A program made the position numbers and the translations under genes. Of a DNA stretch of 64,000 nt, positions 1-64,000 are shown one piece after another. This DNA is from Streptomyces violaceusniger Tu 4113 (GTDB lineage Bacteria > Actinomycetota > Actinomycetes > Streptomycetales > Streptomycetaceae), in assembly GCF_000147815.2 (NCBI RefSeq), contig NC_015957.1:558001-622000 (forward strand), in the 5' to 3' direction. Positions within the stretch are counted from its first letter, which is position 1. Each line of letters opens with the position of its first letter. Under the pieces are notes generated by a model. That model ran no database searches and was not told where the DNA came from. It saw only the letters and a list, made by a program, of their open reading frames with translations.

Positions 1-235
1 GGAAGAGGATCATGCCCAGCAGCGCGGTGCCGACGGCGCCGATGCCGACCCAGACGCCGTAGGCCGTGCCGATGGGCAGGCTCTTCACCGCCACGCTCAG
101 CAGCCCCATGCTCACGATCAGACCGGCGACGGTGAAGACGCTGGGCCACAGCCGGGTGAAGCCGTCGCTCAGCTTCATGCCGATCGACCAGCAGATTTCG
201 AACAGTCCGGCGATGAGCAGCAGGACCCATGCCAT
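1..235 (-). CDS. gdx: Gdx/SugE-type guanidinium exporter (SMR family), 3' end cut by window edge
   Basis: Small multidrug resistance protein of the Gdx (formerly SugE) subgroup, which exports guanidinium ion in exchange for protons as a dimer in the cytoplasmic membrane. Seventy-eight residues are visible before the window edge, against about 105 for the family. The first helix carries the FEICW segment with the conserved glutamate near residue 13, followed by a GFTRLWPS stretch and a later [16 protein letters not shown] block; these are Gdx rather than EmrE/Qac hallmarks. The start ATG has a strong GGAGGTG ribosome site 4 bases upstream. A guanidine-III riboswitch candidate lies in the leader, which supports the substrate assignment independently. 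The C-terminal helix is missing only because the window ends. Confidence 0.9.
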
Positions 236-269
236 GACGGCACCTCCGTGAAGTCTCTCGTTACGGGGT

Positions 270-310
270 GCGTCGTCTTTGCGGGGCCCGGTACGGCGCG
301 TCTCGTCGGG
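270..310 (-). promoter_or_regulatory. Guanidine-III riboswitch (ykkC-III) in the gdx leader
   Basis: Read on the minus strand, the 41-nt segment starts CCCGACGAG, continues GCGCCGTACCGGG and ends CAAAGACGACGC. This matches the guanidine-III class closely in order and spacing (CCGGACGAG, GCGCCGUACCCGG, ACAAGACGGCGC in the known actinobacterial example). The CCCG/CGGG pairing of P1 is kept. The second pairing (GCGCCGT with ACGACGC) has one mismatch. It ends about 35 nt before the gdx start codon, close to the ribosome site, so it would probably act on translation. Guanidine sensing by this class is established; its action here is inferred. Confidence 0.85.
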
Positions 311-338
311 TTGTTCTCGACCGTAGCAAGTCCCGGCG

Positions 339-1355
339 TCAGAGGAGCGGGGCGGTGAGGAGGGGCAGGGCGCGGGTGAGCTCGCGCTCCCAGTAGGGCC
401 AGGTGTGGGTGCCGGGGCCGTAGAGGTGGGCGGTGACGGCCAGGCCGTGGGTGCGGGCGCGGCGCACATAGCGCTGGGCCATCTCGCCGAGGCCGCGCTC
501 CAGGGTGTCCTCGGGGCGGTCCGGAGGGTCGAGGGGGCCGGGGGTGCCGTTGCCGCAGGCGACGTAGAGCGGGTAGCCGCGGGGGAGTCGGGGGATGAGG
601 GCGTACGGGTTGTGGGCGCCCCAGAGCGCGGACTGGGCGGCGGGGTCTCCCCACAGGGCCGTCGGGTCGGCGCCCTGGCCCGTAAGGATGCCTTGGATGC
701 CGGCGGGATCCAGGGTGGTGTGGACGACACCGCTGAAGGACGCCGCCGCGCGGAACAGGCGGGGGTGGCGGGCGGCGTAGGACAGGGCGCCGAAGCCGCC
801 CATGGACAGGCCGGCGATCGTACGGCGGCCGTTGGCCCGTAAGGCGCGCTCCAGGAGGGGGCGCAGCTCGGCCAGGTGGAAGGTCTCCCAGGCGGGCGCA
901 CCGTAGTGGCCGCCGTTCCACCAGTCGGAGTAGAAGCCCACGGGGCCGCCCTCGGGGGAGACGATCAGGGCCGGGGTGCCGGCGGTGATGGCCTCGACAT
1001 CGGTGTTGAGGGTCCACGCCTCCCAGCCGGGGCCCGGGTCGCAGCAGCCGTGGAGCAGGTAGAGGACGGGCCAGCGGTGGTGGGGCCGGCGGTCGTAGCC
1101 GGTGGGGAGGAGGACGCGGGCATGGCCCTCGCGGCCCAGGGCGGGCGAGTCGATCGTCAGGTCGAGGACGCGCTCGCTGACGCGGTCCGCGGCGATGAGG
1201 CGCGCGCGGGCGGGCGTCCGGCGTCCGGCAAGGGCTTCCGCGGGACGGGCCTTCGAGGGGCCGGGCTCCCGGGAGCGGGCTTCGGCGGTGGACGTCAGGA
1301 GCGGTGCGGCGGCCAGCGCGGTGAGCGCGGCGACGGCTCTGCGGCGGTTCGGCAT
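339..1355 (-). CDS. Secreted alpha/beta-hydrolase of the esterase D / antigen 85 type
   Basis: 338-residue serine hydrolase, probably an acyl-ester hydrolase acting outside the cell. Residues 1-26 form a secretion signal (MPNRRR then a hydrophobic alanine/leucine stretch ending near AEA); the RRR suggests Tat export is possible. The alpha/beta-hydrolase fold is marked by YLLHG (99-103, oxyanion side), the nucleophile elbow GLSMGG (182-187, Ser184) and a GTHTW motif with His317. The start is chosen at an ATG preceded by GAAGGAG; in-frame codons further upstream lack a ribosome site and signal. It lies divergent from the TetR gene, which may regulate it. The substrate cannot be told from sequence. 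Confidence 0.85.
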
Positions 1356-1522
1356 CGTTCGTTCTCCTTCGCGGTGCTGCGTACGGAGCTGAACGGGGCA
1401 CGGTGCGTGGTCAGTTGAAACTTTGATGTCGGCGGGCGGCCGTGGCAAGAGCGCCGACAGTGGTCCCACGTAGGCTTAACCGCGATATGTGTGCGGGGGC
1501 ACGATCGAAGGGGGCGGCCTGC

Positions 1523-2191
1523 GTGGGCGGGGCGACGGGGAGCAAGCGCGTACCACGGGCGGTGCGGGAGCAGCAGATGCTGGACGCGGGGGTACGGGCC
1601 TTCGCGCGCAGCGGCTATCAGAACGCCTCGATGGACGACATCGCCGAGTTGGCCGGGGTTTCCAAACCGCTGGTCTATCTCTATCTCAACTCCAAGGAAG
1701 AGCTGTTCACGGCGTGCATACGGCGGGAGGCCGTGGCGCTGGTGACCGCGGTGCGCGCCGCCGTGGAGCGGGACGCGCCCGCCGACCGGCAGTTGTGGAG
1801 CGGGCTGAGCGGCTTCTTCGCACATGCGGCCGAACATCCCGACGGCTGGACGCTGTTGCATGTGCAGGCCCGTACGCATGGGCAGCCCTACGCGCGCGAA
1901 GTGGCCGCGATGCGGGCGGAGATCGTGGAGTTCGTGACGCAGCTGATAGGGGCGGCGGCGCGGGAGCACGCCCGCGGCGCGGCGCGCGCCCGGACCCTCG
2001 CGGGCACCGAGGTGTCCGGGCTTGCGCACGCGCTGGTGGGCGCGGCCGAGTCGCTCGCGGACTGGGCGGGGGACGGGAGAGTGGGCGGGCACTCGGCCAA
2101 GGAGGCCGCGGCCACCCTGATGAACTTCGCCTGGGCCGGGCTGGGGAATTTGCTCCAGGGGACGGGATGGTCGCCCGAGCGGGTGGGGTGA
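1523..2191 (+). CDS. TetR-family transcriptional regulator
   Basis: A 222-residue dimeric repressor-type protein. The N-terminal helix-turn-helix covers about residues 14-62 (REQQMLDAGVRAFARSGY, then DDIAELAGVSKPLVYLYL), and the rest is the helical ligand-binding domain. The GTG start is chosen because GAAGGGGG lies upstream and because relatives begin just before the conserved KRVPRAVREQQML segment; an in-frame ATG at 1487 is possible but has no ribosome site. It is divergent from the secreted esterase, with about 170 bp between the two starts, an arrangement typical of local regulators. The end of the gene is inside a tandem repeat (GGGTGGGGTGA at 2181 and 2197). The inducer is unknown. Confidence 0.85.
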   Translation: MGGATGSKRVPRAVREQQMLDAGVRAFARSGYQNASMDDIAELAGVSKPLVYLYLNSKEELFTACIRREAVALVTAVRAAVERDAPADRQLWSGLSGFFAHAAEHPDGWTLLHVQARTHGQPYAREVAAMRAEIVEFVTQLIGAAAREHARGAARARTLAGTEVSGLAHALVGAAESLADWAGDGRVGGHSAKEAAATLMNFAWAGLGNLLQGTGWSPERVG

Positions 2192-2319
2192 GGTGTGGGT
2201 GGGGTGACGCGCTCGGGTCGGCTGGGGCCCGGGGGTCGGCTGACGCGTGGATCGGCTGAGGTGTGGGCCGGTCTGGCCTCAGGCGGGTCTCAGGCGGGCG
2301 TCAGGCGGGCCTCAGGCGG
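2181..2319. repeat. Two tandem arrays in the gap between the TetR and lipase gene ends
   Basis: The exact 11-mer GGGTGGGGTGA lies at 2181-2191 and 2197-2207; the first copy contains the tetR stop codon. At the other side TCAGGCGG occurs at 2279, 2290, 2301 and 2312, an exact 11-bp period of four units, with the unit at 2312 holding the lipase stop codon (TCA on this strand). Both convergent genes therefore end inside their own tandem array. No clear terminator hairpin was seen between them. Confidence 0.85.
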
Positions 2320-3475
2320 TGCAGTTGCCCCGCGTCGGCTCGTCCGCCAGCCGCCCGGCCATCCAGTCCAGGGCCGCCGGGAGCCCGGTCAGCGCCGTGG
2401 TGACATGGTCGAGCGGATAGTCCTGCCACTCCACCGGCGCGCCCCGGGCGCACCAGCGGGTGCGCAGCGCCTCGCCGACCCGGTACGGGATCAGCTCGTC
2501 CAGCAAGCCCTGGTAGAGATAGACGGGGCGGTCGGGGGAACGGGTGCCCAAGTACGAGGACCGCAGGGCGAGTTGCCAGGCCGGGCTGGTGAGCGGGTCC
2601 CTTACGGTCACCTCGGACATGCGCTGGAAGAGCCCCGCGATGGTGCTGAGGGCCACGCAGTTCCGCTTGATGAAGTCCACATAGCCGCGGCCCCGGTCGT
2701 TGAGGTACGCGTCGAGCCGCAGCGCGGGGAAGGCCGCGTCCTGTCCGGTGAGCGCCATAAGGGCGAGCCCGGCACCCGCTCCGCCGTCGTTGTAGTCGAG
2801 CGTCGTGGGGAGATCGGCGGGCACGCCTCCGGCGACCGTGCCCTTCAGCCGCAGTTCGGGGGCGTAGGAGGCGTGCAGTTCGGCGGCCCAGCCGGCCGCC
2901 TGGCCGCCCTGGGAGTAGCCCATGATGCCGACGGGAGTGTCCGGTGAGAGCCCCGCCTCCGGAAGGCGCTGGGCGGCGCGCGCCGCGTCCAGGACGGCAT
3001 GTCCCTCGGACCGGCCGGCCGTATAGGTGTGGTCGCCCGGGGTGCCCAGGCCCTCGTAGTCGGTGACGGCGACGGCCCAGCCGCGGCGCAGGGCGAGGTC
3101 GATGAGCTGGGCCTCGATCGAGGTGCCCTGCGGGAACCGGCCGGAGACCGCACAGTCGTCGGAGAGGCCGACGGCGCCGATGCCCCAGGTGAGGAGCGGT
3201 CGGGGGCCCTGTTTGCCGTCGTCGGGGACGACGACCGTGCCGGAGACGACGTCGGGGCGGCCGGTGGCGGTGGTCGAGCGGTAGGTGATGTGCCATGCCC
3301 TGGTCGCGGTCGGCACCCCGGGCTGGGTCCGGAAGGCGGTGGGGGCGGAGGTGAGGATGTCACCGGGTCTGCCGGTACCGGCGGCCGGGGCGCCCGAGAT
3401 GGCCGCGGCGGCGGGTGGCGCCGAGGCCAGGGCCAGTGCGGCGAGGGTGGCGAGCACGGTGGTGCGGATGCGCAT
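2312..3475 (-). CDS. Secreted lipase (secretory lipase / LIP family)
   Basis: A 387-residue extracellular hydrolase of the LIP family (related to Candida antarctica lipase A and to actinobacterial triacylglycerol lipases). Residues 1-25 are a classical signal peptide (MRIRTTVLATLAALALASA, then alanines). The nucleophile elbow is GYSQGG at 186-191 with Ser188. A DYEGLGTPG stretch at 139-147 is typical of the family, and a late DHVTTA segment probably supplies the catalytic histidine. Two cysteines (near 108 and at NCTA at the C-terminus) could matter outside the cell. GGGAGA precedes the ATG. The last codons sit in an 11-bp tandem repeat. It is transcribed toward tetR and away from the AraC-type regulator gene's promoter side. 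Confidence 0.85.
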   Translation of the reverse strand: MRIRTTVLATLAALALASAPPAAAAISGAPAAGTGRPGDILTSAPTAFRTQPGVPTATRAWHITYRSTTATGRPDVVSGTVVVPDDGKQGPRPLLTWGIGAVGLSDDCAVSGRFPQGTSIEAQLIDLALRRGWAVAVTDYEGLGTPGDHTYTAGRSEGHAVLDAARAAQRLPEAGLSPDTPVGIMGYSQGGQAAGWAAELHASYAPELRLKGTVAGGVPADLPTTLDYNDGGAGAGLALMALTGQDAAFPALRLDAYLNDRGRGYVDFIKRNCVALSTIAGLFQRMSEVTVRDPLTSPAWQLALRSSYLGTRSPDRPVYLYQGLLDELIPYRVGEALRTRWCARGAPVEWQDYPLDHVTTALTGLPAALDWMAGRLADEPTRGNCTA

Positions 3476-3574
3476 ACGGCTCTCCCAACGGTGCGGGGGC
3501 GGCGCTCTGGTGGTGCCGAGTCGCTGTGGGAGGACCGTAAGGACGGGCGGAATGTCTGTGGCTGACCGCGGCGC

Positions 3575-4666
3575 TCAGATTTGCTGACTCCATGTCTCAT
3601 GTCGGTATGCGCCCGGGGTTGACCCGGTCCAGCGCCGGAACGCCCGGTGGAACGCCGTGTCCTCGGAGAAGCCCAGCCGTGCCGACAGGTCGGCGATGGG
3701 TTCGACCCCCTCGGCCAGGCTGCTGACCGCCTCGTCACGCCGCACGGTGTCCTTGAGCTCCTGGAAGGACGTGCCCTCCTCCCGTAGCCGCCGCCGCAGC
3801 GTCGCCGGGCTGACCGCCAGCCGGGCGGCGACCTCGGGAAGCTCCGGGAGCCGCGTGGTGCGCCGGCCGCGTGGGCTCGTCGCCGGGCCGCCGCGCGCCC
3901 GCAGCGCCCCGGTGAGCGCGTGCCGTACCTGCTCGGCGACGGTCGTCCCGTAGGCGCGGCGGCTGAGCAGCCCGGCGGGCGCGTGCCGCAGCAGCGTCTG
4001 GAGCGTGGACTCGTCCTGGACGACGGGGGCGGTCAGCCAGCGGCGGTCGAAACCGGCCGCGGTGCGCGGTGCGCCGAAGCGGGGCGGGCAGCCGAAGAGC
4101 GGCTCGTAGTCGTCGGCGTACGGGGGCGGGGGATACGCGAACTGGGCCCACAGCAGCGGGACCCGGCGTCCGATCAGCCAGCCGGCGAGCCGGTGCCAGA
4201 TGAGCATGAGCCATTCGGCGACGATGTGGTGCTCGGCCGCCGTAAGGCCGTCAGCATGCGGGCCCAGCCCGCCGCGCAGGGCCAACACCGCCTCCCGGCC
4301 GTGGCCCTCGCCGCGCTCCAGGGCCAGATTGGGTCCGCCGGGGAAGAGCCGGTAGAAGCGCGCCCCGCGCTCCACCGCCGTGCCGAGGTCGGGGCAGCCC
4401 AGCGAGGCGTAGCACATCATCGCGAAGGTGCCGGGGCGGCTGCGGATGGTCCCCAGCCCCAGGAACTCGTCCCCGGTGGCCCGGTGCAGGGCGCGCACCA
4501 GCCGGGCGAACTGCTCGGGGGAGACGCGGGCGCGGTCGTCGGTGAGCAACAGCGGGGGTATCCGGGCCCGTTGCAGCAGGGGGACGGTGTCGAGGCCGAG
4601 CCGCTGCGCACCGCGCAGCGCGGCCCGTACATGGTGCACCGTCACCGTCCGCCGCCCGCGCCCCAT
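3575..4666 (-). CDS. AraC-family transcriptional regulator (arabinose-binding-like N-terminal domain)
   Basis: 363-residue regulator of the OruR/ArgR-like branch of the AraC family. The first 200 or so residues form the N-terminal sensing domain (QRLGLDTVPLLQRARIP, then the FARLVRAL region), as in Arabinose_bd proteins. The last 85 residues carry two helix-turn-helix motifs: the RLAVSPATLRRRLREEG block and ARLGFSEDTAFHRAFRRWTG, the second being the family signature. The same-strand lipase lies 100 bp downstream and is a plausible target. The ATG start has only a weak ribosome site; a GTG a few codons in is an alternative. The inducer is not predictable. Confidence 0.85.
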   Translation of the reverse strand: MGRGRRTVTVHHVRAALRGAQRLGLDTVPLLQRARIPPLLLTDDRARVSPEQFARLVRALHRATGDEFLGLGTIRSRPGTFAMMCYASLGCPDLGTAVERGARFYRLFPGGPNLALERGEGHGREAVLALRGGLGPHADGLTAAEHHIVAEWLMLIWHRLAGWLIGRRVPLLWAQFAYPPPPYADDYEPLFGCPPRFGAPRTAAGFDRRWLTAPVVQDESTLQTLLRHAPAGLLSRRAYGTTVAEQVRHALTGALRARGGPATSPRGRRTTRLPELPEVAARLAVSPATLRRRLREEGTSFQELKDTVRRDEAVSSLAEGVEPIADLSARLGFSEDTAFHRAFRRWTGSTPGAYRHETWSQQI

Positions 4667-4731
4667 GGTCGAAACCGTAGCCCGATCGGGGCGTTGCGTC
4701 AGCGGTGCGTCGCTGGACCCCTACGCGGCGT

Positions 4732-4764
4732 GAGCACCTTAAGGACGACGCGAGCGCCTTACGG
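4732..4764. promoter_or_regulatory. Direct-repeat pair between the araC-type gene and the cupin gene
   Basis: GAGCACCTTAAGG (4732-4744) and GAGCGCCTTACGG (4752-4764) are direct repeats spaced exactly 20 bp, about two helical turns. They lie between the divergent starts of the AraC-type regulator and the DUF985 gene. AraC-family proteins often bind such direct repeats, so an operator is possible; this is inference. Confidence 0.35.
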
Positions 4765-4809
4765 GCTATCCTCGACGGCCCGGACGGACCTGTGAAAGCG
4801 GTGAGGGAC

Positions 4810-5256
4810 ATGACCACATCCCGGCGGCCCGCGACAGCCGAATGGCTGGGCCTCGAGCCCCATCCGGAGGGCGGCTGGTACCGGGAGACCTGGCGCAGCG
4901 ATGTCACGGTGCGGCTGCCGGGGTACCAGGGCGAGCGCGCGACGGCCACGGCGATCTACTTCCTGCTGACTCCCGGTGAGGAGTCCCGCTGGCATGTGGT
5001 GCGCTCGGCCGAGCTGTGGCTGTGGCACAGCGGCGGCCCGCTGCAGCTCCGGCTGGGCGGTACGGGCGACGGCCCGGAGGCGACCCCCACGGAGCTGGTC
5101 CTGGGCTCCGATATCGCCTCCGGCCAGCGCCCCCAGGCCGTCGTCCCGCCGGGCACCTGGCAGTCGGCCCGTCCGGCGGCGGACGAGGAGGTCCTGGTGA
5201 GCTGTGTGGTCTCCCCGGGCTTCGACTTCGCCGACTTCCGGCTGTTGGAGGACTGA
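4810..5256 (+). CDS. DUF985 cupin-fold protein
   Basis: 148-residue single-domain cupin of the DUF985 (Cupin_5) family, cytosolic, with no signal. The family opening LEPHPEGGWYRETWRS is at residues 15-30, followed by AIYFLL, the SRWHVVRSAELWLWHSG block and a PPGTWQSARP turn, which together form the small beta-barrel. Cupin metal-type histidines are visible (WHVV, WHSG). The function of the family is not established; some members are annotated as epimerase-like without proof. The ATG at 4810 follows GTGAGGG; GTG codons at 4792 and 4801 are alternatives. The gene runs toward the cold-shock gene and shares the terminator between them. Confidence 0.85.
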   Translation: MTTSRRPATAEWLGLEPHPEGGWYRETWRSDVTVRLPGYQGERATATAIYFLLTPGEESRWHVVRSAELWLWHSGGPLQLRLGGTGDGPEATPTELVLGSDIASGQRPQAVVPPGTWQSARPAADEEVLVSCVVSPGFDFADFRLLED

Positions 5257-5293
5257 CCGTCCCCGCGAGGCTCCGGGAAAAGGCAGAAAAGGC

Positions 5294-5333
5294 AGGAGCC
5301 CCGTCTCCCCGCCAGGCGGGGAGCAGGGCTCCT
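5294..5333. terminator. Strong two-part hairpin terminator between convergent genes
   Basis: Outer stem AGGAGCCC (5294-5301) pairs with GGGCTCCT (5326-5333); inner stem CTCCCCGCC (5305-5313) pairs with GGCGGGGAG (5315-5323). On the minus strand it is followed by a T-rich run (read from 5293 downwards), so it ends the cold-shock transcript well; it should also stop the DUF985 transcript from the other side. Confidence 0.85.
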
Positions 5334-5350
5334 TAGGTGGTGCTGCTGGA

Positions 5351-5554
5351 TCAGACGGGGCTGACGTTCTCCGCCTGTGGGCCCTTCGGGCCCTGAGTGA
5401 CGTCGAAGGTCACGGCCTGGTTCTCCTCAAGAGAACGGAAGCCGGTCGCGTTGATCGCGGAGTAGTGAACGAAGACATCGGGGCCGCCGCCGTCTTGGGC
5501 GATGAAGCCGAAGCCCTTCTCGGCGTTGAACCACTTGACGGTTCCGGTAGCCAT
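5351..5554 (-). CDS. Cold-shock protein (CspA family)
   Basis: 67-residue OB-fold nucleic-acid-binding protein acting as an RNA chaperone. The RNP1 motif KGFGFI is at residues 13-18 and RNP2 DVFVHY at 26-31, and the length is standard for the family. The ATG is set by GGAGGG six bases upstream; an in-frame ATG 45 bases earlier would add a non-homologous tail. The leader is long for a 67-codon gene (about 120 nt if the promoter at 5682 is right), as is usual for cold-shock genes. It is followed at once by a strong hairpin terminator, so it is monocistronic. Confidence 0.95.
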
Positions 5555-6799
<1,245 letters not shown>

Positions 6800-6878
6800 C
6801 TTCCGGGCCGCACCGACCTGCGTGGATGGCGGGAACACCGCCTAAGCTGGACCGGCGCACGGAGGGGGAGGCAACGCG

Positions 6879-8663
6879 ATGGATCCGCTGGGAGCGGACG
6901 ATCCGCAGGTCATCGGCGCGTACCGGCTGCTCGGACGGCTCGGTTCGGGCGGGATGGGCCGGGTCTTTGTGGGACGCAGCGTGGGCGGGCGCACGGTAGC
7001 GGTGAAGGTTGTGCACGCCCATTTCGCGCTGGACGAGGAGTTCCGCGCCCGCTTCCGGCGCGAGGTCGACGCCGCGCGCCGGGTCGGCGGCGCCTTTACC
7101 GCGCCGGTCCTGGACGCCGACCCGGAGGCGCGCATTCCGTGGGTGGCCACCGGCTATGTGGCGGGCCCTCCGCTCAACCAGGCGGTGTCCGACGAGGGGC
7201 CGTTGCCCGAGTCGGCGGTGCGGGCCCTGGGCGCGGGGCTCGCCGAGGCCCTGGCCGCGGTGCACGCCCTCGGCCTGGTCCACCGCGACGTCAAGCCGTC
7301 CAATGTGCTGCTCGCGCTCGACGGTCCGCGTCTGATCGACTTCGGCATCGCCCGGGCCACCGAGGGCACGGTGTCACTGACCTCGACCGGCGCCTCCATC
7401 GGCTCGCCCGGCTATATGGCGCCCGAGCAGATCCTGGGCGAGGGCGTCGAGGGCGCGGCCGATGTCTTCTCCCTGGGGGCGGTGCTGGCGTACGCGGCGA
7501 CCGGCAAGCCGCCGTTCCCGGGCGACACTTCGGCCGCGCTGCTCTACAAGGTGGTGCACGACGAGCCCCGGCTCGGCCCCGAGCTGACGGGTGACCTGCG
7601 CGATCTGGTCGCCGCGTGCCTTGCCAAGAACCCGGCCGACCGCCCCACCCCCGAGCGGATCGTGCGGCGCCTCGCCCCGGAGGACGGCGCCTCGGGGCTC
7701 GCGCGGCCGGGCTGGCTGCCGGGGGCGCTGGTCGAGCGGGTGAGCCGGCAGGTGGTGGAGCTGCTCGACCTGGAGGCGGAGGCCGTGGCACCGCCGCGCG
7801 TGGCCGAGCCGCCCGCTATAGGGCCGTCATCGATAGGACTGTCATCCACAGGGCCGTCCTCGGCCGAGCCGTCGGCCACGGAGCCACCCGCCGCCGAGCC
7901 CTCCACCACCCAGCCGCCCGCCGCGGACTCACCGACCCCGCCGCCCACCCCGGCCCCGGCCTCACCCCTGCTGGGCGCCTTCGGCCCGCCCGACCCGTCG
8001 TACGCCAACGGGCTGCCCCCGAAGGATCAGCCGACCGGGCCCCCGCTCCCCTACCCGCCGTCGTCGAAACCGGGCGGCCGAAGTGTCGCGCTCTCCGCCG
8101 CCGTCGGCGGTAAGAAGCGCCCCAAGGCGCTGAGCTGCACGCTGGTCCTGTCCGTCGCGGGCGCGCTGGCCGTCGCGACGACCGCCGCCGTGCTCTTCAA
8201 GGTGCTGCCCGGAGGCTCCGGCGACAACAGCGACCAGGGCGCCGCGGACCCCCGCCCCTCCGCCACCGGACGGAACCCGGGAGACGGAGCTCACGATGGC
8301 TCCGGAAAGGGCGCCGTGCCCAAGGCGTTCCTCGGCACCTGGCAGGGCGATCTGACCTCCGACTCGGGCATCCCGGTGGGCACCTTGACCATCACCTTCC
8401 GGCAGGGGCGGACCGGGCAGGACGTCGCCAGTGGCCGGGTCAAGCTGTCGGTGCTGCGCTGCGACAGCACCTGGAAGCTGGTCTCGGCGGCTCCGAAACA
8501 ACTCCACCTCGACGCGCGCCTGAAGGGCTCCGAGCCCCAGCAGGGGTGCAGCGACGCCTCGACGGACGAGCAGTTCACCCTCACCTCCGACGGGGCGCTC
8601 AGCTACCAGGCGAAGGACGATCAGGCGGGTGACCCCACGGGCACTCTGCGCAAGCTGGAATGA
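6879..8663 (+). CDS. Receptor-type Ser/Thr protein kinase
   Basis: 594-residue membrane kinase. The N-terminal kinase domain (about 12-275) is complete: glycine loop LGSGGMGRVF (21-30), Lys43 in TVAVKV, HRDVKPSN (135-142), DFG (154-156) and APE (181-183). A proline/threonine/serine-rich linker follows, with repeated EPS/EPP units at about 310-360. One membrane helix lies near 417-440. The remaining 150 residues would be outside the cell; they begin GTWQGDL, contain two cysteines (in VLRCDS and QQGCSD) and are not PASTA repeats. This outside domain is of unknown role. The ATG follows GGAGGGGGAGG. It sits between mqnA and mqnC, which suggests but does not prove a link to quinone or envelope state. 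Confidence 0.9.
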   Translation: MDPLGADDPQVIGAYRLLGRLGSGGMGRVFVGRSVGGRTVAVKVVHAHFALDEEFRARFRREVDAARRVGGAFTAPVLDADPEARIPWVATGYVAGPPLNQAVSDEGPLPESAVRALGAGLAEALAAVHALGLVHRDVKPSNVLLALDGPRLIDFGIARATEGTVSLTSTGASIGSPGYMAPEQILGEGVEGAADVFSLGAVLAYAATGKPPFPGDTSAALLYKVVHDEPRLGPELTGDLRDLVAACLAKNPADRPTPERIVRRLAPEDGASGLARPGWLPGALVERVSRQVVELLDLEAEAVAPPRVAEPPAIGPSSIGLSSTGPSSAEPSATEPPAAEPSTTQPPAADSPTPPPTPAPASPLLGAFGPPDPSYANGLPPKDQPTGPPLPYPPSSKPGGRSVALSAAVGGKKRPKALSCTLVLSVAGALAVATTAAVLFKVLPGGSGDNSDQGAADPRPSATGRNPGDGAHDGSGKGAVPKAFLGTWQGDLTSDSGIPVGTLTITFRQGRTGQDVASGRVKLSVLRCDSTWKLVSAAPKQLHLDARLKGSEPQQGCSDASTDEQFTLTSDGALSYQAKDDQAGDPTGTLRKLE

Positions 8664-8769
8664 GCGGGGGCGGGCGGCGCTGGTGTGCCCGACACGTACT
8701 CGTACTGGCGAAAAGGCGCTGGCGTACGCTGGGTCGGTCCACCCATAAACCTCCGAAAGGTACGCCCCG

Positions 8770-9969
8770 GTGACCGCAAACGCAGAGGTGCAGGTAGTCC
8801 TCGACCGCGCCGCCGACGGGGGTCGGATCACCCCACAAGAGGCGCTCGACCTTTACCGTTCGGCCCCGCTGCACGCGCTGGGGGCCGCCGCCGACGCGGT
8901 CCGGCGCCGTCGCTACGCGGGCACCGAGCACATCGCGACGTACATCATCGAACGGAACATCAACTACACCAACGTCTGCGTCACGGCGTGCAAGTTCTGC
9001 GCCTTCTACGCCGCGCCGAAGGACACGGCGAAGGGCTGGAGCCGCGATCTCGACGACATCCTGCGGCGCTGCGCGGAGACCGTCGAGCTGGGCGGCACGC
9101 AGATCATGTTCCAGGGCGGCCATCACCCGGACTACGGCGTGGAGTACTACGAGAAGCACTTCTCGGCCATCAAGAAGGCGTTCCCGCAGCTCGTGATCCA
9201 CTCGCTGGGGGCGTCCGAGGTCGAGCACATGGCGCGGATCTCGGGCGTCCCGGCCGAGGAGGCCATCCGCCGTATCCACGCGGCCGGTCTCGACTCCTTC
9301 GCGGGCGCGGGCGCCGAGCTGCTGCCCGAGCGGCCGCGCAAGGCCATCGCACCGCTCAAGGAGTCCGGCGAGCGCTGGCTGGAGATCATGGAGATCGCCC
9401 ACAACCTCGGCGTGGAGTCCACCTCCACCATGCTGATGGGCACCGGCGAGACCAACGCCGAGCGGATCGAGCACATCCGCATGATCCGTGATGTGCAGGA
9501 CCGTACGGGCGGCTTCCGCGCCTTCATCCCGTACACCTACCAGCCCGAGAACAACCATCTGAAGGGCCAGACGCAGGCGACCGTCTTCGAGTACCTGCGG
9601 ATGATCGCCATCGCCCGGCTCTTCCTCGACAACGTGGCCCATATCCAGGGTTCCTGGCTGACCGTGGGCAAGGAGGCCGGCCAGTTGGCCCTGCACTACG
9701 GGGCGGACGACCTCGGCTCGGTGATGCTGGAGGAGAACGTGGTCTCCTCGGCGGGCGCCCGCCACCGCTCCAACCGGATGGAGCTGCTCCACCTCATCCG
9801 CGCGGCCGGCCGGGTCCCCGCGCAGCGCGCGACGACGTACGAGCACCTGGTGGTGCACGACGACCCGGCGAACGACCCGGTCGACGACCACGTCGTCTCG
9901 CATCTGTCCTCGACGGCGATCGACGGTGGCACGGCCCACCCCGAGCTGACGGTGATCCAGGCGTCCTGA
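8770..9969 (+). CDS. mqnC: Cyclic dehypoxanthinyl futalosine synthase (radical SAM)
   Basis: MqnC uses a radical S-adenosylmethionine mechanism to cyclise dehypoxanthine futalosine, the third step of the futalosine menaquinone route. The 399-residue length fits. The iron-sulphur ligands are Cys70, Cys74 and Cys77 in NVCVTACKFCAFY, followed by the FQGGHHPD segment typical of the MqnC/MqnE/CofH group. The GTG start has AAAGG upstream. The stop codon overlaps the next gene's ATG (TGATG), so the two are translationally coupled. The genes for MqnE and for the nucleosidase step are not in the window. Confidence 0.95.
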   Translation: MTANAEVQVVLDRAADGGRITPQEALDLYRSAPLHALGAAADAVRRRRYAGTEHIATYIIERNINYTNVCVTACKFCAFYAAPKDTAKGWSRDLDDILRRCAETVELGGTQIMFQGGHHPDYGVEYYEKHFSAIKKAFPQLVIHSLGASEVEHMARISGVPAEEAIRRIHAAGLDSFAGAGAELLPERPRKAIAPLKESGERWLEIMEIAHNLGVESTSTMLMGTGETNAERIEHIRMIRDVQDRTGGFRAFIPYTYQPENNHLKGQTQATVFEYLRMIAIARLFLDNVAHIQGSWLTVGKEAGQLALHYGADDLGSVMLEENVVSSAGARHRSNRMELLHLIRAAGRVPAQRATTYEHLVVHDDPANDPVDDHVVSHLSSTAIDGGTAHPELTVIQAS

Positions 9970-10418
9970 TGCTCACGCTCCACGCGGCGCCCGTCGTCCG
10001 GTACACCCCCGACGACGCGGCGCCGCTGCACGAGGCCGCCGTCGCGGTCGACGGCGACCGCATCGCGGCCATCGGCCCCCTGGAGGAGCTGCGGCGGGCC
10101 TTTCCGCGGGCCCGGGTGCGGGAGTGGCCCGGGGAGCTCGGCCCGGCTCTCGTCCACGAGGGCCCGGTCCCCGACGCGCCCAGCCCGCGGGAGCGGATTC
10201 ACGCCCTGCTGCGGCGGGGCGCGACCGCCGTCCTCGCGCAGCACCTCGGCGACGCCGAGCTGCGCGCGGCCGCCCACCGGGGCGGCATCACCGTCCTGGA
10301 CCGGCCCCGGCCGCCCGTGCTCGCCCTGGCGGGCCGCGCGGACCTGGCCGTCTTCGACGCGGACGGCGCATGCCTGGCCACGGTGGTGGCGGGGCGGCTG
10401 GTGCACCGCCGCCGCTGA
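9969..10418 (+). CDS. Amidohydrolase-like protein lacking the catalytic barrel
   Basis: 149-residue protein coupled to mqnC by a TGATG overlap. The first 55 residues (MLTLHAAPVVRYTPDD through RIAAIGPLEELRRAF) match the N-terminal beta-sandwich strands of composite-domain amidohydrolases such as imidazolonepropionase and aminodeoxyfutalosine deaminase. The last 25 (RADLAVFDADG, then VVAGRLVHRRR) match the closing strands of the same sandwich. The metal-binding TIM barrel that normally lies between them is replaced by about 65 residues with no HxH motif. It is therefore unlikely to be a hydrolase by the family mechanism. It could be a conserved remnant or a small partner of the quinone enzymes. 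Coupling to mqnC argues against simple decay. Confidence 0.75.
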   Translation: MLTLHAAPVVRYTPDDAAPLHEAAVAVDGDRIAAIGPLEELRRAFPRARVREWPGELGPALVHEGPVPDAPSPRERIHALLRRGATAVLAQHLGDAELRAAAHRGGITVLDRPRPPVLALAGRADLAVFDADGACLATVVAGRLVHRRR

Positions 10419-10472
10419 GGCACGCCGGGCCCCGGGCGGGGGCACGGGGCGCGGGAGGTGAACAATGGGGGC

Positions 10473-11165
10473 GTGAGCCGAGCATCCCTGGACAAGCAGC
10501 CGCACGAAGTCGCCGCCATGTTCGACGGCGTGGCGGCCAAATACGACCTCACCAACGATGTGCTGTCGCTCGGGCAGGCCCGGCTGTGGCGCAAGGCAGT
10601 CGCCCGGGCCGTGGACGCGCGCGCCGGTGAGCGGGTGCTCGACCTCGCCGCCGGTACGGGGACGTCCTCGCTCCCGTTCCTGGCGGCGGGCGCGTACGTG
10701 GTGCCGTGCGACTTCTCGCTCGGGATGCTCCGGGAGGGCAAGAAGCGCCATCCGCGGCTGCCGCTGACGGCGGGCGACGCGACCCGGCTGCCCTTCGCGG
10801 ACGGGGTCTTCGACGCCGTCACGATCTCCTTCGGGCTGCGCAACGTCCAGGACACGCAGGGGGCGCTGCGCGAGATGCTGCGGGTGACCCGGCCCGGCGG
10901 ACGGGTCGTCATCTGCGAGTTCAGCCACCCCACATGGGAGCCGTTCCGCACGGTCTACAGCGAGTATCTGATGCGCGCGCTGCCGCCGATCGCGACGTCG
11001 GTCAGCAGCAACCCGGACGCGTATGTCTACCTCGCCGAGTCCATCCGCGCCTGGCCGGACCAGCCCCGTCTCGCCGCCCGGCTGCGGTCGGCGGGCTGGG
11101 AGCGGCCGGCCTGGCGCAACCTCACCGGCGGCGTGGTGGCCCTCCACCGGGCGTACAAGCCGTAA
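10473..11165 (+). CDS. menG: Demethylmenaquinone methyltransferase (UbiE/MenG family)
   Basis: Transfers a methyl group from S-adenosylmethionine to demethylmenaquinone, the last step of menaquinone synthesis. 230 residues. The family start [26 protein letters not shown] is at 4-29, SAM motif [11 protein letters not shown] at 55-64, and the UbiE/COQ5 blocks ISFGLRNV and EFSHPTW follow. The GTG at 10473 matches the family N-terminus; a GTG at 10458 five codons earlier is possible, and GGGAGG lies between the two options. It is 54 bp after the small amidohydrolase-like gene in the same direction. The 3' end AAGCCGTAA is the seed of a tandem array running 110 bp downstream. Confidence 0.9.
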
Positions 11166-11275
11166 GGCGGCCACGAACGCGGCCCTACGAGCCGTAACGT
11201 GGCCCTACGAGCCGTAAGGCGGCCGTACGAGCCGTAAGGCGGCCACGCACGCGGCATACGAGCCGTAAGGCGGTC
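11154..11275. repeat. 19-bp repeat array starting in the last codons of menG
   Basis: Five copies of TACGAGCCGTAAGGCGGCC or a near match lie at 11154, 11186, 11206, 11226 and 11257. The first (TACAAGCCGTAAGGCGGCC) holds the last codons and stop codon of menG. The middle three are spaced exactly 20 bp. The segments between the outer copies (CACGAACGCGGCC, CACGCACGCGGCA) are themselves similar. Confidence 0.9.
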
Positions 11276-11404
11276 ACCGGCCGGGCCGCGGGGGACGGCT
11301 CCCTGCGCCCCTTCGCGAGTGCCGGAGTTACGCCCCCCATAGACTGCAGCTGTCCAGTGCCCGGCGTGACCGGCACGCCGTTACCGAGGCTTGGGGAGAC
11401 CCGC

Positions 11405-12715
11405 GTGAGCGAGACCGCACCCACCGAGAGCGCGTCCTTTGGGATCTCGGAGCGCAGCGCCGATGTGATCGTCGTCGGCGCCGGACCGGCCGGCTCCACC
11501 ACCGCGTACCACCTCGCCAAGGCGGGGCTGGATGTGGTGCTGCTGGAGAAGACGGCCTTTCCGCGCGAGAAGGTGTGCGGTGACGGTCTGACCCCGCGCG
11601 CCACCAAGCAGCTCGTGGCCATGGGCATCGACATCTCCGAGGAGGCGGGCTGGCTGCGCAACCGGGGCCTGCGGATCATCGCAGGCGGGGTGCGGCTGCA
11701 GCTCGACTGGCCGGATCTGGCCGCGTACCCCAACTACGGCCTGGTCCGTAAGCGCGACGACTTCGACGAGCAGCTCGCGCGGCAGGCGCAGAAGGCCGGG
11801 GCCCGGCTGTACGAGCGCTGCAATGTGGGCGCCCCGATCACCGATGAGCGCACCGGCCGGATCACCGGGGTCCACGCGAAGCTGGGCGAGGAGAAGACGC
11901 CCGTCGCCTTCCACGCGCCCCTGGTGGTCGCCGCCGACGGCAACTCCACCCGGCTCTCGCTCGCCATGGGGCTGCACCGGCGCGAGGACCGTCCGATGGG
12001 CGTGGCCGTGCGGACGTACTTCACCTCGCCCCGCCATGACGACGACTACCTGGAGTCCTGGCTGGAGTTGTGGGACCGGCGCGGTGCGCAGGACCGGCTT
12101 CTGCCCGGCTACGGCTGGATCTTCGGAATGGGTGACGGCACGAGCAATGTGGGCCTGGGCGTCCTCAACACCTCGTCCTCCTTCAAGGAGCTCGACTGGC
12201 GCGAGGTTCTCAAGGCGTGGTGCGCCTCGATGCCGGAGGACTGGGGCTACACCCCGGAGAACATGACCGGCCCGATCCGCGGCGCAGCGCTCCCGATGGC
12301 CTTCAACCGGCAGCCGCACTACACCCGCGGGCTGCTGCTCGTCGGTGACGCGGGCGGCATGGTCAACCCGTTCAACGGCGAGGGCATCGCCTATGCGATG
12401 GAATCCGGGCAGATCGCCGCAGACGTGATCGTCCAGGCCCATGCCCGCGCCACCGCCCCCCAGCGCGAACTGGCCCTCCAGCGCTACCCGAAGGTCCTCA
12501 AGGACACCTACGGCGGCTATTACACGCTGGGCCGGGCGTTCGTGAAGCTGATCGGCAATCCGAAGGTCATGAAGCTGGCGGCGCAGCGCGGGCTGACGCA
12601 TCCAATGCTGATGCGGTTCACCCTGAAGCTGCTGGCGAATCTGACGGATCCGACGGGCGGCGACGCGATGGACCGCATCATCAACGGCCTCACCAAGGTG
12701 ACCCCGCGAGCCTGA
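11405..12715 (+). CDS. Geranylgeranyl-reductase-family flavoprotein, probable menaquinone side-chain reductase
   Basis: 436-residue FAD-dependent oxidoreductase. The dinucleotide motif VIVVGAGPAGSTTAYHLAKAGLDVVLLEK is at 21-49, followed by the family KVCGDGLTPR block (57-66) and a late GDAGGMVNPFNGEG FAD-binding motif. Members of this family saturate double bonds in prenyl chains. In mycobacteria the homologue MenJ reduces one unit of menaquinone-9. Streptomyces menaquinones are partly saturated and this gene follows menG and precedes nuo, so the same role is likely here. The GTG start has GGGGAGA nine bases upstream; an in-frame ATG at 11357 has none. Archaeal-type lipid reduction is a less likely alternative. 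Confidence 0.85.
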   Translation: MSETAPTESASFGISERSADVIVVGAGPAGSTTAYHLAKAGLDVVLLEKTAFPREKVCGDGLTPRATKQLVAMGIDISEEAGWLRNRGLRIIAGGVRLQLDWPDLAAYPNYGLVRKRDDFDEQLARQAQKAGARLYERCNVGAPITDERTGRITGVHAKLGEEKTPVAFHAPLVVAADGNSTRLSLAMGLHRREDRPMGVAVRTYFTSPRHDDDYLESWLELWDRRGAQDRLLPGYGWIFGMGDGTSNVGLGVLNTSSSFKELDWREVLKAWCASMPEDWGYTPENMTGPIRGAALPMAFNRQPHYTRGLLLVGDAGGMVNPFNGEGIAYAMESGQIAADVIVQAHARATAPQRELALQRYPKVLKDTYGGYYTLGRAFVKLIGNPKVMKLAAQRGLTHPMLMRFTLKLLANLTDPTGGDAMDRIINGLTKVTPRA

Positions 12716-12755
12716 CGGCCCCGTAAGGGCCTCGGCCCGGCCGAAGGGCGGCCAA

Positions 12756-12772
12756 GCGCCCCGAAGGGGCGC
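12756..12772. terminator. Hairpin at the head of a Streptomyces-type intergenic repeat
   Basis: GCGCCCC (12756-12762) and GGGGCGC (12766-12772) form a 7-bp stem around GAA. It lies between the convergent reductase and VOC genes. The sequence that follows (GCGGGGCTGTATCAATATG, then GCGCGACCACAGCCACGG) resembles an intergenic element I know to recur between genes in many Streptomyces, so the hairpin is probably a mobile or copied terminator unit. Confidence 0.65.
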
Positions 12773-12871
12773 GGGGCTGTATCAATATGCGGCTCCGCCG
12801 GGGGGCGCGACCACAGCCACGGCGACGCCGCAGACGGCCGACCACGTATTGCGGCACTTCCAGCGGAGCGC

Positions 12872-13654
12872 TCAGGCGCCCGGGCCGCCGCTCGCGATGA
12901 CGCCGAACGGCGCCCGGACCACATCCGCCAGCCAGGCCATCCGGCCGATCCCCTCGGCCGACATGGCCGGCATCAGCACCGAACCGCCCAGGTCCTGTCC
13001 CTTGGCCACCACCGCGTCGCAGTCCGCCACCTCGAAGTACGGCAGCCACTGCGGGGGCGTCGAATGCCCCTCCTGGAGCTGGGCGACGCCGCCGAAGGAG
13101 CCCTCCCGGCCGGCGCCGGTGGTCATCAGCACCGTGTACGCCCCGCCGGGGAAGGACATCTCCTCGGCGTCCCAGCCGAAGACCTTGCGGTAGAAGGCCA
13201 GGTCCCTGGGGGGATCGGGGGAGTGCAGCTCGGTCCAGCACAGGGCGCCGGGGTCGTTGACCGCGTCCAGCCCCGCCGTCCTGCCGGGCTGCCAGATGGC
13301 GAAGCGGGCGCCGCCGGGGTCGGTGAACTGGGCCATCCGCCCCTCCTCGAAGACGTCGAACGGAGCGAGCCGCACCGTGCCGCCCGACTGCTCGACGGTC
13401 CGCGCGGTCTCCTCGGCGTCACGGGTGTGGAAATACGGCGTCCAGGCGGACCGTGCGCCCTCCTCGGTGAGCGGCCCGACGGCCGCGACGGTCTTCCGGC
13501 CCAGGGTGAAGAAGCCGTACCCGCCCGCCTCGGGGCCGGCCGACTCGAAGCGCCAGCCCATCAGGGAGCCGTAGAAGGCCACGGCCGCTTCGGTGTCGGG
13601 GGCGCCCAGATCGAGCCAGTTGGGGGCGCCGGGGACGTAATCGGTGGTGAGCAT
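12872..13654 (-). CDS. Two-domain VOC (glyoxalase/bleomycin-resistance fold) protein
   Basis: 260-residue cytosolic protein with two vicinal-oxygen-chelate modules. The first begins APNWLDLGAPDTEAAVAFYGSLMGWRF and the second begins LCWTELHSPDPPRDLAFYRKVFGWDAEEM; both contain the beta-alpha-beta-beta-beta pattern and end in GGxxxP-type loops. Actinobacterial homologues are called hydroxylase or 27-kDa antigen-like without shown activity. The metal ligands cannot be assigned confidently by eye. The ATG has GGAGC seven bases upstream. Two copies of GATTGCCTCG lie in its promoter region (13704 and 13724). Function unknown. Confidence 0.85.
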   Translation of the reverse strand: MLTTDYVPGAPNWLDLGAPDTEAAVAFYGSLMGWRFESAGPEAGGYGFFTLGRKTVAAVGPLTEEGARSAWTPYFHTRDAEETARTVEQSGGTVRLAPFDVFEEGRMAQFTDPGGARFAIWQPGRTAGLDAVNDPGALCWTELHSPDPPRDLAFYRKVFGWDAEEMSFPGGAYTVLMTTGAGREGSFGGVAQLQEGHSTPPQWLPYFEVADCDAVVAKGQDLGGSVLMPAMSAEGIGRMAWLADVVRAPFGVIASGGPGA

Positions 13655-13703
13655 GGGCGCTCCTTCGACGGTCGAGCGCGAAGACGCGGGAAGTCCTGCT
13701 GGC

Positions 13704-13733
13704 GATTGCCTCGCTCTGTCCGGGATTGCCTCG
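13704..13733. promoter_or_regulatory. 20-bp-spaced direct repeats upstream of the VOC gene
   Basis: GATTGCCTCG occurs at 13704-13713 and again at 13724-13733, exactly 20 bp apart, within about 80 bp upstream of the minus-strand VOC gene. The spacing suits binding of a dimer on one face of the helix. No regulator can be named. Confidence 0.35.
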
Positions 13734-13908
13734 TTACTCAGTCTGGCACCGGGCACCGACAGCCGCCGCCGGGCTCGACATGACGTCGCCGTGGGGCGGT
13801 GGTGACAATGAAGGCAGGGGGCGCCGTGCGCGCCAGCCGCGGTGACGCCGGATCGATGGGGCTCACAGGGCAGGTTCCACCGCCGGTGGGCCTGGCAGGA
13901 GGTACACC

Positions 13909-14328
13909 ATGACGAAGGCAGCGGACATCATGCACCCGGGCGCGCAGTGGATTCCGGAGAACGAGTCGGTGCTGCGTGCCGCCCAGATGATGCGGGACCT
14001 GGGCGTGGGGGCCCTGCCGGTCAGCGACAGCAACGAGCGGCTGTGCGGCATCGTCACCGACCGCGACATCGTGGTCGGATGCATCGCGGAGAACTGCGAT
14101 CCGTCCCGGACGCCCGTCGGACAGCTCACCGAGGGCACCCCGCGCTGGATTCCCGCGGACGCCGATGTCACCGACGTCCTGCGGGAGATGGAGGAGCACA
14201 AGATCCGCAGGCTGCCGGTGATCGACCAGAACAAGCGGCTGGTCGGAATGATCTCCGAGGCGGATCTGGCGCACCACCTCAGTGACGACCTCCTCGGCGA
14301 GTTCCTGGAGAAGGTCTACGCGCAGTAG
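13909..14328 (+). CDS. CBS-domain-pair protein
   Basis: 139-residue protein made only of two CBS domains (about 3-60 and 70-135). Each shows the typical pattern (ADIMHPGAQWIPENESVLRAA then LPVSDSNERLCGIVTDRDIV; then WIPADADVTDVLREM and LPVIDQNKRLVGMISEADLA). Such stand-alone pairs bind adenosine nucleotides and signal energy or redox state. The ATG has a strong GCAGGAGG ribosome site. It is monocistronic, with a clean hairpin terminator 20 bp after the stop. The target of regulation is unknown. Confidence 0.9.
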   Translation: MTKAADIMHPGAQWIPENESVLRAAQMMRDLGVGALPVSDSNERLCGIVTDRDIVVGCIAENCDPSRTPVGQLTEGTPRWIPADADVTDVLREMEEHKIRRLPVIDQNKRLVGMISEADLAHHLSDDLLGEFLEKVYAQ

Positions 14329-14347
14329 GCGCGCGATGGGGTCGTGA

Positions 14348-14375
14348 GGCCGCCGTCCGCGGTGGGACGGCGGCC
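14348..14375. terminator. Perfect 11-bp hairpin terminator
   Basis: GGCCGCCGTCC (14348-14358) pairs with GGACGGCGGCC (14365-14375) around a 6-base loop. It lies 20 bp after the CBS gene and 83 bp after the minus-strand NlpC gene's end, so it can serve both convergent genes. TTTTTTAA follows at 14404 on the plus strand. Confidence 0.8.
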
Positions 14376-14457
14376 CCGGGCCCATGTGTCGGGAGGTGCG
14401 CCTATTTTTTAATCAGGACGCGCCGCCAGGACGCGCGCCTTACGGGAACGCGCCGCC

Positions 14458-15273
14458 TTACAGGACGCGCACGGCCCCGGTGGGCATGTCGTAGTCCAGC
14501 GGGCGCTCGACGATCCCGGTGCTCGAGTTCTGGGCGCCGATGAAGTTGCCGCCACCGACGTAGACACCGACGTGGTACGCGCTGCCGGCGCTGCCCCAGT
14601 AGAGCAGGTCGCCCGGCTGCAGGGAGTCCAGCGAGACCGAGGTGCCGGTGGTGGACTGGTCTTGGGAGACCCGCGGCAGGCTCACGCCGATCTGCTTGAA
14701 GGCGGCCTGGGTCAGCCCGGAGCAGTCGTAGGAGGACGGACCGCTGGAGCCGAGCACATACGCCTTGCCGAGCTGCGCCTTCAGGAAGCTGATCAGCGTG
14801 GCGGTGTTGCCGGTGGCGTTGCTGACGCTGGTGGTGGACAGCGTGGTGCGCTCGGCGGAGCGCGACGCCTTCGCCGCCTGGGCCTTGGCCTCGGCCGCAC
14901 GCTTGGCGGCCGCCTTACGGGCCGCCTCGCGGGCTTCCTTCGCCTTACGGTCGGCCTCCGCCTTGGCCTTCTTGGCGGCGATCTTCGCGTGGGCCTCCGC
15001 CTGCTCCTGCTGTGCCCGGAGCTCGTAGTCGGACGCGGCCTGCTGCGTGGCGTCGGCGGTCTGGGCGGCCGTGCTCGCCAGCGTGGCGCTGACGGTCGGC
15101 ATTTCCAGGGTGGACTCGGCCGGGGCGGCCTTGGACTCCGTGGCGGAGGCGGGCACGGCGGCACCGGCCACCGCGAGGGTGAGGAAGCCACCGGTCATCC
15201 CTGCGCGGAGTGCACGCGTGGACGCGGCACGGCGGGGCTTCCGGTGGCTGGGTATGTGTGCGACTGGGGACAT
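14458..15273 (-). CDS. Secreted NlpC/P60 peptidoglycan endopeptidase
   Basis: 271-residue exported cell-wall hydrolase that would cut peptide stems of peptidoglycan. Residues 1-45 form a long signal (basic start, hydrophobic GMTGGFLTLAVAGAAVPASA). Residues 80-140 are an alanine/lysine/glutamate-rich coiled coil. The C-terminal NlpC/P60 domain (about 158-271) contains the catalytic Cys184 in SSYDCSGL and His234 in SAYHVGVY, with GDLLYWG between them. The ATG has GGGACC close upstream. It is divergent from nuoA across a 714-bp region. Homologues act in growth, division or germination; which one here is unknown. Confidence 0.9.
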   Translation of the reverse strand: MSPVAHIPSHRKPRRAASTRALRAGMTGGFLTLAVAGAAVPASATESKAAPAESTLEMPTVSATLASTAAQTADATQQAASDYELRAQQEQAEAHAKIAAKKAKAEADRKAKEAREAARKAAAKRAAEAKAQAAKASRSAERTTLSTTSVSNATGNTATLISFLKAQLGKAYVLGSSGPSSYDCSGLTQAAFKQIGVSLPRVSQDQSTTGTSVSLDSLQPGDLLYWGSAGSAYHVGVYVGGGNFIGAQNSSTGIVERPLDYDMPTGAVRVL

Positions 15274-15987
15274 AGGTCCCTGGCTATCAGGGCCCTAAGG
15301 CCCAGATCAACAAAAGTGGGGTGCGCCACATTTGACGTGCACACGCCCAAAAATCGGACCAAACGATCTTCGTGGGCCCCTCGTCAGCCATGCCCGAATT
15401 TCTCGATCATGTCTCTACGCACGGCATTTGGCGGCCATACGGTGTCTACGGGCGATCTACCACCGATGCGGCCCGCGTACAAAGGATTCCCGGGAAATCT
15501 AGATCCACAACCGGTTCGGGCGTGGGATACCTCACTCGCTCCGAGCCGCTCGTGAACGCGTGCGCGAGCCGGTGATCAATCGGTGATCGACCCGTGATCG
15601 ATCGACGCCCGGGATGAGAGTCGCCCGTGAGGATGGCGGACGCTTATCAGGGCGACAAAGTCCATCGCAAATTTGCATGTATGTACCATGTCTTGGTAGG
15701 AGCGCAACGCGCTCACCTGTGATGACGTCTCGGAATGTCACTTCTCGTGGTCGTTCGGATGCTTCACGTACAAGATCACCGCTCATCCGACTTCATGATC
15801 CTTCGTCAGGTGGTGGAGATCACAAAGACGTTGTCGTACCCCGTGTCGCAGATCACAGACCGACGGGCATAGGATGCAGGCGAAACGGGCTTGTGAACTG
15901 CCTCACATGTGCGCGATCTTCGTGGGGTGACCGGCATGTCCGTGCGGTCCGCCAAGCAGTCATCGTCGACTGAAGGGAGCGAGGACG
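15274..15987. promoter_or_regulatory. 714-bp control region between the NlpC gene and nuoA
   Basis: Noncoding and less GC-rich than the genes. GTGATC occurs at 15572, 15583 and 15594 (11-bp steps). Its inverse GATCAC occurs at 15774, 15818 and 15851 (steps of 44 and 33 bp). The 13-mer CGATCTTCGTGGG occurs at 15364 and 15914, near each end. TAGGAT at 15870-15875 is a possible -10 for nuo. The Rex/CRP-like site is listed separately. I looked for a c-di-AMP riboswitch ahead of the NlpC gene and did not find convincing conserved blocks. No ORF here has coding character. Confidence 0.6.
15891..15908. promoter_or_regulatory. Rex operator (ROP) candidate upstream of nuoA, also a perfect CRP-type site
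   Basis: TTGTGAACTGCCTCACAT matches the Rex consensus TTGTGAA-N4-TTCACAA at 12 of 14 fixed positions. Its core TGTGA-N6-TCACA is also a perfect CRP palindrome. In S. coelicolor, Rex represses nuo and other respiratory genes when NAD+ is high relative to NADH and is released by NADH. The site is 80 bp before the nuoA start and about 15 bp after a TAGGAT box, a good place for repression. Rex is preferred from gene context; CRP is not excluded. Confidence 0.7.
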
Positions 15988-16347
15988 GTGAACGCATACG
16001 CGCCCATCCTCGTACTGGGAGCCCTCGGGGCAGGTTTTGCGATCTTCTCGGTGCTCATGGCCGCGATCATCGGCCCCAAGCGCTACAACCGGGCCAAGCT
16101 CGAGGCCTATGAGTGCGGCATCGAGCCGACTCCGCATCCGTCCGGCGGTGGGCGCTTCCCCATCAAGTACTACCTGACGGCGATGCTCTTCATCGTCTTC
16201 GACATCGAGATCGTCTTCCTCTACCCCTGGGCCGTCACCTTCGACGCCCTCGGGTTGTTCGGGCTCGTGGAGATGCTCCTCTTCGTGCTCACCGTCTTCG
16301 TGGCCTACGCCTACGTATGGCGGCGCGGCGGCCTGGAGTGGGACTAA
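15988..16347 (+). CDS. nuoA: NADH-quinone oxidoreductase subunit A
   Basis: Membrane subunit of proton-pumping complex I. 119 residues with three membrane helices: residues 5-30, about 62-85 (YYLTAMLFIVFDIEIVFLYPW) and 88-110. The loop YECGIEP carries the cysteine that lies near the quinone cavity. The GTG start is set by GGAGCGAGG. It is the first gene of a 14-gene operon read in one direction to 32202. The promoter region upstream carries a Rex-like operator. nuoB follows after 32 bp. Confidence 0.97.
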   Translation: MNAYAPILVLGALGAGFAIFSVLMAAIIGPKRYNRAKLEAYECGIEPTPHPSGGGRFPIKYYLTAMLFIVFDIEIVFLYPWAVTFDALGLFGLVEMLLFVLTVFVAYAYVWRRGGLEWD

Positions 16348-16379
16348 AGGGGCTCAAGAGGAGATAGGGGAAACATCGC

Positions 16380-16934
16380 ATGGGTATCGAAGAGAAGCTC
16401 CCGAGTGGGTTCCTGCTCACCACCGTGGAACAGGCCGCCGGGCTGGCCCGTAAGTCCTCCGTCTTCCCGGCCACCTTCGGCCTGGCCTGCTGTGCCATCG
16501 AAATGATGACCACGGGTGCCGGGCGCTACGACCTCGCGCGCTTCGGCATGGAGGTCTTCCGCGGCTCGCCCCGCCAGGCCGACCTGATGATCGTCGCCGG
16601 GCGCGTCAGCCAGAAGATGGCCCCGGTGTTGCGCCAGGTTTACGACCAGATGCCGAACCCGAAGTGGGTCATCTCCATGGGCGTCTGCGCCTCCTCCGGA
16701 GGGATGTTCAACAACTACGCGATCGTGCAGGGCGTCGATCACATCGTCCCGGTCGACATCTATCTGCCCGGCTGTCCGCCGCGCCCCGAGATGCTCTTGG
16801 ACTCGATCCTCAAGCTGCACCAGAAGATCCGCGAGGAGAAGCTCGGCGTCAATCGCGAGCGTGCGGCCCGTGAGGCGGAGGAGGCGGCGCTCAAGGCGTT
16901 GCCGTTGATCGAGATGAAGGGGCTTCTTCGGTGA
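16380..16934 (+). CDS. nuoB: NADH-quinone oxidoreductase subunit B
   Basis: Peripheral-arm subunit of complex I carrying terminal iron-sulphur cluster N2, which passes electrons to menaquinone. 184 residues. The N2 ligands are the adjacent Cys37-Cys38 in LACCAIEMM, Cys103 in GVCASSGG and Cys132 in PGCPPRPE. Residues 145-184 are a charged helix typical of actinobacterial NuoB. The ATG follows GGAGATAGGGG. The stop codon overlaps by GTGA a 32-codon reading frame that fills the gap to nuoC. Confidence 0.97.
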
Positions 16935-17029
16935 GCGACGCACACGAGGCCACCGGGCCGCAGACGGCGACGAAGGCCGCACCTCTGCGCCTCGTGGGCG
17001 GAGAAGCGAACGGAGGGGAAAGGCGTTGA
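16931..17029 (+). CDS. Possible 32-residue bridging ORF between nuoB and nuoC
   Basis: A GTG at 16931 overlaps the nuoB stop (GTGA), and this frame ends at TGA 17027-17029, overlapping the TTG start of nuoC. The frame exactly fills the gap. The predicted peptide begins [18 protein letters not shown] and ends GGERR; it has no known motif. Third-position GC is about 75% by my count, lower than the surrounding nuo genes, so coding evidence is weak. It could be a coupling device, or the former nuoC N-terminus separated by a frameshift, since relatives start nuoC with a similar SDA-type sequence. Confidence 0.35.
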
Positions 17030-17769
17030 CCGAGGCCAATGGGTCCAACGGGGTCAACCCGGACAAGGACCTCAACGCTGAGAACCTCCCCGGCCGCCGC
17101 GGCGACCAGGGCGAGCCCGTCCGCGTCCAGCGCGGGATGTTCGGCGCCAACAACGGCGGCGACACCACCGGCTACGGCGGGCTGGTGCGCCCCGTACGGC
17201 TGCCCGGCCAGGCCACCCGGCCGTACGGGGGCTGGTTCGACGAGGTCGCCGACGAACTCGAGGGCGCGCTCGAGGAGCAGTCGCTGCTCCCGGAGAACGC
17301 GATCGAGAAGACCGTCGTGGACCGCGATGAGCTGACCTTCCACATCGCCCGCGAGCACCTCCCGCGGGTCGCCCGGACCCTGCGCGACGACCCGGCGCTC
17401 CGCTTCGAGCTGTGCACCGGCGTCAGCGGGGTGCACTTCCCCGGCGACAAGGGCCGCGAGCTGCACGCCGTCTACCACCTGCGGTCGCTCACCCATGGCC
17501 GGGTGGTCCGGCTGGAGGTGTGCGCCCCCGACAGCGATCCGCACATCCCGTCGATCGTCGATGTCTATCCGACCAACGACTGGCATGAGCGCGAGACCTA
17601 CGACTTCTTCGGCCTGATCTTCGACGGTCATCCCGCGCTGACGCGGATCATGATGCCCGACGACTGGCAGGGCTTCCCGCAACGCAAGGACTACCCGCTC
17701 GGCGGCATCCCCGTCGAGTACAAGGGCGCCCAGATCCCTGCTCCGGACCAGCGGAGGTCGTACAGCTGA
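17026..17769 (+). CDS. nuoC: NADH-quinone oxidoreductase subunit C
   Basis: Hydrophilic 30-kDa subunit of complex I, which packs against NuoD near the quinone site and has no cofactor. 247 residues: a 70-residue actinobacterial extension (polar, with [18 protein letters not shown]), then the conserved domain with the signature [27 protein letters not shown] around residues 186-212 and [12 protein letters not shown] near the end. A TTG start is assigned because GGAGGGGAAAGG precedes it and homology covers the residues after it. The stop overlaps the nuoD ATG (TGATG). Confidence 0.93.
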
Positions 17770-19103
17770 TGACTGCCCCCCACGCAACGCCTTCTGCCTC
17801 CGCACGCGAGACGACCGAAGGCACCGTCTACACCGTCACCGGCGGCGACTGGGACGAGGTCGTGGCCGCCGCGGCGAAGGCCGACGACGAGCGGATCATC
17901 GTCAACATGGGTCCGCAGCACCCCTCCACCCATGGGGTGCTCCGGCTGATCCTGGAGATCGACGGCGAGACGGTCACCGAGGCCCGCTGCGGAATCGGTT
18001 ATCTGCACACCGGGATCGAGAAGAACCTCGAATTCCGGAACTGGACGCAGGGCACCACCTTCGTGACGCGCATGGACTATCTGACGCCCTTCTACAACGA
18101 GGCGGCGTACTGCCTGGGCGTCGAGAAGCTGCTCGGCATCGAGGATCAGATCCCGGACCGGGCCACGGTGATCCGGGTGCTGCTGATGGAGCTCAACCGG
18201 CTCTCCTCGCATCTGGTGGCCATCGCCACCGGCGGTATGGAGCTCGGCGCGACCACCATCATGATCTACGGCTTCCGCGACCGTGAGCTGATCCTGGACG
18301 TCTTCGAGCTGGTCACCGGCCTGCGGATGAACCACGCGTTCATCCGGCCCGGCGGGCTCGCCCAGGATCTGCCGCCGGGGGCGGTCGACCAGATCCGGGC
18401 CCTGCTCAAGACGATGCGCAAGAACCTTCCCGAGTACGACAAGCTCGCCACCGGGAACCCGGTCTTCAAGGCCCGGCTGCAGAACGTGGGCTATCTCGAC
18501 CTCGCCGGGTGCATGGCGCTCGGCGTGACCGGCCCGATACTGCGGGCCACCGGGCTGCCGCACGATCTGCGCAAGACCGATCCGTACTGCGGCTACGAGA
18601 CCTATGACTTCGAGGTGCCGACCGCCGACACCTGCGATGCCTACGGCCGCTTCCTGATCCGGCTGGAGGAGATGCGCCAGTCGCTGCGGATCGTCGAGCA
18701 GTGCCTGGAGCGGCTCGAGCCGGGTCCGGTGATGGTCGCGGACAAGAAGATCGCCTGGCCCGCGCAGCTCGCGCTCGGCCCGGACGGCCTCGGCAACTCC
18801 CTGGACCACATCAAGAACATCATGGGCACCTCCATGGAGGCCCTGATCCACCACTTCAAGCTGGTGACCGAGGGATTCCGGGTGCCTCCCGGACAGACGT
18901 ACGCGGCGATCGAGTCGCCCAAGGGGGAACTGGGCGCCCACATGGTCAGCGACGGCGGCACCCGCCCGTTCCGCGTCCACTTCCGCGACCCGTCCTTCAC
19001 CAATCTGCAATCCGTGGCGGCGATGTGCGAGGGCGGTCAGGTCGCCGATGTGATCGTGGCCGTCGCGTCCATCGACCCCGTGATGGGAGGAGTGGACCGG
19101 TGA
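17769..19103 (+). CDS. nuoD: NADH-quinone oxidoreductase subunit D
   Basis: 49-kDa subunit of complex I, forming the quinone-binding site with NuoB. 444 residues, standard length. Visible hallmarks are [22 protein letters not shown], with the quinone-site histidine in [44 protein letters not shown] and the C-terminal DPVMGGVDR. The ATG overlaps the nuoC stop, and the last codons overlap the nuoE GTG start (GTGA). Confidence 0.97.
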
Positions 19104-19930
19104 CAGACGTACAGCTGGGGATGCCGGAGCTGCCGGCCCCCGACTACCCCGCCGAGGTACGCGCCCGGCTCGAGGCGGACGCCCGGGAGGTGATCGCCCG
19201 CTACCCGGACAGCCGCAGCGCGCTGCTGCCGCTGCTGCATCTGGTGCAGTCCGAGGAGGGCCATGTCACCCGCACCGGCATGCGGTTCTGCGCCGAGGTG
19301 CTGGGGCTGACCACCGCCGAGGTCACCGCCGTCGCCACCTTCTACACGATGTACCGGCGCAAGCCCTCCGGCGACTATCAGGTGGGGGTGTGCACCAACA
19401 CCCTGTGCGCGGTGATGGGCGGCGACGCGATCTTCGAGGAGTTGCAGAGCCACCTGGGCGTGGGCAACGGGGAGACCACCGAGGACGGCAAGGTCACCCT
19501 GGAGCACATCGAGTGCAACGCGGCCTGCGACTACGCGCCCGTGGTGATGGTCAACTGGGAGTTCTTCGACAACCAGACCATCGAGTCCGCCAAGGGGCTG
19601 GTCGACGATCTGCGGGCGGGCCGGACGGTCGAGCCGACCCGGGGCGCGCCACTGTGCACCTACCAGGAGACCGCCCGGATCCTGGCCGGCTTCCCCGACG
19701 CCCGTCCGGGCGCCGTCGAGGCCGGTGGCTCCGCGGGCCCCGCCTCGCTGGTCGGGCTGCGGCTGGCCAAGGGGGAGACCGCGCCCGGCCGGGTCGTCTC
19801 GCCGAGGTCCGCTGACGCCCCACAGGACGAGGCGCCGCCGACGCATCCCAGCTCGCATGACGCGCCGCAGCGGACCTCCGCCTCCGATCCGCACCACCCC
19901 GCAGGTCCGGTCGCCGAGGAGGGGGAGTGA
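19100..19930 (+). CDS. nuoE: NADH-quinone oxidoreductase subunit E
   Basis: 24-kDa subunit of the NADH-oxidising module, carrying 2Fe-2S cluster N1a. 276 residues, longer than the usual 160-240. The cluster ligands are in [14 protein letters not shown] and [13 protein letters not shown]. The last 75 residues are a low-complexity tail rich in proline, serine, aspartate and histidine after [14 protein letters not shown], which is common in Streptomyces NuoE. The GTG start overlaps the nuoD stop and has GGGAGGAG upstream. The stop overlaps the nuoF start. Confidence 0.95.
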
Positions 19931-21312
19931 TGACCGTGACAACCGAGGTCAATGGGCACAGCCCCGAGAAGCTGCTGGCACCCGTGCTCTCCGCCTTCTG
20001 GGACCAGCCGAACTCCTGGGCCCTGCGCACCTATCTGCGGCACGAGGGCTACGAGGGCATGCGCAAGGCCCTCGCCATGGACCCCGACGCGGTGATCGCG
20101 CTGGTGAAGGACGCGGGTCTGCGCGGACGTGGCGGCGCCGGCTTCCCCACCGGAATGAAGTGGCAGTTCATTCCGCAGGGCGACGGCAAGCCGCACTATC
20201 TCGTCGTCAACGCCGATGAGTCGGAACCGGGCACCTGCAAGGACATCCCCCTTCTCTACGCCAATCCGCACTCGCTCATCGAGGGCATGGTCATCGCCTG
20301 TCATGCCATCCGCTCCGAGCACGCCTTCATCTATCTGCGCGGCGAGACCGTCCCCGTGCTGCGGCGGCTGCACGAGGCCGTTCGCGAGGCGTACGAGGCG
20401 GGCTACCTCGGTACGGCGGAACGGCGGCGGGACAAGCTCGGGGTGGACGGACTTCCCGGTCTGGACATCACCGTGCACGCGGGCGCCGGCGCGTACATCT
20501 GTGGTGAGGAGACCGCGCTGCTGGACTCGTTGGAGGGACGCCGCGGCCAGCCCCGGCTGCGGCCCCCTTTCCCCGCGGTCGCCGGTCTGTACGCCTGCCC
20601 CACTGTGGTGAACAACGTCGAATCCATCGCCTCGGTTCCCGCGATCCTCAACAAGGGCAAGGAATGGTTCCGTTCGATGGGCAGCGAGAAGTCCCCGGGC
20701 TTCACGCTCTACTCGCTGTCCGGCCATGTGGCCAATCCCGGACAGTTCGAGGGCCCGCTCGGGATCACCCTGCGCCAACTGCTCGACATGAGCGGCGGGA
20801 TGCGCCCCGGCCACCGGCTGAAGTTCTGGACCCCGGGCGGCTCGTCCACCCCGCTGCTCACCGAGGAGCACCTGGACGTCCCGCTGGACTACGAGGGCGT
20901 GGGCGCGGCCGGGTCGATGCTGGGCACCAAGGCGCTCCAGTGCTTCGACGAGACCACCTGCGTGGTACGGGCGGTGACCCGCTGGACCGAGTTCTACGCG
21001 CATGAGTCCTGCGGCAAGTGCACACCCTGCCGCGAGGGCACGTACTGGCTGGTGCAGCTTTTGCGCGATCTGGAGGCCGGTAAGGGGCGCATGGACGACC
21101 TCGACAAGCTGGCCGACATCGCCGACAACATCAACGGCAAGTCCTTCTGCGCCCTCGGCGACGGCGCGGCCAGCCCCATCTTCTCCTCGCTGAAGTACTT
21201 CCGCGAGGAGTACGAGCAGCACATCACCGGCGGAGGCTGTCCGTTCGACCCGGCCAAGTCGACCGTCTGGGCCGACGAGCCGCGCTCCACTCACCTGGGG
21301 GTGAACGCATGA
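19930..21312 (+). CDS. nuoF: NADH-quinone oxidoreductase subunit F
   Basis: 51-kDa subunit that oxidises NADH, with FMN and iron-sulphur cluster N3. 460 residues. The FMN/NADH glycine-rich loop is [16 protein letters not shown], followed by [12 protein letters not shown] and [19 protein letters not shown]. The N3 ligands are in [12 protein letters not shown] near residues 359-370 plus a later cysteine in KSFCALGD. The ATG at 19930 (TGATG overlap, with GAGGGGGAG upstream) is preferred to the adjacent GTG at 19927. Confidence 0.96.
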
Positions 21313-23798
21313 CCGTGACCACCAACGCACCCTCGTCGGGCGGGGAGGCGGCGGTGCCGCGAGAAGACCTGGTCTCCGTCACCATCGACGGGATCGAGAT
21401 CTCGGTCCCCAAGGGGACGCTGGTCATCCGTGCCGCCGAACTGCTCGGCATCGAGATCCCCCGGTTCTGCGACCATCCGCTCCTCGACCCGGCCGGCGCC
21501 TGCCGCCAGTGCATCGTCGAGGTGGAGGGCCAGCGCAAGCCGATGGCCTCCTGCACCATCACCTGCACCGACGGGATGGTCGTCAAGACGCAGCTCACCT
21601 CCCCGGTGGCCGAGAAGGCACAGCGCGGGGTGATGGAGCTGCTGCTGATCAACCACCCGCTGGACTGCCCGGTCTGCGACAAGGGCGGTGAATGCCCGCT
21701 GCAGAACCAGGCGATGAGCGCCGGACAGGCCGACAGCCGCTTCGAGGGCAAGAAGCGCACCTTCGCCAAGCCGGTGCCGATCTCGGCCCAGGTGCTGCTG
21801 GACCGCGAGCGCTGTGTGCTGTGCGCGCGCTGCACCCGCTTCTCCAACCAGATCGCGGGCGACCCGATGATCGAGCTGCTGGAGCGGGGCGCGCTGCAGC
21901 AGGTGGGCACCGGCGAGGGCGACCCGTTCGAGTCGTACTTCTCCGGCAACACCATCCAGATCTGCCCGGTGGGCGCCCTGACCTCGGCGGCGTACCGCTT
22001 CCGCTCCCGCCCCTTCGACCTGGTCTCCTCGCCCAGTGTGTGCGAGCACTGCGCGGGCGGCTGCGCGACCCGCACCGACCACCGGCGCGGCAAGGTCATG
22101 CGGCGGCTGGCGGCGGACGACCCCGAGGTCAACGAGGAGTGGATCTGCGACAAGGGCCGCTTCGGCTTCCGCTACGCGCAGTTGCCCGAGCGGCTCAGCA
22201 CGCCGCTGGTGCGCGACCGTGAGACGGGGAAGCTGGAGCCGGCGAGCTGGCCCGAGGCGCTGGACGCGGCGGCCGAGGGGCTGGGGATGGCGCGCGGCCG
22301 TACCGGCGTGCTCACCGGCGGCCGGCTGACCGTCGAGGACGCGTACGCCTACGCGAAGTTCGCGCGGCTCGCCCTGGACACCAACGACATCGACTTCCGG
22401 GCCCGTACGCACAGCGATGAGGAGGCCGACTTCCTGGCCACCCATATCGCGGGCCGGGGGCGTGACCTGGACGGCGGCGGGCTCACCTACGCCACGCTGG
22501 AGAAGGCCCCGGCCGTGCTGCTGGTGGGCTTCGAGTCCGAGGAGGAGTCGCCCGGCGTCTTCCTGCGGCTGCGCAAGGCACACCGCAAGCACGGACAGCG
22601 CACCTTCTCGCTGGCCGGCCACGCGACCCGGGGCCTGCAGAAGGCGGGCGGCACGCTGCTGCCGGCCGCCCCCGGCACCGAGCCGGAGTGGCTGGACGCC
22701 ATCGCGGGCCGCACCGGTCTGGACGAGAGCGGGGAGCGGGCCGCCGAGGCGCTGCGCGAAGGGGGCGCGGTGATCATCGTGGGCGAGCGGCTGGCGTCCG
22801 TGGCCGGCGGGCTGACCGCCGCCGTACGGGCCGCCGCCGCCACCGGGGCCACACTCGCCTGGATTCCGCGCCGGGCGGGGGAGCGGGGCGCGATCGAGGC
22901 GGGCGCCCTTCCCGGGCTGCTGCCCGGCGGCCGCCCGGCCCACGACCCGCGGGCCCGCGAGGAGGTCTCCTCCGTCTGGGGCACCAGCGACCTGCCGCAC
23001 CAGGTGGGCCGGGACACCGGCCAGATCATCGAGGCCGCGGCGGTCGGCGGGCTCGGCGCGCTGCTGGTCGCGGGTGTCGAGGTCGCCGATCTGCCCGATC
23101 CGGCGCGGGCGCTGGAGGCCCTGGACGCCGTCGACTTCGTGGTCAGCCTCGAGCAGCGGCCCTCGGAGGTCACCGAGCTGGCCGATGTGGTGCTGCCGGT
23201 CGCGGCGGTCGTCGAGAAGTCCGGCACCTTCCTCAACTGGGAGGGGCGGGCCCGGCCGTTCGAGGCGGCGCTCAAACCCGACCAGATGACCCGCCGTCAT
23301 ACGCTGCCGGACGCCCGGGTGCTGCACATGCTGGCCGACGCGCTGGACGCGCCCCTGGAGCTGCCGGACGTCGAGGCCGTACGCGCCGAGATGACCCGGC
23401 TCGGCACCTGGCAGGGCCCGCGCGCCACCGCCTCGCTGGAGACGGGCGGCCCGCTGCCCCGGCCGGCCGAGGGCGAGGCGGTGCTCGCCGGCCATCGGCT
23501 GCTGCTCGACCAGGGCCGGCTGCAGGAGGGCGATCCGGCGCTGGCCGGGACCCGCCACGCGGCCGTGGCCCGGCTGTCGGCCGCCACAGCGGGCGAGGCG
23601 GGCGTCGAGGACGGCCAGATCCTCCGCGTCAGCGGCCCGGCCGGCTCGGTCCAACTGCCGCTGAGCATCACCCCGATGCCCGACCGGGTGGTCTGGCTGC
23701 CGCTGGCCTCCGTCGGCGGCGGTGTCCACCGCGATCTGGGAGCCCGCCCCGGTGATGTCGTCACGATCACTGCCCCCGCGACGGAGGTGACCCAGTGA
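21309..23798 (+). CDS. nuoG: NADH-quinone oxidoreductase subunit G
   Basis: Largest subunit of the NADH module, relaying electrons through several iron-sulphur clusters. 829 residues. In order: a ferredoxin-like 2Fe-2S domain ([17 protein letters not shown]), the His-Cys N5 motif ([17 protein letters not shown]), a 4Fe-4S pair region ([10 protein letters not shown] and [11 protein letters not shown]), then the molybdopterin-oxidoreductase-like domain with CEHCAGGC, the N7-type motif kept in a subset of bacteria. The C-terminal half is alanine/glycine-rich but still resembles the formate-dehydrogenase fold. It overlaps nuoF and nuoH by 4 bp each. Confidence 0.95.
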
Positions 23799-25153
23799 GG
23801 TATCTCGCCGCAGAGGACCTGTCCATGTTCGGCACCGACCCGTGGTGGCTGGTCCTGATCAAGGCCGTCTTCTGCTTCGCGTTCCTGATGGTGACGGTGC
23901 TGATCTCCATCGTCATGGAGCGCAAAGTGGTCGGCTGGATGCAGTTGCGCATCGGGCCCAACCGCCACGGCCCCTGGGGCATGCTGCAGTCCCTCGCGGA
24001 CGGCGTGAAGCTGATGCTCAAGGAGGACGTGGTCGTCAAGGGCGCGGACAAGGTGGTCTACGTCCTGGCGCCGGTCGTCGCGGCCATCCCCGCCTTCATG
24101 GCGGTCGCGGTGATGCCGTTCGGCCCCTCGGGAGGCGAGGTCTCGATCTTCGGCCATCGCACCGCGATGCAACTGACCGATCTGCCGATCGCCGTCCTCT
24201 ACATCCTCGCCACCGCCTCGGTCGGCATCTACGGCATCGTGCTCGCGGGCTGGTCCTCCGGATCGACCTATCCGCTTCTGGGCGGCCTGCGCTCCTGCGC
24301 CCAGATGATCAGCTACGAGATCGCGATGGGGCTCTCCTTCGCGGCGGTCTTCCTCTACTCCGGGTCGATGTCGACCTCGCAGATCGTCGAAGGGCAGCAC
24401 GACCGCTGGTACGCGGTGCTGCTGCCGGTCTCGTTCCTCATCTACATCGTCTCGATGATCGGTGAGACCAACCGGGCGCCGTTCGACATGCCGGAGTCCG
24501 AGGGCGACCTGGTCGGCGGCTTCAACACCGAGTACTCGTCGATCAAGTTCGCGATGTTCATGCTCGCCGAGTACATCAACATGGTTACCGTCTCGATGGT
24601 CGCCGTCACCCTCTTCCTCGGCGGCTGGCGGGCGCCCTGGCCGATCAGCACCTTCTGGGAAGGCGCCAACCACGGCTGGTGGCCGATGCTGTGGTTCGTC
24701 GGCAAGGTCGTCACCTCGCTGTTCGTCTTCATCTGGGTGCGCGGCACGCTCCCGCGCGTGCGCTACGACCAGTTCATGAAGCTGGGCTGGAAGGTGCTCA
24801 TCCCGATCTCGATGGTCTGGCTGATGCTGGTCGCCACCGTCCGGGCGCTGCGCAACGAGAACTACGACTACCAGGACATCGTGCTGTACGTGGGCAGCGC
24901 GGTGATCGCGCTGCTGCTGCTGTCCTTCGTGGTCGACTTCTTCCGCGACCGCTCGGCGACCGAGGCCGAGGCCGGAGCGGAACAGGGACCGGAGCCCGCC
25001 TTCGATCCGATGGCGGGCGGTTTCCCGGTGCCGCCGCTGCCCGGCCAGACCTTGCCGCCCGTCCCCCGCCGACGTCCGCGCACCGAGCGCGAGTTGATTG
25101 TCAGTGGTGGCCCCGACACTGTCAGTGACGGAAAGGAGGCCGACGGTGCCTGA
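23795..25153 (+). CDS. nuoH: NADH-quinone oxidoreductase subunit H
   Basis: Membrane subunit joining the peripheral arm to the proton-pumping arm and shaping the quinone tunnel. 452 residues, longer than the usual 330-420 because of an 80-residue proline-rich cytosolic tail ([18 protein letters not shown]). About eight membrane helices. Family signatures are [38 protein letters not shown] and [26 protein letters not shown]. The GTG start overlaps the nuoG stop. The nuoI start lies inside its last codons. Confidence 0.97.
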
Positions 25154-25769
25154 CTTCCAGAATCCGGTGGCCGGCTTCGGCGTGACCTTCAAGGCCATGT
25201 TCAAGAAGCGGCTCACCGAGCAGTACCCAGAGGAGAAGAAGCCCACCGCGCCCCGCTTCCACGGACGCCACCAGCTCAACCGTCATCCGGACGGGCTGGA
25301 GAAGTGCATCGGCTGCGAGCTGTGCGCCTGGGCCTGCCCCGCCGACGCGATCTATGTGGAGGGCGCGGACAACACCGACGAGGAGCGCTACTCCCCGGGC
25401 GAGCGTTACGGCCGCGTCTACCAGATCAACTATCTGCGCTGCATTCTGTGCGGCCTGTGCGTCGAGGCGTGCCCCACCCGGGCGCTGACCATGACCAATG
25501 AGTACGAGCTCGCCGACCGCAGCCGCACCTCGCTCATCTACACCAAGGAAGAGCTGCTCGCGGGCCTCGAGGACGGGATGGTCGACTCCCCGCACGCCAT
25601 CTACCCCGGCACCGACGAGCAGGACTACTACCGGGGTCTGGTGACCGAGGCCGCGCCCGGCACCTCCCAGCAGGTCGCGGTCAGCAAGGGCGAGACCCCG
25701 TCCGAGAAGGCCGCGGGGGACGAGGAGTCGCAGGAGCCGCAGGACCGGCAGCGGGGGGTGCAGGCATGA
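25146..25769 (+). CDS. nuoI: NADH-quinone oxidoreductase subunit I
   Basis: Ferredoxin-like subunit with two 4Fe-4S clusters (N6a and N6b) that carry electrons to NuoB. 207 residues. The ligands are Cys54, 57, 60 and 64 in [12 protein letters not shown], and Cys99, 102, 105 and 109 in [12 protein letters not shown]. The 45-residue tail is polar ([20 protein letters not shown]). The GTG start is chosen because GGAAAGGAGG lies just upstream; a longer in-frame ATG at 25098 would only add nuoH-overlapping sequence. The stop overlaps nuoJ by ATGA. Confidence 0.96.
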
Positions 25770-26677
25770 GCGGCACTCTGGCCGCTGCGGCCTCCACCAC
25801 CTCCACGGGTGAGGCCCTCCAGTTCTGGGTGCTCGGCACCGTCGCCGTGATCGGCGCGCTGTGCACGATCCTGATGCACAAGGCCGTGCACAGCGCCCTG
25901 TGCCTGGCGGGCACCATGATCGTCCTGGCGGTCTTCTACCTCGCCAACGGCGCGTACTTCCTGGGCGTCGTCCAGATCGTCGTCTACACCGGCGCGATCA
26001 TGATGCTCTTCCTCTTCGTGGTGATGCTGGTCGGTGTCACCGCGGCCGACTCCCTCAAGGAGACCCTGAAGGGGCAGCGCTGGCTCGCCGCCCTGTGCGG
26101 GCTCGGCTTCGGCATCCTGCTGTGCGCCGGGCTCGGCAACGCGTCGCTGACGACGTGGAACGGCCTGGGCCAGGCCAACGCCGGCGGCAATGTGGAGGGC
26201 CTGGCGGCACTGATCTTCACCAAGTACGTCTTCGCCTTCGAGATCACCGGCGCGCTGCTGATCACCGCGGCGGTCGGCGCGATGGTGCTGACCCACCGCG
26301 AGCGCACCGAGCGGGCCCGCACCCAGCGCGAGCAGGCCGAGGCGCGGGTGCGCACCGGGCGGAACGTGCCGCCGCTGCCCGCCCCCGGCGTGTACGCGCG
26401 GCACAACGCGGTGGACATCCCCGGTCTGCTGCCCGACGGCACCCCGTCCGAGCTCACCGTCAACGCGACGCTGCGCGGCCGCGGTCAGATCCGGGACGTC
26501 TCCAGCGAGGCGCTGGCCGAGCTGGCGGCGCTGGAGCAGCGCTCGCAGCGCTGGCTGGGCCGCAAGGCCAAGGACACCGGCAAGAAGGCCGAGGACGCCG
26601 CGGAGCCGGAGCACGGCGAGAACGGTGAGAACGGCGAGAACGCGGCCGGCGCGAACTCGAGGGGAGTCGCCAAGTGA
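25766..26677 (+). CDS. nuoJ: NADH-quinone oxidoreductase subunit J
   Basis: Membrane subunit of complex I. 303 residues against about 180 for E. coli: five membrane helices in the first 180 residues ([18 protein letters not shown], the [18 protein letters not shown] helix, [22 protein letters not shown] with the pi-bulge motif, and so on). A 110-residue charged cytosolic extension follows, ending in an ENGENGEN repeat. Such extensions are usual in Streptomyces. It overlaps nuoI and nuoK by 4 bp. Confidence 0.95.
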
Positions 26678-26973
26678 ATCCGGTCAACTACCTCTACCTG
26701 GCCGCCCTGTTGTTCACCATTGGTGCGGCCGGTGTCGTGATCAGGCGGAACGCGATCGTCCTCTTCATGTGCGTCGAGCTGATGCTGAACGCGTGCAACC
26801 TGGCGTTCGTCACCTTCTCCCGGCTGCACGGCAATCTCGACGGCCAGATCATCGCGTTCTTCACGATGGTCGTGGCCGCGGCGGAAGTCGTGGTCGGTCT
26901 CGCGATCATCGTGTCCGTCTTCCGCTCCCGCCACTCGGCCTCGGTCGACGACGCCAGCCTGATGAAGCTCTAG
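26674..26973 (+). CDS. nuoK: NADH-quinone oxidoreductase subunit K
   Basis: Small antiporter-like membrane subunit, 99 residues, with three helices. The key glutamate pair of the family is visible in [16 protein letters not shown] (helix 2) and [15 protein letters not shown] (helix 3). The GTG start overlaps the nuoJ stop. Length and order are standard. Confidence 0.97.
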
Positions 26974-26989
26974 AAGGGGTCGCGTTCAA

Positions 26990-28885
26990 GTGGAGAACCT
27001 CATCGGATTGCTTGTCGCGGCGCCGCTTCTCGGCGCTGCCCTGCTGCTGTGCGGGGGGCGGCGGCTGGACGGCAAGGGCCACTACATCGGCACGGTGCTC
27101 GCCGCCGCCTCCTTCGTGATCGGCGCCGTGCTCTTCGCGGAGATGCTCGGCCGCGGCGAGCACGACCGGGCCCTGCACAGCAAGGTCTTCAGCTGGATCC
27201 CGGTGGGCGGCTTCCGGGCGGACGTCGCCTTCCAGCTCGACCAGCTGTCCATGACCTTCGTCCTGCTGATCACCGGTGTGGGCACGCTGATCCACATCTA
27301 TTCGATCGGCTATATGGAGCACGACGAGCGCCGCCGCCGCTTCTTCGGCTATCTCAACCTCTTCCTCGCGGCCATGCTGTTGCTCGTCCTCGCCGACAAC
27401 TACCTGCTGCTGTACGTCGGCTGGGAGGGCGTCGGTCTCGCCTCGTACCTGCTGATCGGCTTCTGGCAGCACAAGCCCAGCGCGGCGACGGCGGCGAAGA
27501 AGGCGTTCATCGTCAACCGCGTCGGCGATGTGGGCCTGTCGATCGCGATCATGCTGATGTTCACGACCTTCGGGACCTTCACCTTCGCCCCGGTGCTGAC
27601 CAACGCGGACCACGCGAGCGAGGGCAAGCTCACCGCGATCGGGCTGATGCTGCTGCTCGCCGCCTGCGGTAAGTCGGCCCAGGTGCCGCTGCAGTCCTGG
27701 CTCGGGGACGCGATGGAGGGCCCGACCCCGGTCTCGGCCCTGATCCACGCGGCGACGATGGTGACCGCGGGCGTGTATCTGATCACCCGCTCCGGCGCGA
27801 TCTTCGACAACGCCCCGGACGCCCAGACCGCGGTGGTCACGGTCGGCGCGGTCACGCTCCTCTTCGGTGCGATCGTCGGTTGTGCCAAGGACGACATCAA
27901 GAAGGCCCTGGCCGGGTCCACCATGTCGCAGATCGGCTACATGATCCTGGCCGCCGGGCTCGGCCCGATCGGCTATGTCTTCGCGATCATGCACCTGGTG
28001 ACCCACGGCTTCTTCAAGGCGGGGCTCTTCCTCGGGGCCGGTTCGGTCATGCACGCCATGAACGACGAGGTCGACATGCGCAAGTACGGGGCCTTGAGGA
28101 AGTACATGCCGATCACCTTTGTCACCTTCGGGCTCGGCTATCTCGCGATCATCGGCTTCCCGGGGCTCTCCGGCTTCTGGTCCAAGGACAAGATCATCGA
28201 GGCGGCCTTCGCCAAGGGCGGCACCGAGGGCTGGATCCTCGGCGGCGCGGCCCTGCTGGGCGCGGCCATCACCGCGTACTACATGACGCGGGTGATGCTG
28301 CTGACCTTCTTCGGCGAGAAGCGCTGGGTGCCCGACGAGGCAGGCCAGGAGCCGCATCCGCACGAGTCGCCCTCGTCCATGACCATCCCCATGATGGTCC
28401 TGGCCGTGGGATCGGTCTTCGCGGGCGGGCTGTTCAGCCTCAACGACTCGTTCCTGAAATGGCTGGAGCCGGTCACCGGCCACAGCCACGGCGACTCCCC
28501 GCTCAGCGCCGCGGCGGTCACCGGCGGAACGATGGTGGTGCTGCTGATCGGTGTGGCGCTCGCCTGGGCGCAGTACGGACGCCGGCCGGTGCCGCGCACC
28601 GCCCCCCGCGGCTCCCTGCTCACCCGCGCCGCCCGGCGCGATCTGCTGCAGGACGACTTCAACCATGTCGCACTCGTCAAACCCGGCCAGTACCTGACCC
28701 GCGGTCTGGTCTATGTCGACCACAAGCTGGTCGACGGGGTGGTCAACGGCACCGCGGCCGGAGTCGGCGGACTCTCCGGCCGGCTGCGGAAGCTGCAGAA
28801 CGGCTACGCCCGAACGTACGCGGTCTCGATGTTCGGCGGTGCGGCGGTGCTCATCGCCGCGACCCTGCTGATGAGGGCGGTCTGA
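26990..28885 (+). CDS. nuoL: NADH-quinone oxidoreductase subunit L
   Basis: Largest antiporter-like proton-pumping subunit, with a long lateral helix. 631 residues and about 16 membrane segments. The conserved core is [41 protein letters not shown], followed by [39 protein letters not shown], with the channel lysines and histidines. The GTG start has GAAGGGG 11 bases upstream, and 16 bp separate it from nuoK, the second longest gap in the operon apart from those around nuoB. nuoM follows after 3 bp. Confidence 0.97.
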
Positions 28886-28888
28886 GTC

Positions 28889-30553
28889 ATGTCATTTCCC
28901 CTGCTGACGGCCACGGCCGTGGTGCCCGCGCTCGGCGCGGTCGTCACCGCCGCCGTGCCCGCCGCCCAGCGCGCCGCCGCCAAGTGGGTGGCACTGGGCT
29001 TCTCCCTGCTCACGCTCGCCCTCGCCGCGGTCGTGCTGGTCCGCTTCGATCCCGGCGGCGCCCACTTCCAGCTCACCGAATCCCATGCCTGGATCAAGGA
29101 CTTCGGCGTCCGCTACGAACTGGGTGTGGACGGGATCGCGGTTGCGCTGATCGCGCTCACCGCGGTGCTCATCCCCTTCATCATCCTGGCGGGCTGGCAT
29201 GACGCCGATCCGCTGGAAGGCGCCCGGCCCAACAGCCGTTGGCGGCCGACCCAGGGCTTCTTCGCGCTGATCCTGATGGTCGAGGCGATGGTGGTGATCT
29301 CCTTCGAGGCCACCGACGTCTTCCTCTTCTACATCTTCTTCGAGGCCATGCTGATCCCGATGTACTTCCTCATCGGGGGCTTCGGGGACCGGGCCGGGGG
29401 CCGCTCCGAGGAGGAGACGGCCACTCAGCGCTCGTACGCCGCGGTGAAGTTCCTGCTCTACAACCTGGCGGGCGGGCTGATCATGCTGGCCGCGGTGGTC
29501 GGTCTGTACGCGGTCACCGCCGATCAGCTCGGCACCGGCACCTTCTCGCTGCAGGAGATCGTCCAGGCGCGGGCGGGCGGTCATCTGGACATGGCGTCCA
29601 GCACCGAGCGGCTGCTGTTCCTCGGCTTCTTCTTCGCCTTCGCGGTGAAGGCGCCGCTGTGGCCGCTGCACACCTGGCTGCCCAACGCGATGGGGGAGGC
29701 CACCACCCCGGTCGCCGTGCTGATCACCGCGGTCGTCGACAAGGTCGGCACCTTCGCGATGCTCCGCTTCTGCCTCCAGCTCTTCCCGGAGGCCAGCAAG
29801 TGGGCCACTCCGGCGATCATGATCCTGGCGCTCATCAGCATCATCTACGGGGCGCTGCTGGCGATCGGCCAGCGGGACATCAAGCGGCTGATCGCCTATG
29901 CCTCGATCTCCCACTTCGGCTTCATCATCCTGGGCATCTTCGCGATGACCACCCAGGGCCAGGGCGGCGCCACGCTCTACATGGTCAACCACGGCGTCTC
30001 CACGGCCGCGTTGATGCTGGTGGCCGGGTTCCTGATCACCCGGCGTGGTTCGCGGCTCATCGAGGACTACGGCGGTGTGCAGAAGGTCGCCCCGGTGCTC
30101 GCCGGCACCTTCCTGATCGGCGGGCTCGCCACCCTCTCGCTGCCCGGACTCGCGCCGTTCATCAGCGAATTCCTGGTCCTGGTCGGCACGTTCAGCCGCT
30201 ACCCGGTGTTCGGCGTGATCGCGACCGTCGGAATAGTGCTGGCGGCGCTCTACGTCCTGATCCTCTACCAACGCACCATGACCGGTCCGGTGAAGGCCGA
30301 GGTGCGCTCCATGCCCGATCTGCGGGTGCGTGAGCTGGTCGTCGTGGCCCCGCTCATCGCGCTGCTGATCTTCCTCGGCGTCTACCCGAAGCCGCTGGCC
30401 GACATCGTCAACCCGGCGGTCGACCACACCATGTCCGTGGTGGACAAGAAGGATCCCAGGCCCGATCACCCCGTCACCGACGCGGGCTGGTTCAACTACA
30501 GCCCGAAGTCCGACGGTGCTTCCCACGACGGTGCTTCCGGAGGTGCCAAGTGA
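28889..30553 (+). CDS. nuoM: NADH-quinone oxidoreductase subunit M
   Basis: Antiporter-like proton-pumping subunit. 554 residues, about 14 membrane helices. The family blocks FFEAMLIPMYFLIGGFG (with the pumping glutamate), FAVKAPLWPLHTWLPNAMGEATTPVAVLITAVVDKVGTF and YASISHFGFIILGIF are all present. A 40-residue polar tail (KKDPRPDHPVTDAGW, then SDGASHDGASGG) is extra. The tail DNA has a short direct repeat (GACGGTGCTTCC, twice). The stop overlaps the nuoN GTG start. Confidence 0.97.
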   Translation: MSFPLLTATAVVPALGAVVTAAVPAAQRAAAKWVALGFSLLTLALAAVVLVRFDPGGAHFQLTESHAWIKDFGVRYELGVDGIAVALIALTAVLIPFIILAGWHDADPLEGARPNSRWRPTQGFFALILMVEAMVVISFEATDVFLFYIFFEAMLIPMYFLIGGFGDRAGGRSEEETATQRSYAAVKFLLYNLAGGLIMLAAVVGLYAVTADQLGTGTFSLQEIVQARAGGHLDMASSTERLLFLGFFFAFAVKAPLWPLHTWLPNAMGEATTPVAVLITAVVDKVGTFAMLRFCLQLFPEASKWATPAIMILALISIIYGALLAIGQRDIKRLIAYASISHFGFIILGIFAMTTQGQGGATLYMVNHGVSTAALMLVAGFLITRRGSRLIEDYGGVQKVAPVLAGTFLIGGLATLSLPGLAPFISEFLVLVGTFSRYPVFGVIATVGIVLAALYVLILYQRTMTGPVKAEVRSMPDLRVRELVVVAPLIALLIFLGVYPKPLADIVNPAVDHTMSVVDKKDPRPDHPVTDAGWFNYSPKSDGASHDGASGGAK

Positions 30554-32202
30554 CCCACGCGGCCACTGTCCACAGCCTGTGGACAACAGCGGCGGCGGCG
30601 CCCGACAAGATCCCGTCGCCCGATATCGAGTACGGCCAGTTGTCGCCCACGCTGATCGTGCTCGGCGCCGCGATCGTCGGTGTCCTGATCGAGGCGCTTC
30701 TGCCGCGCCGCCAGCGGTACGTCGCGCAGGTGTTCGTCTCCGTGGTCGCCCTGGCCGCGGCCTTCGCCGCCGTGATCGGCCTCGCCGCCGGGCACTACGG
30801 CACCAGCAAGGCCCACGTCGCGGCCATGGGCGCGATCGCGGTCGACGGACCGGCGCTCTTCCTGCAGGGGACCATTCTCCTGGTGGCGCTGGTGGCGGTG
30901 TTCACCTTCGCCGAGCGGCGGCTGGATCCGCTGGTGCACGGCAACCGCGTCGACTCCTTCGCGGCGCAGGCCGCCGCGGTGCCCGGCGGCGACGCGGAAA
31001 AGGCCGCCGTCAAGGCGGGCTTCACCACCACCGAGGTCTTTCCGCTGGTCCTCTTCGCGGTCGGCGGCATGCTGGTCTTCCCGTCCGCCAACGATCTGCT
31101 GACGCTCTTCGTGGCGCTGGAGGTCTTCTCCCTGCCGCTGTACGTGCTGTGCGCCCTCGCCCGGCGCCATCGCGCGCTGTCGCAGGAGGCCGCCGTCAAG
31201 TACTTCCTGCTGGGCGCCTTCTCCTCGGCGTTCCTGCTCTTCGGCATCGCCCTGCTGTACGGCTACGCGGGCACGGTCACCTACTCCGGGATCGCGGACG
31301 TCGTCGACGGCCAGGTCAGGAACGTCACCCCGGCGCTCGCCGGGACCATGGGCAATGACGCACTGCTGCTGATCGGCGGGGCGATGGTGCTGATGGGACT
31401 GCTGTTCAAGATCGGCGCCGTGCCGTTCCACATGTGGACGCCCGACGTCTACCAGGGCGCCCCGACCCCGGTGACCGGCTTCATGGCGGCGGCCACCAAG
31501 GTCGCGGCCTTCGGCGCGCTGCTGCGGCTGCTGTATGTCGTACTGCCGGGGCTGCGCTGGGACTGGCGGCCGGTGATGTGGGGCGTCGCCATCGTCACCA
31601 TGCTGGGCGGTGCGATCGTGGCCGTCACCCAGACCGATGTGAAGCGGCTGCTGGCGTACTCGTCGATCGCCCACGCCGGGTTCATCCTGGCCGGTGTCAT
31701 CGCCACCACGCCCGAGGGCGTCTCCTCCGTCCTCTTCTACCTCGCCGCGTACTCCTTCGTGACCCTCGGCGCCTTCGCGGTGGTCACCCTGGTGCGGGAC
31801 GCGGGCGGCGAGGCCACCCACCTGTCCAAGTGGGCCGGGCTCGGCCGCCGTTCGCCCCTGGTGGCCGCCGTCTTCGCGGTCTTCCTGCTGGCCTTCGCCG
31901 GTATCCCGCTGACCAGCGGCTTCGCCGGGAAGTTCGCGGTATTCAAGGCGGCGGCCGACGGTGGGGCGGGCGCGCTGGTCGTGATCGGTGTGATCTCCTC
32001 GGCGATCGCCGCGTTCTTCTACATCCGGGTGATCGTGCTGATGTTCTTCAGCGAGCCGCGCACGGACGGCCCGTCCGTGGCCGTGCCCAGCCCGCTGACC
32101 TCGTCGGCCATCGCGATCGGCGTGGCAGTCACGCTGGTCCTGGGCGTCGCCCCGCAGTACTTCCTGGATCTGGCGAGCCAGGCGGGCGTCTTCGTCCGGT
32201 AG
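30550..32202 (+). CDS. nuoN: NADH-quinone oxidoreductase subunit N
   Basis: Last antiporter-like subunit of the operon. 550 residues, about 14 membrane helices. The core reads YFLLGAFSSAFLLFGIALLYG, LLFKIGAVPFHMWTPDVYQGAPTPVTGFMAAATKVAAF and AYSSIAHAGFILAGVI, with the conserved lysines. The GTG start overlaps nuoM by 4 bp. After its stop the coding block ends: a hairpin and a 585-bp noncoding region with REP-like elements follow. Confidence 0.97.
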   Translation: MTHAATVHSLWTTAAAAPDKIPSPDIEYGQLSPTLIVLGAAIVGVLIEALLPRRQRYVAQVFVSVVALAAAFAAVIGLAAGHYGTSKAHVAAMGAIAVDGPALFLQGTILLVALVAVFTFAERRLDPLVHGNRVDSFAAQAAAVPGGDAEKAAVKAGFTTTEVFPLVLFAVGGMLVFPSANDLLTLFVALEVFSLPLYVLCALARRHRALSQEAAVKYFLLGAFSSAFLLFGIALLYGYAGTVTYSGIADVVDGQVRNVTPALAGTMGNDALLLIGGAMVLMGLLFKIGAVPFHMWTPDVYQGAPTPVTGFMAAATKVAAFGALLRLLYVVLPGLRWDWRPVMWGVAIVTMLGGAIVAVTQTDVKRLLAYSSIAHAGFILAGVIATTPEGVSSVLFYLAAYSFVTLGAFAVVTLVRDAGGEATHLSKWAGLGRRSPLVAAVFAVFLLAFAGIPLTSGFAGKFAVFKAAADGGAGALVVIGVISSAIAAFFYIRVIVLMFFSEPRTDGPSVAVPSPLTSSAIAIGVAVTLVLGVAPQYFLDLASQAGVFVR

Positions 32203-32787
32203 CCCTCCCCACCCCGCCCCCAGGGCGCTCAGCGCCCCCAACCCCGGCCGGGCACGGACACCACAACGGTGCCCGCGCCCGGCGGGAGCGTTTCCCAGCT
32301 CCTCCGGCGAGAGCAACTCAGCGCCTCCGGCGGATGAGGCCAACTCCGGTCCCGGCGCTCGAGGCCACCTCCCAGCCCCCGGGCGGCGGAGCCGCATATC
32401 GGATGCTGCGGGATGGGGCGGGCTGGGTAGGCGCCGGAGTTTGCCCCACCCCGCCCCTTCCCGAAACCTGGGGCTGCGCCCCAGGGCCCCCGCGCGGGGG
32501 CGGCGCGGTACGACCTTCGCGCCGTGCAGCTCCTGCTGCCAGGGCTCCCGCCTGCCGGGAGCGGTGAGGGCGTCCCCGCCGGGCCCCGCGGCCGTTGGCC
32601 CGTATGGCCGCGGGCCCAGCCCGGTGCGGGCGGTGGTGGCAGTCCGGCCGATGGGACGGCGCGGCGGCCGGAGCATTTCCAGCCTCTCCGGCGATTGAGG
32701 AGCGGGGTCCGGGGCGGAGCCCCCGGCGGGGGCCGGGGGCGCAGCCCCGGTTCGGGAAGGGGTGGGGTGGGGTGGGGTGGGGGAAGG
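32203..32787. repeat. Noncoding region with an inverted pair of REP-like elements
   Basis: 585 bp without a gene between the convergent nuoN and AprA-like genes. A segment at about 32446-32500 (CCACCCCGCCCCTTCCCGAA, then GGGGCTGCGCCCC and GCCCCCGCGCGGGGG) is repeated in inverse orientation at about 32718-32778, leaving a 217-bp loop. Inside are degenerate copies of a CCAGCCTCTCCGGCGATTG motif (32680, and variants near 32291 and 32319). These motifs resemble extragenic repeats I know from many Streptomyces genomes. GGGGTGGGGTGGGGTGGG at 32759-32780 is a 5-bp tandem run. Confidence 0.7.
32223..32237 (+). terminator. Hairpin after nuoN
   Basis: GGGCG-CTCAG-CGCCC forms a compact stem 20 bp after the nuoN stop. 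A second stem, GGGCAC (32250-32255) with GTGCCC (32269-32274), follows. Neither has a T tail, which is common for Streptomyces terminators. Confidence 0.5.
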
Positions 32788-35601
32788 CTAGGCCGTCGCC
32801 CTTGCCCTCGCCGCGTAGGCCCGTACGTCCGCGTCCGGGTCGGACCGAACCGAGGACAGCGCTTCCCGCGCCGCGCCCACCTCCCGCTCCGCCAGCGGCA
32901 GCAACGCCAGCACCGCCGCCTTCCGCACATCGGCGTGCGGGTCGGCCAGGGCCCGCACCAGCGCCGGGACGCCAAGTTCCGGCGCGGCAGCGGACAGCGC
33001 CGTCGCCGCCCCCTTGCGCACCTGCCAGGCGGAGTCGCCCAGCGCCGCCACTACCTCCGCGTCCAGCGGCGCGGGACACCCCGCCGAGGCCAGGGCCTCC
33101 AGGGCGGCGGCCCGCACGAGGACGTCCGGGTCCCGCAGCAGCGGCGTGAGCAGCCGCCGGGCGTCCGCCGCCCGGCCGCCGGAGGCCAGGGTGCCCAGCG
33201 CCCCCGCCGTCGCCACCCGCACCTCTCGCGACGCGTCCGCGGCTCCCGGCTCCAGCGCGGTGAGCGCGTCCACCGACACCAGCCCCCGTACGGCCTGGAT
33301 ACGGACCCCGATCGCCGCGTCCGTCAGCGCCCGGGCGAACAGTTCCGCGTCGCCGAGGCCCAGCGCGCGCAGGACGTCCAGCGCCGCCGCCCGCACCACC
33401 GGATCGGCCCCGGCCAGTCCGTGGACCAGGGGTTCACGCAAAGCGGCGTCCGGGGGCAGCACCTCGACCAGCTCCCGCAGCGAGGCCGCGGCATCGGCGC
33501 GTACGCCGGCGTCCGCGTCGGCCAGGGCCGCCGCGAGGACCGGGCCGGTGCCCGGCGGTGCGGTCTCGGTCAGGGTGGCGACGGCGGCCCGGCGCACCGC
33601 GGGGTCGGGATCGGCCAGATAGGGCCGGAGAGCGGGGAGTTCCGGCTGCTCCTCGGCGAGGGCGAGGAGTTCGAGGATGCGCGGGGAGGCGGCGGTGAGG
33701 GCCGTACGGAGGTCGGGGGCGCCCGTGCCCTCCTTACGGTCGTCATCCGCCCGTCCCGCCCCCGCCCCCGCCCCCGCCCGCGGAGCGCTTTCGCGCGGCC
33801 CCGCCGTGGCCACCTGCTCCGGCCGCACCTCGCCGAGCGGGCGGGATGGCCCGCCCGTCGGCGCGTACTCCGCCACCGGGACGAGATACGGCGCGACCGG
33901 ACGCGCGGTGAACTCCATCGCCCCCGCCGCCGACTTGCGCAGATCCAGATGGTGCAGCCAGCCCTCGTCGTCGCGCACCGGATGGTCCGTGCGCTCGTGA
34001 TAGAGCCCCCACCGGCTCTCCGTCCTGGCCAGCGAGGAGCGCGCGGCCATCTCCGCGCAGTCGCGGATGAAGGTCACCTCGGCGCAGCGCATCAGCTCAT
34101 GGGGCGTACCGGCGCCCATCGTGGCGATGTCCCCGCGCATCCGCTCGAACGCCTCGATGGCGAGCGAGAGCCGGGCGCCGCTCTTGGGCGGGGCCACATA
34201 GTCGTTGACCAGGCGCCGGAGCTTGTACTCGACCTGCGGCTGCGGCGGCCCCTCGGGGTTCCGCAGCGGGGCGTAGATCAGCTCATGTGCGTCGGCGAGC
34301 TGGTCCGGGGGCAGTTCGCCCTGGTACGCCTGGTATCGGGCGGCGTCCGCGCCCGCCAGGTCGCCGAAGACAAAGGCACCGATCATGTAGTTGTGCGGTA
34401 CGCAGGCCAGGTCACCGGCCGCGTACAGCCCCGGGACGGTGGTCCGGGCATGGGCGTCCACCCGCACCCCCGAGGCCGAGTGGCCGCCGCACAGCCCGAT
34501 CTCGGAGATGTGCATCTCCACGTCATGGGTGCGGTAGTCGTGGCCGCGCCCCGCGTGGAAGGTGGCGCGGGTGGGGCGTTCGGTGGAGTGCAGGATGGAC
34601 TCCAGCGCGGCCACCGACTCCTCCGGCAGATGGCTGAGCTTGAGGTAGACCGGGCCGCGTTCGCTCGCCACCTCCGCCGCGAACTCCGACATCATCTGCC
34701 CCGACCAGTAGTCGGAGTCCACGAACCGCTCACCGTGCCGGTTGACCTGGTAGCCGCCGAAGGGATTGGCGACATAGGCGCAGGCCGGGCCGTTGTAGTC
34801 CTTGATCAGCGGATTGATCTGGAAGCATTCGATCCCGGTCAGCTCGGCCCCGGCGTGATACGCCATGGCGTAGCCGTCGCCCGCATTGGTGGGATTCTCG
34901 TACGTCCCGTAGAGATAGCCGCTCGCGGGCAGGCCGAGCCGGCCGCAGGCGCCGGTGGCCAGGATCACCGCACCGGCGCGCACGGTCACGAAGTGGCCGG
35001 TGCGGGTGTGGAATCCGGCGGCGCCGACGGCCCGGCCGCCGGCGGTGAGGACCCGGACCGGCATCACCCGGTTCTCGATGCGGATCCGCTCGCGCATCTC
35101 ACGCCGCCGCAACTGCCGGTAGAGGACCTTCTTGACGTCCTTGCCCTCGGGCATCGGCAGGACGTACGAGCCCGAGCGGTGCACCTGGCGGACCGCGTAC
35201 TGGCCGTGCTCGTCCTTCTCGAACTTCACGCCGTACCGCTCCAGCCGCTGGACCATGGCGAAGCCGCGGGTCGCGGTCTGGCGGACGGTGGACTGGTCGA
35301 CGATGCCGTCGTTGGCGCGGGTGATCTCGGCTACGTAGTCATCGGGTTCGGCCCGGCCGGGGATGACCGCGTTGTTGACGCCGTCCATGCCCATGGCGAG
35401 CGCGCCCGAGTGGCGGACATGCGCCTTTTCGAGGAGGAGGACGGAGGAGCCGTGCTCGGCGGCGGTGAGCGCCGCCATGGTGCCGGCCGTGCCGCCGCCG
35501 ATGACGAGGACGTCGCAGGACAGCTCCTCGGCCGCGTCGAGGGCGGGAATCTCCATGGGCGCGGCGGTCTCCATGTGCTCCCTGTGCTCCCTTGTGTTCA
35601 C
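32788..35601 (-). CDS. AprA/FrdA-like flavoprotein fused to C-terminal HEAT repeats
   Basis: 937-residue fusion. Residues 28-570 form a fumarate-reductase/succinate-dehydrogenase-type flavoprotein, closest by eye to adenylylsulfate reductase alpha (AprA): FAD motif DVLVIGGGTAGTMAALTAAEHG, then EKAHVRHSGALAMGMDG, GYAMAYHAGAELTGIECFQ and GLYAAGDLACVPHN. Proline/alanine-rich linkers lie near 590-625. From about 627 to the end run tandem HEAT repeats of about 30 residues (RPYLADPDPAVRRAAVATL, then ALADADAGVRADAAASLREL and so on), a protein-binding solenoid. No signal peptide, so cytosolic. The GTG start has AAAGG upstream; the ATG at 35574 is an alternative. It is last in an operon with a ferredoxin and an ABC importer. 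It probably oxidises or reduces the imported substrate, passing electrons to the ferredoxin. Substrate unknown. Confidence 0.85.
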   Translation of the reverse strand: MNTREHREHMETAAPMEIPALDAAEELSCDVLVIGGGTAGTMAALTAAEHGSSVLLLEKAHVRHSGALAMGMDGVNNAVIPGRAEPDDYVAEITRANDGIVDQSTVRQTATRGFAMVQRLERYGVKFEKDEHGQYAVRQVHRSGSYVLPMPEGKDVKKVLYRQLRRREMRERIRIENRVMPVRVLTAGGRAVGAAGFHTRTGHFVTVRAGAVILATGACGRLGLPASGYLYGTYENPTNAGDGYAMAYHAGAELTGIECFQINPLIKDYNGPACAYVANPFGGYQVNRHGERFVDSDYWSGQMMSEFAAEVASERGPVYLKLSHLPEESVAALESILHSTERPTRATFHAGRGHDYRTHDVEMHISEIGLCGGHSASGVRVDAHARTTVPGLYAAGDLACVPHNYMIGAFVFGDLAGADAARYQAYQGELPPDQLADAHELIYAPLRNPEGPPQPQVEYKLRRLVNDYVAPPKSGARLSLAIEAFERMRGDIATMGAGTPHELMRCAEVTFIRDCAEMAARSSLARTESRWGLYHERTDHPVRDDEGWLHHLDLRKSAAGAMEFTARPVAPYLVPVAEYAPTGGPSRPLGEVRPEQVATAGPRESAPRAGAGAGAGRADDDRKEGTGAPDLRTALTAASPRILELLALAEEQPELPALRPYLADPDPAVRRAAVATLTETAPPGTGPVLAAALADADAGVRADAAASLRELVEVLPPDAALREPLVHGLAGADPVVRAAALDVLRALGLGDAELFARALTDAAIGVRIQAVRGLVSVDALTALEPGAADASREVRVATAGALGTLASGGRAADARRLLTPLLRDPDVLVRAAALEALASAGCPAPLDAEVVAALGDSAWQVRKGAATALSAAAPELGVPALVRALADPHADVRKAAVLALLPLAEREVGAAREALSSVRSDPDADVRAYAARARATA

Positions 35602-35617
35602 GGAGTTGGGCCTTTCA

Positions 35618-35702
35618 CATTCCGAGGGATTCGCATACCGGGGGATTCGCATGCCGAGCGATTCGCATAGCGAGGGATCCGAGTCACATGCCGAGGGATT
35701 CG
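35618..35702. repeat. 16-bp tandem array spanning the ABC ATPase stop codon
   Basis: CATNCCGAGGGATTCG or close variants occur at 35618, 35634, 35650 and 35666 in exact 16-bp steps, then after five extra bases at 35687. The last copy is the 3' end of the ATPase gene (codons for ESLGM and the stop). The array therefore occupies the 82-bp gap before the AprA-like gene. Confidence 0.9.
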
Positions 35703-36475
35703 AGGACCTGACGCCGCAGCGCGACGGTCGCCGCCGCGTCATGGGCGGCGCGCTCGCGCGGATGCGGGATGTCCAGCACCCGGCCGCCGCCATCCGCATC
35801 GCCCAGCAGCGCCACCCGGTCGCCGAGGAACAGCGCCTCGTCCACGTCGTGGGTGACGAAGACGACGGTGGCGCGGGTGCCCTCCAGCACCTCGACCAGC
35901 AGCCGCTGCATCCCGGCGCGGGTCTGTGCGTCGAGGGCGCCGAACGGCTCGTCCATGAGGACGGCGCGTGGCGCGCCGACGAGCGCCCGGGCGAGCTGGG
36001 CGCGCTGCCGCTGGCCGCCCGAGACCCGGTGCGGAAGCCGCCCGGTGTGCTCGGCGAGCCCGACGCGCTCCAGCCAGGCCGCGGCCCGGTCGCGGCGCGC
36101 CGTGCGCGGTACGCCCCTTATGGCGAGCGGAAGTTCGACATTGGCGCGCAGGGTGCGCCAGGGCAGCAGCGCGTCCTCCTGGAAGATCAGCGCCCGGTCG
36201 GCGTCCGGCCGGGTGATCTGCGTGCCGTCCTGGGTGACCCGCCCGCCGAGCGCGGGCAGCAGCCCGGCGAGGGTACGCAGCAGGGTGGATTTGCCGCATC
36301 CGGACGGGCCGACAACCGTAAGGATGTCACCGGGCGCGACCTCAAGATCGAGACCGTGCAGGACGGGTGCGCCGGGGCGGCCGAGGGCGGCGTCCTCCAG
36401 GCGCAGCCGTACGCCCGGCGGGGCGGCTTCGGCGGTGGGCGGGGCCGGGGTGGTGGTGACGTCGGATGTGCTCAC
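35684..36475 (-). CDS. ABC importer ATPase (SsuB/TauB/NrtD type)
   Basis: 263-residue nucleotide-binding subunit of an importer for small anions or sulfonates. Walker A GPSGCGKST, the Q-loop FQEDALLPW, signature SGGQRQRAQLARAL, Walker B AVLMDEPFGALDAQTR and the switch histidine in VFVTHDVDEALFLGDRV are all intact. The GTG start overlaps the permease stop by 4 bp, so the two are coupled. The last codons seed a 16-bp tandem array that fills the gap to the AprA-like gene. Substrate class is inferred from the family only. Confidence 0.93.
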   Translation of the reverse strand: MSTSDVTTTPAPPTAEAAPPGVRLRLEDAALGRPGAPVLHGLDLEVAPGDILTVVGPSGCGKSTLLRTLAGLLPALGGRVTQDGTQITRPDADRALIFQEDALLPWRTLRANVELPLAIRGVPRTARRDRAAAWLERVGLAEHTGRLPHRVSGGQRQRAQLARALVGAPRAVLMDEPFGALDAQTRAGMQRLLVEVLEGTRATVVFVTHDVDEALFLGDRVALLGDADGGGRVLDIPHPRERAAHDAAATVALRRQVLESLGM

Positions 36476-37374
36476 GGGGTGGCTGCCTCCTTGCGCGAGG
36501 GCGCCGGCCGGCCGGTGGTCTCCGTACGGGGCAGCCAACGGGTCAGCCGCCGTCCGGCCAGCTCGACCGCCGTGGAGGTGAGCCAGCCGAGCACGCCGAT
36601 CGTGGTCATGCCGACGAAGACGCCCGGGTAGTCGACGATCGTGTAGTCCTGCCAGGTGCGGTAGCCGACCCCGTAGGCGCCGGAGATCATCTCGGCGGAG
36701 ATCACACAGATCCATGAGACGCCGATGCCGACGGAGAGCCCGCCGAGGATCCCGGGCAGCGCCCCCGGCAGGACAACGGAGACCAGGACGCGCCCGCGCC
36801 CGCCGCCCATGGTCAGCACCGCCTCCTCCCATACGGGGGCCAGCGCGCGGACCGCGTGCCGGGTGCTCACCATGACCGGGAAGAAGGCGGCGGTGAAGGT
36901 GATGAAGACGATCCCCTGCTCATTGCTGGGGAACATCAGGATCGCCACCGGCACCAGCGCGATGGCCGGGATCGGACGGCACACCTCGAGGACGGGGCCG
37001 AGCAGATCGGAGACGAGAGGGGAGCGGGCGATGGCGGTGCCGACCGCCACGCCGAGCACGGCGGCGAGGGCGAAACCGGTGAGGATGCGGGTGAGGGAGT
37101 CGGTCAGGTCCTGCCAGTAGGCGCCGGTGCCGAGGCGGTCGGCGAACTCCCGGATTACATCGGTGGCGGAGGGGAACTGCGCGAAACGCAGCCACAGATT
37201 GATGTCGAGGGTGGTGAGCGCCTGCCACAGGCCGAGGGCGGCCAGCAGCGAACCGGTGCGCAGGGCGTAGCGGACCCAGGGACGGCGCCGGAGCGGCCGG
37301 GGCGCGGTGGCGGCCCGGGCTCCGGGGGCTCCGGGGGCCGGGCGGGTCCTTACGGGCGCGGTGGGCGCGCTCAT
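36472..37374 (-). CDS. ABC importer permease (SsuC/TauC type)
   Basis: 300-residue membrane subunit with about six helices. The coupling-helix motif EEAVLTMGGGRGRVLVSVVLPGALPGILGGLSVGIG sits in the second half, as in BPD_transp_1 permeases. A 50-residue proline/alanine/arginine-rich cytosolic start (TRPAPGAPGARAATAPRP) precedes the first helix. ATGA overlap with the substrate-binding-protein gene upstream and GTGA overlap with the ATPase downstream show tight coupling. Confidence 0.92.
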   Translation of the reverse strand: MSAPTAPVRTRPAPGAPGARAATAPRPLRRRPWVRYALRTGSLLAALGLWQALTTLDINLWLRFAQFPSATDVIREFADRLGTGAYWQDLTDSLTRILTGFALAAVLGVAVGTAIARSPLVSDLLGPVLEVCRPIPAIALVPVAILMFPSNEQGIVFITFTAAFFPVMVSTRHAVRALAPVWEEAVLTMGGGRGRVLVSVVLPGALPGILGGLSVGIGVSWICVISAEMISGAYGVGYRTWQDYTIVDYPGVFVGMTTIGVLGWLTSTAVELAGRRLTRWLPRTETTGRPAPSRKEAATP

Positions 37375-38729
37375 CGGGCTGCCGCCAGTGCCGCGGCGTA
37401 GCTGATCGTGCGCGCGCCGGGGTGGGCGGCGGCCCAGGTGCGGGCGTTGTCCGGGGTGACGAAGGCCCGCAGGTCGCGGCCATTGCGGACCCACACCGCC
37501 CGGTCCGCGAACCACCGGGTGCCGGTGGTCGCGTCGGGCACGTAGGCGGCCCGGACGCGGTCGCGGTGGCTTCCGGCGAAGCGCAGCAGTCCGGTGGGGG
37601 TCGCGAAGGTGCGGAGCCGGTCCTCGCCCTTGAGCCAGAGCTGGTTCGGCGAGGCGGGCGGGGTGGCGCGCAGCGCCTTCGCATAGGCGTCGGCACTTCC
37701 GTACGCCCGTTTGAGATAGCGGTCGTCGACAAAGGACGGCACATCGACCGGGCCCACCAGCTTGGCGGCGCGCAGCACCGGGACGTCCTTCTCGAGCGCG
37801 GTGGTCAGCCGTGGTTTGAGGGTGGGGTCGAAGGTCGCGATGCCGCCGGTGCCGTTGTAGAGATAGACCACTTCGGGCGGCAGCCCCGTCGCGGTGGCGA
37901 CCTTACGGGTGGCGTCGAGCGGATGGGCGCGCAGATGGCGGGTGGCGTCGATCTGGGCGGCGAGGAACGCCTGGACGACGGCCGGGCGCTGTTCGGCGAA
38001 CGCCTCGCGCGTGGTGACCCCGTGGAAGGTGGGGAGGTTCAGCCGGGCGCCGTCGTACAGCGCCTTGGCCTTGCCCTGGAAGGCGAGCAGCCCCGGCCAG
38101 GCCACGAACTGCGAGAGGGCGTCCGCGCTGCCCGCTTCGAGGGCCGAGGCCCCCACGGCGGGCTGCTGGTTGAGCTTGTGGATACCGCCCTCGGGGTCGA
38201 TGCCCGCCTGTTGCAGAGCCCGTACGAGCGTGCCGTCCGCGGCGGAGCCGACGCTGGTGGAGACGTTCTTGCCGCGCAGCCCGGACAGGGCGCGCAGCTT
38301 GGAGCCGGGTGCGGTGAGGACCGTGTTGAGGCCGCCGCGCAGGTTGTAACCGGTGACCGAGACGAGGCGAGTCGGTGCGTTCAACTGGGTGCCGCGCCCG
38401 GAGTTGATCAGGAGCGGGAAGTCGCCCATCGAGCCGATGTCGACCTTACCGGCGATCATCTGGGCGGTGATGGGCGCTCCGGTGGCGTAGTCCTCCCACT
38501 TCACGTTGTACGTATGGCCGTCGCGGCGGCCCAGGGCACGCAGCTCGCGTTCGAAGGAGCCGAGCGAGCGCAGCAGGGTGCCCGCGGTCACGGTGTTGAT
38601 GGTCTTGGACTGGTAGCCGACGGTGACGGTCACGGTCTTGCCGCCCGCTTCCGCGTTCCCGCCGCAGCCCGTGAGGGACAGCAGCAGGGCGCCGGCGGCG
38701 AGGGCCGACGGAAGGGTCGTGCGCTGCAT
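37371..38729 (-). CDS. ABC importer substrate-binding lipoprotein (SsuA/NrtA-like)
   Basis: 452-residue exported lipoprotein. The signal ends in a lipobox, LLSLTGCGG with Cys24. The mature part has the NMT1/SsuA-like type II binding fold: TVTVGYQSKTINTVTAGTLLR, QMIAGKVDIGSMGDFPLLIN and GKNVSTSVGSAADGTLVRALQQAGID. The protein is longer than the usual 330 residues; the extra C-terminal 120 or so (FVDDRYLKRAYGS, then a tail ending in AAHPGARTISYAAALA) also contains a possible second domain that I do not recognise. AAAGG precedes the ATG. It follows the ferredoxin gene by 11 bp, unusual for a transporter, and argues for joint function. Confidence 0.9.
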   Translation of the reverse strand: MQRTTLPSALAAGALLLSLTGCGGNAEAGGKTVTVTVGYQSKTINTVTAGTLLRSLGSFERELRALGRRDGHTYNVKWEDYATGAPITAQMIAGKVDIGSMGDFPLLINSGRGTQLNAPTRLVSVTGYNLRGGLNTVLTAPGSKLRALSGLRGKNVSTSVGSAADGTLVRALQQAGIDPEGGIHKLNQQPAVGASALEAGSADALSQFVAWPGLLAFQGKAKALYDGARLNLPTFHGVTTREAFAEQRPAVVQAFLAAQIDATRHLRAHPLDATRKVATATGLPPEVVYLYNGTGGIATFDPTLKPRLTTALEKDVPVLRAAKLVGPVDVPSFVDDRYLKRAYGSADAYAKALRATPPASPNQLWLKGEDRLRTFATPTGLLRFAGSHRDRVRAAYVPDATTGTRWFADRAVWVRNGRDLRAFVTPDNARTWAAAHPGARTISYAAALAAAR

Positions 38730-38740
38730 CGAGGGGCCTT

Positions 38741-38968
38741 TCACCTCAAGAGATAGGGCATGTTGACCGTGACCGCGCCGGTGGGACAGCGGGCGGCGCA
38801 CGGGCCGCAGTACCAGCACTCGTCGACGTGCATGTACGCCTTACCGCTGTCGGGGTGGATCGCGAGGGAGTCGAGGGGGCACATGTCCACGCACAGGGTG
38901 CAGCCGTCGATGCACTTGGACTCGTCGATCGTCACGGGCACATCGGCACGTTGGGGCGCCAGCGGCAT
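38741..38968 (-). CDS. 2x[4Fe-4S] ferredoxin, AprB-like partner
   Basis: 75-residue electron carrier. Two complete 4Fe-4S motifs are present: Cys19, 23, 26 and 30 in CIDGCTLCVDMCP (with a four-residue first gap, C-x3-C, unlike the usual C-x2-C) and Cys51, 54, 57 and 61 in CWYCGPCAARCP. The C-x3-C gap and the CWYCGPC cluster are reminiscent of AprB-type ferredoxins, which pair with AprA flavoproteins. The ATG has TGGAGA upstream. It is the second gene of the operon, 63 bp after the gntR gene. It is the likely redox partner of the AprA-like protein. Confidence 0.88.
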   Translation of the reverse strand: MPLAPQRADVPVTIDESKCIDGCTLCVDMCPLDSLAIHPDSGKAYMHVDECWYCGPCAARCPTGAVTVNMPYLLR

Positions 38969-39031
38969 GGCTGTCTCCAGAAAGGGCGTGAAGGGGCGAA
39001 AGGTGGTCGCGGGGGAGGCGGTCGGGGAGGC

Positions 39032-39802
39032 TCAGGCGGTGCGGCGCAACTGGCCGCTCATGGTGATCCGGTCGCCGCGGAACCGGATGAACTCCAGGTC
39101 CACCGGGCGTCCATCGCACAGATGGGTGAGCCGCTCCAGCATCAGGACCGCCGCACCGCGCGGGGCCTGCAGAACGGCGGCCGAGTGGGCGTCGGCGTTG
39201 ACGGCCTCGAGGGTGATCCCGGCGGTGCCCAGGGACTGTCCGGTGATCTTCTCGATCAGCCGGAAGACATCGGTGTTCTCCAGATCGGCGCCGATCAGCT
39301 CGGCGCCGATGTCCATCGGGAGGTAGGTGAGGTCGAGGGAGAGCGGGAGTCCGCCGAGCCGGCGCAGCCGCTCGACGTAGAGGACATCGGTACGGGCGGG
39401 GACGCACAGCCGGTCGGCGACGCAGGCGGGCGCGGGGACCGGGCCGACGGTGCGCACCTCATTGGTGACCCGGCCGTGTTCGTGAAGGGTCTCGGCCAGG
39501 CCCATCAGCCGGTCGAGGCCGTGCGGGTACTTCTCGGCGACGACGACCGTGCCCACCCCGGGCTGCCGCTCCACCAGGCGCTCGGCGCGCAGCAGGTCGA
39601 GCGCCTGGCGCACGGTGTTGCGGGAGGCGCCGTAGTCCTGGCCGAGCGCGTCCTCCAGGGGAAGTACGCCTCCGGGGAAGCCGCCGGTGAGGACCTGGTG
39701 GCGGAGGAGATCGGCGAGTTGCCGTGCCCGGTCGGCGCGGAGCCGCCGGCGGCGCGCGGCGGCGACCGGCGGGGCGTGCTCGCGGGGGCGTTCGGCTGGC
39801 AT
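39032..39802 (-). CDS. GntR-family regulator with UTRA ligand domain
   Basis: 256-residue regulator of the HutC subfamily. A winged helix-turn-helix (about 22-90) contains LEDALGQDYGASRNTVRQALDLLRAERLVERQPGVGTVVV. The UTRA-type ligand domain (about 95-250) contains VLYVERLRRLGGLPLSLDLTYLP and LEAVNADAHSAAVLQAPRGAAVLMLERL. It is the first gene of the operon and probably controls it in response to the imported compound. The upstream 160 bp contain no operator I can name. The basic stretch at residues 16-27 may aid DNA binding. Confidence 0.9.
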   Translation of the reverse strand: MPAERPREHAPPVAAARRRRLRADRARQLADLLRHQVLTGGFPGGVLPLEDALGQDYGASRNTVRQALDLLRAERLVERQPGVGTVVVAEKYPHGLDRLMGLAETLHEHGRVTNEVRTVGPVPAPACVADRLCVPARTDVLYVERLRRLGGLPLSLDLTYLPMDIGAELIGADLENTDVFRLIEKITGQSLGTAGITLEAVNADAHSAAVLQAPRGAAVLMLERLTHLCDGRPVDLEFIRFRGDRITMSGQLRRTA

Positions 39803-39967
39803 CGGCCGGCTCCGGGGTTTGCTGGTCGGCGGGATCGTACGGGGACCATACCGACGGGGCCGGGCCGATGGTGTTGCCGAAGTGTTGCGCCACCTGATGG
39901 CGGCTTTCGTACCGCTGCCGCCTGCGGTTTTGTCGCCGCGGCGGCAAGATCTGCCACTGCGCGCGGC

Positions 39968-39999
39968 GGGCCCCTGGCGCGGTGGTGCGCCAGGGGCCC
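39968..39999 (-). terminator. Perfect 13-bp hairpin terminator after the lipoprotein gene
   Basis: GGGCCCCTGGCGC (39968-39980) pairs with GCGCCAGGGGCCC (39987-39999) around a 6-base loop. It lies 28 bp past the end of the minus-strand lipoprotein gene and before the gntR promoter region. It has no T tail. Confidence 0.85.
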
Positions 40000-40027
40000 G
40001 GGCGCCGGACGGGGCCGGCGCCGTGGT

Positions 40028-40537
40028 TCAGCCGGTCGGGAGGTCGGTCGGGATGCCGCTCGGCAGATCGGTCGGGATGCCGGAGGGAAGCGACGTCGGC
40101 AGGCCCGAGGGAAGGTCGCTGGGCGAGGTCGCCTTGACGAAGGTGTCGTTCTTGGCGAGGGCGTCCCAGTCGACCGTGAGGGTCTTGCCGTCCGCGCCCA
40201 GGGTGACCTTGCCCGCGCTGCGCTCGGTGTTGCCGTCGGCGCACTTGAGCATGAGCATCTTCCCGCCCATGTCGGCGTATTCGCCGTTGCAGATGTGCTT
40301 GCCGGCCATCAGGACGGCCTGCTTGCCGCTGATGGACAGGATGACGGCCTCGTCACCGGACTTCGCCACATAGGTGCCGGAGACCTTCGCGTCCGCGCCC
40401 CCCTCCGCCGGGGCGCTCGACGCGGAGGATGGGTCCTTGGAGGTGTCCTTCTTGTCGTCGCCTCCGTCGCTGCCACATGCGGTCAGTAGCAGGGCGGCCG
40501 CCGCCACCGTGCCGGCGATGCCCACTGTCTTGTTCAC
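40028..40537 (-). CDS. Small secreted lipoprotein of unknown function
   Basis: 169-residue lipoprotein with lipobox LLTACGSD (Cys21) and an aspartate/lysine/serine-rich tether (KKDTSKDPSSASSAP). The core (about 50-140) reads GTYVAKSGDEAVILSISGKQAVLMAG and KHICNGEYADMGGKMLMLKCADG, with two cysteines that may pair; it looks like a small beta-barrel. The C-terminal 30 residues are a tandem repeat of SLPSGIPTDLPSGIPTD type, encoded by repeated DNA. No known family was recognised. It has its own strong terminator. Confidence 0.8.
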   Translation of the reverse strand: MNKTVGIAGTVAAAALLLTACGSDGGDDKKDTSKDPSSASSAPAEGGADAKVSGTYVAKSGDEAVILSISGKQAVLMAGKHICNGEYADMGGKMLMLKCADGNTERSAGKVTLGADGKTLTVDWDALAKNDTFVKATSPSDLPSGLPTSLPSGIPTDLPSGIPTDLPTG

Positions 40538-40587
40538 GTGTCTCTCCTCGATCGTCAGGGCGGGAGCACGACAAATTAGCAGCCGTG

Positions 40588-41838
40588 TCAGGGCGTGGCC
40601 GGGACGACCTGGCCGGTCACCTCGCCCAGGCCGATACGGACCCCCTGCGGGCCCGGCGCCCAGGCCGTGATGGTCACTTCGTCACCGTCCTCCAGGAACG
40701 TCCGGGTGGCGTCGGGGAGACGCAGGGGCCGGCGGCCGCCCCAGGTGAGTTCGAGGAGACAGCCGAGCTCGTCCGGGCGCGGCCCGCTGACCGTGCCGGA
40801 GGCGAAGACGTCGCCGGTGCGCAGCGAGGCGCCGTTCACCGTCAGATGCGCGAGCTGCTGGGCCGCGGTCCAGTACATGGCGGAGAAGGGCGGACGGGAG
40901 ACCGTGTGGCCGTTGAGGGCGACCTCGAGACGCAGATCGAGCCCGCCGGGCTCGGCGGCGCTGTCGTCCAGGTAGGGGAGGGGCGGGACGTCGCGGGCGG
41001 GCGGGCTGGTACGGGCGGCGGTGAGGGCCTCCAGCGGGGTGACCCACGCGGCAAGGGAGGTGGCGAAGGACTTGCCGAGGAAGGGGCCGAGCGGGCGGTA
41101 CTCCCATGCCTGGATGTCGCGCGCGGACCAGTCGTTGAGGAGACAGACGCCGAAGACGTGGTCGTGGAACCCGGAGAGGGGCACCGGTGTATTAACAGTG
41201 GAAGGGGCGCCGACGACGAAGGCCACCTCCGCCTCGAAGTCGAGGCGCAGGGAGGGGCCGAAGACCGGAGTGGAGGAGGAAGCGTGTGGTGCGGAGGTAT
41301 CGGCCGGGGGCAGATGCTGGCCCTGTGGGCGGACGATGGGCGTGCCCGAGACGACGATGGTGCCGGCCCGGCCGTGGTAGCCGATCGGCATGTGCTTCCA
41401 GTTGGGGGTGAGCGCGTCGCCGTCGGGGCGGAAGATCCTGCCCGTGTTGGTGGCGTGGTGCTCGCTCGCATAGAAGTCGGCGTAGTCGGCCACCTCGAAG
41501 GGGAGATGGAGCGCGACGGTGGGGAGGGGGTGCATCAGGGGCTCGATGGTCGACCGGTGCGCCGGGTCGGTGAGCCAGTCGAGCACCTCGGCGCGGACGG
41601 CCTGCCAGACCGGGCGGCCCGCGGCCATCAGCGGGTTGAGGGTGTCGGCACCGAGCTGTTCGGCGTGCGGAGAGGCGGCGGCGGCCGCGGCGGCGCCGGC
41701 GTCCAGCACATGGTTTCCGTAGCGCACCCCGATTTTCCGCAGATGAGGAGCGTGCGGCGTGGTGAAGACGCCATAGGGGAGGTTGTGCGGGCCGAAGGGG
41801 TCGCCTTCGGGCAGGTCCAGCGGGGATCGCTGCGGCAT
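40588..41838 (-). CDS. Fumarylacetoacetase
   Basis: 416-residue enzyme that hydrolyses fumarylacetoacetate to fumarate and acetoacetate, the last step of tyrosine breakdown through homogentisate. The N-terminal FAA domain is present (FGPHNLPYGVF) and the catalytic domain contains DFYASEHHATNTGRIFR, WKHMPIGYHGRAGTIVVSGTPI, LDFEAEVAFVVG and LLNDWSARDIQAWEYRPLGPFLGKSF, which include the metal ligands and catalytic His in family members. The rest of the tyrosine pathway is not nearby, so it stands alone. The length matches eukaryotic-type FAH. Confidence 0.93.
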   Translation of the reverse strand: MPQRSPLDLPEGDPFGPHNLPYGVFTTPHAPHLRKIGVRYGNHVLDAGAAAAAAASPHAEQLGADTLNPLMAAGRPVWQAVRAEVLDWLTDPAHRSTIEPLMHPLPTVALHLPFEVADYADFYASEHHATNTGRIFRPDGDALTPNWKHMPIGYHGRAGTIVVSGTPIVRPQGQHLPPADTSAPHASSSTPVFGPSLRLDFEAEVAFVVGAPSTVNTPVPLSGFHDHVFGVCLLNDWSARDIQAWEYRPLGPFLGKSFATSLAAWVTPLEALTAARTSPPARDVPPLPYLDDSAAEPGGLDLRLEVALNGHTVSRPPFSAMYWTAAQQLAHLTVNGASLRTGDVFASGTVSGPRPDELGCLLELTWGGRRPLRLPDATRTFLEDGDEVTITAWAPGPQGVRIGLGEVTGQVVPATP

Positions 41839-41970
41839 CGGGGCTGCCTCGCCTTCTCCTGGTCACTGCTGGGGGTGCAGCACACCCTAAGGCGAGGGGA
41901 GTGCGGGGAAGAAAGGAAGGTGGCACCGTGTCGGCTACCCCCTAAAGAGATGGCAATGTCCGGAAAATCC

Positions 41971-42000
41971 TTGCTGGAGGCGGCGATTCCGAAGTAGCGT
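41971..42000 (+). promoter_or_regulatory. Vegetative-type promoter for the ATP-grasp operon
   Basis: TTGCTG (41971-41976) and TAGCGT (41995-42000) are separated by 18 bp, a good HrdB-type fit. Transcription would start near 42007, giving a leader of about 55 nt before the GTG at 42061. Confidence 0.5.
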
Positions 42001-42060
42001 CCTTCCTCGAGGTCACGCACAGTGGGGGGGCCACTGCGCTGCGGTGACCGAGGGGGGCTC

Positions 42061-43299
42061 GTGGCGAGCAGTGCCGTGCCGTTCGCGGTGGACCGTTCCG
42101 TACCCGCTCTGGTCGTGAAGATCGGCCACTATCCACTGCATCACGGTGGCGTCGGAGCCATCCGGTCCCTGGGGCGTCTCGGTGTCCCCATGTACGCGGT
42201 CACCGAGGACCGCTGGACCCCGGCGGCGCTCTCACGCTATCTGGAGAGGGCCTTCGTCTGGCCGACCACCGGCAGCGAGCGGCCGGAGCGGTTGGTGGAA
42301 GGGCTGCTGCGGATAGGCCGGGCGATCGGCCGGCCGACGGTTCTGCTGCCCACGGATGAGGAAGCGGCGGTGCTGATCGCCGAGCACGCGGATCGGCTCG
42401 CCGGGGAGGGCGGCTTCCTCTTCCCTCGCGCCGAGCCCGAGTTGCCCAGGCGGCTGGCGAGCAAGCAGGGGCTGCATGAGCTGTGCGTCAAGCACGGGGT
42501 GCCCACGCCCGAGGCCGCCTTCCCGGATACCTACGCCGACGTCAAGGCGTTCGCGGCGAGCGCGCGGTTTCCGGTGGTCGCCAAGAACCGGGAGGCGTTC
42601 GAGCGGCGGAAGAAGCCCGCGGTGGGCGGCACCACCCGGATCGAGGGCCCGCGGGAGCTGATGGAGCTGGCGCGGCGGTGGGGACCGCGGCCCGGGGTGG
42701 TCCTGCAGGAGTATCTGCCGCGCGAGGACGCCGAGGACTGGATCGTGCATGGGTACTTCGACTCCCGGAGTACACCGCTGGCGATGTTCACCGGGGTCAA
42801 GGTGCGGTCCTGGCCGCCGCACGCGGGGATGACGGCATGCGCCTATGTAGTGGAGAACGAAGAGCTGGCGCGGATGGCGGCCCAGTTCGTCCAGCGGATC
42901 GGCTTCAGCGGCATCGTCGATCTGGACTGGCGCTTGGACCGGCGCGACGGGCGGTACAAGCTGCTGGACTTCAATCCGCGGATGGGCGCCCAGTTCCGGC
43001 TCTTCGAGAGCGCTGCGGGGATCGATGTCGTCCGGGCCCAGCATCTCGATCTGACGGGGCGTGCGGTCCCCGGGGCCGGGCAGCGGCCGGACCGCCGGTT
43101 CACGGTCGAGAACATCGACCTCCCCGCGCTGCTCGCCTATCGCCGCAGTGGATACATCACCCCGCACGCCCCGGCGAGGGCGAGCGGGACCGAGCTCGCC
43201 TGGGCCGCGCGGGACGACATGAAGCCGTTCTTCACCATGCTGGCCCGCTCGCTGCGGCCCGGCGCGGCCCAGCTGTACCGGCTGTGGCGCGCCAAGTGA
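42061..43299 (+). CDS. ATP-grasp ligase of unknown substrate
   Basis: 412-residue ATP-grasp protein, expected to join a carboxylate to an amine or other nucleophile through an acylphosphate. The pre-ATP-grasp fold (about 10-110) has HYPLHHGGVGAIRSLGRLGVPMYAV. The ATP-binding part shows FPVVAKNREAFERRKKP, a basic loop, VVLQEYLPREDAEDWIVHGYF, and the Mg-binding DLDWRLDRRDGRYKLLDFNPRMGAQFRLFE. The GTG follows GAGGGGGG. The partner flavoprotein starts 24 bp later. This pairing of ATP-grasp with a flavin oxygenase-like protein is seen in peptide-type natural-product genes, but the product is not known. Confidence 0.85.
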   Translation: MASSAVPFAVDRSVPALVVKIGHYPLHHGGVGAIRSLGRLGVPMYAVTEDRWTPAALSRYLERAFVWPTTGSERPERLVEGLLRIGRAIGRPTVLLPTDEEAAVLIAEHADRLAGEGGFLFPRAEPELPRRLASKQGLHELCVKHGVPTPEAAFPDTYADVKAFAASARFPVVAKNREAFERRKKPAVGGTTRIEGPRELMELARRWGPRPGVVLQEYLPREDAEDWIVHGYFDSRSTPLAMFTGVKVRSWPPHAGMTACAYVVENEELARMAAQFVQRIGFSGIVDLDWRLDRRDGRYKLLDFNPRMGAQFRLFESAAGIDVVRAQHLDLTGRAVPGAGQRPDRRFTVENIDLPALLAYRRSGYITPHAPARASGTELAWAARDDMKPFFTMLARSLRPGAAQLYRLWRAK

Positions 43300-43323
43300 A
43301 CGCTGAACACCTTGGGGGGATTC

Positions 43324-44523
43324 ATGAACGATCCAGTAGTGGTCATCGGGGCCGGTCCGTATGGTCTGTCGACCGCGGCTCATCTGCGCGCCCGCGGGCT
43401 GCCGGTCCGTGTCTTCGGGGATCCGATGGTGAGCTGGCGCGAGCGGATGCCCGCGGGCATGCTGCTCAAGTCCACACCGGTCGCCTCGAACATCGACGCA
43501 CCGCAGCCGGGACACACCCTGCTGGACTTCTGCCATGCGATGGGCGGCCCGCGCTATGAGTCGGACTGGGACCTGATCCCCGTCGAGACCTTCTCGGCCT
43601 ACGGCCTGTGGTTCCAGGAGCGGCTGGTGCCGGAGCTGGAGCGGGTGCGGGTCGTTTCGGTCGACCGGCGGGGCGGCCGGTTCGAGCTGAAGCTGGACTC
43701 GGGGGAGCAGTTCACCGCGCGCGCCGTCGTCGTCGCCAGCGGCCTCAGCGGGCTTGTCCACCTCCCCCATGAGCTGGCCGCCGCCGTACCGGACGGGCCC
43801 GCTCCCGGCGGCCCCGTCTCGCACAGTTCGCAACACCGTGACCTCGCGCGCTTCCAGGGGCGTGAGGTGGTGGTCGTCGGGGCCGGGCAGTCGGCGCTGG
43901 AGAGCGCGGTGCTGCTGGCCGAGGCGGGCGCCACCGTGCGGGTGGTGGCCCGCGGACCGCGCGCGGTCGCCTTCGGCTCCCCGCCGGACCACCAGCCCAG
44001 GCTGCGGCCCGAGTCGCCGTTCGGTCGCGCCTGGTCGCTGTACGCGCTGTCGTACCACGCCGTGGGCTTCCGGCGGCTGCCCGCACCGACCCGGGAGTAC
44101 CTGGTCCGCAAGGTGCTGGGGCCCAAGGGCGCCTGGTGGCTGAGGGATCGGTTCGCCGGACGGGTGCGGGTCACCCAGGGGCGGCGGATCAGCCGGGTCA
44201 CGGTGCGAGCCGATGGCCGGCCGGTGCTCAGCCTGCACGGGAGCGGCCGGGTCGGTGAGCTGGCCGCCGACCATGTGATGGCCGCGACGGGCTACCGGAT
44301 GAGCGTCGCCGCGCTGGACTTCCTCGGGCCCGGGCTCCGCTCCGAGTTGGTCACCGGCGCCGGGGGACCCTGGCTCGACGCCGGATACGGCTCCTCGGTC
44401 CCCGGGCTGTACTTCACCGGGCTGCCCGCGGCGGCGAGTTTCGGTCCGGTGATGCGGTTCGTCTGCGGCACGGAGTACGCGTCGCCCCGGCTGGCGAAGG
44501 CGGTGGCCGCCGCACACGGATGA
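43324..44523 (+). CDS. FAD/NAD(P)-dependent oxidoreductase, monooxygenase-like
   Basis: 399-residue two-dinucleotide-domain flavoprotein. FAD motif VVVIGAGPYGLSTAAHLRARG is at 5-25 and the NAD(P)-binding VVVVGAGQSALESAVLLAEAG is near 180-202. A late DHVMAATGYRMS is the ATGY motif common in class B flavin monooxygenases and N-hydroxylases. It probably oxidises a substrate or product of the ATP-grasp ligase encoded just upstream. TTGGGGGGA precedes the ATG. A 0.7-kb minisatellite begins about 60 bp after the stop. Confidence 0.85.
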   Translation: MNDPVVVIGAGPYGLSTAAHLRARGLPVRVFGDPMVSWRERMPAGMLLKSTPVASNIDAPQPGHTLLDFCHAMGGPRYESDWDLIPVETFSAYGLWFQERLVPELERVRVVSVDRRGGRFELKLDSGEQFTARAVVVASGLSGLVHLPHELAAAVPDGPAPGGPVSHSSQHRDLARFQGREVVVVGAGQSALESAVLLAEAGATVRVVARGPRAVAFGSPPDHQPRLRPESPFGRAWSLYALSYHAVGFRRLPAPTREYLVRKVLGPKGAWWLRDRFAGRVRVTQGRRISRVTVRADGRPVLSLHGSGRVGELAADHVMAATGYRMSVAALDFLGPGLRSELVTGAGGPWLDAGYGSSVPGLYFTGLPAAASFGPVMRFVCGTEYASPRLAKAVAAAHG

Positions 44524-45427
44524 GCGCCTGCCGAGCCAACGGCCATCGGCCTGCCCGGCCGATCGCCGCCTGGGCTGATGGCCGCCTTGGCCGCTGGCCT
44601 GCCCTGGCCCCGGCCGGTGGTCCGGCCTGGCTCCTGGCCCGTCCCGGCCGGTGGCTTGCCTTGGCCGGTGGTCCGACCTGGCTCCTGGTCCGTCCCGGCC
44701 GGTGGCTTGCCTTGGCCGGTGGTCCGACCTGGCCCCTGGCCAGCTCCGGCCGGTGGCCTGCCTTGCCGAAGGCCCACCTCGACTGATGGCCGTCCCCGGC
44801 CCGTGGGCTGCCCCGGTTTGTGGGCTGCCCCGGCCCGTGGCGGCGTTGGTTGACCGGGCGGGGCGGGTCGGTTGACCGCCCTGTGGCCGGGCTCGTTGAC
44901 CAGTTGGCGTGCCGGGTTGGCTGACCGGATCGTGCCCGGGTCGGTTGACCGGTCGGCGGGTCGGGCCAGTCGACCGGTCGGCGGACCGGGTTGGCTGCCC
45001 CGGCCCGTGCCGACCGGTCGCCGGGCGGGGCCAAGTCGACCGGTCGGCGGACTGGGCTGGTTGACCAGTTGGCGTGCCGGGTTGGCTGACCGGATCGTGT
45101 CCGGGGCGGCTGACCGGTCGGCGGGTCGGGTCGGCTGCCCCGGCCCGTGTCCGGGTCGGTTGACCGGTCAGCGGGCCGGGTCGGTCGACCGGTCGGCAGG
45201 CCGGGTCGGTGGGGCGGGTTGGCTGACGTGTCGGGGGCCGGGGGATGAATGATCTGCTGCGATCGCGGTACCGCGATGTGAAGTAGCCGGTTCGGGAGAG
45301 AACGGTGAGAGGCACACAAGGCGGGAAGGCGCCCACAGTGATCGATACCCGACCGGATACGCTGCCTGTTGGTGGAGGCAGCGACACATCGACATTCGCG
45401 TCATTCGTAGGCAGACAGGAGTACCCC
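44524..45427. repeat. Large compound minisatellite plus promoter region before the polyprenyl synthase gene
   Basis: Part A (about 44585-44775): a 51-bp unit based on CCGGCCGGTGGCTTGCCTTG and GGTCCGACCTGGCTCCTGG, three to four copies. Part B (about 44830-45230): many copies of GTTGACCGGTCGGCGGGTCG-like units. Within B a 39-bp stretch starting TTGACCAGTTGGCGTGCCGG recurs exactly at 44896 and 45061, a 165-bp higher-order period. Long reading frames cross it on both strands because stop codons are rare in such DNA; none looks like a real protein. From 45240 normal promoter-type sequence resumes. Confidence 0.9.
45262..45277. promoter_or_regulatory. Perfect 16-bp palindrome upstream of the polyprenyl synthase gene
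   Basis: ATCGCGGTACCGCGAT reads the same on both strands. It lies 150 bp before the synthase start, just past the minisatellite, in the likely promoter area. It is a good candidate operator for a dimeric repressor. The binder is unknown. Confidence 0.5.
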
Positions 45428-46438
45428 GTGAGCTTCGTCGGGCCCTTGGGGCTGAGCGTGCGGGACCGGACTCTGGAAGCCGACACCCAGGCCGGGCTGA
45501 CGGCGGTCGAAGAGGGCCTGCTGGAGGCCACCAAGAGCGAAGTGCCCTTCATCACCGAGGCCGCCCAGCATCTGGTGCGGGCAGGTGGGAAGCGGTTCCG
45601 GCCCCTGCTGGTGCTGCTGGCCGCGCAGTTCGGCGATCCTCACGCACCCGGAGTGGTGCCCTCGGCCGTGGTCGTCGAGCTCACCCATCTGGCGACGCTG
45701 TACCACGACGATGTGATGGACGAGGCGGAGGTGCGGCGCGGCGTTTCCAGCGCCAACGTCCGCTGGGGCAACTCGGTGGCGGTCCTCACCGGCGACTTCC
45801 TCTTCGCCCGGGCCTCGCACATCCTGGCCGACCTCGGCCCCGAGGCGGTGCGGATCCAGGCCGAGGCGTTCGAGCGGCTGGTCACCGGCCAGATCCTGGA
45901 GACGGCGGGCCCCCGCGACGGCCGTGACCCGGTCGAGCACTATCTGGATGTGCTGGCCGGCAAGACGGGCTCGCTGATCGCCGTCTCCGGCCGGTTCGGC
46001 GCGATGATGTCGGGTGCCGACGAGTCCATCGTCAGCATCCTCACGCAGTACGGCGAGCGGCTCGGCATGGCCTTCCAGCTCGCCGACGATGTGCTGGACA
46101 TCGCCAGCGACAGCCATGAGTCCGGCAAGACCCCCGGCACCGATCTGCGCGAGGGCGTGGCCACCCTGCCCGTGCTCTATGTGCGGGAGCGGGCCGAGGC
46201 GACCGGTTCGGCCGAGGACCGCGAGCTGTGCGAGCTGCTCGCGGGCGACCTCACCGATGACGCGCGCCATGCCGAGGTGCTGCGGCGGCTGCGCGCCCAT
46301 CCGGCGCTGGAGCAGGCCCGCCGGGTGACGGTCCGCTATGCGGCGGAGGCCCGTTCGATGCTGGCGCCGCTGCCCGAGGGCCCGGCGAAGGCGGCCCTGG
46401 AGGGGCTGTGCGACGCGGTGGTCCACCGGGCCGGCTGA
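45428..46438 (+). CDS. Long-chain polyprenyl diphosphate synthase, probably for the menaquinone tail
   Basis: 336-residue trans-prenyltransferase that extends allylic diphosphates with isopentenyl diphosphate. Both aspartate motifs are present: DDVMD at 94-98 (first) and DDVLD near 220-224 (second), with GGKRFRP at 53-59. The chain-length region upstream of the first motif has small residues (HLATLYHDD), which suits a long product. In Streptomyces the quinone tail is mainly nonaprenyl; together with the quinone genes in this window this suggests nonaprenyl diphosphate synthase, but GGPP is not excluded. The GTG has AGGAG upstream; the in-frame start at 45305 is unlikely. The end of the gene seeds a 24-bp repeat. 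Confidence 0.9.
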   Translation: MSFVGPLGLSVRDRTLEADTQAGLTAVEEGLLEATKSEVPFITEAAQHLVRAGGKRFRPLLVLLAAQFGDPHAPGVVPSAVVVELTHLATLYHDDVMDEAEVRRGVSSANVRWGNSVAVLTGDFLFARASHILADLGPEAVRIQAEAFERLVTGQILETAGPRDGRDPVEHYLDVLAGKTGSLIAVSGRFGAMMSGADESIVSILTQYGERLGMAFQLADDVLDIASDSHESGKTPGTDLREGVATLPVLYVRERAEATGSAEDRELCELLAGDLTDDARHAEVLRRLRAHPALEQARRVTVRYAAEARSMLAPLPEGPAKAALEGLCDAVVHRAG

Positions 46439-46506
46439 CGCCCCGCCAACCGGGCCGGCTGACGCCCCGCCCAACCCCCGTCCATCGGTCGGCTGACGCC
46501 CCGCCC
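46425..46506. repeat. 24-bp tandem array spanning the polyprenyl synthase stop codon
   Basis: ACCGGGCCGGCTGACGCC continuing CCGCC occurs at 46425 and 46449 (24-bp period), and a variant ATCGGTCGGCTGACGCC at 46484. The first copy contains the stop codon TGA (46436-46438). The three copies share GGCTGACGCCCCGCC. Confidence 0.85.
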
Positions 46507-46739
46507 GGCGCCCGCTCCCGCCCCGACCGCCCCCGGCTTCGGGGAGCCGACCCTGACTCCCGGGGGAGCGGTGTCATCCCGGAGCAGTACACCTAGGTGA
46601 TCCTGCGGGCTGACGCGCCACGTCACACGATTTGGTGGGATGAAAAGACCACCACATGGCGGGATCGGGTGACAATGGCCCGAGAGGGTGGACGAGTGCA
46701 AGCTGACGAACCGCCGCCGACGACGGAGGTAGAGCACAC
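46439..46739. promoter_or_regulatory. Gap between the synthase and LolA-like genes
   Basis: 301 bp without a gene. The first 70 bp are the tandem array. TGGTGG (46633-46638) and CCACCA (46649-46654) form an inverted repeat with a 10-bp spacer, a possible operator for the LolA-like gene. I saw no confident -35/-10 pair and no strong terminator. Confidence 0.4.
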
Positions 46740-47993
46740 ATGGCACGGATCCGACCGACACAGGTCGCCGATGACGGCTTCTGGGATGACAAGCGGCCAT
46801 CCCGGGGGAAGAAGGCCGCCCGGTACGCCGCCCCGGTCGCGGTCGCGGGCATCGCGGCGGCGACCATAGGGCTGGTCCCGGCGCTGGCCAGCACCGGTGA
46901 CCCCGACCTGCCGAAGATCTCGGCACAAGAGCTGATCAGCAAGATGGCGGCATCGGACGCCCAGCAGATGTCCGGTTCGGTGAAGATCACCACCGATCTG
47001 GGCATCCCCTCGCTCCCCGGCGGCGGCTCCCTCGCCGACCTCGGCGGGGCGCAGGGCGGCGAGGCGTCCGCCTCGCCCGATTCCCGGCTGATGGAGCTGG
47101 TCTCCGGTTCCCACACCCTGCGGGTGGCCACCGATGGCCCCGACAAGCAGCGGGTATCGATCGTCGAGAACGCCGCCGAGTACAGCATGATCCACAACGG
47201 CGACGAGATCTGGGCGTACGACAGCGGGAGCAACTCCGCCTACCACGCCACCGCCCCCAAGGAGGCGAAGGACAAGGGCAACCACCGGCAGGAGCTGCCG
47301 AAGGACCTGCGGGGCGCCACGCCCCAGGAGATCGCCAAGACCGTGCTCGCCTCCGTGGACGACACCACGGATGTGACGGTCGACGGCACCTCCCGGGTCG
47401 CCGGACGGGACGCGTACGACCTGCTGATCAAGCCCAAGGCGGACAGCGACTCCACGATCGGATCCGTCCGTATCGCGGTGGACGCGGACAACGGTGTCCC
47501 GCTGAAGTTCACGCTCTCCCCGAAGAGCGGCGGCAAGGCGGCTATCGACGTGGGCTACACCAAGGTCGACTTCGGCAAGCCCAAGGCCAGCACCTTCGAC
47601 TTCACTCCGCCCAAGGGCGCCAAGGTCACCGAGGAGCCCAAGGCCGGCCGGCCCGAGGCCAAGGACTTCCGCTCCAAGGACTTCGGCTCCAAGGACTTCA
47701 AGGACGCCCAGGGCGCCCTGTCCGGGCTGAAGGCCGTCGGTAAGGGCTGGGACTCGATCGCCCGGCTCGACACCCCCGGCGGCGCGGCGTCCACGAACCC
47801 CGGCGGCGACAGCGGCCCGGGTGCGGCGTCCGGACTCCTCGGCGGCTTCGGCAAGGAGGTCAAGGGCGACTTCGGCTCCGGCACGGTGGTCAGTACCCGT
47901 CTGGTCAACGCGCTGCTGACCAATGACGGCAAGGTGTTCGTCGGCGCGGTCGACAAGGACGCCCTGGTCAAGGCCGCCAACGCGGCCAAGTGA
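46740..47993 (+). CDS. LolA-like exported protein (outer-membrane-lipoprotein-carrier fold, DUF2092-like)
   Basis: 417-residue protein with one N-terminal membrane helix (about 28-50, ARYAAPVAVAGIAAATIGLVPALA) and an outside domain. Residues 60-300 look like the half-barrel fold of LolA/LppX-type proteins: LISKMAASDAQQMSGSVKITTDL, VSGSHTLRVATDGPDKQRVSIV, EIWAYDSGSNSAYH and IRVAV-type strands in VRIAVDADNGVPLKFTL. The linker at 305-330 repeats KDFRSKDFGSKDFKD. Gram-positive homologues handle lipids or act as anti-sigma-type sensors. The next two genes encode an ABC exporter, so the three may work together. GGAGG lies ten bases before the ATG. Confidence 0.8.
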   Translation: MARIRPTQVADDGFWDDKRPSRGKKAARYAAPVAVAGIAAATIGLVPALASTGDPDLPKISAQELISKMAASDAQQMSGSVKITTDLGIPSLPGGGSLADLGGAQGGEASASPDSRLMELVSGSHTLRVATDGPDKQRVSIVENAAEYSMIHNGDEIWAYDSGSNSAYHATAPKEAKDKGNHRQELPKDLRGATPQEIAKTVLASVDDTTDVTVDGTSRVAGRDAYDLLIKPKADSDSTIGSVRIAVDADNGVPLKFTLSPKSGGKAAIDVGYTKVDFGKPKASTFDFTPPKGAKVTEEPKAGRPEAKDFRSKDFGSKDFKDAQGALSGLKAVGKGWDSIARLDTPGGAASTNPGGDSGPGAASGLLGGFGKEVKGDFGSGTVVSTRLVNALLTNDGKVFVGAVDKDALVKAANAAK

Positions 47994-48043
47994 GGCGCTG
48001 GGCGCGCACGGCGTAGAACACGACGCATGACGAAGGGGAGCCC

Positions 48044-49013
<970 letters not shown>

Positions 49014-49027
<14 letters not shown>

Positions 49028-50042
49028 GGAACTGGGGGCGCGGGCTGAGGGACCAGGGGCGGTCGACCTCGGCGTACCGGACACGGTCGGCACCGGCACA
49101 CCGGACACGGTCGGCACCGGCACACCGGCCACGGTTGACACCGGCGTACCGGCCACCGTGACGGATGGAAAGGCCCCGAACGCGCCCCGCCCGAACCCCC
49201 TCTGGGCCCTGGCGCTCTTCCGCTCCGAGCTGACCACCACCCTCCGCCGCTGGCGGACCCTGGCCCTGCTCGGAGTGCTCGCGCTGATCCCGATCCTCAT
49301 CGGCGTCGCCGTGAAGATCGAGACGAGCGACGGCGGCGGCCTCGGCGGCAGTCGTGGCGGAGACGGGCAGGGCCCCGCCTTCTTCTCCCAGATCACCAAC
49401 AACGGGATCTTCCTGGTCTTCGCGTCACTGGCGGCGACGCTGCCCGTCTTCCTGCCGATGGTGATCGGCGTGATCACCGGTGACGCCATCGCCGGTGAGG
49501 CGGGCGCCGGAACGTTGCGCTATCTGCTGGTCGCCCCCGCCGGACGGACCCGTCTCCTGCTGGCCAAATTCACCACGTCCATGGCCTTCTGTCTGATCGC
49601 GACCCTGATCGTGGCGCTGTCGGGCCTGGTGACGGGGGCGCTGCTGTTCCCGCTCGGCGATGTCACGCTGATCTCGGGCATCACCGTCTCGTTCGAGGAA
49701 GCGCTGCTCCGGGCCCTCGGTGTGGCGACCCTGGTGGCCCTGTCGCTGGTGGGGATCGCGACGGTGGGGCTGTTCATCTCCACCCTGACCAACAGCGGGA
49801 TCGCGGCCATGGCCACGACCGTGGGGCTGGTGGTCACCGTGCAGATCCTCGACAGCATCCCGCAGCTCCACGCGATCCACCCGTATCTCTTCCCGCACTA
49901 CTGGCTCAGCTTCGCCGATCTCCTGCGCGAGCCGGTCTACTGGGACGAGCTGGTCAAGAATCTGGGGCTGCAGGGGCTGTACGTCGCCGTGTTCGGCTCG
50001 GCGGCCTGGGCCCGGTTCACCGCGAAGGACATCACGGCCTGA
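49014..50042 (+). CDS. ABC-2-type exporter permease with repeated N-terminal tail
   Basis: 342-residue membrane subunit. Residues 21-52 are four 8-residue tandem units (VPDTVGTG, TPDTVGTG, TPATVDTG, VPATVTDG) encoded by 24-bp repeats at 49074-49169. The membrane part (about 80-340) has six helices in the ABC2_membrane pattern, with GEAGAGTLRYLLVAPAGRTRLLLAKF as the conserved cytosolic element. The tail after NPLWALALFRSEL onset is family-typical, so the repeat is an addition. It overlaps the ATPase gene by 14 bp. The substrate is unknown. Confidence 0.88.
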
Positions 50043-50052
50043 GCCGGTTGGC

Positions 50053-50088
50053 GCCGAAAACCGAGCCGAAAACCGAGCCGAACACGGC
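50053..50088. repeat. 12-bp tandem array after the ABC permease stop codon
   Basis: GCCGAAAACCGA occurs at 50053 and 50065, then GCCGAACACGGC at 50077, three units in exact 12-bp steps starting 10 bp past the stop codon. It occupies the short gap between the convergent permease and aminopeptidase genes. Confidence 0.85.
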
Positions 50089-50101
50089 ACGTCATCCGGG
50101 A

Positions 50102-52409
<2,308 letters not shown>

Positions 52410-52503
52410 GGCACCCTCCCCGACGGCATGGCGAGCCCAGGGCGGGCCCGTTCCGAGGGTCCGAAGGTAGCGCCGGTGAGGCCCGCCTGTCATTTCCGTA
52501 TCG

Positions 52504-52566
52504 CATGACGGTCATGACAGGACGCATGACGGTCACGACAGGCCGGATGGCGGTGATGACAGGCGG
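52504..52566. repeat. 21-bp tandem array upstream of rarD
   Basis: Three adjoining 21-bp units start at 52504, 52525 and 52546. Each reads CATGACGGTCATGACAGG or a variant (CATGACGGTCACGACAGG, GATGGCGGTGATGACAGG), followed by three bases. It lies in the gap between the rarD start and the end of the reductase gene. Confidence 0.9.
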
Positions 52567-52588
52567 GCCGTGGTGCGTACGGGGCCGG

Positions 52589-53446
52589 TCAGCCCTTCAG
52601 CGCGGCCGCGACCGAGTCCGCGATGGGCGTGGTCGGGCGGCCGATGAGCCGGGACAGATCGCCCGGGGTGGCGGCCAGTCGGCCGCGCTCGATGGCCACC
52701 TCGACGTCGGAGAGGGCCGCGGCGAGGGGCTCGGGGACGCCCGCGCCGGTGAGGATGGTCTGGTACTCCGCCGGGGAGACGGCGCCGTAGACGATCTCCT
52801 TGCCGGTCTGCCCCGCGACCACCTCGGCGTACTCGGCGAAGCTCCAGGCGGTGTCGCCGGAGAGCTCGTACGCCTTGCCCTCGTGGCCCTCGCCGGTCAG
52901 GACGGCGACGGCGGCCGCGGCGTAGTCGGCGCGCGAGGCGGAGGCGACCCGGCCCTCGCCCGCGGCGCCCACGACGGCGCCGTGCTCCAGGACCGGGGCG
53001 AGGTTCTCGGTGTAGTTCTCGTTGTACCAGCCGTTGCGGAGCAGGGCGTACGGCAGACCGGAGTCGGTGACCGCCTTCTCGGTGACGTGGTGCTCGTCGG
53101 CCAGGGTGAAGTCGGCGGCGGGGCCGCCCAGAATGCTGGTGTAGGCGAGCAGCGCGACACCGGCCTCCTTGGCGGCGTCTACGACGGCCTGGTGCTGCGG
53201 ACCGCGCTGCCCGACCTCGCTGCCGGAGATCAGCAGCACCTTGTCGCCCGCGGCGAAGGCGCCGGAGAGCGTCTCGGGCCGGTTGTAGTCGGCCTCGTGC
53301 AGCCGTACACCGCGGTCGGCGAAGTCGGCGGCCTTCGCGGTGTCGCGCACGACCGCGGTGATCTGGTCGGCGGGAACCTTCTCCAGCAGCCCCTCGACGA
53401 CGAGACGGCCGAGGTGGCCGGTGGCTCCGGTGACGACAATGCTCAT
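52589..53446 (-). CDS. NmrA/QorB-like NAD(P)H:quinone oxidoreductase
   Basis: 285-residue atypical short-chain dehydrogenase. NAD(P)-binding motif IVVTGATGHLGRLVVEGL is at 3-20; RDTAKAADFADRGVRLHEADYN, LISGSEVGQRGPQHQAVVDAAKEAG and YNENYTENL follow, matching QorB of E. coli. Such enzymes reduce quinones with NADPH or act as redox sensors. The ATG at 53446 is chosen because homology begins exactly there. In many bacteria an HxlR repressor lies divergent; here the 173-bp upstream gap has no such gene. Confidence 0.9.
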   Translation of the reverse strand: MSIVVTGATGHLGRLVVEGLLEKVPADQITAVVRDTAKAADFADRGVRLHEADYNRPETLSGAFAAGDKVLLISGSEVGQRGPQHQAVVDAAKEAGVALLAYTSILGGPAADFTLADEHHVTEKAVTDSGLPYALLRNGWYNENYTENLAPVLEHGAVVGAAGEGRVASASRADYAAAAVAVLTGEGHEGKAYELSGDTAWSFAEYAEVVAGQTGKEIVYGAVSPAEYQTILTGAGVPEPLAAALSDVEVAIERGRLAATPGDLSRLIGRPTTPIADSVAAALKG

Positions 53447-53619
53447 CGGTGTGACTCTCTCCTGTTCGGGGATCGGTACACCCACCTTAAGGGAAGCGCT
53501 AACCAATAGAAAGGTGCTTCCGGGTTAAGTAAGTGTGTTCATCCGGGGCTGGGGCTGGGGCCCAGGCCGGGGCCGGGGCCGGGGCCGGATTCAGGTCCGG
53601 GTTTGGGTTCGGAACCGCG
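53447..53619. promoter_or_regulatory. Upstream region of the QorB-like gene with GC repeat run
   Basis: Near the gene (53480-53525) is a less GC-rich stretch containing TTTCTATTGGTTAGCGC read on the minus strand, the probable promoter and operator area. Further on, 53545-53590 is a run of GGGCTG and GGGGCC hexamer repeats. No gene is seen. Confidence 0.4.
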
Positions 53620-55584
53620 TCACTCCGGGGCCTCGCTCTCCCGTGCCGCGAGGCTGACGGCGAACGGCAGGATCGTCACCGCGACTCCCGGCAGCTGCTC
53701 CAGCGCCTTCGCCAGCGACTCCGCCGTGCCCCGGTGCAGCAGCTTGCCCAGCGGGGAGGTGTAGGTGCGGCGCGGCACCAGCAGGGTCAGCGCGGTCTGC
53801 CCGTCCTCGGTGGTACGGGCCGCCAGCTCCATCACCGCATGGCGCAGCCGCCGGTCCGGGCACGCCACGACCTCCAGCGCCACCGTCACCCCCGCCGTCG
53901 CCTCCCACCGCGCCATCAGCCGGCGGGCATGGCTCTCGTCCACCATGAAGTGCACCGCGCGGACCTCGTCGGGCCGCAGCTCATGGGCGTAGCGCAGCGC
54001 CTTGACCGTCGCGAGGTCGATGCTGTCCGCCAGGACGAAGACGACATGGCGCCGCCAGCGCGGGACGTCGTCCCCGGGGCGCGGCACCGCCTCCAGGGCG
54101 GCCGCCTCCGCGCGGTACTCGCGGTTGATCCGGATCAGCGCCCAGACCCCCAGCGGGAAGACCACCACGACCAGCCAGGCGCCCTCGGTGAACTTGGTGA
54201 TCCCGAAGATCAGCACCACGGCGGCGGAGACGGCCGCGGTGGTGAGGTTGACCGCGATCTTCCAGCCCCGGCCCGGCTCCCGGCGCCGCAGGTGATAGGC
54301 GGTCAGCCCGGCCCCGGCCATGGTGAAGGCGGTGAACACCCCGATCGCGTACAGCGCCACCAGCCGGTCCACATTGGCCTTGGTGACCACCAGCAGCGCC
54401 AGCGCCACCACGGCCAGCGCGATGATCCCGTTGGAGAAGGCCAGCCGGTGGCCGCGCCGGGTGAGCTGCCGGGGCAGAAAGCGGTCCTCGGCCACGAAGC
54501 TGGCCAGGAAGGGGAAGCCGGTGAACGGCGTGTTGGCACCCGTATAGAGGATGAGCGCGGTCGCCAGTTGGACGAACGCCAGCCCCAGGGCGCCCACCAC
54601 TCCGTCGCCGAAGACCAGATGGGCCTCCTGTGCGAGGACGGTCGGGGTGCCGTCCCGGTACGGGATGGCGTGGGTGAAGTGGGCGAGGGCGGAGACCCCG
54701 AGGACCAGCGTGCCCAGGATGCAGCTCATCGTGATCAGCGTGCGGCGGGCGTTGCGGCCCTTGGGATCGCGGAAGACCGAGACGCTGTTGGAGATCGCCT
54801 CCAGACCGGTCAGCGAGGAGCCGCCGTTGGCGAACGAGCGCAGCACGATGAAGAGCGAGGCTCCGTAGAGCCAGCCGCTGCCCGAGGTGCCGAGGGGCAT
54901 GGCGCCCGCGGCGTGCACATCGGCGTGCGGAAGCCGCCCGGTGAGCCCGCGGACGACGCCGACCACCAGCATCAGGCCGACGGCGACGATGAACAGATAG
55001 GCGGGCACCATGAAGACCCGCCCGGCCTCGCGCAGTCCGCGCAGATTGCCGTAGGCGAGGATCAGGATCACCAGGGCGCTGAGGGGCAGTTGGAGATGGT
55101 CGATACCGGTCCAGGTGCCGGCGACGAGATGGGCGAACGAGATGATCGCGTTGGTGCCCGCCGAGACCTGGACCGCGACGGTGACGATGTAGTCCACCAG
55201 CAGCGCCACGGAGGCGATCTGGGCGATGTCCGGGCCGAAGTTCTCCCGCGCCACCACGTATGAGCCGCCCGCCCGGGTGTAGATCGTCACCACATCGCTG
55301 TAGCAGAGCGTGACCAGCAGCAGTACCAGCAGAATCGCCCCGGTCACCGGGAGGATCAGGGTGAACGCCGCGACCCCGATGACCGGCACCAGCACCCGCA
55401 GCATCTCCTCGCTGCCGTACGCCGTCGACGAGATGCAGTCGGAGGCCAGCACGCCCAGCGCGGCCGGATTGCCCAGCTTCTCGCGCCGGATCCGCTCGGT
55501 GACCAGGGGCGGGCCGAGCAGCCGCCGCTTGAGTCGGTAGGCGGGGCGGTCGGGCGGCTGGATCGGGGCGGCGGGGTCGGCCAT
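53620..55584 (-). CDS. APC-superfamily permease, KimA-like potassium transporter candidate
   Basis: 654-residue protein: a 12-helix amino-acid-permease-type membrane part (about 35-480) and a cytosolic C-terminal domain of 150 residues resembling a universal-stress fold (RRHVVFVLADSIDLATVKALRYAHEL, then VACPDRRLRHAVMELAARTTEDGQTALTLLVPRRTY). That architecture and the opening ERIRREKLGNPAALGVLASDCISSTAYGSEEMLRVL match KimA, a K+/H+ symporter of B. subtilis controlled by c-di-AMP. A general amino-acid permease is the alternative. The ATG has no good ribosome site and lies 13 bp from a near-perfect long hairpin. Confidence 0.85.
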   Translation of the reverse strand: MADPAAPIQPPDRPAYRLKRRLLGPPLVTERIRREKLGNPAALGVLASDCISSTAYGSEEMLRVLVPVIGVAAFTLILPVTGAILLVLLLVTLCYSDVVTIYTRAGGSYVVARENFGPDIAQIASVALLVDYIVTVAVQVSAGTNAIISFAHLVAGTWTGIDHLQLPLSALVILILAYGNLRGLREAGRVFMVPAYLFIVAVGLMLVVGVVRGLTGRLPHADVHAAGAMPLGTSGSGWLYGASLFIVLRSFANGGSSLTGLEAISNSVSVFRDPKGRNARRTLITMSCILGTLVLGVSALAHFTHAIPYRDGTPTVLAQEAHLVFGDGVVGALGLAFVQLATALILYTGANTPFTGFPFLASFVAEDRFLPRQLTRRGHRLAFSNGIIALAVVALALLVVTKANVDRLVALYAIGVFTAFTMAGAGLTAYHLRRREPGRGWKIAVNLTTAAVSAAVVLIFGITKFTEGAWLVVVVFPLGVWALIRINREYRAEAAALEAVPRPGDDVPRWRRHVVFVLADSIDLATVKALRYAHELRPDEVRAVHFMVDESHARRLMARWEATAGVTVALEVVACPDRRLRHAVMELAARTTEDGQTALTLLVPRRTYTSPLGKLLHRGTAESLAKALEQLPGVAVTILPFAVSLAARESEAPE

Positions 55585-55591
55585 GCGGATA

Positions 55592-55649
55592 GCAGAGCGG
55601 GTGCCCGGCCGGGGCGTGGTCAGACGCTCCGGCCGGGCACCCGCCTGTG
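55592..55649 (-). promoter_or_regulatory. Near-perfect 21-bp stem-loop just upstream of the KimA-like gene
   Basis: GCGGGTGCCCGGCCGG (55597-55612) pairs exactly with CCGGCCGGGCACCCGC (55629-55644). The inner GGCGT/ACGCT extends the stem with one G-U pair around a 6-base loop. Its lower edge is 12 bp from the start codon, so the ribosome-landing region lies in the stem. This could be a translational switch or a recycled terminator. No ligand class is recognised. Confidence 0.6.
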
Positions 55650-55654
55650 CCCGT

Positions 55655-55758
55655 ATGTACGAATGTGCCCGCCGCTGTACGAAGGTGCCTGCCGACTGTA
55701 CGAAGGCGCCCTCCGACTGTACGAAGGCGCCCTCCGACTGTACGAAGGTGCCCGTCGG
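55655..55758. repeat. 21-bp tandem array upstream of the KimA-like gene
   Basis: Units beginning CTGTACGAAGG lie at 55675, 55696, 55717 and 55738 in exact 21-bp steps, the middle two identical (CTGTACGAAGGCGCCCTCC plus GA). A partial copy (ATGTACGAATGTGCCC) precedes at 55655. The array is in the gap between the permease start and the korB end. Confidence 0.92.
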
Positions 55759-55778
55759 CAGTGCGGGGCCCGCCGGGG

Positions 55779-56853
<1,075 letters not shown>

Positions 56854-56861
<8 letters not shown>

Positions 56862-58806
56862 CGATGGCCTCCTTGAGGGCGGTGGCGAGCTGTTCGGCCT
56901 TGAAGGGCAGCCCGCGGACCTGGGTGAAGGAGCGGGTGTCGACCAGGTAGCGGGCGCGCAGCAGCGTCGCGAGCTGGCCCAGGTTCATCTCCGGCACCAC
57001 GACCTTCTCGTAACCCTCCAGTACCTTGCCGAGGTTGGCGGGGAAGGGGTTGAGATGGCGCAGATGGGCCTGGGCGATGCGGTCGCCCGCGGTGCGGACG
57101 CGGCGCACCGCGGCGGTGATCGGGCCGTACGTCGATCCCCAGCCCAGGACCAGGGTGCGGGCGTCGCCGGTCGGGTCGTCCACCTCGATGTCCGGCACGG
57201 TGATGCCGTCCACCTTGGCCTGGCGGATGCGGACCATGTGCTCGTGGTTGGCCGGGTCGTAGGAGATGTTCCCCGAGCCGTCCTGCTTCTCGATTCCGCC
57301 GATCCGGTGCTCCAGACCGGGCGTTCCGGGCACGGCCCAGGGGCGGGCCAGGGTCTTGGGGTCGCGCTTGTAGGGCCAGAAGACCTCGGTGCCGTCGGCC
57401 AGCACATGGTTGGTGCCGGTCGCGAACTGGACGCGGAGGTCGGGCAGCTCGTCGACGTCCGGCACCCGCCAGGGCTCCGAGCCGTTGGCCAGATAGCCGT
57501 CCGACAGCAGGAAGACCGGGGTGCGGTAGGTCAGGGCGATCCGGGCGGCGTCGAGCGCGGCGTCGAAGCAGTCGGCCGGGGTCTTGGGGGCCACGATCGG
57601 CACCGGGGCCTCGCCGTTGCGCCCGTACATGGCCTGCAGCAGATCGGCCTGCTCGGTCTTGGTGGGCAGCCCGGTGGAGGGGCCGCCGCGCTGGATGTCG
57701 ATCACCAGGAGCGGCAGTTCCAGCGATACCGCGAGCCCGATGGTCTCCGACTTCAGCGCCACGCCCGGGCCGGAGGTGGTGGTCACGGCGAGGGAGCCGC
57801 CGAAGGCCGCGCCCAGCGCGGCGCCGATCCCGGCGATCTCGTCCTCGGCCTGGAAGCTGCGCACGCCGAAGTTCTTGTGCTTGGAGAGCTCATGCAGGAT
57901 GTCCGAGGCCGGGGTGATCGGATACGACCCCAGGAACAGCGGCAGATCCGCCTGGCGGGAGGCCGCGATCAGCCCGTACGACAGCGCCAGGTTCCCGGAG
58001 ATGTTCCGGTAGGTGCCGGTGGGGAACGCCCTGGTGGCCGGGGCCACCTCGTAGGAGACGGCGAAGTCCTCGGTGGTCTCGCCGAAGTTCCAGCCCGCCC
58101 GGAAGGCGGCCACGTTCGCCTCGGCGATCTGCGGCTTCTTCGCGAACTTCTGCCGCAGGAACTTCTCGGTGCCCTCGGTCGGCCGGTGGTACATCCACGA
58201 CAGCAGCCCGAGCGCGAACATGTTCTTGCTGCGCTCGGCCTCCTTGCGGGACAGGCCGAATTCCTTCAGCGCCTCGATGGTCAGCGTGGTGAGCGGCACC
58301 GGGTGGACGTGGTAGCCGTCCAGCGAGCCGTCCTCCAGGGGGCTTTGGTCATAGCCGACCTTGGCCATCGGGCGCTTGGTGAACTCGTCGGTGTTGACGA
58401 TGATTTCCGCCCCGCGCGGCACATCGGGGAGGTTGGCCTTCAGCGCGGCCGGGTTCATCGCCACCAGCACGTTCGGCGCGTCACCCGGTGTGAGGATGTC
58501 GTGATCGGCGAAGTGGAGCTGGAAGCTCGACACTCCGGGCAGGGTGCCGGCGGGCGCGCGGATCTCCGCCGGGAAGTTCGGCAGGGTCGACAGGTCGTTC
58601 CCGAACGACGCCGTCTCCGAGGTGAACCGGTCACCCGTGAGCTGCATACCGTCGCCCGAGTCACCCGCGAACCGGATGATCACCCGGTCCAGACGGCGGA
58701 CCTCTTTGCCGCCGTCCGCTGTTCGCTGCCCGCCGGCGGGCGTCTGCCCGCCCGGCTGATCGGCTGGTTCGGCCTGCTCGGCCGGGCTACTGACCTGGCT
58801 GGTCAC
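56854..58806 (-). CDS. korA: 2-oxoacid:ferredoxin oxidoreductase alpha subunit
   Basis: 650-residue fusion of the gamma and alpha domains, as in actinobacterial KorA. The gamma domain (about 40-240) begins RVIIRFAGDSGDGMQLTGDRF; the pyrimidine-binding alpha domain (from about 270) contains GSYPITPASDILHELSKH, FQAEDEIAGIGAALGAAFGG and TTTSGPGVALKSETIGLAV. A proline/alanine/glutamine-rich leader of 35 residues precedes. The GTG is fixed by GGAGG nine bases upstream; a longer in-frame start at 58875 is unlikely. It precedes korB in a two-gene operon. The reduced ferredoxin may feed the nuo2 complex encoded 4 kb away. Confidence 0.93.
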
Positions 58807-59041
58807 TGCTTCGGACCTCCCTTGAGGCGGCGCTCCTGGACAGTCGGTGCCGACCGGTTGTTGTCCCATGACCATCGTACGTCGGTAAGGGTGGCCTTCC
58901 TTGGCCGGATCACATGGTGGACGTCCAAAGAAGAACCATATATGTCACGGTTTGGCATGATGTGTCCCATCCCCCGTGCTGTCCTTTCCGCTGATCCCCC
59001 GTTCAGCCTTTGGCCCGGCTTTGGCCCGCGGAAGTCTGCTT

Positions 59042-59713
59042 TCAGGAATTGAGGTATGTGAGGACAGCGAGCACCCGACGGTGATCCCCGTCACTCGGCG
59101 ACAGGCCCAGCTTCAAGAAGATGTTGCTCACATGCTTCTCGACCGCGCCATCGCTCACCACGAGCTGCCGGGCGATGGCCGAATTGGTCCGCCCCTCGGC
59201 CATCAGCCCCAGGACCTCCCGCTCCCTCGGGGTGAGCCCGGCCAGCACATCCTGCTTGCGGCTGCGGCCCAGAAGCTGGGCGACCACCTCCGGGTCGAGC
59301 GCCGTACCGCCCTCGGCGACCCGTACCACCGCGTCCACGAACTCGCGCACCTCGGCCACCCGGTCCTTGAGCAGATAGCCGATGCCGCGGCTGTTCCCGG
59401 CCAGCAGCTCGGTGGCGTACTGCTCCTCCACGTACTGCGACAGGACCAGCACCCCCAGGCCCGGATGGTCACGGCGGAGCCGGATGGCCGCCCGCACCCC
59501 CTCGTCGGTGTGCGTGGGCGGCATCCTTACGTCGGCCACCACCACATCCGGCAGCACGCCCTCGTCGGCCAGCTCCCGTACCGACTTGATCAGCGCTTCC
59601 GCGTCCCCGACGCCCGCGACCACCTCATGGCCCCGGTCGGTCAGCAGCCGGGTCAGCCCCTCCCGGAGCAGCACCGAATCCTCGGCGATGACCACCCGTA
59701 CTCTGTCCGGCAC
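59042..59713 (-). CDS. NarL/FixJ-family response regulator
   Basis: 223-residue two-component regulator. Receiver domain (about 5-125): acidic pair Glu11-Asp12, phosphorylation site Asp61 in VVVADVRMPP, and the lysine in YLLKDRV. The LuxR-type helix-turn-helix at 160-210 reads LTPREREVLGLMAEGRTNSAIARQLVVSDGAVEKHVSNIF. The GTG at 59713 is chosen because GGGGA lies nine bases upstream; starts at 59734 and 59701 are possible. Two similar histidine kinases are encoded upstream on the same strand, and this is the only regulator nearby. Confidence 0.9.
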   Translation of the reverse strand: MPDRVRVVIAEDSVLLREGLTRLLTDRGHEVVAGVGDAEALIKSVRELADEGVLPDVVVADVRMPPTHTDEGVRAAIRLRRDHPGLGVLVLSQYVEEQYATELLAGNSRGIGYLLKDRVAEVREFVDAVVRVAEGGTALDPEVVAQLLGRSRKQDVLAGLTPREREVLGLMAEGRTNSAIARQLVVSDGAVEKHVSNIFLKLGLSPSDGDHRRVLAVLTYLNS

Positions 59714-59875
59714 GATGCTCGGTCCCCGTTCCACTCGGCCCCCGTTTCGCTTGTTTCCGTGGGGACCAGCATCCCAGGGTTGGGCCGCCCGCGTCGCACA
59801 GAACCGGCCGACGCCGAGGGCGTACGACCGGTGCGGTCGTGCGCCCTCAGCGTCGGTCGGTCGGGTCGTGCGCCT

Positions 59876-61219
59876 TCAGCGCCAGGGGAGCTCGGCGGTC
59901 ACGGTGGTCGGACCGCCCGCCGGGGAATTGACGACGAGGATCCCGTCCACCGCGTCGATCCGCTCCGACAGCCCCGCCAGACCCGAACCGGCGGAGGTGC
60001 CGGCCCCGCCCCGCCCGTCGTCCGTGATCTGCAGCATCACCCGGTCCTCGGTGCGCCAGACATCGACCTCGGCGGTGCGGGCGCCGCTGTGCTTGCTGAT
60101 GTTCTGGAGCAGTTCGGAGACGGTGAAGTAGGCGATTCCCTCGATCGCGGGCGCGGGCCGTTGCGGAAGGTCGACGGTCACCGTCACGGGGACGGTGCAG
60201 CGGGCCGAGAGTGCGGAGAGGGCGGGGCCGAGGCCGCGGTCGGTGAGGATCGCGGGGTGGATGCCGCGGGCGAGGTCGCGCAGTTCCTGGAGGGCGAGCT
60301 TCACCTCGCCGTGGGCCTCGTCGACCATTTTGGCGGCGGCTTCCGGGTCCTCGTCCAGCTTCTCCTTCGCCAGGCCCAGATCCATGGCGAGGGCGACCAG
60401 CCGGGCCTGGGCGCCGTCGTGGAGGTCGCGCTCGATGCGGCGCAGATCCGCGGCGGCGGTGTCGACCACCGTGCCCCGGTCCGATTCCAGCTCCCAGACC
60501 CGGCTCGCCAGCCGGGACGGACCGAGCAGCCCGGCCACCATGATCCGGTCGACCGAGGTCAGCGCCCGCATCACCCACGGGGTCAGCAGCAGGACCAGCA
60601 CACCCACGACACAGGTCGCGGTGATCTCGAACGGGGTGTCCAGATAGAACGCGCGCCCGTGGTCGTCCCCGAAGACCTGCAGACCCGGCTCGTCCACGTA
60701 CCGGGGGAAGACCCAGCGCCACAGCGGATAGGTCGCGAAGCCCCAGCCGTAGCTGGTGAAGGCGATCGCGAAAGTGAAGGAGAAGACCGCCCAGGGCAGA
60801 TGGATCAGCGCGTAGATCACATGACGCCAGGAGGTGCCGCTCCTGAGCAGCGCGCCCACCCAGGCGACCGGCCCGCGCCTGCCCCCGCGGCCACCCCTCC
60901 GGCCGAGGACGGGCTCGGGTTCGGCCACGTCCAGCCGCAGCAGCGCACGGGCGCGGGCCCGCTCGACGACGCCGAGCGCCCGGCAGCCCGCGAGGGCGGC
61001 GCCGAGCACCGGGACGCCGAGGAAAGTGATCAGCAGCCCGGCGCCGAGCGCGATCATCGTGATCGTGTAGACGAAGGTGAGGATGGCCATCGGCAGGCTG
61101 ATCACGAGATAGAGGAACTCACGCCAGACCCGGTCCTGGAACGGCGCCTTCAGTGCCGCGGGCACCAGATGGCCACGGGGCTCGGTCCCCGGCTCGTAGG
61201 GTCGGTATGCGGTGGCCAT
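59876..61219 (-). CDS. Sensor histidine kinase (NarL-partner, HisKA_3 type), copy 1
   Basis: 447-residue membrane kinase. The N-terminal part has four or so membrane helices (FLYLVISLPMAILTFVYTITMIALGAGLLI, then HVIYALIHLPWAVFSFTFAIAF and TATCVVGVLVLLLTPW) in the DUF-type sensor of the Streptomyces family. The phospho-accepting His is in RIERDLHDGAQARLVALAM near residue 267. The ATPase domain ends with LQITDDGRGGAGTSAGSGLAGLSERI. It lies 162 bp upstream of the response-regulator gene. Its kinase core DNA is about 97% identical to copy 2. Confidence 0.92.
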   Translation of the reverse strand: MATAYRPYEPGTEPRGHLVPAALKAPFQDRVWREFLYLVISLPMAILTFVYTITMIALGAGLLITFLGVPVLGAALAGCRALGVVERARARALLRLDVAEPEPVLGRRGGRGGRRGPVAWVGALLRSGTSWRHVIYALIHLPWAVFSFTFAIAFTSYGWGFATYPLWRWVFPRYVDEPGLQVFGDDHGRAFYLDTPFEITATCVVGVLVLLLTPWVMRALTSVDRIMVAGLLGPSRLASRVWELESDRGTVVDTAAADLRRIERDLHDGAQARLVALAMDLGLAKEKLDEDPEAAAKMVDEAHGEVKLALQELRDLARGIHPAILTDRGLGPALSALSARCTVPVTVTVDLPQRPAPAIEGIAYFTVSELLQNISKHSGARTAEVDVWRTEDRVMLQITDDGRGGAGTSAGSGLAGLSERIDAVDGILVVNSPAGGPTTVTAELPWR

Positions 61220-61463
61220 CGTCTCGTCCGTCCTCCGGGAGCCTGGTCGGTCACGCGATCCGGGGTGAGGTGGTCGCGTCGTCTGCGTACCCCCAAGAGT
61301 CCCGGAGCGCGGTCGGCCCGACCATCGGGCGGATCGGCCTCTTCACCGGGGGGTTAGCCCTACCTTCGGGGGCGGGCCAGGGGCCTTGCCGGGGGCTGGC
61401 TCTGTCTTTGGGGGCAGGTGCTTCGCCCCCGGGGGCCGGCCCTGCCCTCCGGCGTCAGGCGCG

Positions 61464-62696
61464 CTACCGGGAACGTGCCACCGCCGTGCCCGCCGCCGAC
61501 CCCGTCCGGTGGCGCCAGGGCAGCTCGGCGGTCACGGAGGTCGGCCCGCCGGGCGGCGAGTCCACCGCGAACAGCCCGTCGACCGAGCCCAGCCGCTCCG
61601 TCAGCCCCGCGAGCCCCGTGCCCCCGTCGGTGGACGCCCCGCCGTGTCCGTCGTCCCGTACCTGGATCAGCAGCCGGTCCTCGGTGCGCCACAGGTCCAC
61701 CCCGGCGGTGCGGGCGCCGCTGTGCTTGCTGATGTTCTGGAGCAGTTCGGAGACGGTGAAGTAGGCGATTCCCTCGATCGCGGGCGCCGGACGTTCCGGC
61801 AGCTCGACCGTCACCGTCACAGGGACGGTGCAGCGGGCCGAGAGCGCGGAGAGGGCGGGGCCGAGGCCGCGGTCGGTGAGGATCGCGGGGTGGATGCCGC
61901 GGGCGAGGTCGCGTAGCTCCTGGAGGGCGAGCTTCACCTCGCCGTGGGCCTCGTCGACCATCTTGGCGGCGGCTTCCGGGTCCTCGTCCAGCTTCTCCTT
62001 CGCCAGACCGAGCCCCATGGCGAGGGCGACCAGCCGGGCCTGGGCGCCGTCGTGGAGGTCGCGCTCGATGCGGCGCAGATCCGCGGCGGCGGTGTCGACC
62101 ACCGTGCCCCGGTCCGACTCCAGCTCGGCGATCCGCCGCTCCAGCTCATCGGAGGGGAACAGCAGCCCGCGCACCATCGCCCGGTCCACATGCGTCAGCC
62201 CCCGGGCAATCCACGGCAGCACCGGCCAGGCGATGAACAGCGAGGTCAGGGTGAGAGCGAAGGTGACCACCGCCCACGGCAGCCGGACCAGGGCGTACAG
62301 CGTGGCACGCCAGCCGACCGGATCCCGCAGACTCGTCCACAACCGGCTGAGGACGCCACTGCCCGGCCGGTACGGCAGGGGGCTGGGCTCATCGATGCGC
62401 ACCAAGAGCAGTGACCTGGCGCGGTTCCGCTCGAACCGGCCGAGGAGCCGGCTGAAGCGCAGCCCCAGGGCCAGCAGCGGCAGCCCCACCACCGTGACGG
62501 ACAGCCCCAGCCCTACGGCAAGCCAGACCAGCGTGAAGATGAAGCAGAGAATGCCCACCGGCAGATTGGCCAGGAGATAGGCGATCTCCTTCCAGGTCTG
62601 CGCGGGAAAGGCGAACGCGGGCGGCCGCGGCAGCCGCTCGTCGCCGCGGCCACGGCCGCCGCCGTCGGGGTCGTGGACGGGGGAACTGGAGGTCAT
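61464..62696 (-). CDS. Sensor histidine kinase (HisKA_3 type), copy 2
   Basis: 410-residue paralogue of copy 1. The sensor part differs: four membrane helices (EIAYLLANLPVGILCFIFTLVWLAVGLGL, then ATLYALVRLPWAVVTFALTLTSLFIAWPVLPW), shorter outer loops. From ELESDRGTVVDTAAADLRRIERDLHDGAQARLVALAM (His near 215) to AYFTVSELLQNISKHSGARTA the two proteins are nearly identical. The ATPase glycine loop is DDGHGGASTDGGTGLAGLTERL. No response regulator lies between copy 1 and copy 2, so both may use the single downstream regulator. The 244-bp gap between the two genes contains no gene. Confidence 0.92.
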   Translation of the reverse strand: MTSSSPVHDPDGGGRGRGDERLPRPPAFAFPAQTWKEIAYLLANLPVGILCFIFTLVWLAVGLGLSVTVVGLPLLALGLRFSRLLGRFERNRARSLLLVRIDEPSPLPYRPGSGVLSRLWTSLRDPVGWRATLYALVRLPWAVVTFALTLTSLFIAWPVLPWIARGLTHVDRAMVRGLLFPSDELERRIAELESDRGTVVDTAAADLRRIERDLHDGAQARLVALAMGLGLAKEKLDEDPEAAAKMVDEAHGEVKLALQELRDLARGIHPAILTDRGLGPALSALSARCTVPVTVTVELPERPAPAIEGIAYFTVSELLQNISKHSGARTAGVDLWRTEDRLLIQVRDDGHGGASTDGGTGLAGLTERLGSVDGLFAVDSPPGGPTSVTAELPWRHRTGSAAGTAVARSR

Positions 62697-62875
62697 GGCA
62701 GCAAGACTGCCCGGCCCGGCGGGGGGATCGCCATGGGGGTAGCCCTACCGCATGGCGGACGGGCCGCTCGGCCGGGCGCCGGCAGGGCCTAGACTTCCCG
62801 TCCGTACGGATCGTCGAACACGCGAGGTCGACGAGGAGCGGGCAGGGACCACGAGACCAGGGAGCGAGGGCGGAC
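62697..62875 (+). promoter_or_regulatory. Promoter region of nuo2
   Basis: TAGACT at 62790-62795 is a likely -10 box. TCCGTACGGA at 62801-62810 is a perfect 10-bp palindrome near the start of transcription, a possible operator. Ribosome-site sequence GGAGCGAGGGCGG lies before the GTG at 62876. No Rex-type site was seen here. Confidence 0.45.
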
Positions 62876-63298
62876 GTGCCGGAGGCGACGACCGTACACA
62901 CCATGAGTGGCGCCGGCGTCCAGCTCGCGGACGGCTACTTCTACGGCTATACGGTAGTCGGACTGCTGGCGGCGATCGGCGTGATCTTCGTCGCCGTGGC
63001 CTTCGGGGCCGGGCGGCTGCTGCGGCCCGTCGTGCCGACGCCGGAGAAGCTGCTGACCTACGAGTGCGGAGTGGACCCGGTGGGCGAGGGCTGGGCCCAC
63101 ACCCAGGTCCGTTACTACGTCTACGCTTTTCTGTATGTGATTTTCGCCGTGGACTCGATCTTCTTGTTCCCGTGGGCGACGGTTTTCGCGGCGCCCGGCT
63201 TCGGGGCCGCCACGCTGGTGGAGATGTTCATCTTCCTCGGGTTCCTCGCCGTAGGTCTGCTGTACGCATGGAAGAAGGGCGTCCTGGAGTGGACGTGA
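62876..63298 (+). CDS. nuoA2: NADH-quinone oxidoreductase subunit A, second locus
   Basis: 140-residue homologue of NuoA with three membrane helices (about 24-48, 85-105, 110-132) and the [39 protein letters not shown] core. It starts a second complex-I locus. The GTG with GGAGCGAGGG upstream is chosen; an ATG nine codons on has no ribosome site. The end overlaps nuoB2 by GTGA. In other Streptomyces this second locus lacks the NADH-oxidising genes; the window ends too soon to test this here. Confidence 0.93.
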
Positions 63299-63984
63299 CA
63301 CCGAACCCGACGCCGAACCCGACGCCGACGCCGGCCGCCTCGGCGGTCCCCGCGCCGGTCCCCGCATCGGTCCCCGCCTCCGCTCCGGTGGACCTGCCGG
63401 AGCCGCGCCGTCTCGGCACGCTGGCCCGGCTGGCTCCCGAGCCGATGAAGGTGGTCCTGAACTGGGGCCGCCGCTACAGCCTGTGGGTCTTCAACTTCGG
63501 GCTCGCCTGCTGCGCGATCGAATTCATCGCCGCGTCGATGGCCCGCCACGACTTCATCCGGCTCGGCGTGATCCCCTTCGCGCCGGGGCCGCGCCAGGCC
63601 GACCTGATGGTCGTCTCCGGCACGGTCACGGACAAGATGGCGCCCGCGGTCAAGCGGCTGTACGAGCAGATGCCGGAGCCGAAGTACGTGATCTCCTTCG
63701 GGGCCTGCTCGAACTGCGGCGGCCCCTACTGGGACTCGTACGCCGTGACGAAGGGCGTCGACCAGATCATCCCCGTCGACGTCTACGTCCCCGGCTGCCC
63801 GCCCCGGCCCGAGGCGCTGCTGCAGGGCATCCTCAAGCTCCAGGAGAAGATCGCGCGCGAGTCGCTGGGCGAGCGCTACGGGACGTCGGGGCGCGGTGCC
63901 GAATCCACGGCCTCGGGCCGCCCGTCCGCGGCCGCGCTGCGCAGCGGGCTGGTCACGCCTCCGGGGCGGGAAGACACGACATGA
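63295..63984 (+). CDS. nuoB2: NADH-quinone oxidoreductase subunit B, second locus
   Basis: 229-residue NuoB homologue. The N2-cluster ligands are kept: the cysteine pair in LACCAIEF, a cysteine in FGACSNCGG (with an extra nearby cysteine not seen in the first NuoB) and one in PGCPPRPE. The N-terminal 45 residues are an added tail of Pro-Thr and Ala-Pro units ([11 protein letters not shown], then [15 protein letters not shown]), encoded by short DNA repeats. The C-terminal 40 residues are polar. The GTG start overlaps nuoA2 and the stop overlaps nuoC2. Confidence 0.93.
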
Positions 63985-64000
63985 CCGAGCCGAACGAGAC
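63981..64000 (+). CDS. nuoC2: Start of nuoC2, cut by window edge
   Basis: ATG overlaps the nuoB2 stop (ATGA) and the frame reads MTEPNE before the window ends. Identity as nuoC2 is inferred from the conserved gene order of second nuo loci; only six codons are visible. Confidence 0.6.

Follow-up and report, generated by a model that had tools for sequence, protein, structure and literature searches.

A conserved operon of Streptomyces violaceusniger joins an SsuABC/TauABC-like importer, an AprB-like ferredoxin and an AprA-related flavoprotein with HEAT repeats: a candidate sulfur-acquisition unit

Six genes on the minus strand of Streptomyces violaceusniger Tu 4113 place an ABC importer beside two redox proteins, which raises the question of what compound is taken up and what chemistry is carried out on it. 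Within the window, a stretch of 64,000 nucleotides from contig NC_015957.1, the unit occupies positions 32788-39802, and the regulator, ferredoxin, three importer genes and flavoprotein-HEAT gene that the sequence-only reading had listed were all present. The first gene (39032-39802) encodes a GntR/HutC-type regulator with a UTRA domain (PF07702, 104.5 bits; PF00392, 53.8 bits). It is followed by the genes of a 75-residue AprB-like 2[4Fe-4S] ferredoxin (38741-38968; Fer4_7, 42.5 bits), a lipoprotein-like substrate-binding protein (37371-38729; assigned by phmmer and Foldseek), a TauC/SsuC-like permease (36472-37374; PF00528, 62.2 bits), a TauB/SsuB-like ATPase (35684-36475; PF00005, 100.2 bits) and the AprA/PAPSR-related flavoprotein-HEAT fusion, which starts either at GTG (32788-35601, 937 amino acids) or at ATG (32788-35574, 928 amino acids). 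The FAD part of the fusion gene covers approximately 33895-35532 and the HEAT part approximately 32791-33690. The close linkage described earlier was borne out by the sequence, in which the ferredoxin and binding-protein genes are 11 bp apart and the permease gene overlaps both the binding-protein and ATPase genes by 4 bp. The gap between the GntR and ferredoxin genes is 63 bp, and that between the ATPase and flavoprotein genes is 82 or 109 bp depending on the start codon, both again read from the sequence.

When we surveyed other genomes, 77 of the 80 actinobacterial loci fetched showed the same gene order on one strand, confirming that the genes form a linked unit. The ATPase was present in all 80 loci, the ferredoxin, binding protein and permease in 78 each, and the GntR regulator in 77; among the exceptions, L083 and L091 lie at contig edges, and in L079 no GntR gene was found. 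Two loci (L093 and L102) contain additional DNA within the unit, which in L093 comprises a further importer of SsuABC type, whose permease and ATPase were assigned by reading, together with one member each of the asparaginase and M20 peptidase families. Since the best matches lie on one strand and in one order in these 80 loci, the co-location of the six genes is far above chance. Outside actinobacteria, the same parts occur in a looser arrangement in cyanobacteria and alpha- and betaproteobacteria. We collected 14 plasmid loci, a non-random and mostly annotated set picked from 40 listed of 147 matching records that include distant paralogues, using PLSDB gene tables that are incomplete. In this set the importer adjoins the flavoprotein in 12 of the 14 loci, and HEAT is a separate gene neighbouring the flavoprotein in 13; the flavoprotein-HEAT fusion of the S. 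violaceusniger locus does not extend to these loci outside actinobacteria.

A conserved promoter/operator region precedes the unit (39840-39960, minus strand) and contains the blocks GTGGCAGATCTT, CCGCAGG, CAGGTGGCGCAACAC, GGCAACACC and TATGGT, with a block spacing of about 30 bp as judged by eye. The element TGGCGCAA was found in 63 of 78 upstream regions. The exact composite motif occurred in 5 of 31 genomes, at a single site in each, and these were 5 of the 13 genomes carrying the flavoprotein (over cut-off) and 0 of the 18 non-carriers. A wider regulon was considered and rejected, as the S. violaceusniger genome has one exact site and no second; with two mismatches allowed it has two sites, while the reversed-pattern control gave one. 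The motif is thus limited to this system among the genomes searched. The GntR protein is a candidate for the factor that binds these blocks, and it may control this operon only. A riboswitch 5' of the GntR gene was also discarded, since there was no Rfam match at E<=1 within 38600-40200. The consensus scan, which carries little weight for such genomes, detected no sigma-70 promoters or intrinsic terminators.

With 1598.2 bits against a cut-off of 1196 over residues 82-1001 of the 1003-residue frame, the flavoprotein matches the NCBIfam family PRK13800 (NF010374) over its full length, and the three separate forms that we tested all belong to PRK08275 (NF006131). PRK13800 is named "fumarate reductase/succinate dehydrogenase", and most of the named relatives among the matches listed carry this label. 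These models contain the flavoprotein and its separate forms, but their name is generic and misleads on the mechanism of the family. The best solved sequence relative is the PAPS reductase 8a8o_A (185 bits), the top Foldseek match is likewise MtPAPSR (8a8o), and PRK06854, an adenylyl-sulfate reductase model, leads the NCBIfam models outside the two families of the flavoprotein itself. Neither the canonical aprA model (125.9 bits, cut-off 641.75) nor the SDH/FRD model TIGR01812 (143 bits, cut-off 567.3) reached its threshold, aprA scoring the lower of the two (126 vs 143 bits), and pairwise identity to the flavoprotein did not separate APS/PAPS reductases from SDH/FRD. VIA-align tied FrdA and PAPSR as structural matches of the FAD part, for which the predicted model is too poor for residue placement. 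The HEAT part was predicted with high pLDDT as helical hairpins at about residues 631-927, and the nine or ten repeats counted there agree with the ten or so proposed before.

The trees placed the flavoprotein with PAPSR/AprA with support of 97/96 and 97/93, while the AU test, applied to the competing grouping, gave p 0.053. The first tree had long branches and a misread row (L005); in the second, which left out L005 and five other rows, the branching among the system rows and AprA/PAPSR was an unresolved fork. The row labels SDH, NadB and TcuA-like were assigned by reading. The trees and the PRK06854 score point towards the AprA kinship put forward by the sequence-only reading without settling it, the aprA score and pairwise identity do not favour it, and we regard kinship with PAPS/APS reductases as likely. 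"AprA-like" tells of this likely descent and of the wiring, not of the substrate.

We then compared residues in 21 system proteins. R265, R317, W234 and Q145, the sulfate- and nucleotide-binding residues of AfAprA, are replaced by L, a gap, Y and V in 21/21, and E141 is replaced or absent in 21/21, whereas N74 and H398, which presumably lie near the flavin, are kept in 21/21. The AprA active site is therefore only partly missing, and because the five former residues are replaced or absent we do not class the flavoprotein as an APS/PAPS reductase; with its sulfate-binding residues gone, such an enzyme working in an aerobic heterotroph was ruled out. In E. coli SdhA, His45 carries covalent FAD and H242, E255, R286, H354 and R399 are catalytic; in the system proteins these are G, N, Y, Q, I and a gap in 21/21, and with T254 (A) and D287 (M) all eight positions checked differ in 21/21. 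These losses, together with the sub-threshold TIGR01812 score, ruled out an ordinary fumarate reductase or succinate dehydrogenase. Judged from the alignments, residues of both known active sites, AprA/PAPSR and SDH, are lost in the flavoprotein.

The ferredoxin matches 3gyx_B, 8a8o_C and 1jnr_B among 119 sequences, although its aprB score (32.2) stays below the cut-off of 135.65. Its CW motif aligns with W48 of AprB and W42 of MtPAPSR, a position that we checked on 1jnr_B and 8a8o_C, and this tryptophan, which in AprB links cluster to FAD, is kept in 92/92 ferredoxins found across 94 loci, so that its description as AprB-like holds. Four phmmer matches were obtained for the binding protein: two named sulfonate-binding, one taurine-binding, and 3e4r, which is named a nitrate transport protein but also titled SsuA. 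In the Foldseek search (model pLDDT 84.8), ranks 1-8 were all of SsuA/TauA type (E 5e-19 to 2e-16), while the SsuA_fam model gave 110.6 against a cut-off of 163.5. The permease and ATPase belong to the same families as those of SsuABC/TauABC, with scores under the curated cut-offs (TauC, 118.1 vs 342 bits; TauB, 210.0 vs 357 bits), and the earlier description of the importer as SsuABC/TauABC-like is upheld. The C-terminal extension of the binding protein distinguishes it from SsuA and TauA; PF05573 NosL matches it in 13 of 23 relatives and, at the same E<=0.1, is not matched in the S. violaceusniger protein.

Sulfur genes, counted by eye from annotation tables, lie near 9/14 plasmid loci against 3/16 control windows (p 0.014, post hoc), and near 7/8 loci against 3/16 control windows when the same eight plasmids are compared (p 0.0023). 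TauE and/or YeiH genes adjoin the system in four loci (L109, L116, L121 and L122), and Mrp/NBP35 or DUF971 genes are next to 11 of the 14. SsuD/LLM-type monooxygenase genes accompany 9 of the 45 Streptomyces loci with full flanks, compared with 0 of 40 windows taken from other parts of Streptomyces genomes (p 0.002). In contrast, most actinobacterial loci have no sulfur gene of the kinds tested, and TauE, YeiH, Mrp and DUF971 were found near 0/80 of them, so the proposed sulfur link is backed by the neighbourhood of one part of the loci.

We suggest, with a probability of roughly 0.46, that the importer and the ferredoxin-linked flavin chemistry make up a self-contained sulfur-acquisition unit that cleaves a sulfonate-like compound and releases sulfite. 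The importer would take in a small sulfonate-like (S-oxyanion) compound; import of a sulfonate is suggested by the best fold and sequence matches of the binding protein, which are sulfonate and taurine binders. In the cytosol, the ferredoxin would feed electrons by way of its conserved Trp to the FAD in the AprA-related subunit, where the flavin would cleave a bond to sulfur. Sulfite is the proposed product, the nearest relatives of known structure being PAPS and APS reductases, in which, according to the excerpted text of PMC10322725, sulfite is set free via ferredoxin-to-FAD electron transfer. The sulfite would enter assimilation and, in some cyanobacteria, might be exported through TauE/YeiH. 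The HEAT part may be a scaffold that joins both redox proteins, or may aid in loading their iron-sulfur clusters. The constant gene order, the association of the parts in the other groups, the sulfur-gene, monooxygenase and Mrp/NBP35 or DUF971 neighbours and the further importer inside L093 also speak for this reading. Substrate class, product, direction of electron flow and HEAT role are all putative here. The import-and-redox pathway for sulfur foreseen by the sequence-only reading keeps its conserved unit, AprB-like wiring and SsuA/TauA fold, but the APS/PAPS-binding residues are lost. In a more specific and rather unlikely form, the flavoprotein would act as a sulfonatase that needs no oxygen and would form a third branch, with a rebuilt pocket, of the APS/PAPS-reductase lineage, cleaving the sulfonate-type compound brought in by its own importer through ferredoxin and FAD on a HEAT scaffold. 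If true, this enzyme, spread over actinobacteria, cyanobacteria and proteobacteria, would provide a second way besides the SsuD/TauD monooxygenases.

The electrons could also flow the other way. Many dehydrogenases exist in the FAD superfamily, and in M. radiotolerans the importer is followed by genes for FdxA and a ferredoxin-NADP reductase, while in L093 an FAD/NAD-binding reductase gene follows the flavoprotein, arrangements that permit either direction. It is unlikely, however, that the flavoprotein is a dehydrogenase oxidising the imported sulfonate or its carbon skeleton and passing electrons to the ferredoxin and onward, since its best solved relatives are the sulfite-releasing reductases of PMC10322725 (as excerpted) and the SdhA positions checked all differ; that any sulfite is set free in a later step is given the same low credence. 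A substrate without sulfur is distinctly improbable: here the importer would take up a different small anion, resembling a pyrimidine, a nitro compound or a phosphonate, for the flavoprotein to reduce, and the sulfur neighbours would be coincidental because such loci sit on metabolic islands. The fold of the binding protein is also compatible with Thi5/pyrimidine, nitrate and bicarbonate binding, the curated models best matching the GntR protein, with scores below cut-off, are PhnF and HutC, and AprA and SDH pocket residues are both lost; the eight top Foldseek ranks and the enrichment of sulfur genes near part of the loci argue against it. As the aprA model and pairwise identity fail to favour APS reductase over SDH/FRD, we moved some weight from the preferred reading to this one.

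Oxygen-dependent desulfonation, in which the flavoprotein and ferredoxin would supply electrons to a separate SsuD/LLM-type monooxygenase in the manner of AsfAB, was judged quite unlikely. The SsuD/LLM-type genes close to 9 of 45 Streptomyces loci speak for it, as do LLM monooxygenases at plasmid loci L111, L114 and L120, but most actinobacterial loci have no monooxygenase of the kinds tested. LLM enzymes are usually served by a free flavin reductase, and one is present in the L087 island. AsfAB of Pseudomonas putida S-313 are proposed electron suppliers for such desulfonation, and asfRABC, with AsfAB also in Cupriavidus metallidurans CH34, shares with our system a reductase, a ferredoxin, a binding protein/ABC and a regulator (excerpts of PMC4267179 and PMC2864759). 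The CH34 AsfA candidate (L126:43214-44863), identified by inference through hand interpolation between six TauD genes and the locus tags of the paper, is 28% identical to the flavoprotein, groups outside the system clade on a very long branch and has TfrA/SdhA/NadB as best models (PRK08275, 56 bits; PRK13800, 44 bits), and orthology to AsfA, a strong lead, was rejected. A TcuA-like gene at L123, so labelled by reading, had initially been weighed as the AsfA candidate.

Among described systems, MtPAPSR of Methanothermococcus thermolithotrophicus (8a8o) shares the FAD subunit and the 2[4Fe-4S] ferredoxin subunit with its Trp (W42), but the flavoprotein is 28% identical to it and has lost in 21/21 the R265/R317 equivalents (AprA numbering) that MtPAPSR keeps; the ABC importer, HEAT part and regulator belong to the system described here. 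AprAB (1jnr, 2fja, 3gyx) has N74, H398 and W48 in common with it and probably its side of the tree, whereas here the APS-binding residues and the AprB tail are missing and scores are under the aprA/aprB cut-offs. In open-licence papers we found no description of the six-gene system, consistent with the earlier view of it as undescribed, although NCBIfam does hold a curated, named model for its flavoprotein family; PRK08275 was not found there, and PRK13800 turned up in a paper on mycorrhizal fungi, judged by its title. In the excerpts considered, no link to the flavoprotein family was established for the Bradyrhizobium sulfonate cluster bll6449-6455 or for Rhodococcus IGTS8 proteomics, and a Saccharopolyspora paper concerns TauC/TauD.

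Sulfonates are among the major forms of organic sulfur in soil (PMC4267179, excerpt), and the desulfonation routes described in the excerpted sources are SsuD/TauD-type oxygenases and Asf proteins supplying electrons. A widespread operon with its own importer and an APS-reductase-related flavoenzyme that fits neither active-site type would represent a novel route or serve a novel substrate. The system occurs in soil actinobacteria, and a looser form in cyanobacteria and proteobacteria.

Six minus-strand genes occupy window positions 32788-39802 in the order GntR/UTRA regulator, 75-residue 2[4Fe-4S] ferredoxin, binding lipoprotein, permease, ATPase and a flavoprotein (32788-35601), in which the FAD part and a HEAT solenoid form one continuous protein. 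The binding protein and permease genes, and also the permease and ATPase genes, overlap by 4 bp, and 11 bp separate the ferredoxin gene from the binding protein gene, as the sequence-only reading had described. The genome is 11.1 Mb in size, and the nearest named relatives among its matches are Streptomyces. A scan of GTDB genomes gave at least 564 encoded relatives of the flavoprotein, and the loci of the best 80 were kept for comparison (Streptomyces, Actinomadura, Nonomuraea, Mycobacterium, Nocardia, Amycolatopsis and others). The synteny survey proposed in the earlier reading revealed one gene order throughout these 80 loci, two of which are truncated by contig ends: the ATPase was present in 80/80, the ferredoxin, binding protein and permease in 78/80 each, and GntR in 77/80. 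The flavoprotein is patchily distributed: 16 of 61 relatives carry it at a score over the family cut-off, as do 12 of 396 genomes sampled from the phylum.

A plasmid collection contained 147 matching records, distant paralogues included, and 22 of them were at ≥60% identity. We examined 14 records from cyanobacteria, rhizobia, Methylobacterium, Burkholderiales and Tsukamurella. The flavoproteins of these loci are 547-589 residues long, and they are accompanied by a ferredoxin in 14/14 and by a cognate importer in 12/14. Because HEAT is encoded by a separate gene in 13/14, the fused form being the actinobacterial locus, the fusion is the actinobacterial form among the loci examined. The parts of the unit stay together in four bacterial groups among these loci, and the unit is real and widely distributed. 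It probably serves to acquire an organosulfur anion, and its flavoenzyme is a likely relative of APS/PAPS reductase.

The window flavoprotein matches NCBIfam PRK13800 over its full length and belongs to that family (1598 bits, cut-off 1196), and the three unfused flavoproteins tested are PRK08275 members. For all four proteins the next-best model was PRK06854, 'adenylyl-sulfate reductase alpha' (265-322 bits), which outscored the SDH/FRD model TIGR01812 (143-167 bits). Results with the canonical aprA model were mixed, at 193, 176 and 152 bits for the unfused proteins and 126 bits, below TIGR01812, for the window protein. Among solved relatives, the alpha subunit of the Methanothermococcus thermolithotrophicus PAPS reductase (MtPAPSR; 185 bits) ranked above AprA (111) and SDH (82). 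Trees split the system proteins, PAPSR and AprA from SDH, NadB-like proteins and AsfA with support of 97/96 and 97/93. Since the AU test of the rival grouping gave p 0.053 and pairwise identities did not separate the families (AprA/PAPSR 26-30%, SdhA 26%, AsfA 28%), the grouping with AprA/PAPSR is support and not proof. The database name fumarate reductase/succinate dehydrogenase for this family is misleading.

When 21 system proteins were aligned with AprA, PAPSR and SdhA, N74 and H398 of AprA (AfAprA numbering) were retained in 21/21, R265, W234 and Q145 were replaced by Leu, Tyr and Val, R317 was absent, and E141 was Arg or Lys. The earlier reading had named loss of AprA active-site residues as an argument against itself; the latter five residues are gone and the former two are kept. 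At the positions of SdhA that we take to be H45, H242, T254, E255, R286, D287, H354 and R399, every residue was substituted or missing in the 21 proteins. Invariant motifs such as ECxQxNPLxKDYNGPxCAYV, YVLPMPxG, DYWSGQM and PHNYMxGAF are found instead, and from sequence the flavoprotein looks like a third active-site type in its family.

The asfRABC genes of P. putida S-313, required for aromatic sulfonates according to PMC4267179, offer a parts list that resembles that of the unit. We placed an AsfA candidate of Cupriavidus metallidurans CH34 (L126:43214-44863) by hand interpolation from six TauD genes and the locus tags in PMC2864759. Its identity to the flavoprotein is 28%, its best-scoring models are different ones, and in the trees its very long branch falls outside the clade. 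Membership in AsfA was therefore dropped and the unit is not filed as an Asf member, but it may work like Asf. A TcuA/TcuB-like pair on the CH34 megaplasmid (labelled by reading; L123:33508-36226, ~793-796 kb), with a LysR gene and a transposase-like gene upstream of it, was excluded as the asf locus by locus-tag interpolation. Open-licence PMC papers, searched by family names, gene set or chemistry, yielded no description of the system, which bears out within that literature the claim that this gene set is undescribed.

The likeness of the ferredoxin to AprB amounts to 34.6 bits (3gyx_B), 32.0 (8a8o_C) and 29.3 (1jnr_B), and polyferredoxins and others outscore AprB-type sequences in sum. In the second motif, the residue next to the first Cys on its C-terminal side is a Trp, which aligns with W48 of AprB and W42 of MtPAPSR (positions counted by hand). 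PMC10322725 proposes that W42 participates in electron transfer. This Trp is kept in 92/92 ferredoxins found across 94 loci and is the best evidence for ferredoxin-flavoprotein wiring as in AprAB. The HEAT part was predicted at high confidence as nine or ten helical hairpins (residues ~631-927), in agreement with the earlier count of about ten repeats. Its conservation is much lower than that of the FAD part, V727 being the only invariant column listed past residue 563 (36-sequence alignment, five rows without HEAT). In 4/4 cyanobacterial loci a gene for an iron-sulfur carrier of the Mrp/NBP35 type is found downstream of HEAT, and DUF971 adjoins in 7/10 remaining plasmid loci. A role as a scaffold or in cluster loading would fit better than catalysis.

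Foldseek with the binding protein model (pLDDT 84.8) placed SsuA/TauA structures at ranks 1-8, and DszB, Thi5 and other fold members after them. Of its four phmmer matches, two bear the name sulfonate-binding and one the name taurine-binding; the fourth, named nitrate transport, carries the title SsuA in the Foldseek listing. The importer scores were below the curated cut-offs, and therefore the ligand may differ from those of the sulfonate/taurine families scored. The C-terminal 100 residues (window 37371-37700; plasmid locus L109:6169-6450) are NosL-like in relatives: PF05573 matched 13/23 members at E≤0.1, one barely above the Pfam cut-off, with no match for the window's own protein at that threshold, and the NosL copper-binding residues, as we presume them, were not evident by eye. 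LysR regulators of ~670 residues adjoin the system in cyanobacteria (L109:9670-11670, L121:9307-11343, L122:9652-11667). The one tested, the Pseudanabaena regulator of L109, has an NMT1/SsuA-like domain at its C-terminus, which could sense the importer's own ligand.

Recognised sulfur genes lie within ~12 kb in 9/14 plasmid loci: TauE and/or YeiH exporters (L109, L116, L121, L122), cysteine synthase, metX and YeeE/YedE (L110), an ABC importer with LLM/NtaA-type monooxygenases (L111, L114), a sulfonate importer with M20 peptidase (L117), and MsnO8/LLM, M20 and GNAT genes (L120). None was recognised within this distance in L112, L113, L115, L118 and L119. Control windows of 25 kb on eight of the same plasmids contained sulfur genes in 3/16 (Fisher p 0.014; 0.0023 restricted to those eight plasmids), the gene classes having been picked after the loci had been seen. 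SsuD/LLM-type monooxygenase genes were near 9/45 full-flank Streptomyces loci versus 0/40 windows elsewhere (p 0.002, with relatives non-independent) and near 4/32 other actinobacterial loci. On the opposing side, the sulfur neighbours tested are all missing from the majority of actinobacterial loci, and relatives of TauE, YeiH, Mrp and DUF971 were found near 0/80. In Antrihabitans sp. YC2-6 the operon contains an insertion (L093:1143-5926) that encodes a further importer of SsuABC type, an asparaginase-family protein and an M20 peptidase, hinting at an amide-bearing precursor.

Three conserved blocks spaced by ~30 bp were seen by eye upstream of the GntR gene. TGGCGCAA occurred in 63/78 upstream regions, and distances differ in some mycobacteria. 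The exact composite motif was found in 5/31 genomes, one copy each, 3.6-4.3 kb upstream of the flavoprotein, and all five belong to the 13/31 with a flavoprotein over the cut-off. In the genome of the window the only exact site lies in this promoter. These counts point to control that is dedicated to this one operon, with its own GntR protein as the presumed regulator.

Most of the gap from the ATPase stop to the flavoprotein start is occupied by a 16-bp tandem repeat (35614-35678, 4.1 copies, consensus TTCGCATACCGAGGGA on the plus strand), which looks like multiplied last ATPase codons. A fumarylacetoacetase-like gene (40588-41838) lies upstream of the unit and holds the corresponding position in many Streptomyces loci; it recurs with nearby NADH dehydrogenase and RecQ-like genes, all labelled by reading, as Streptomyces chromosomal synteny.
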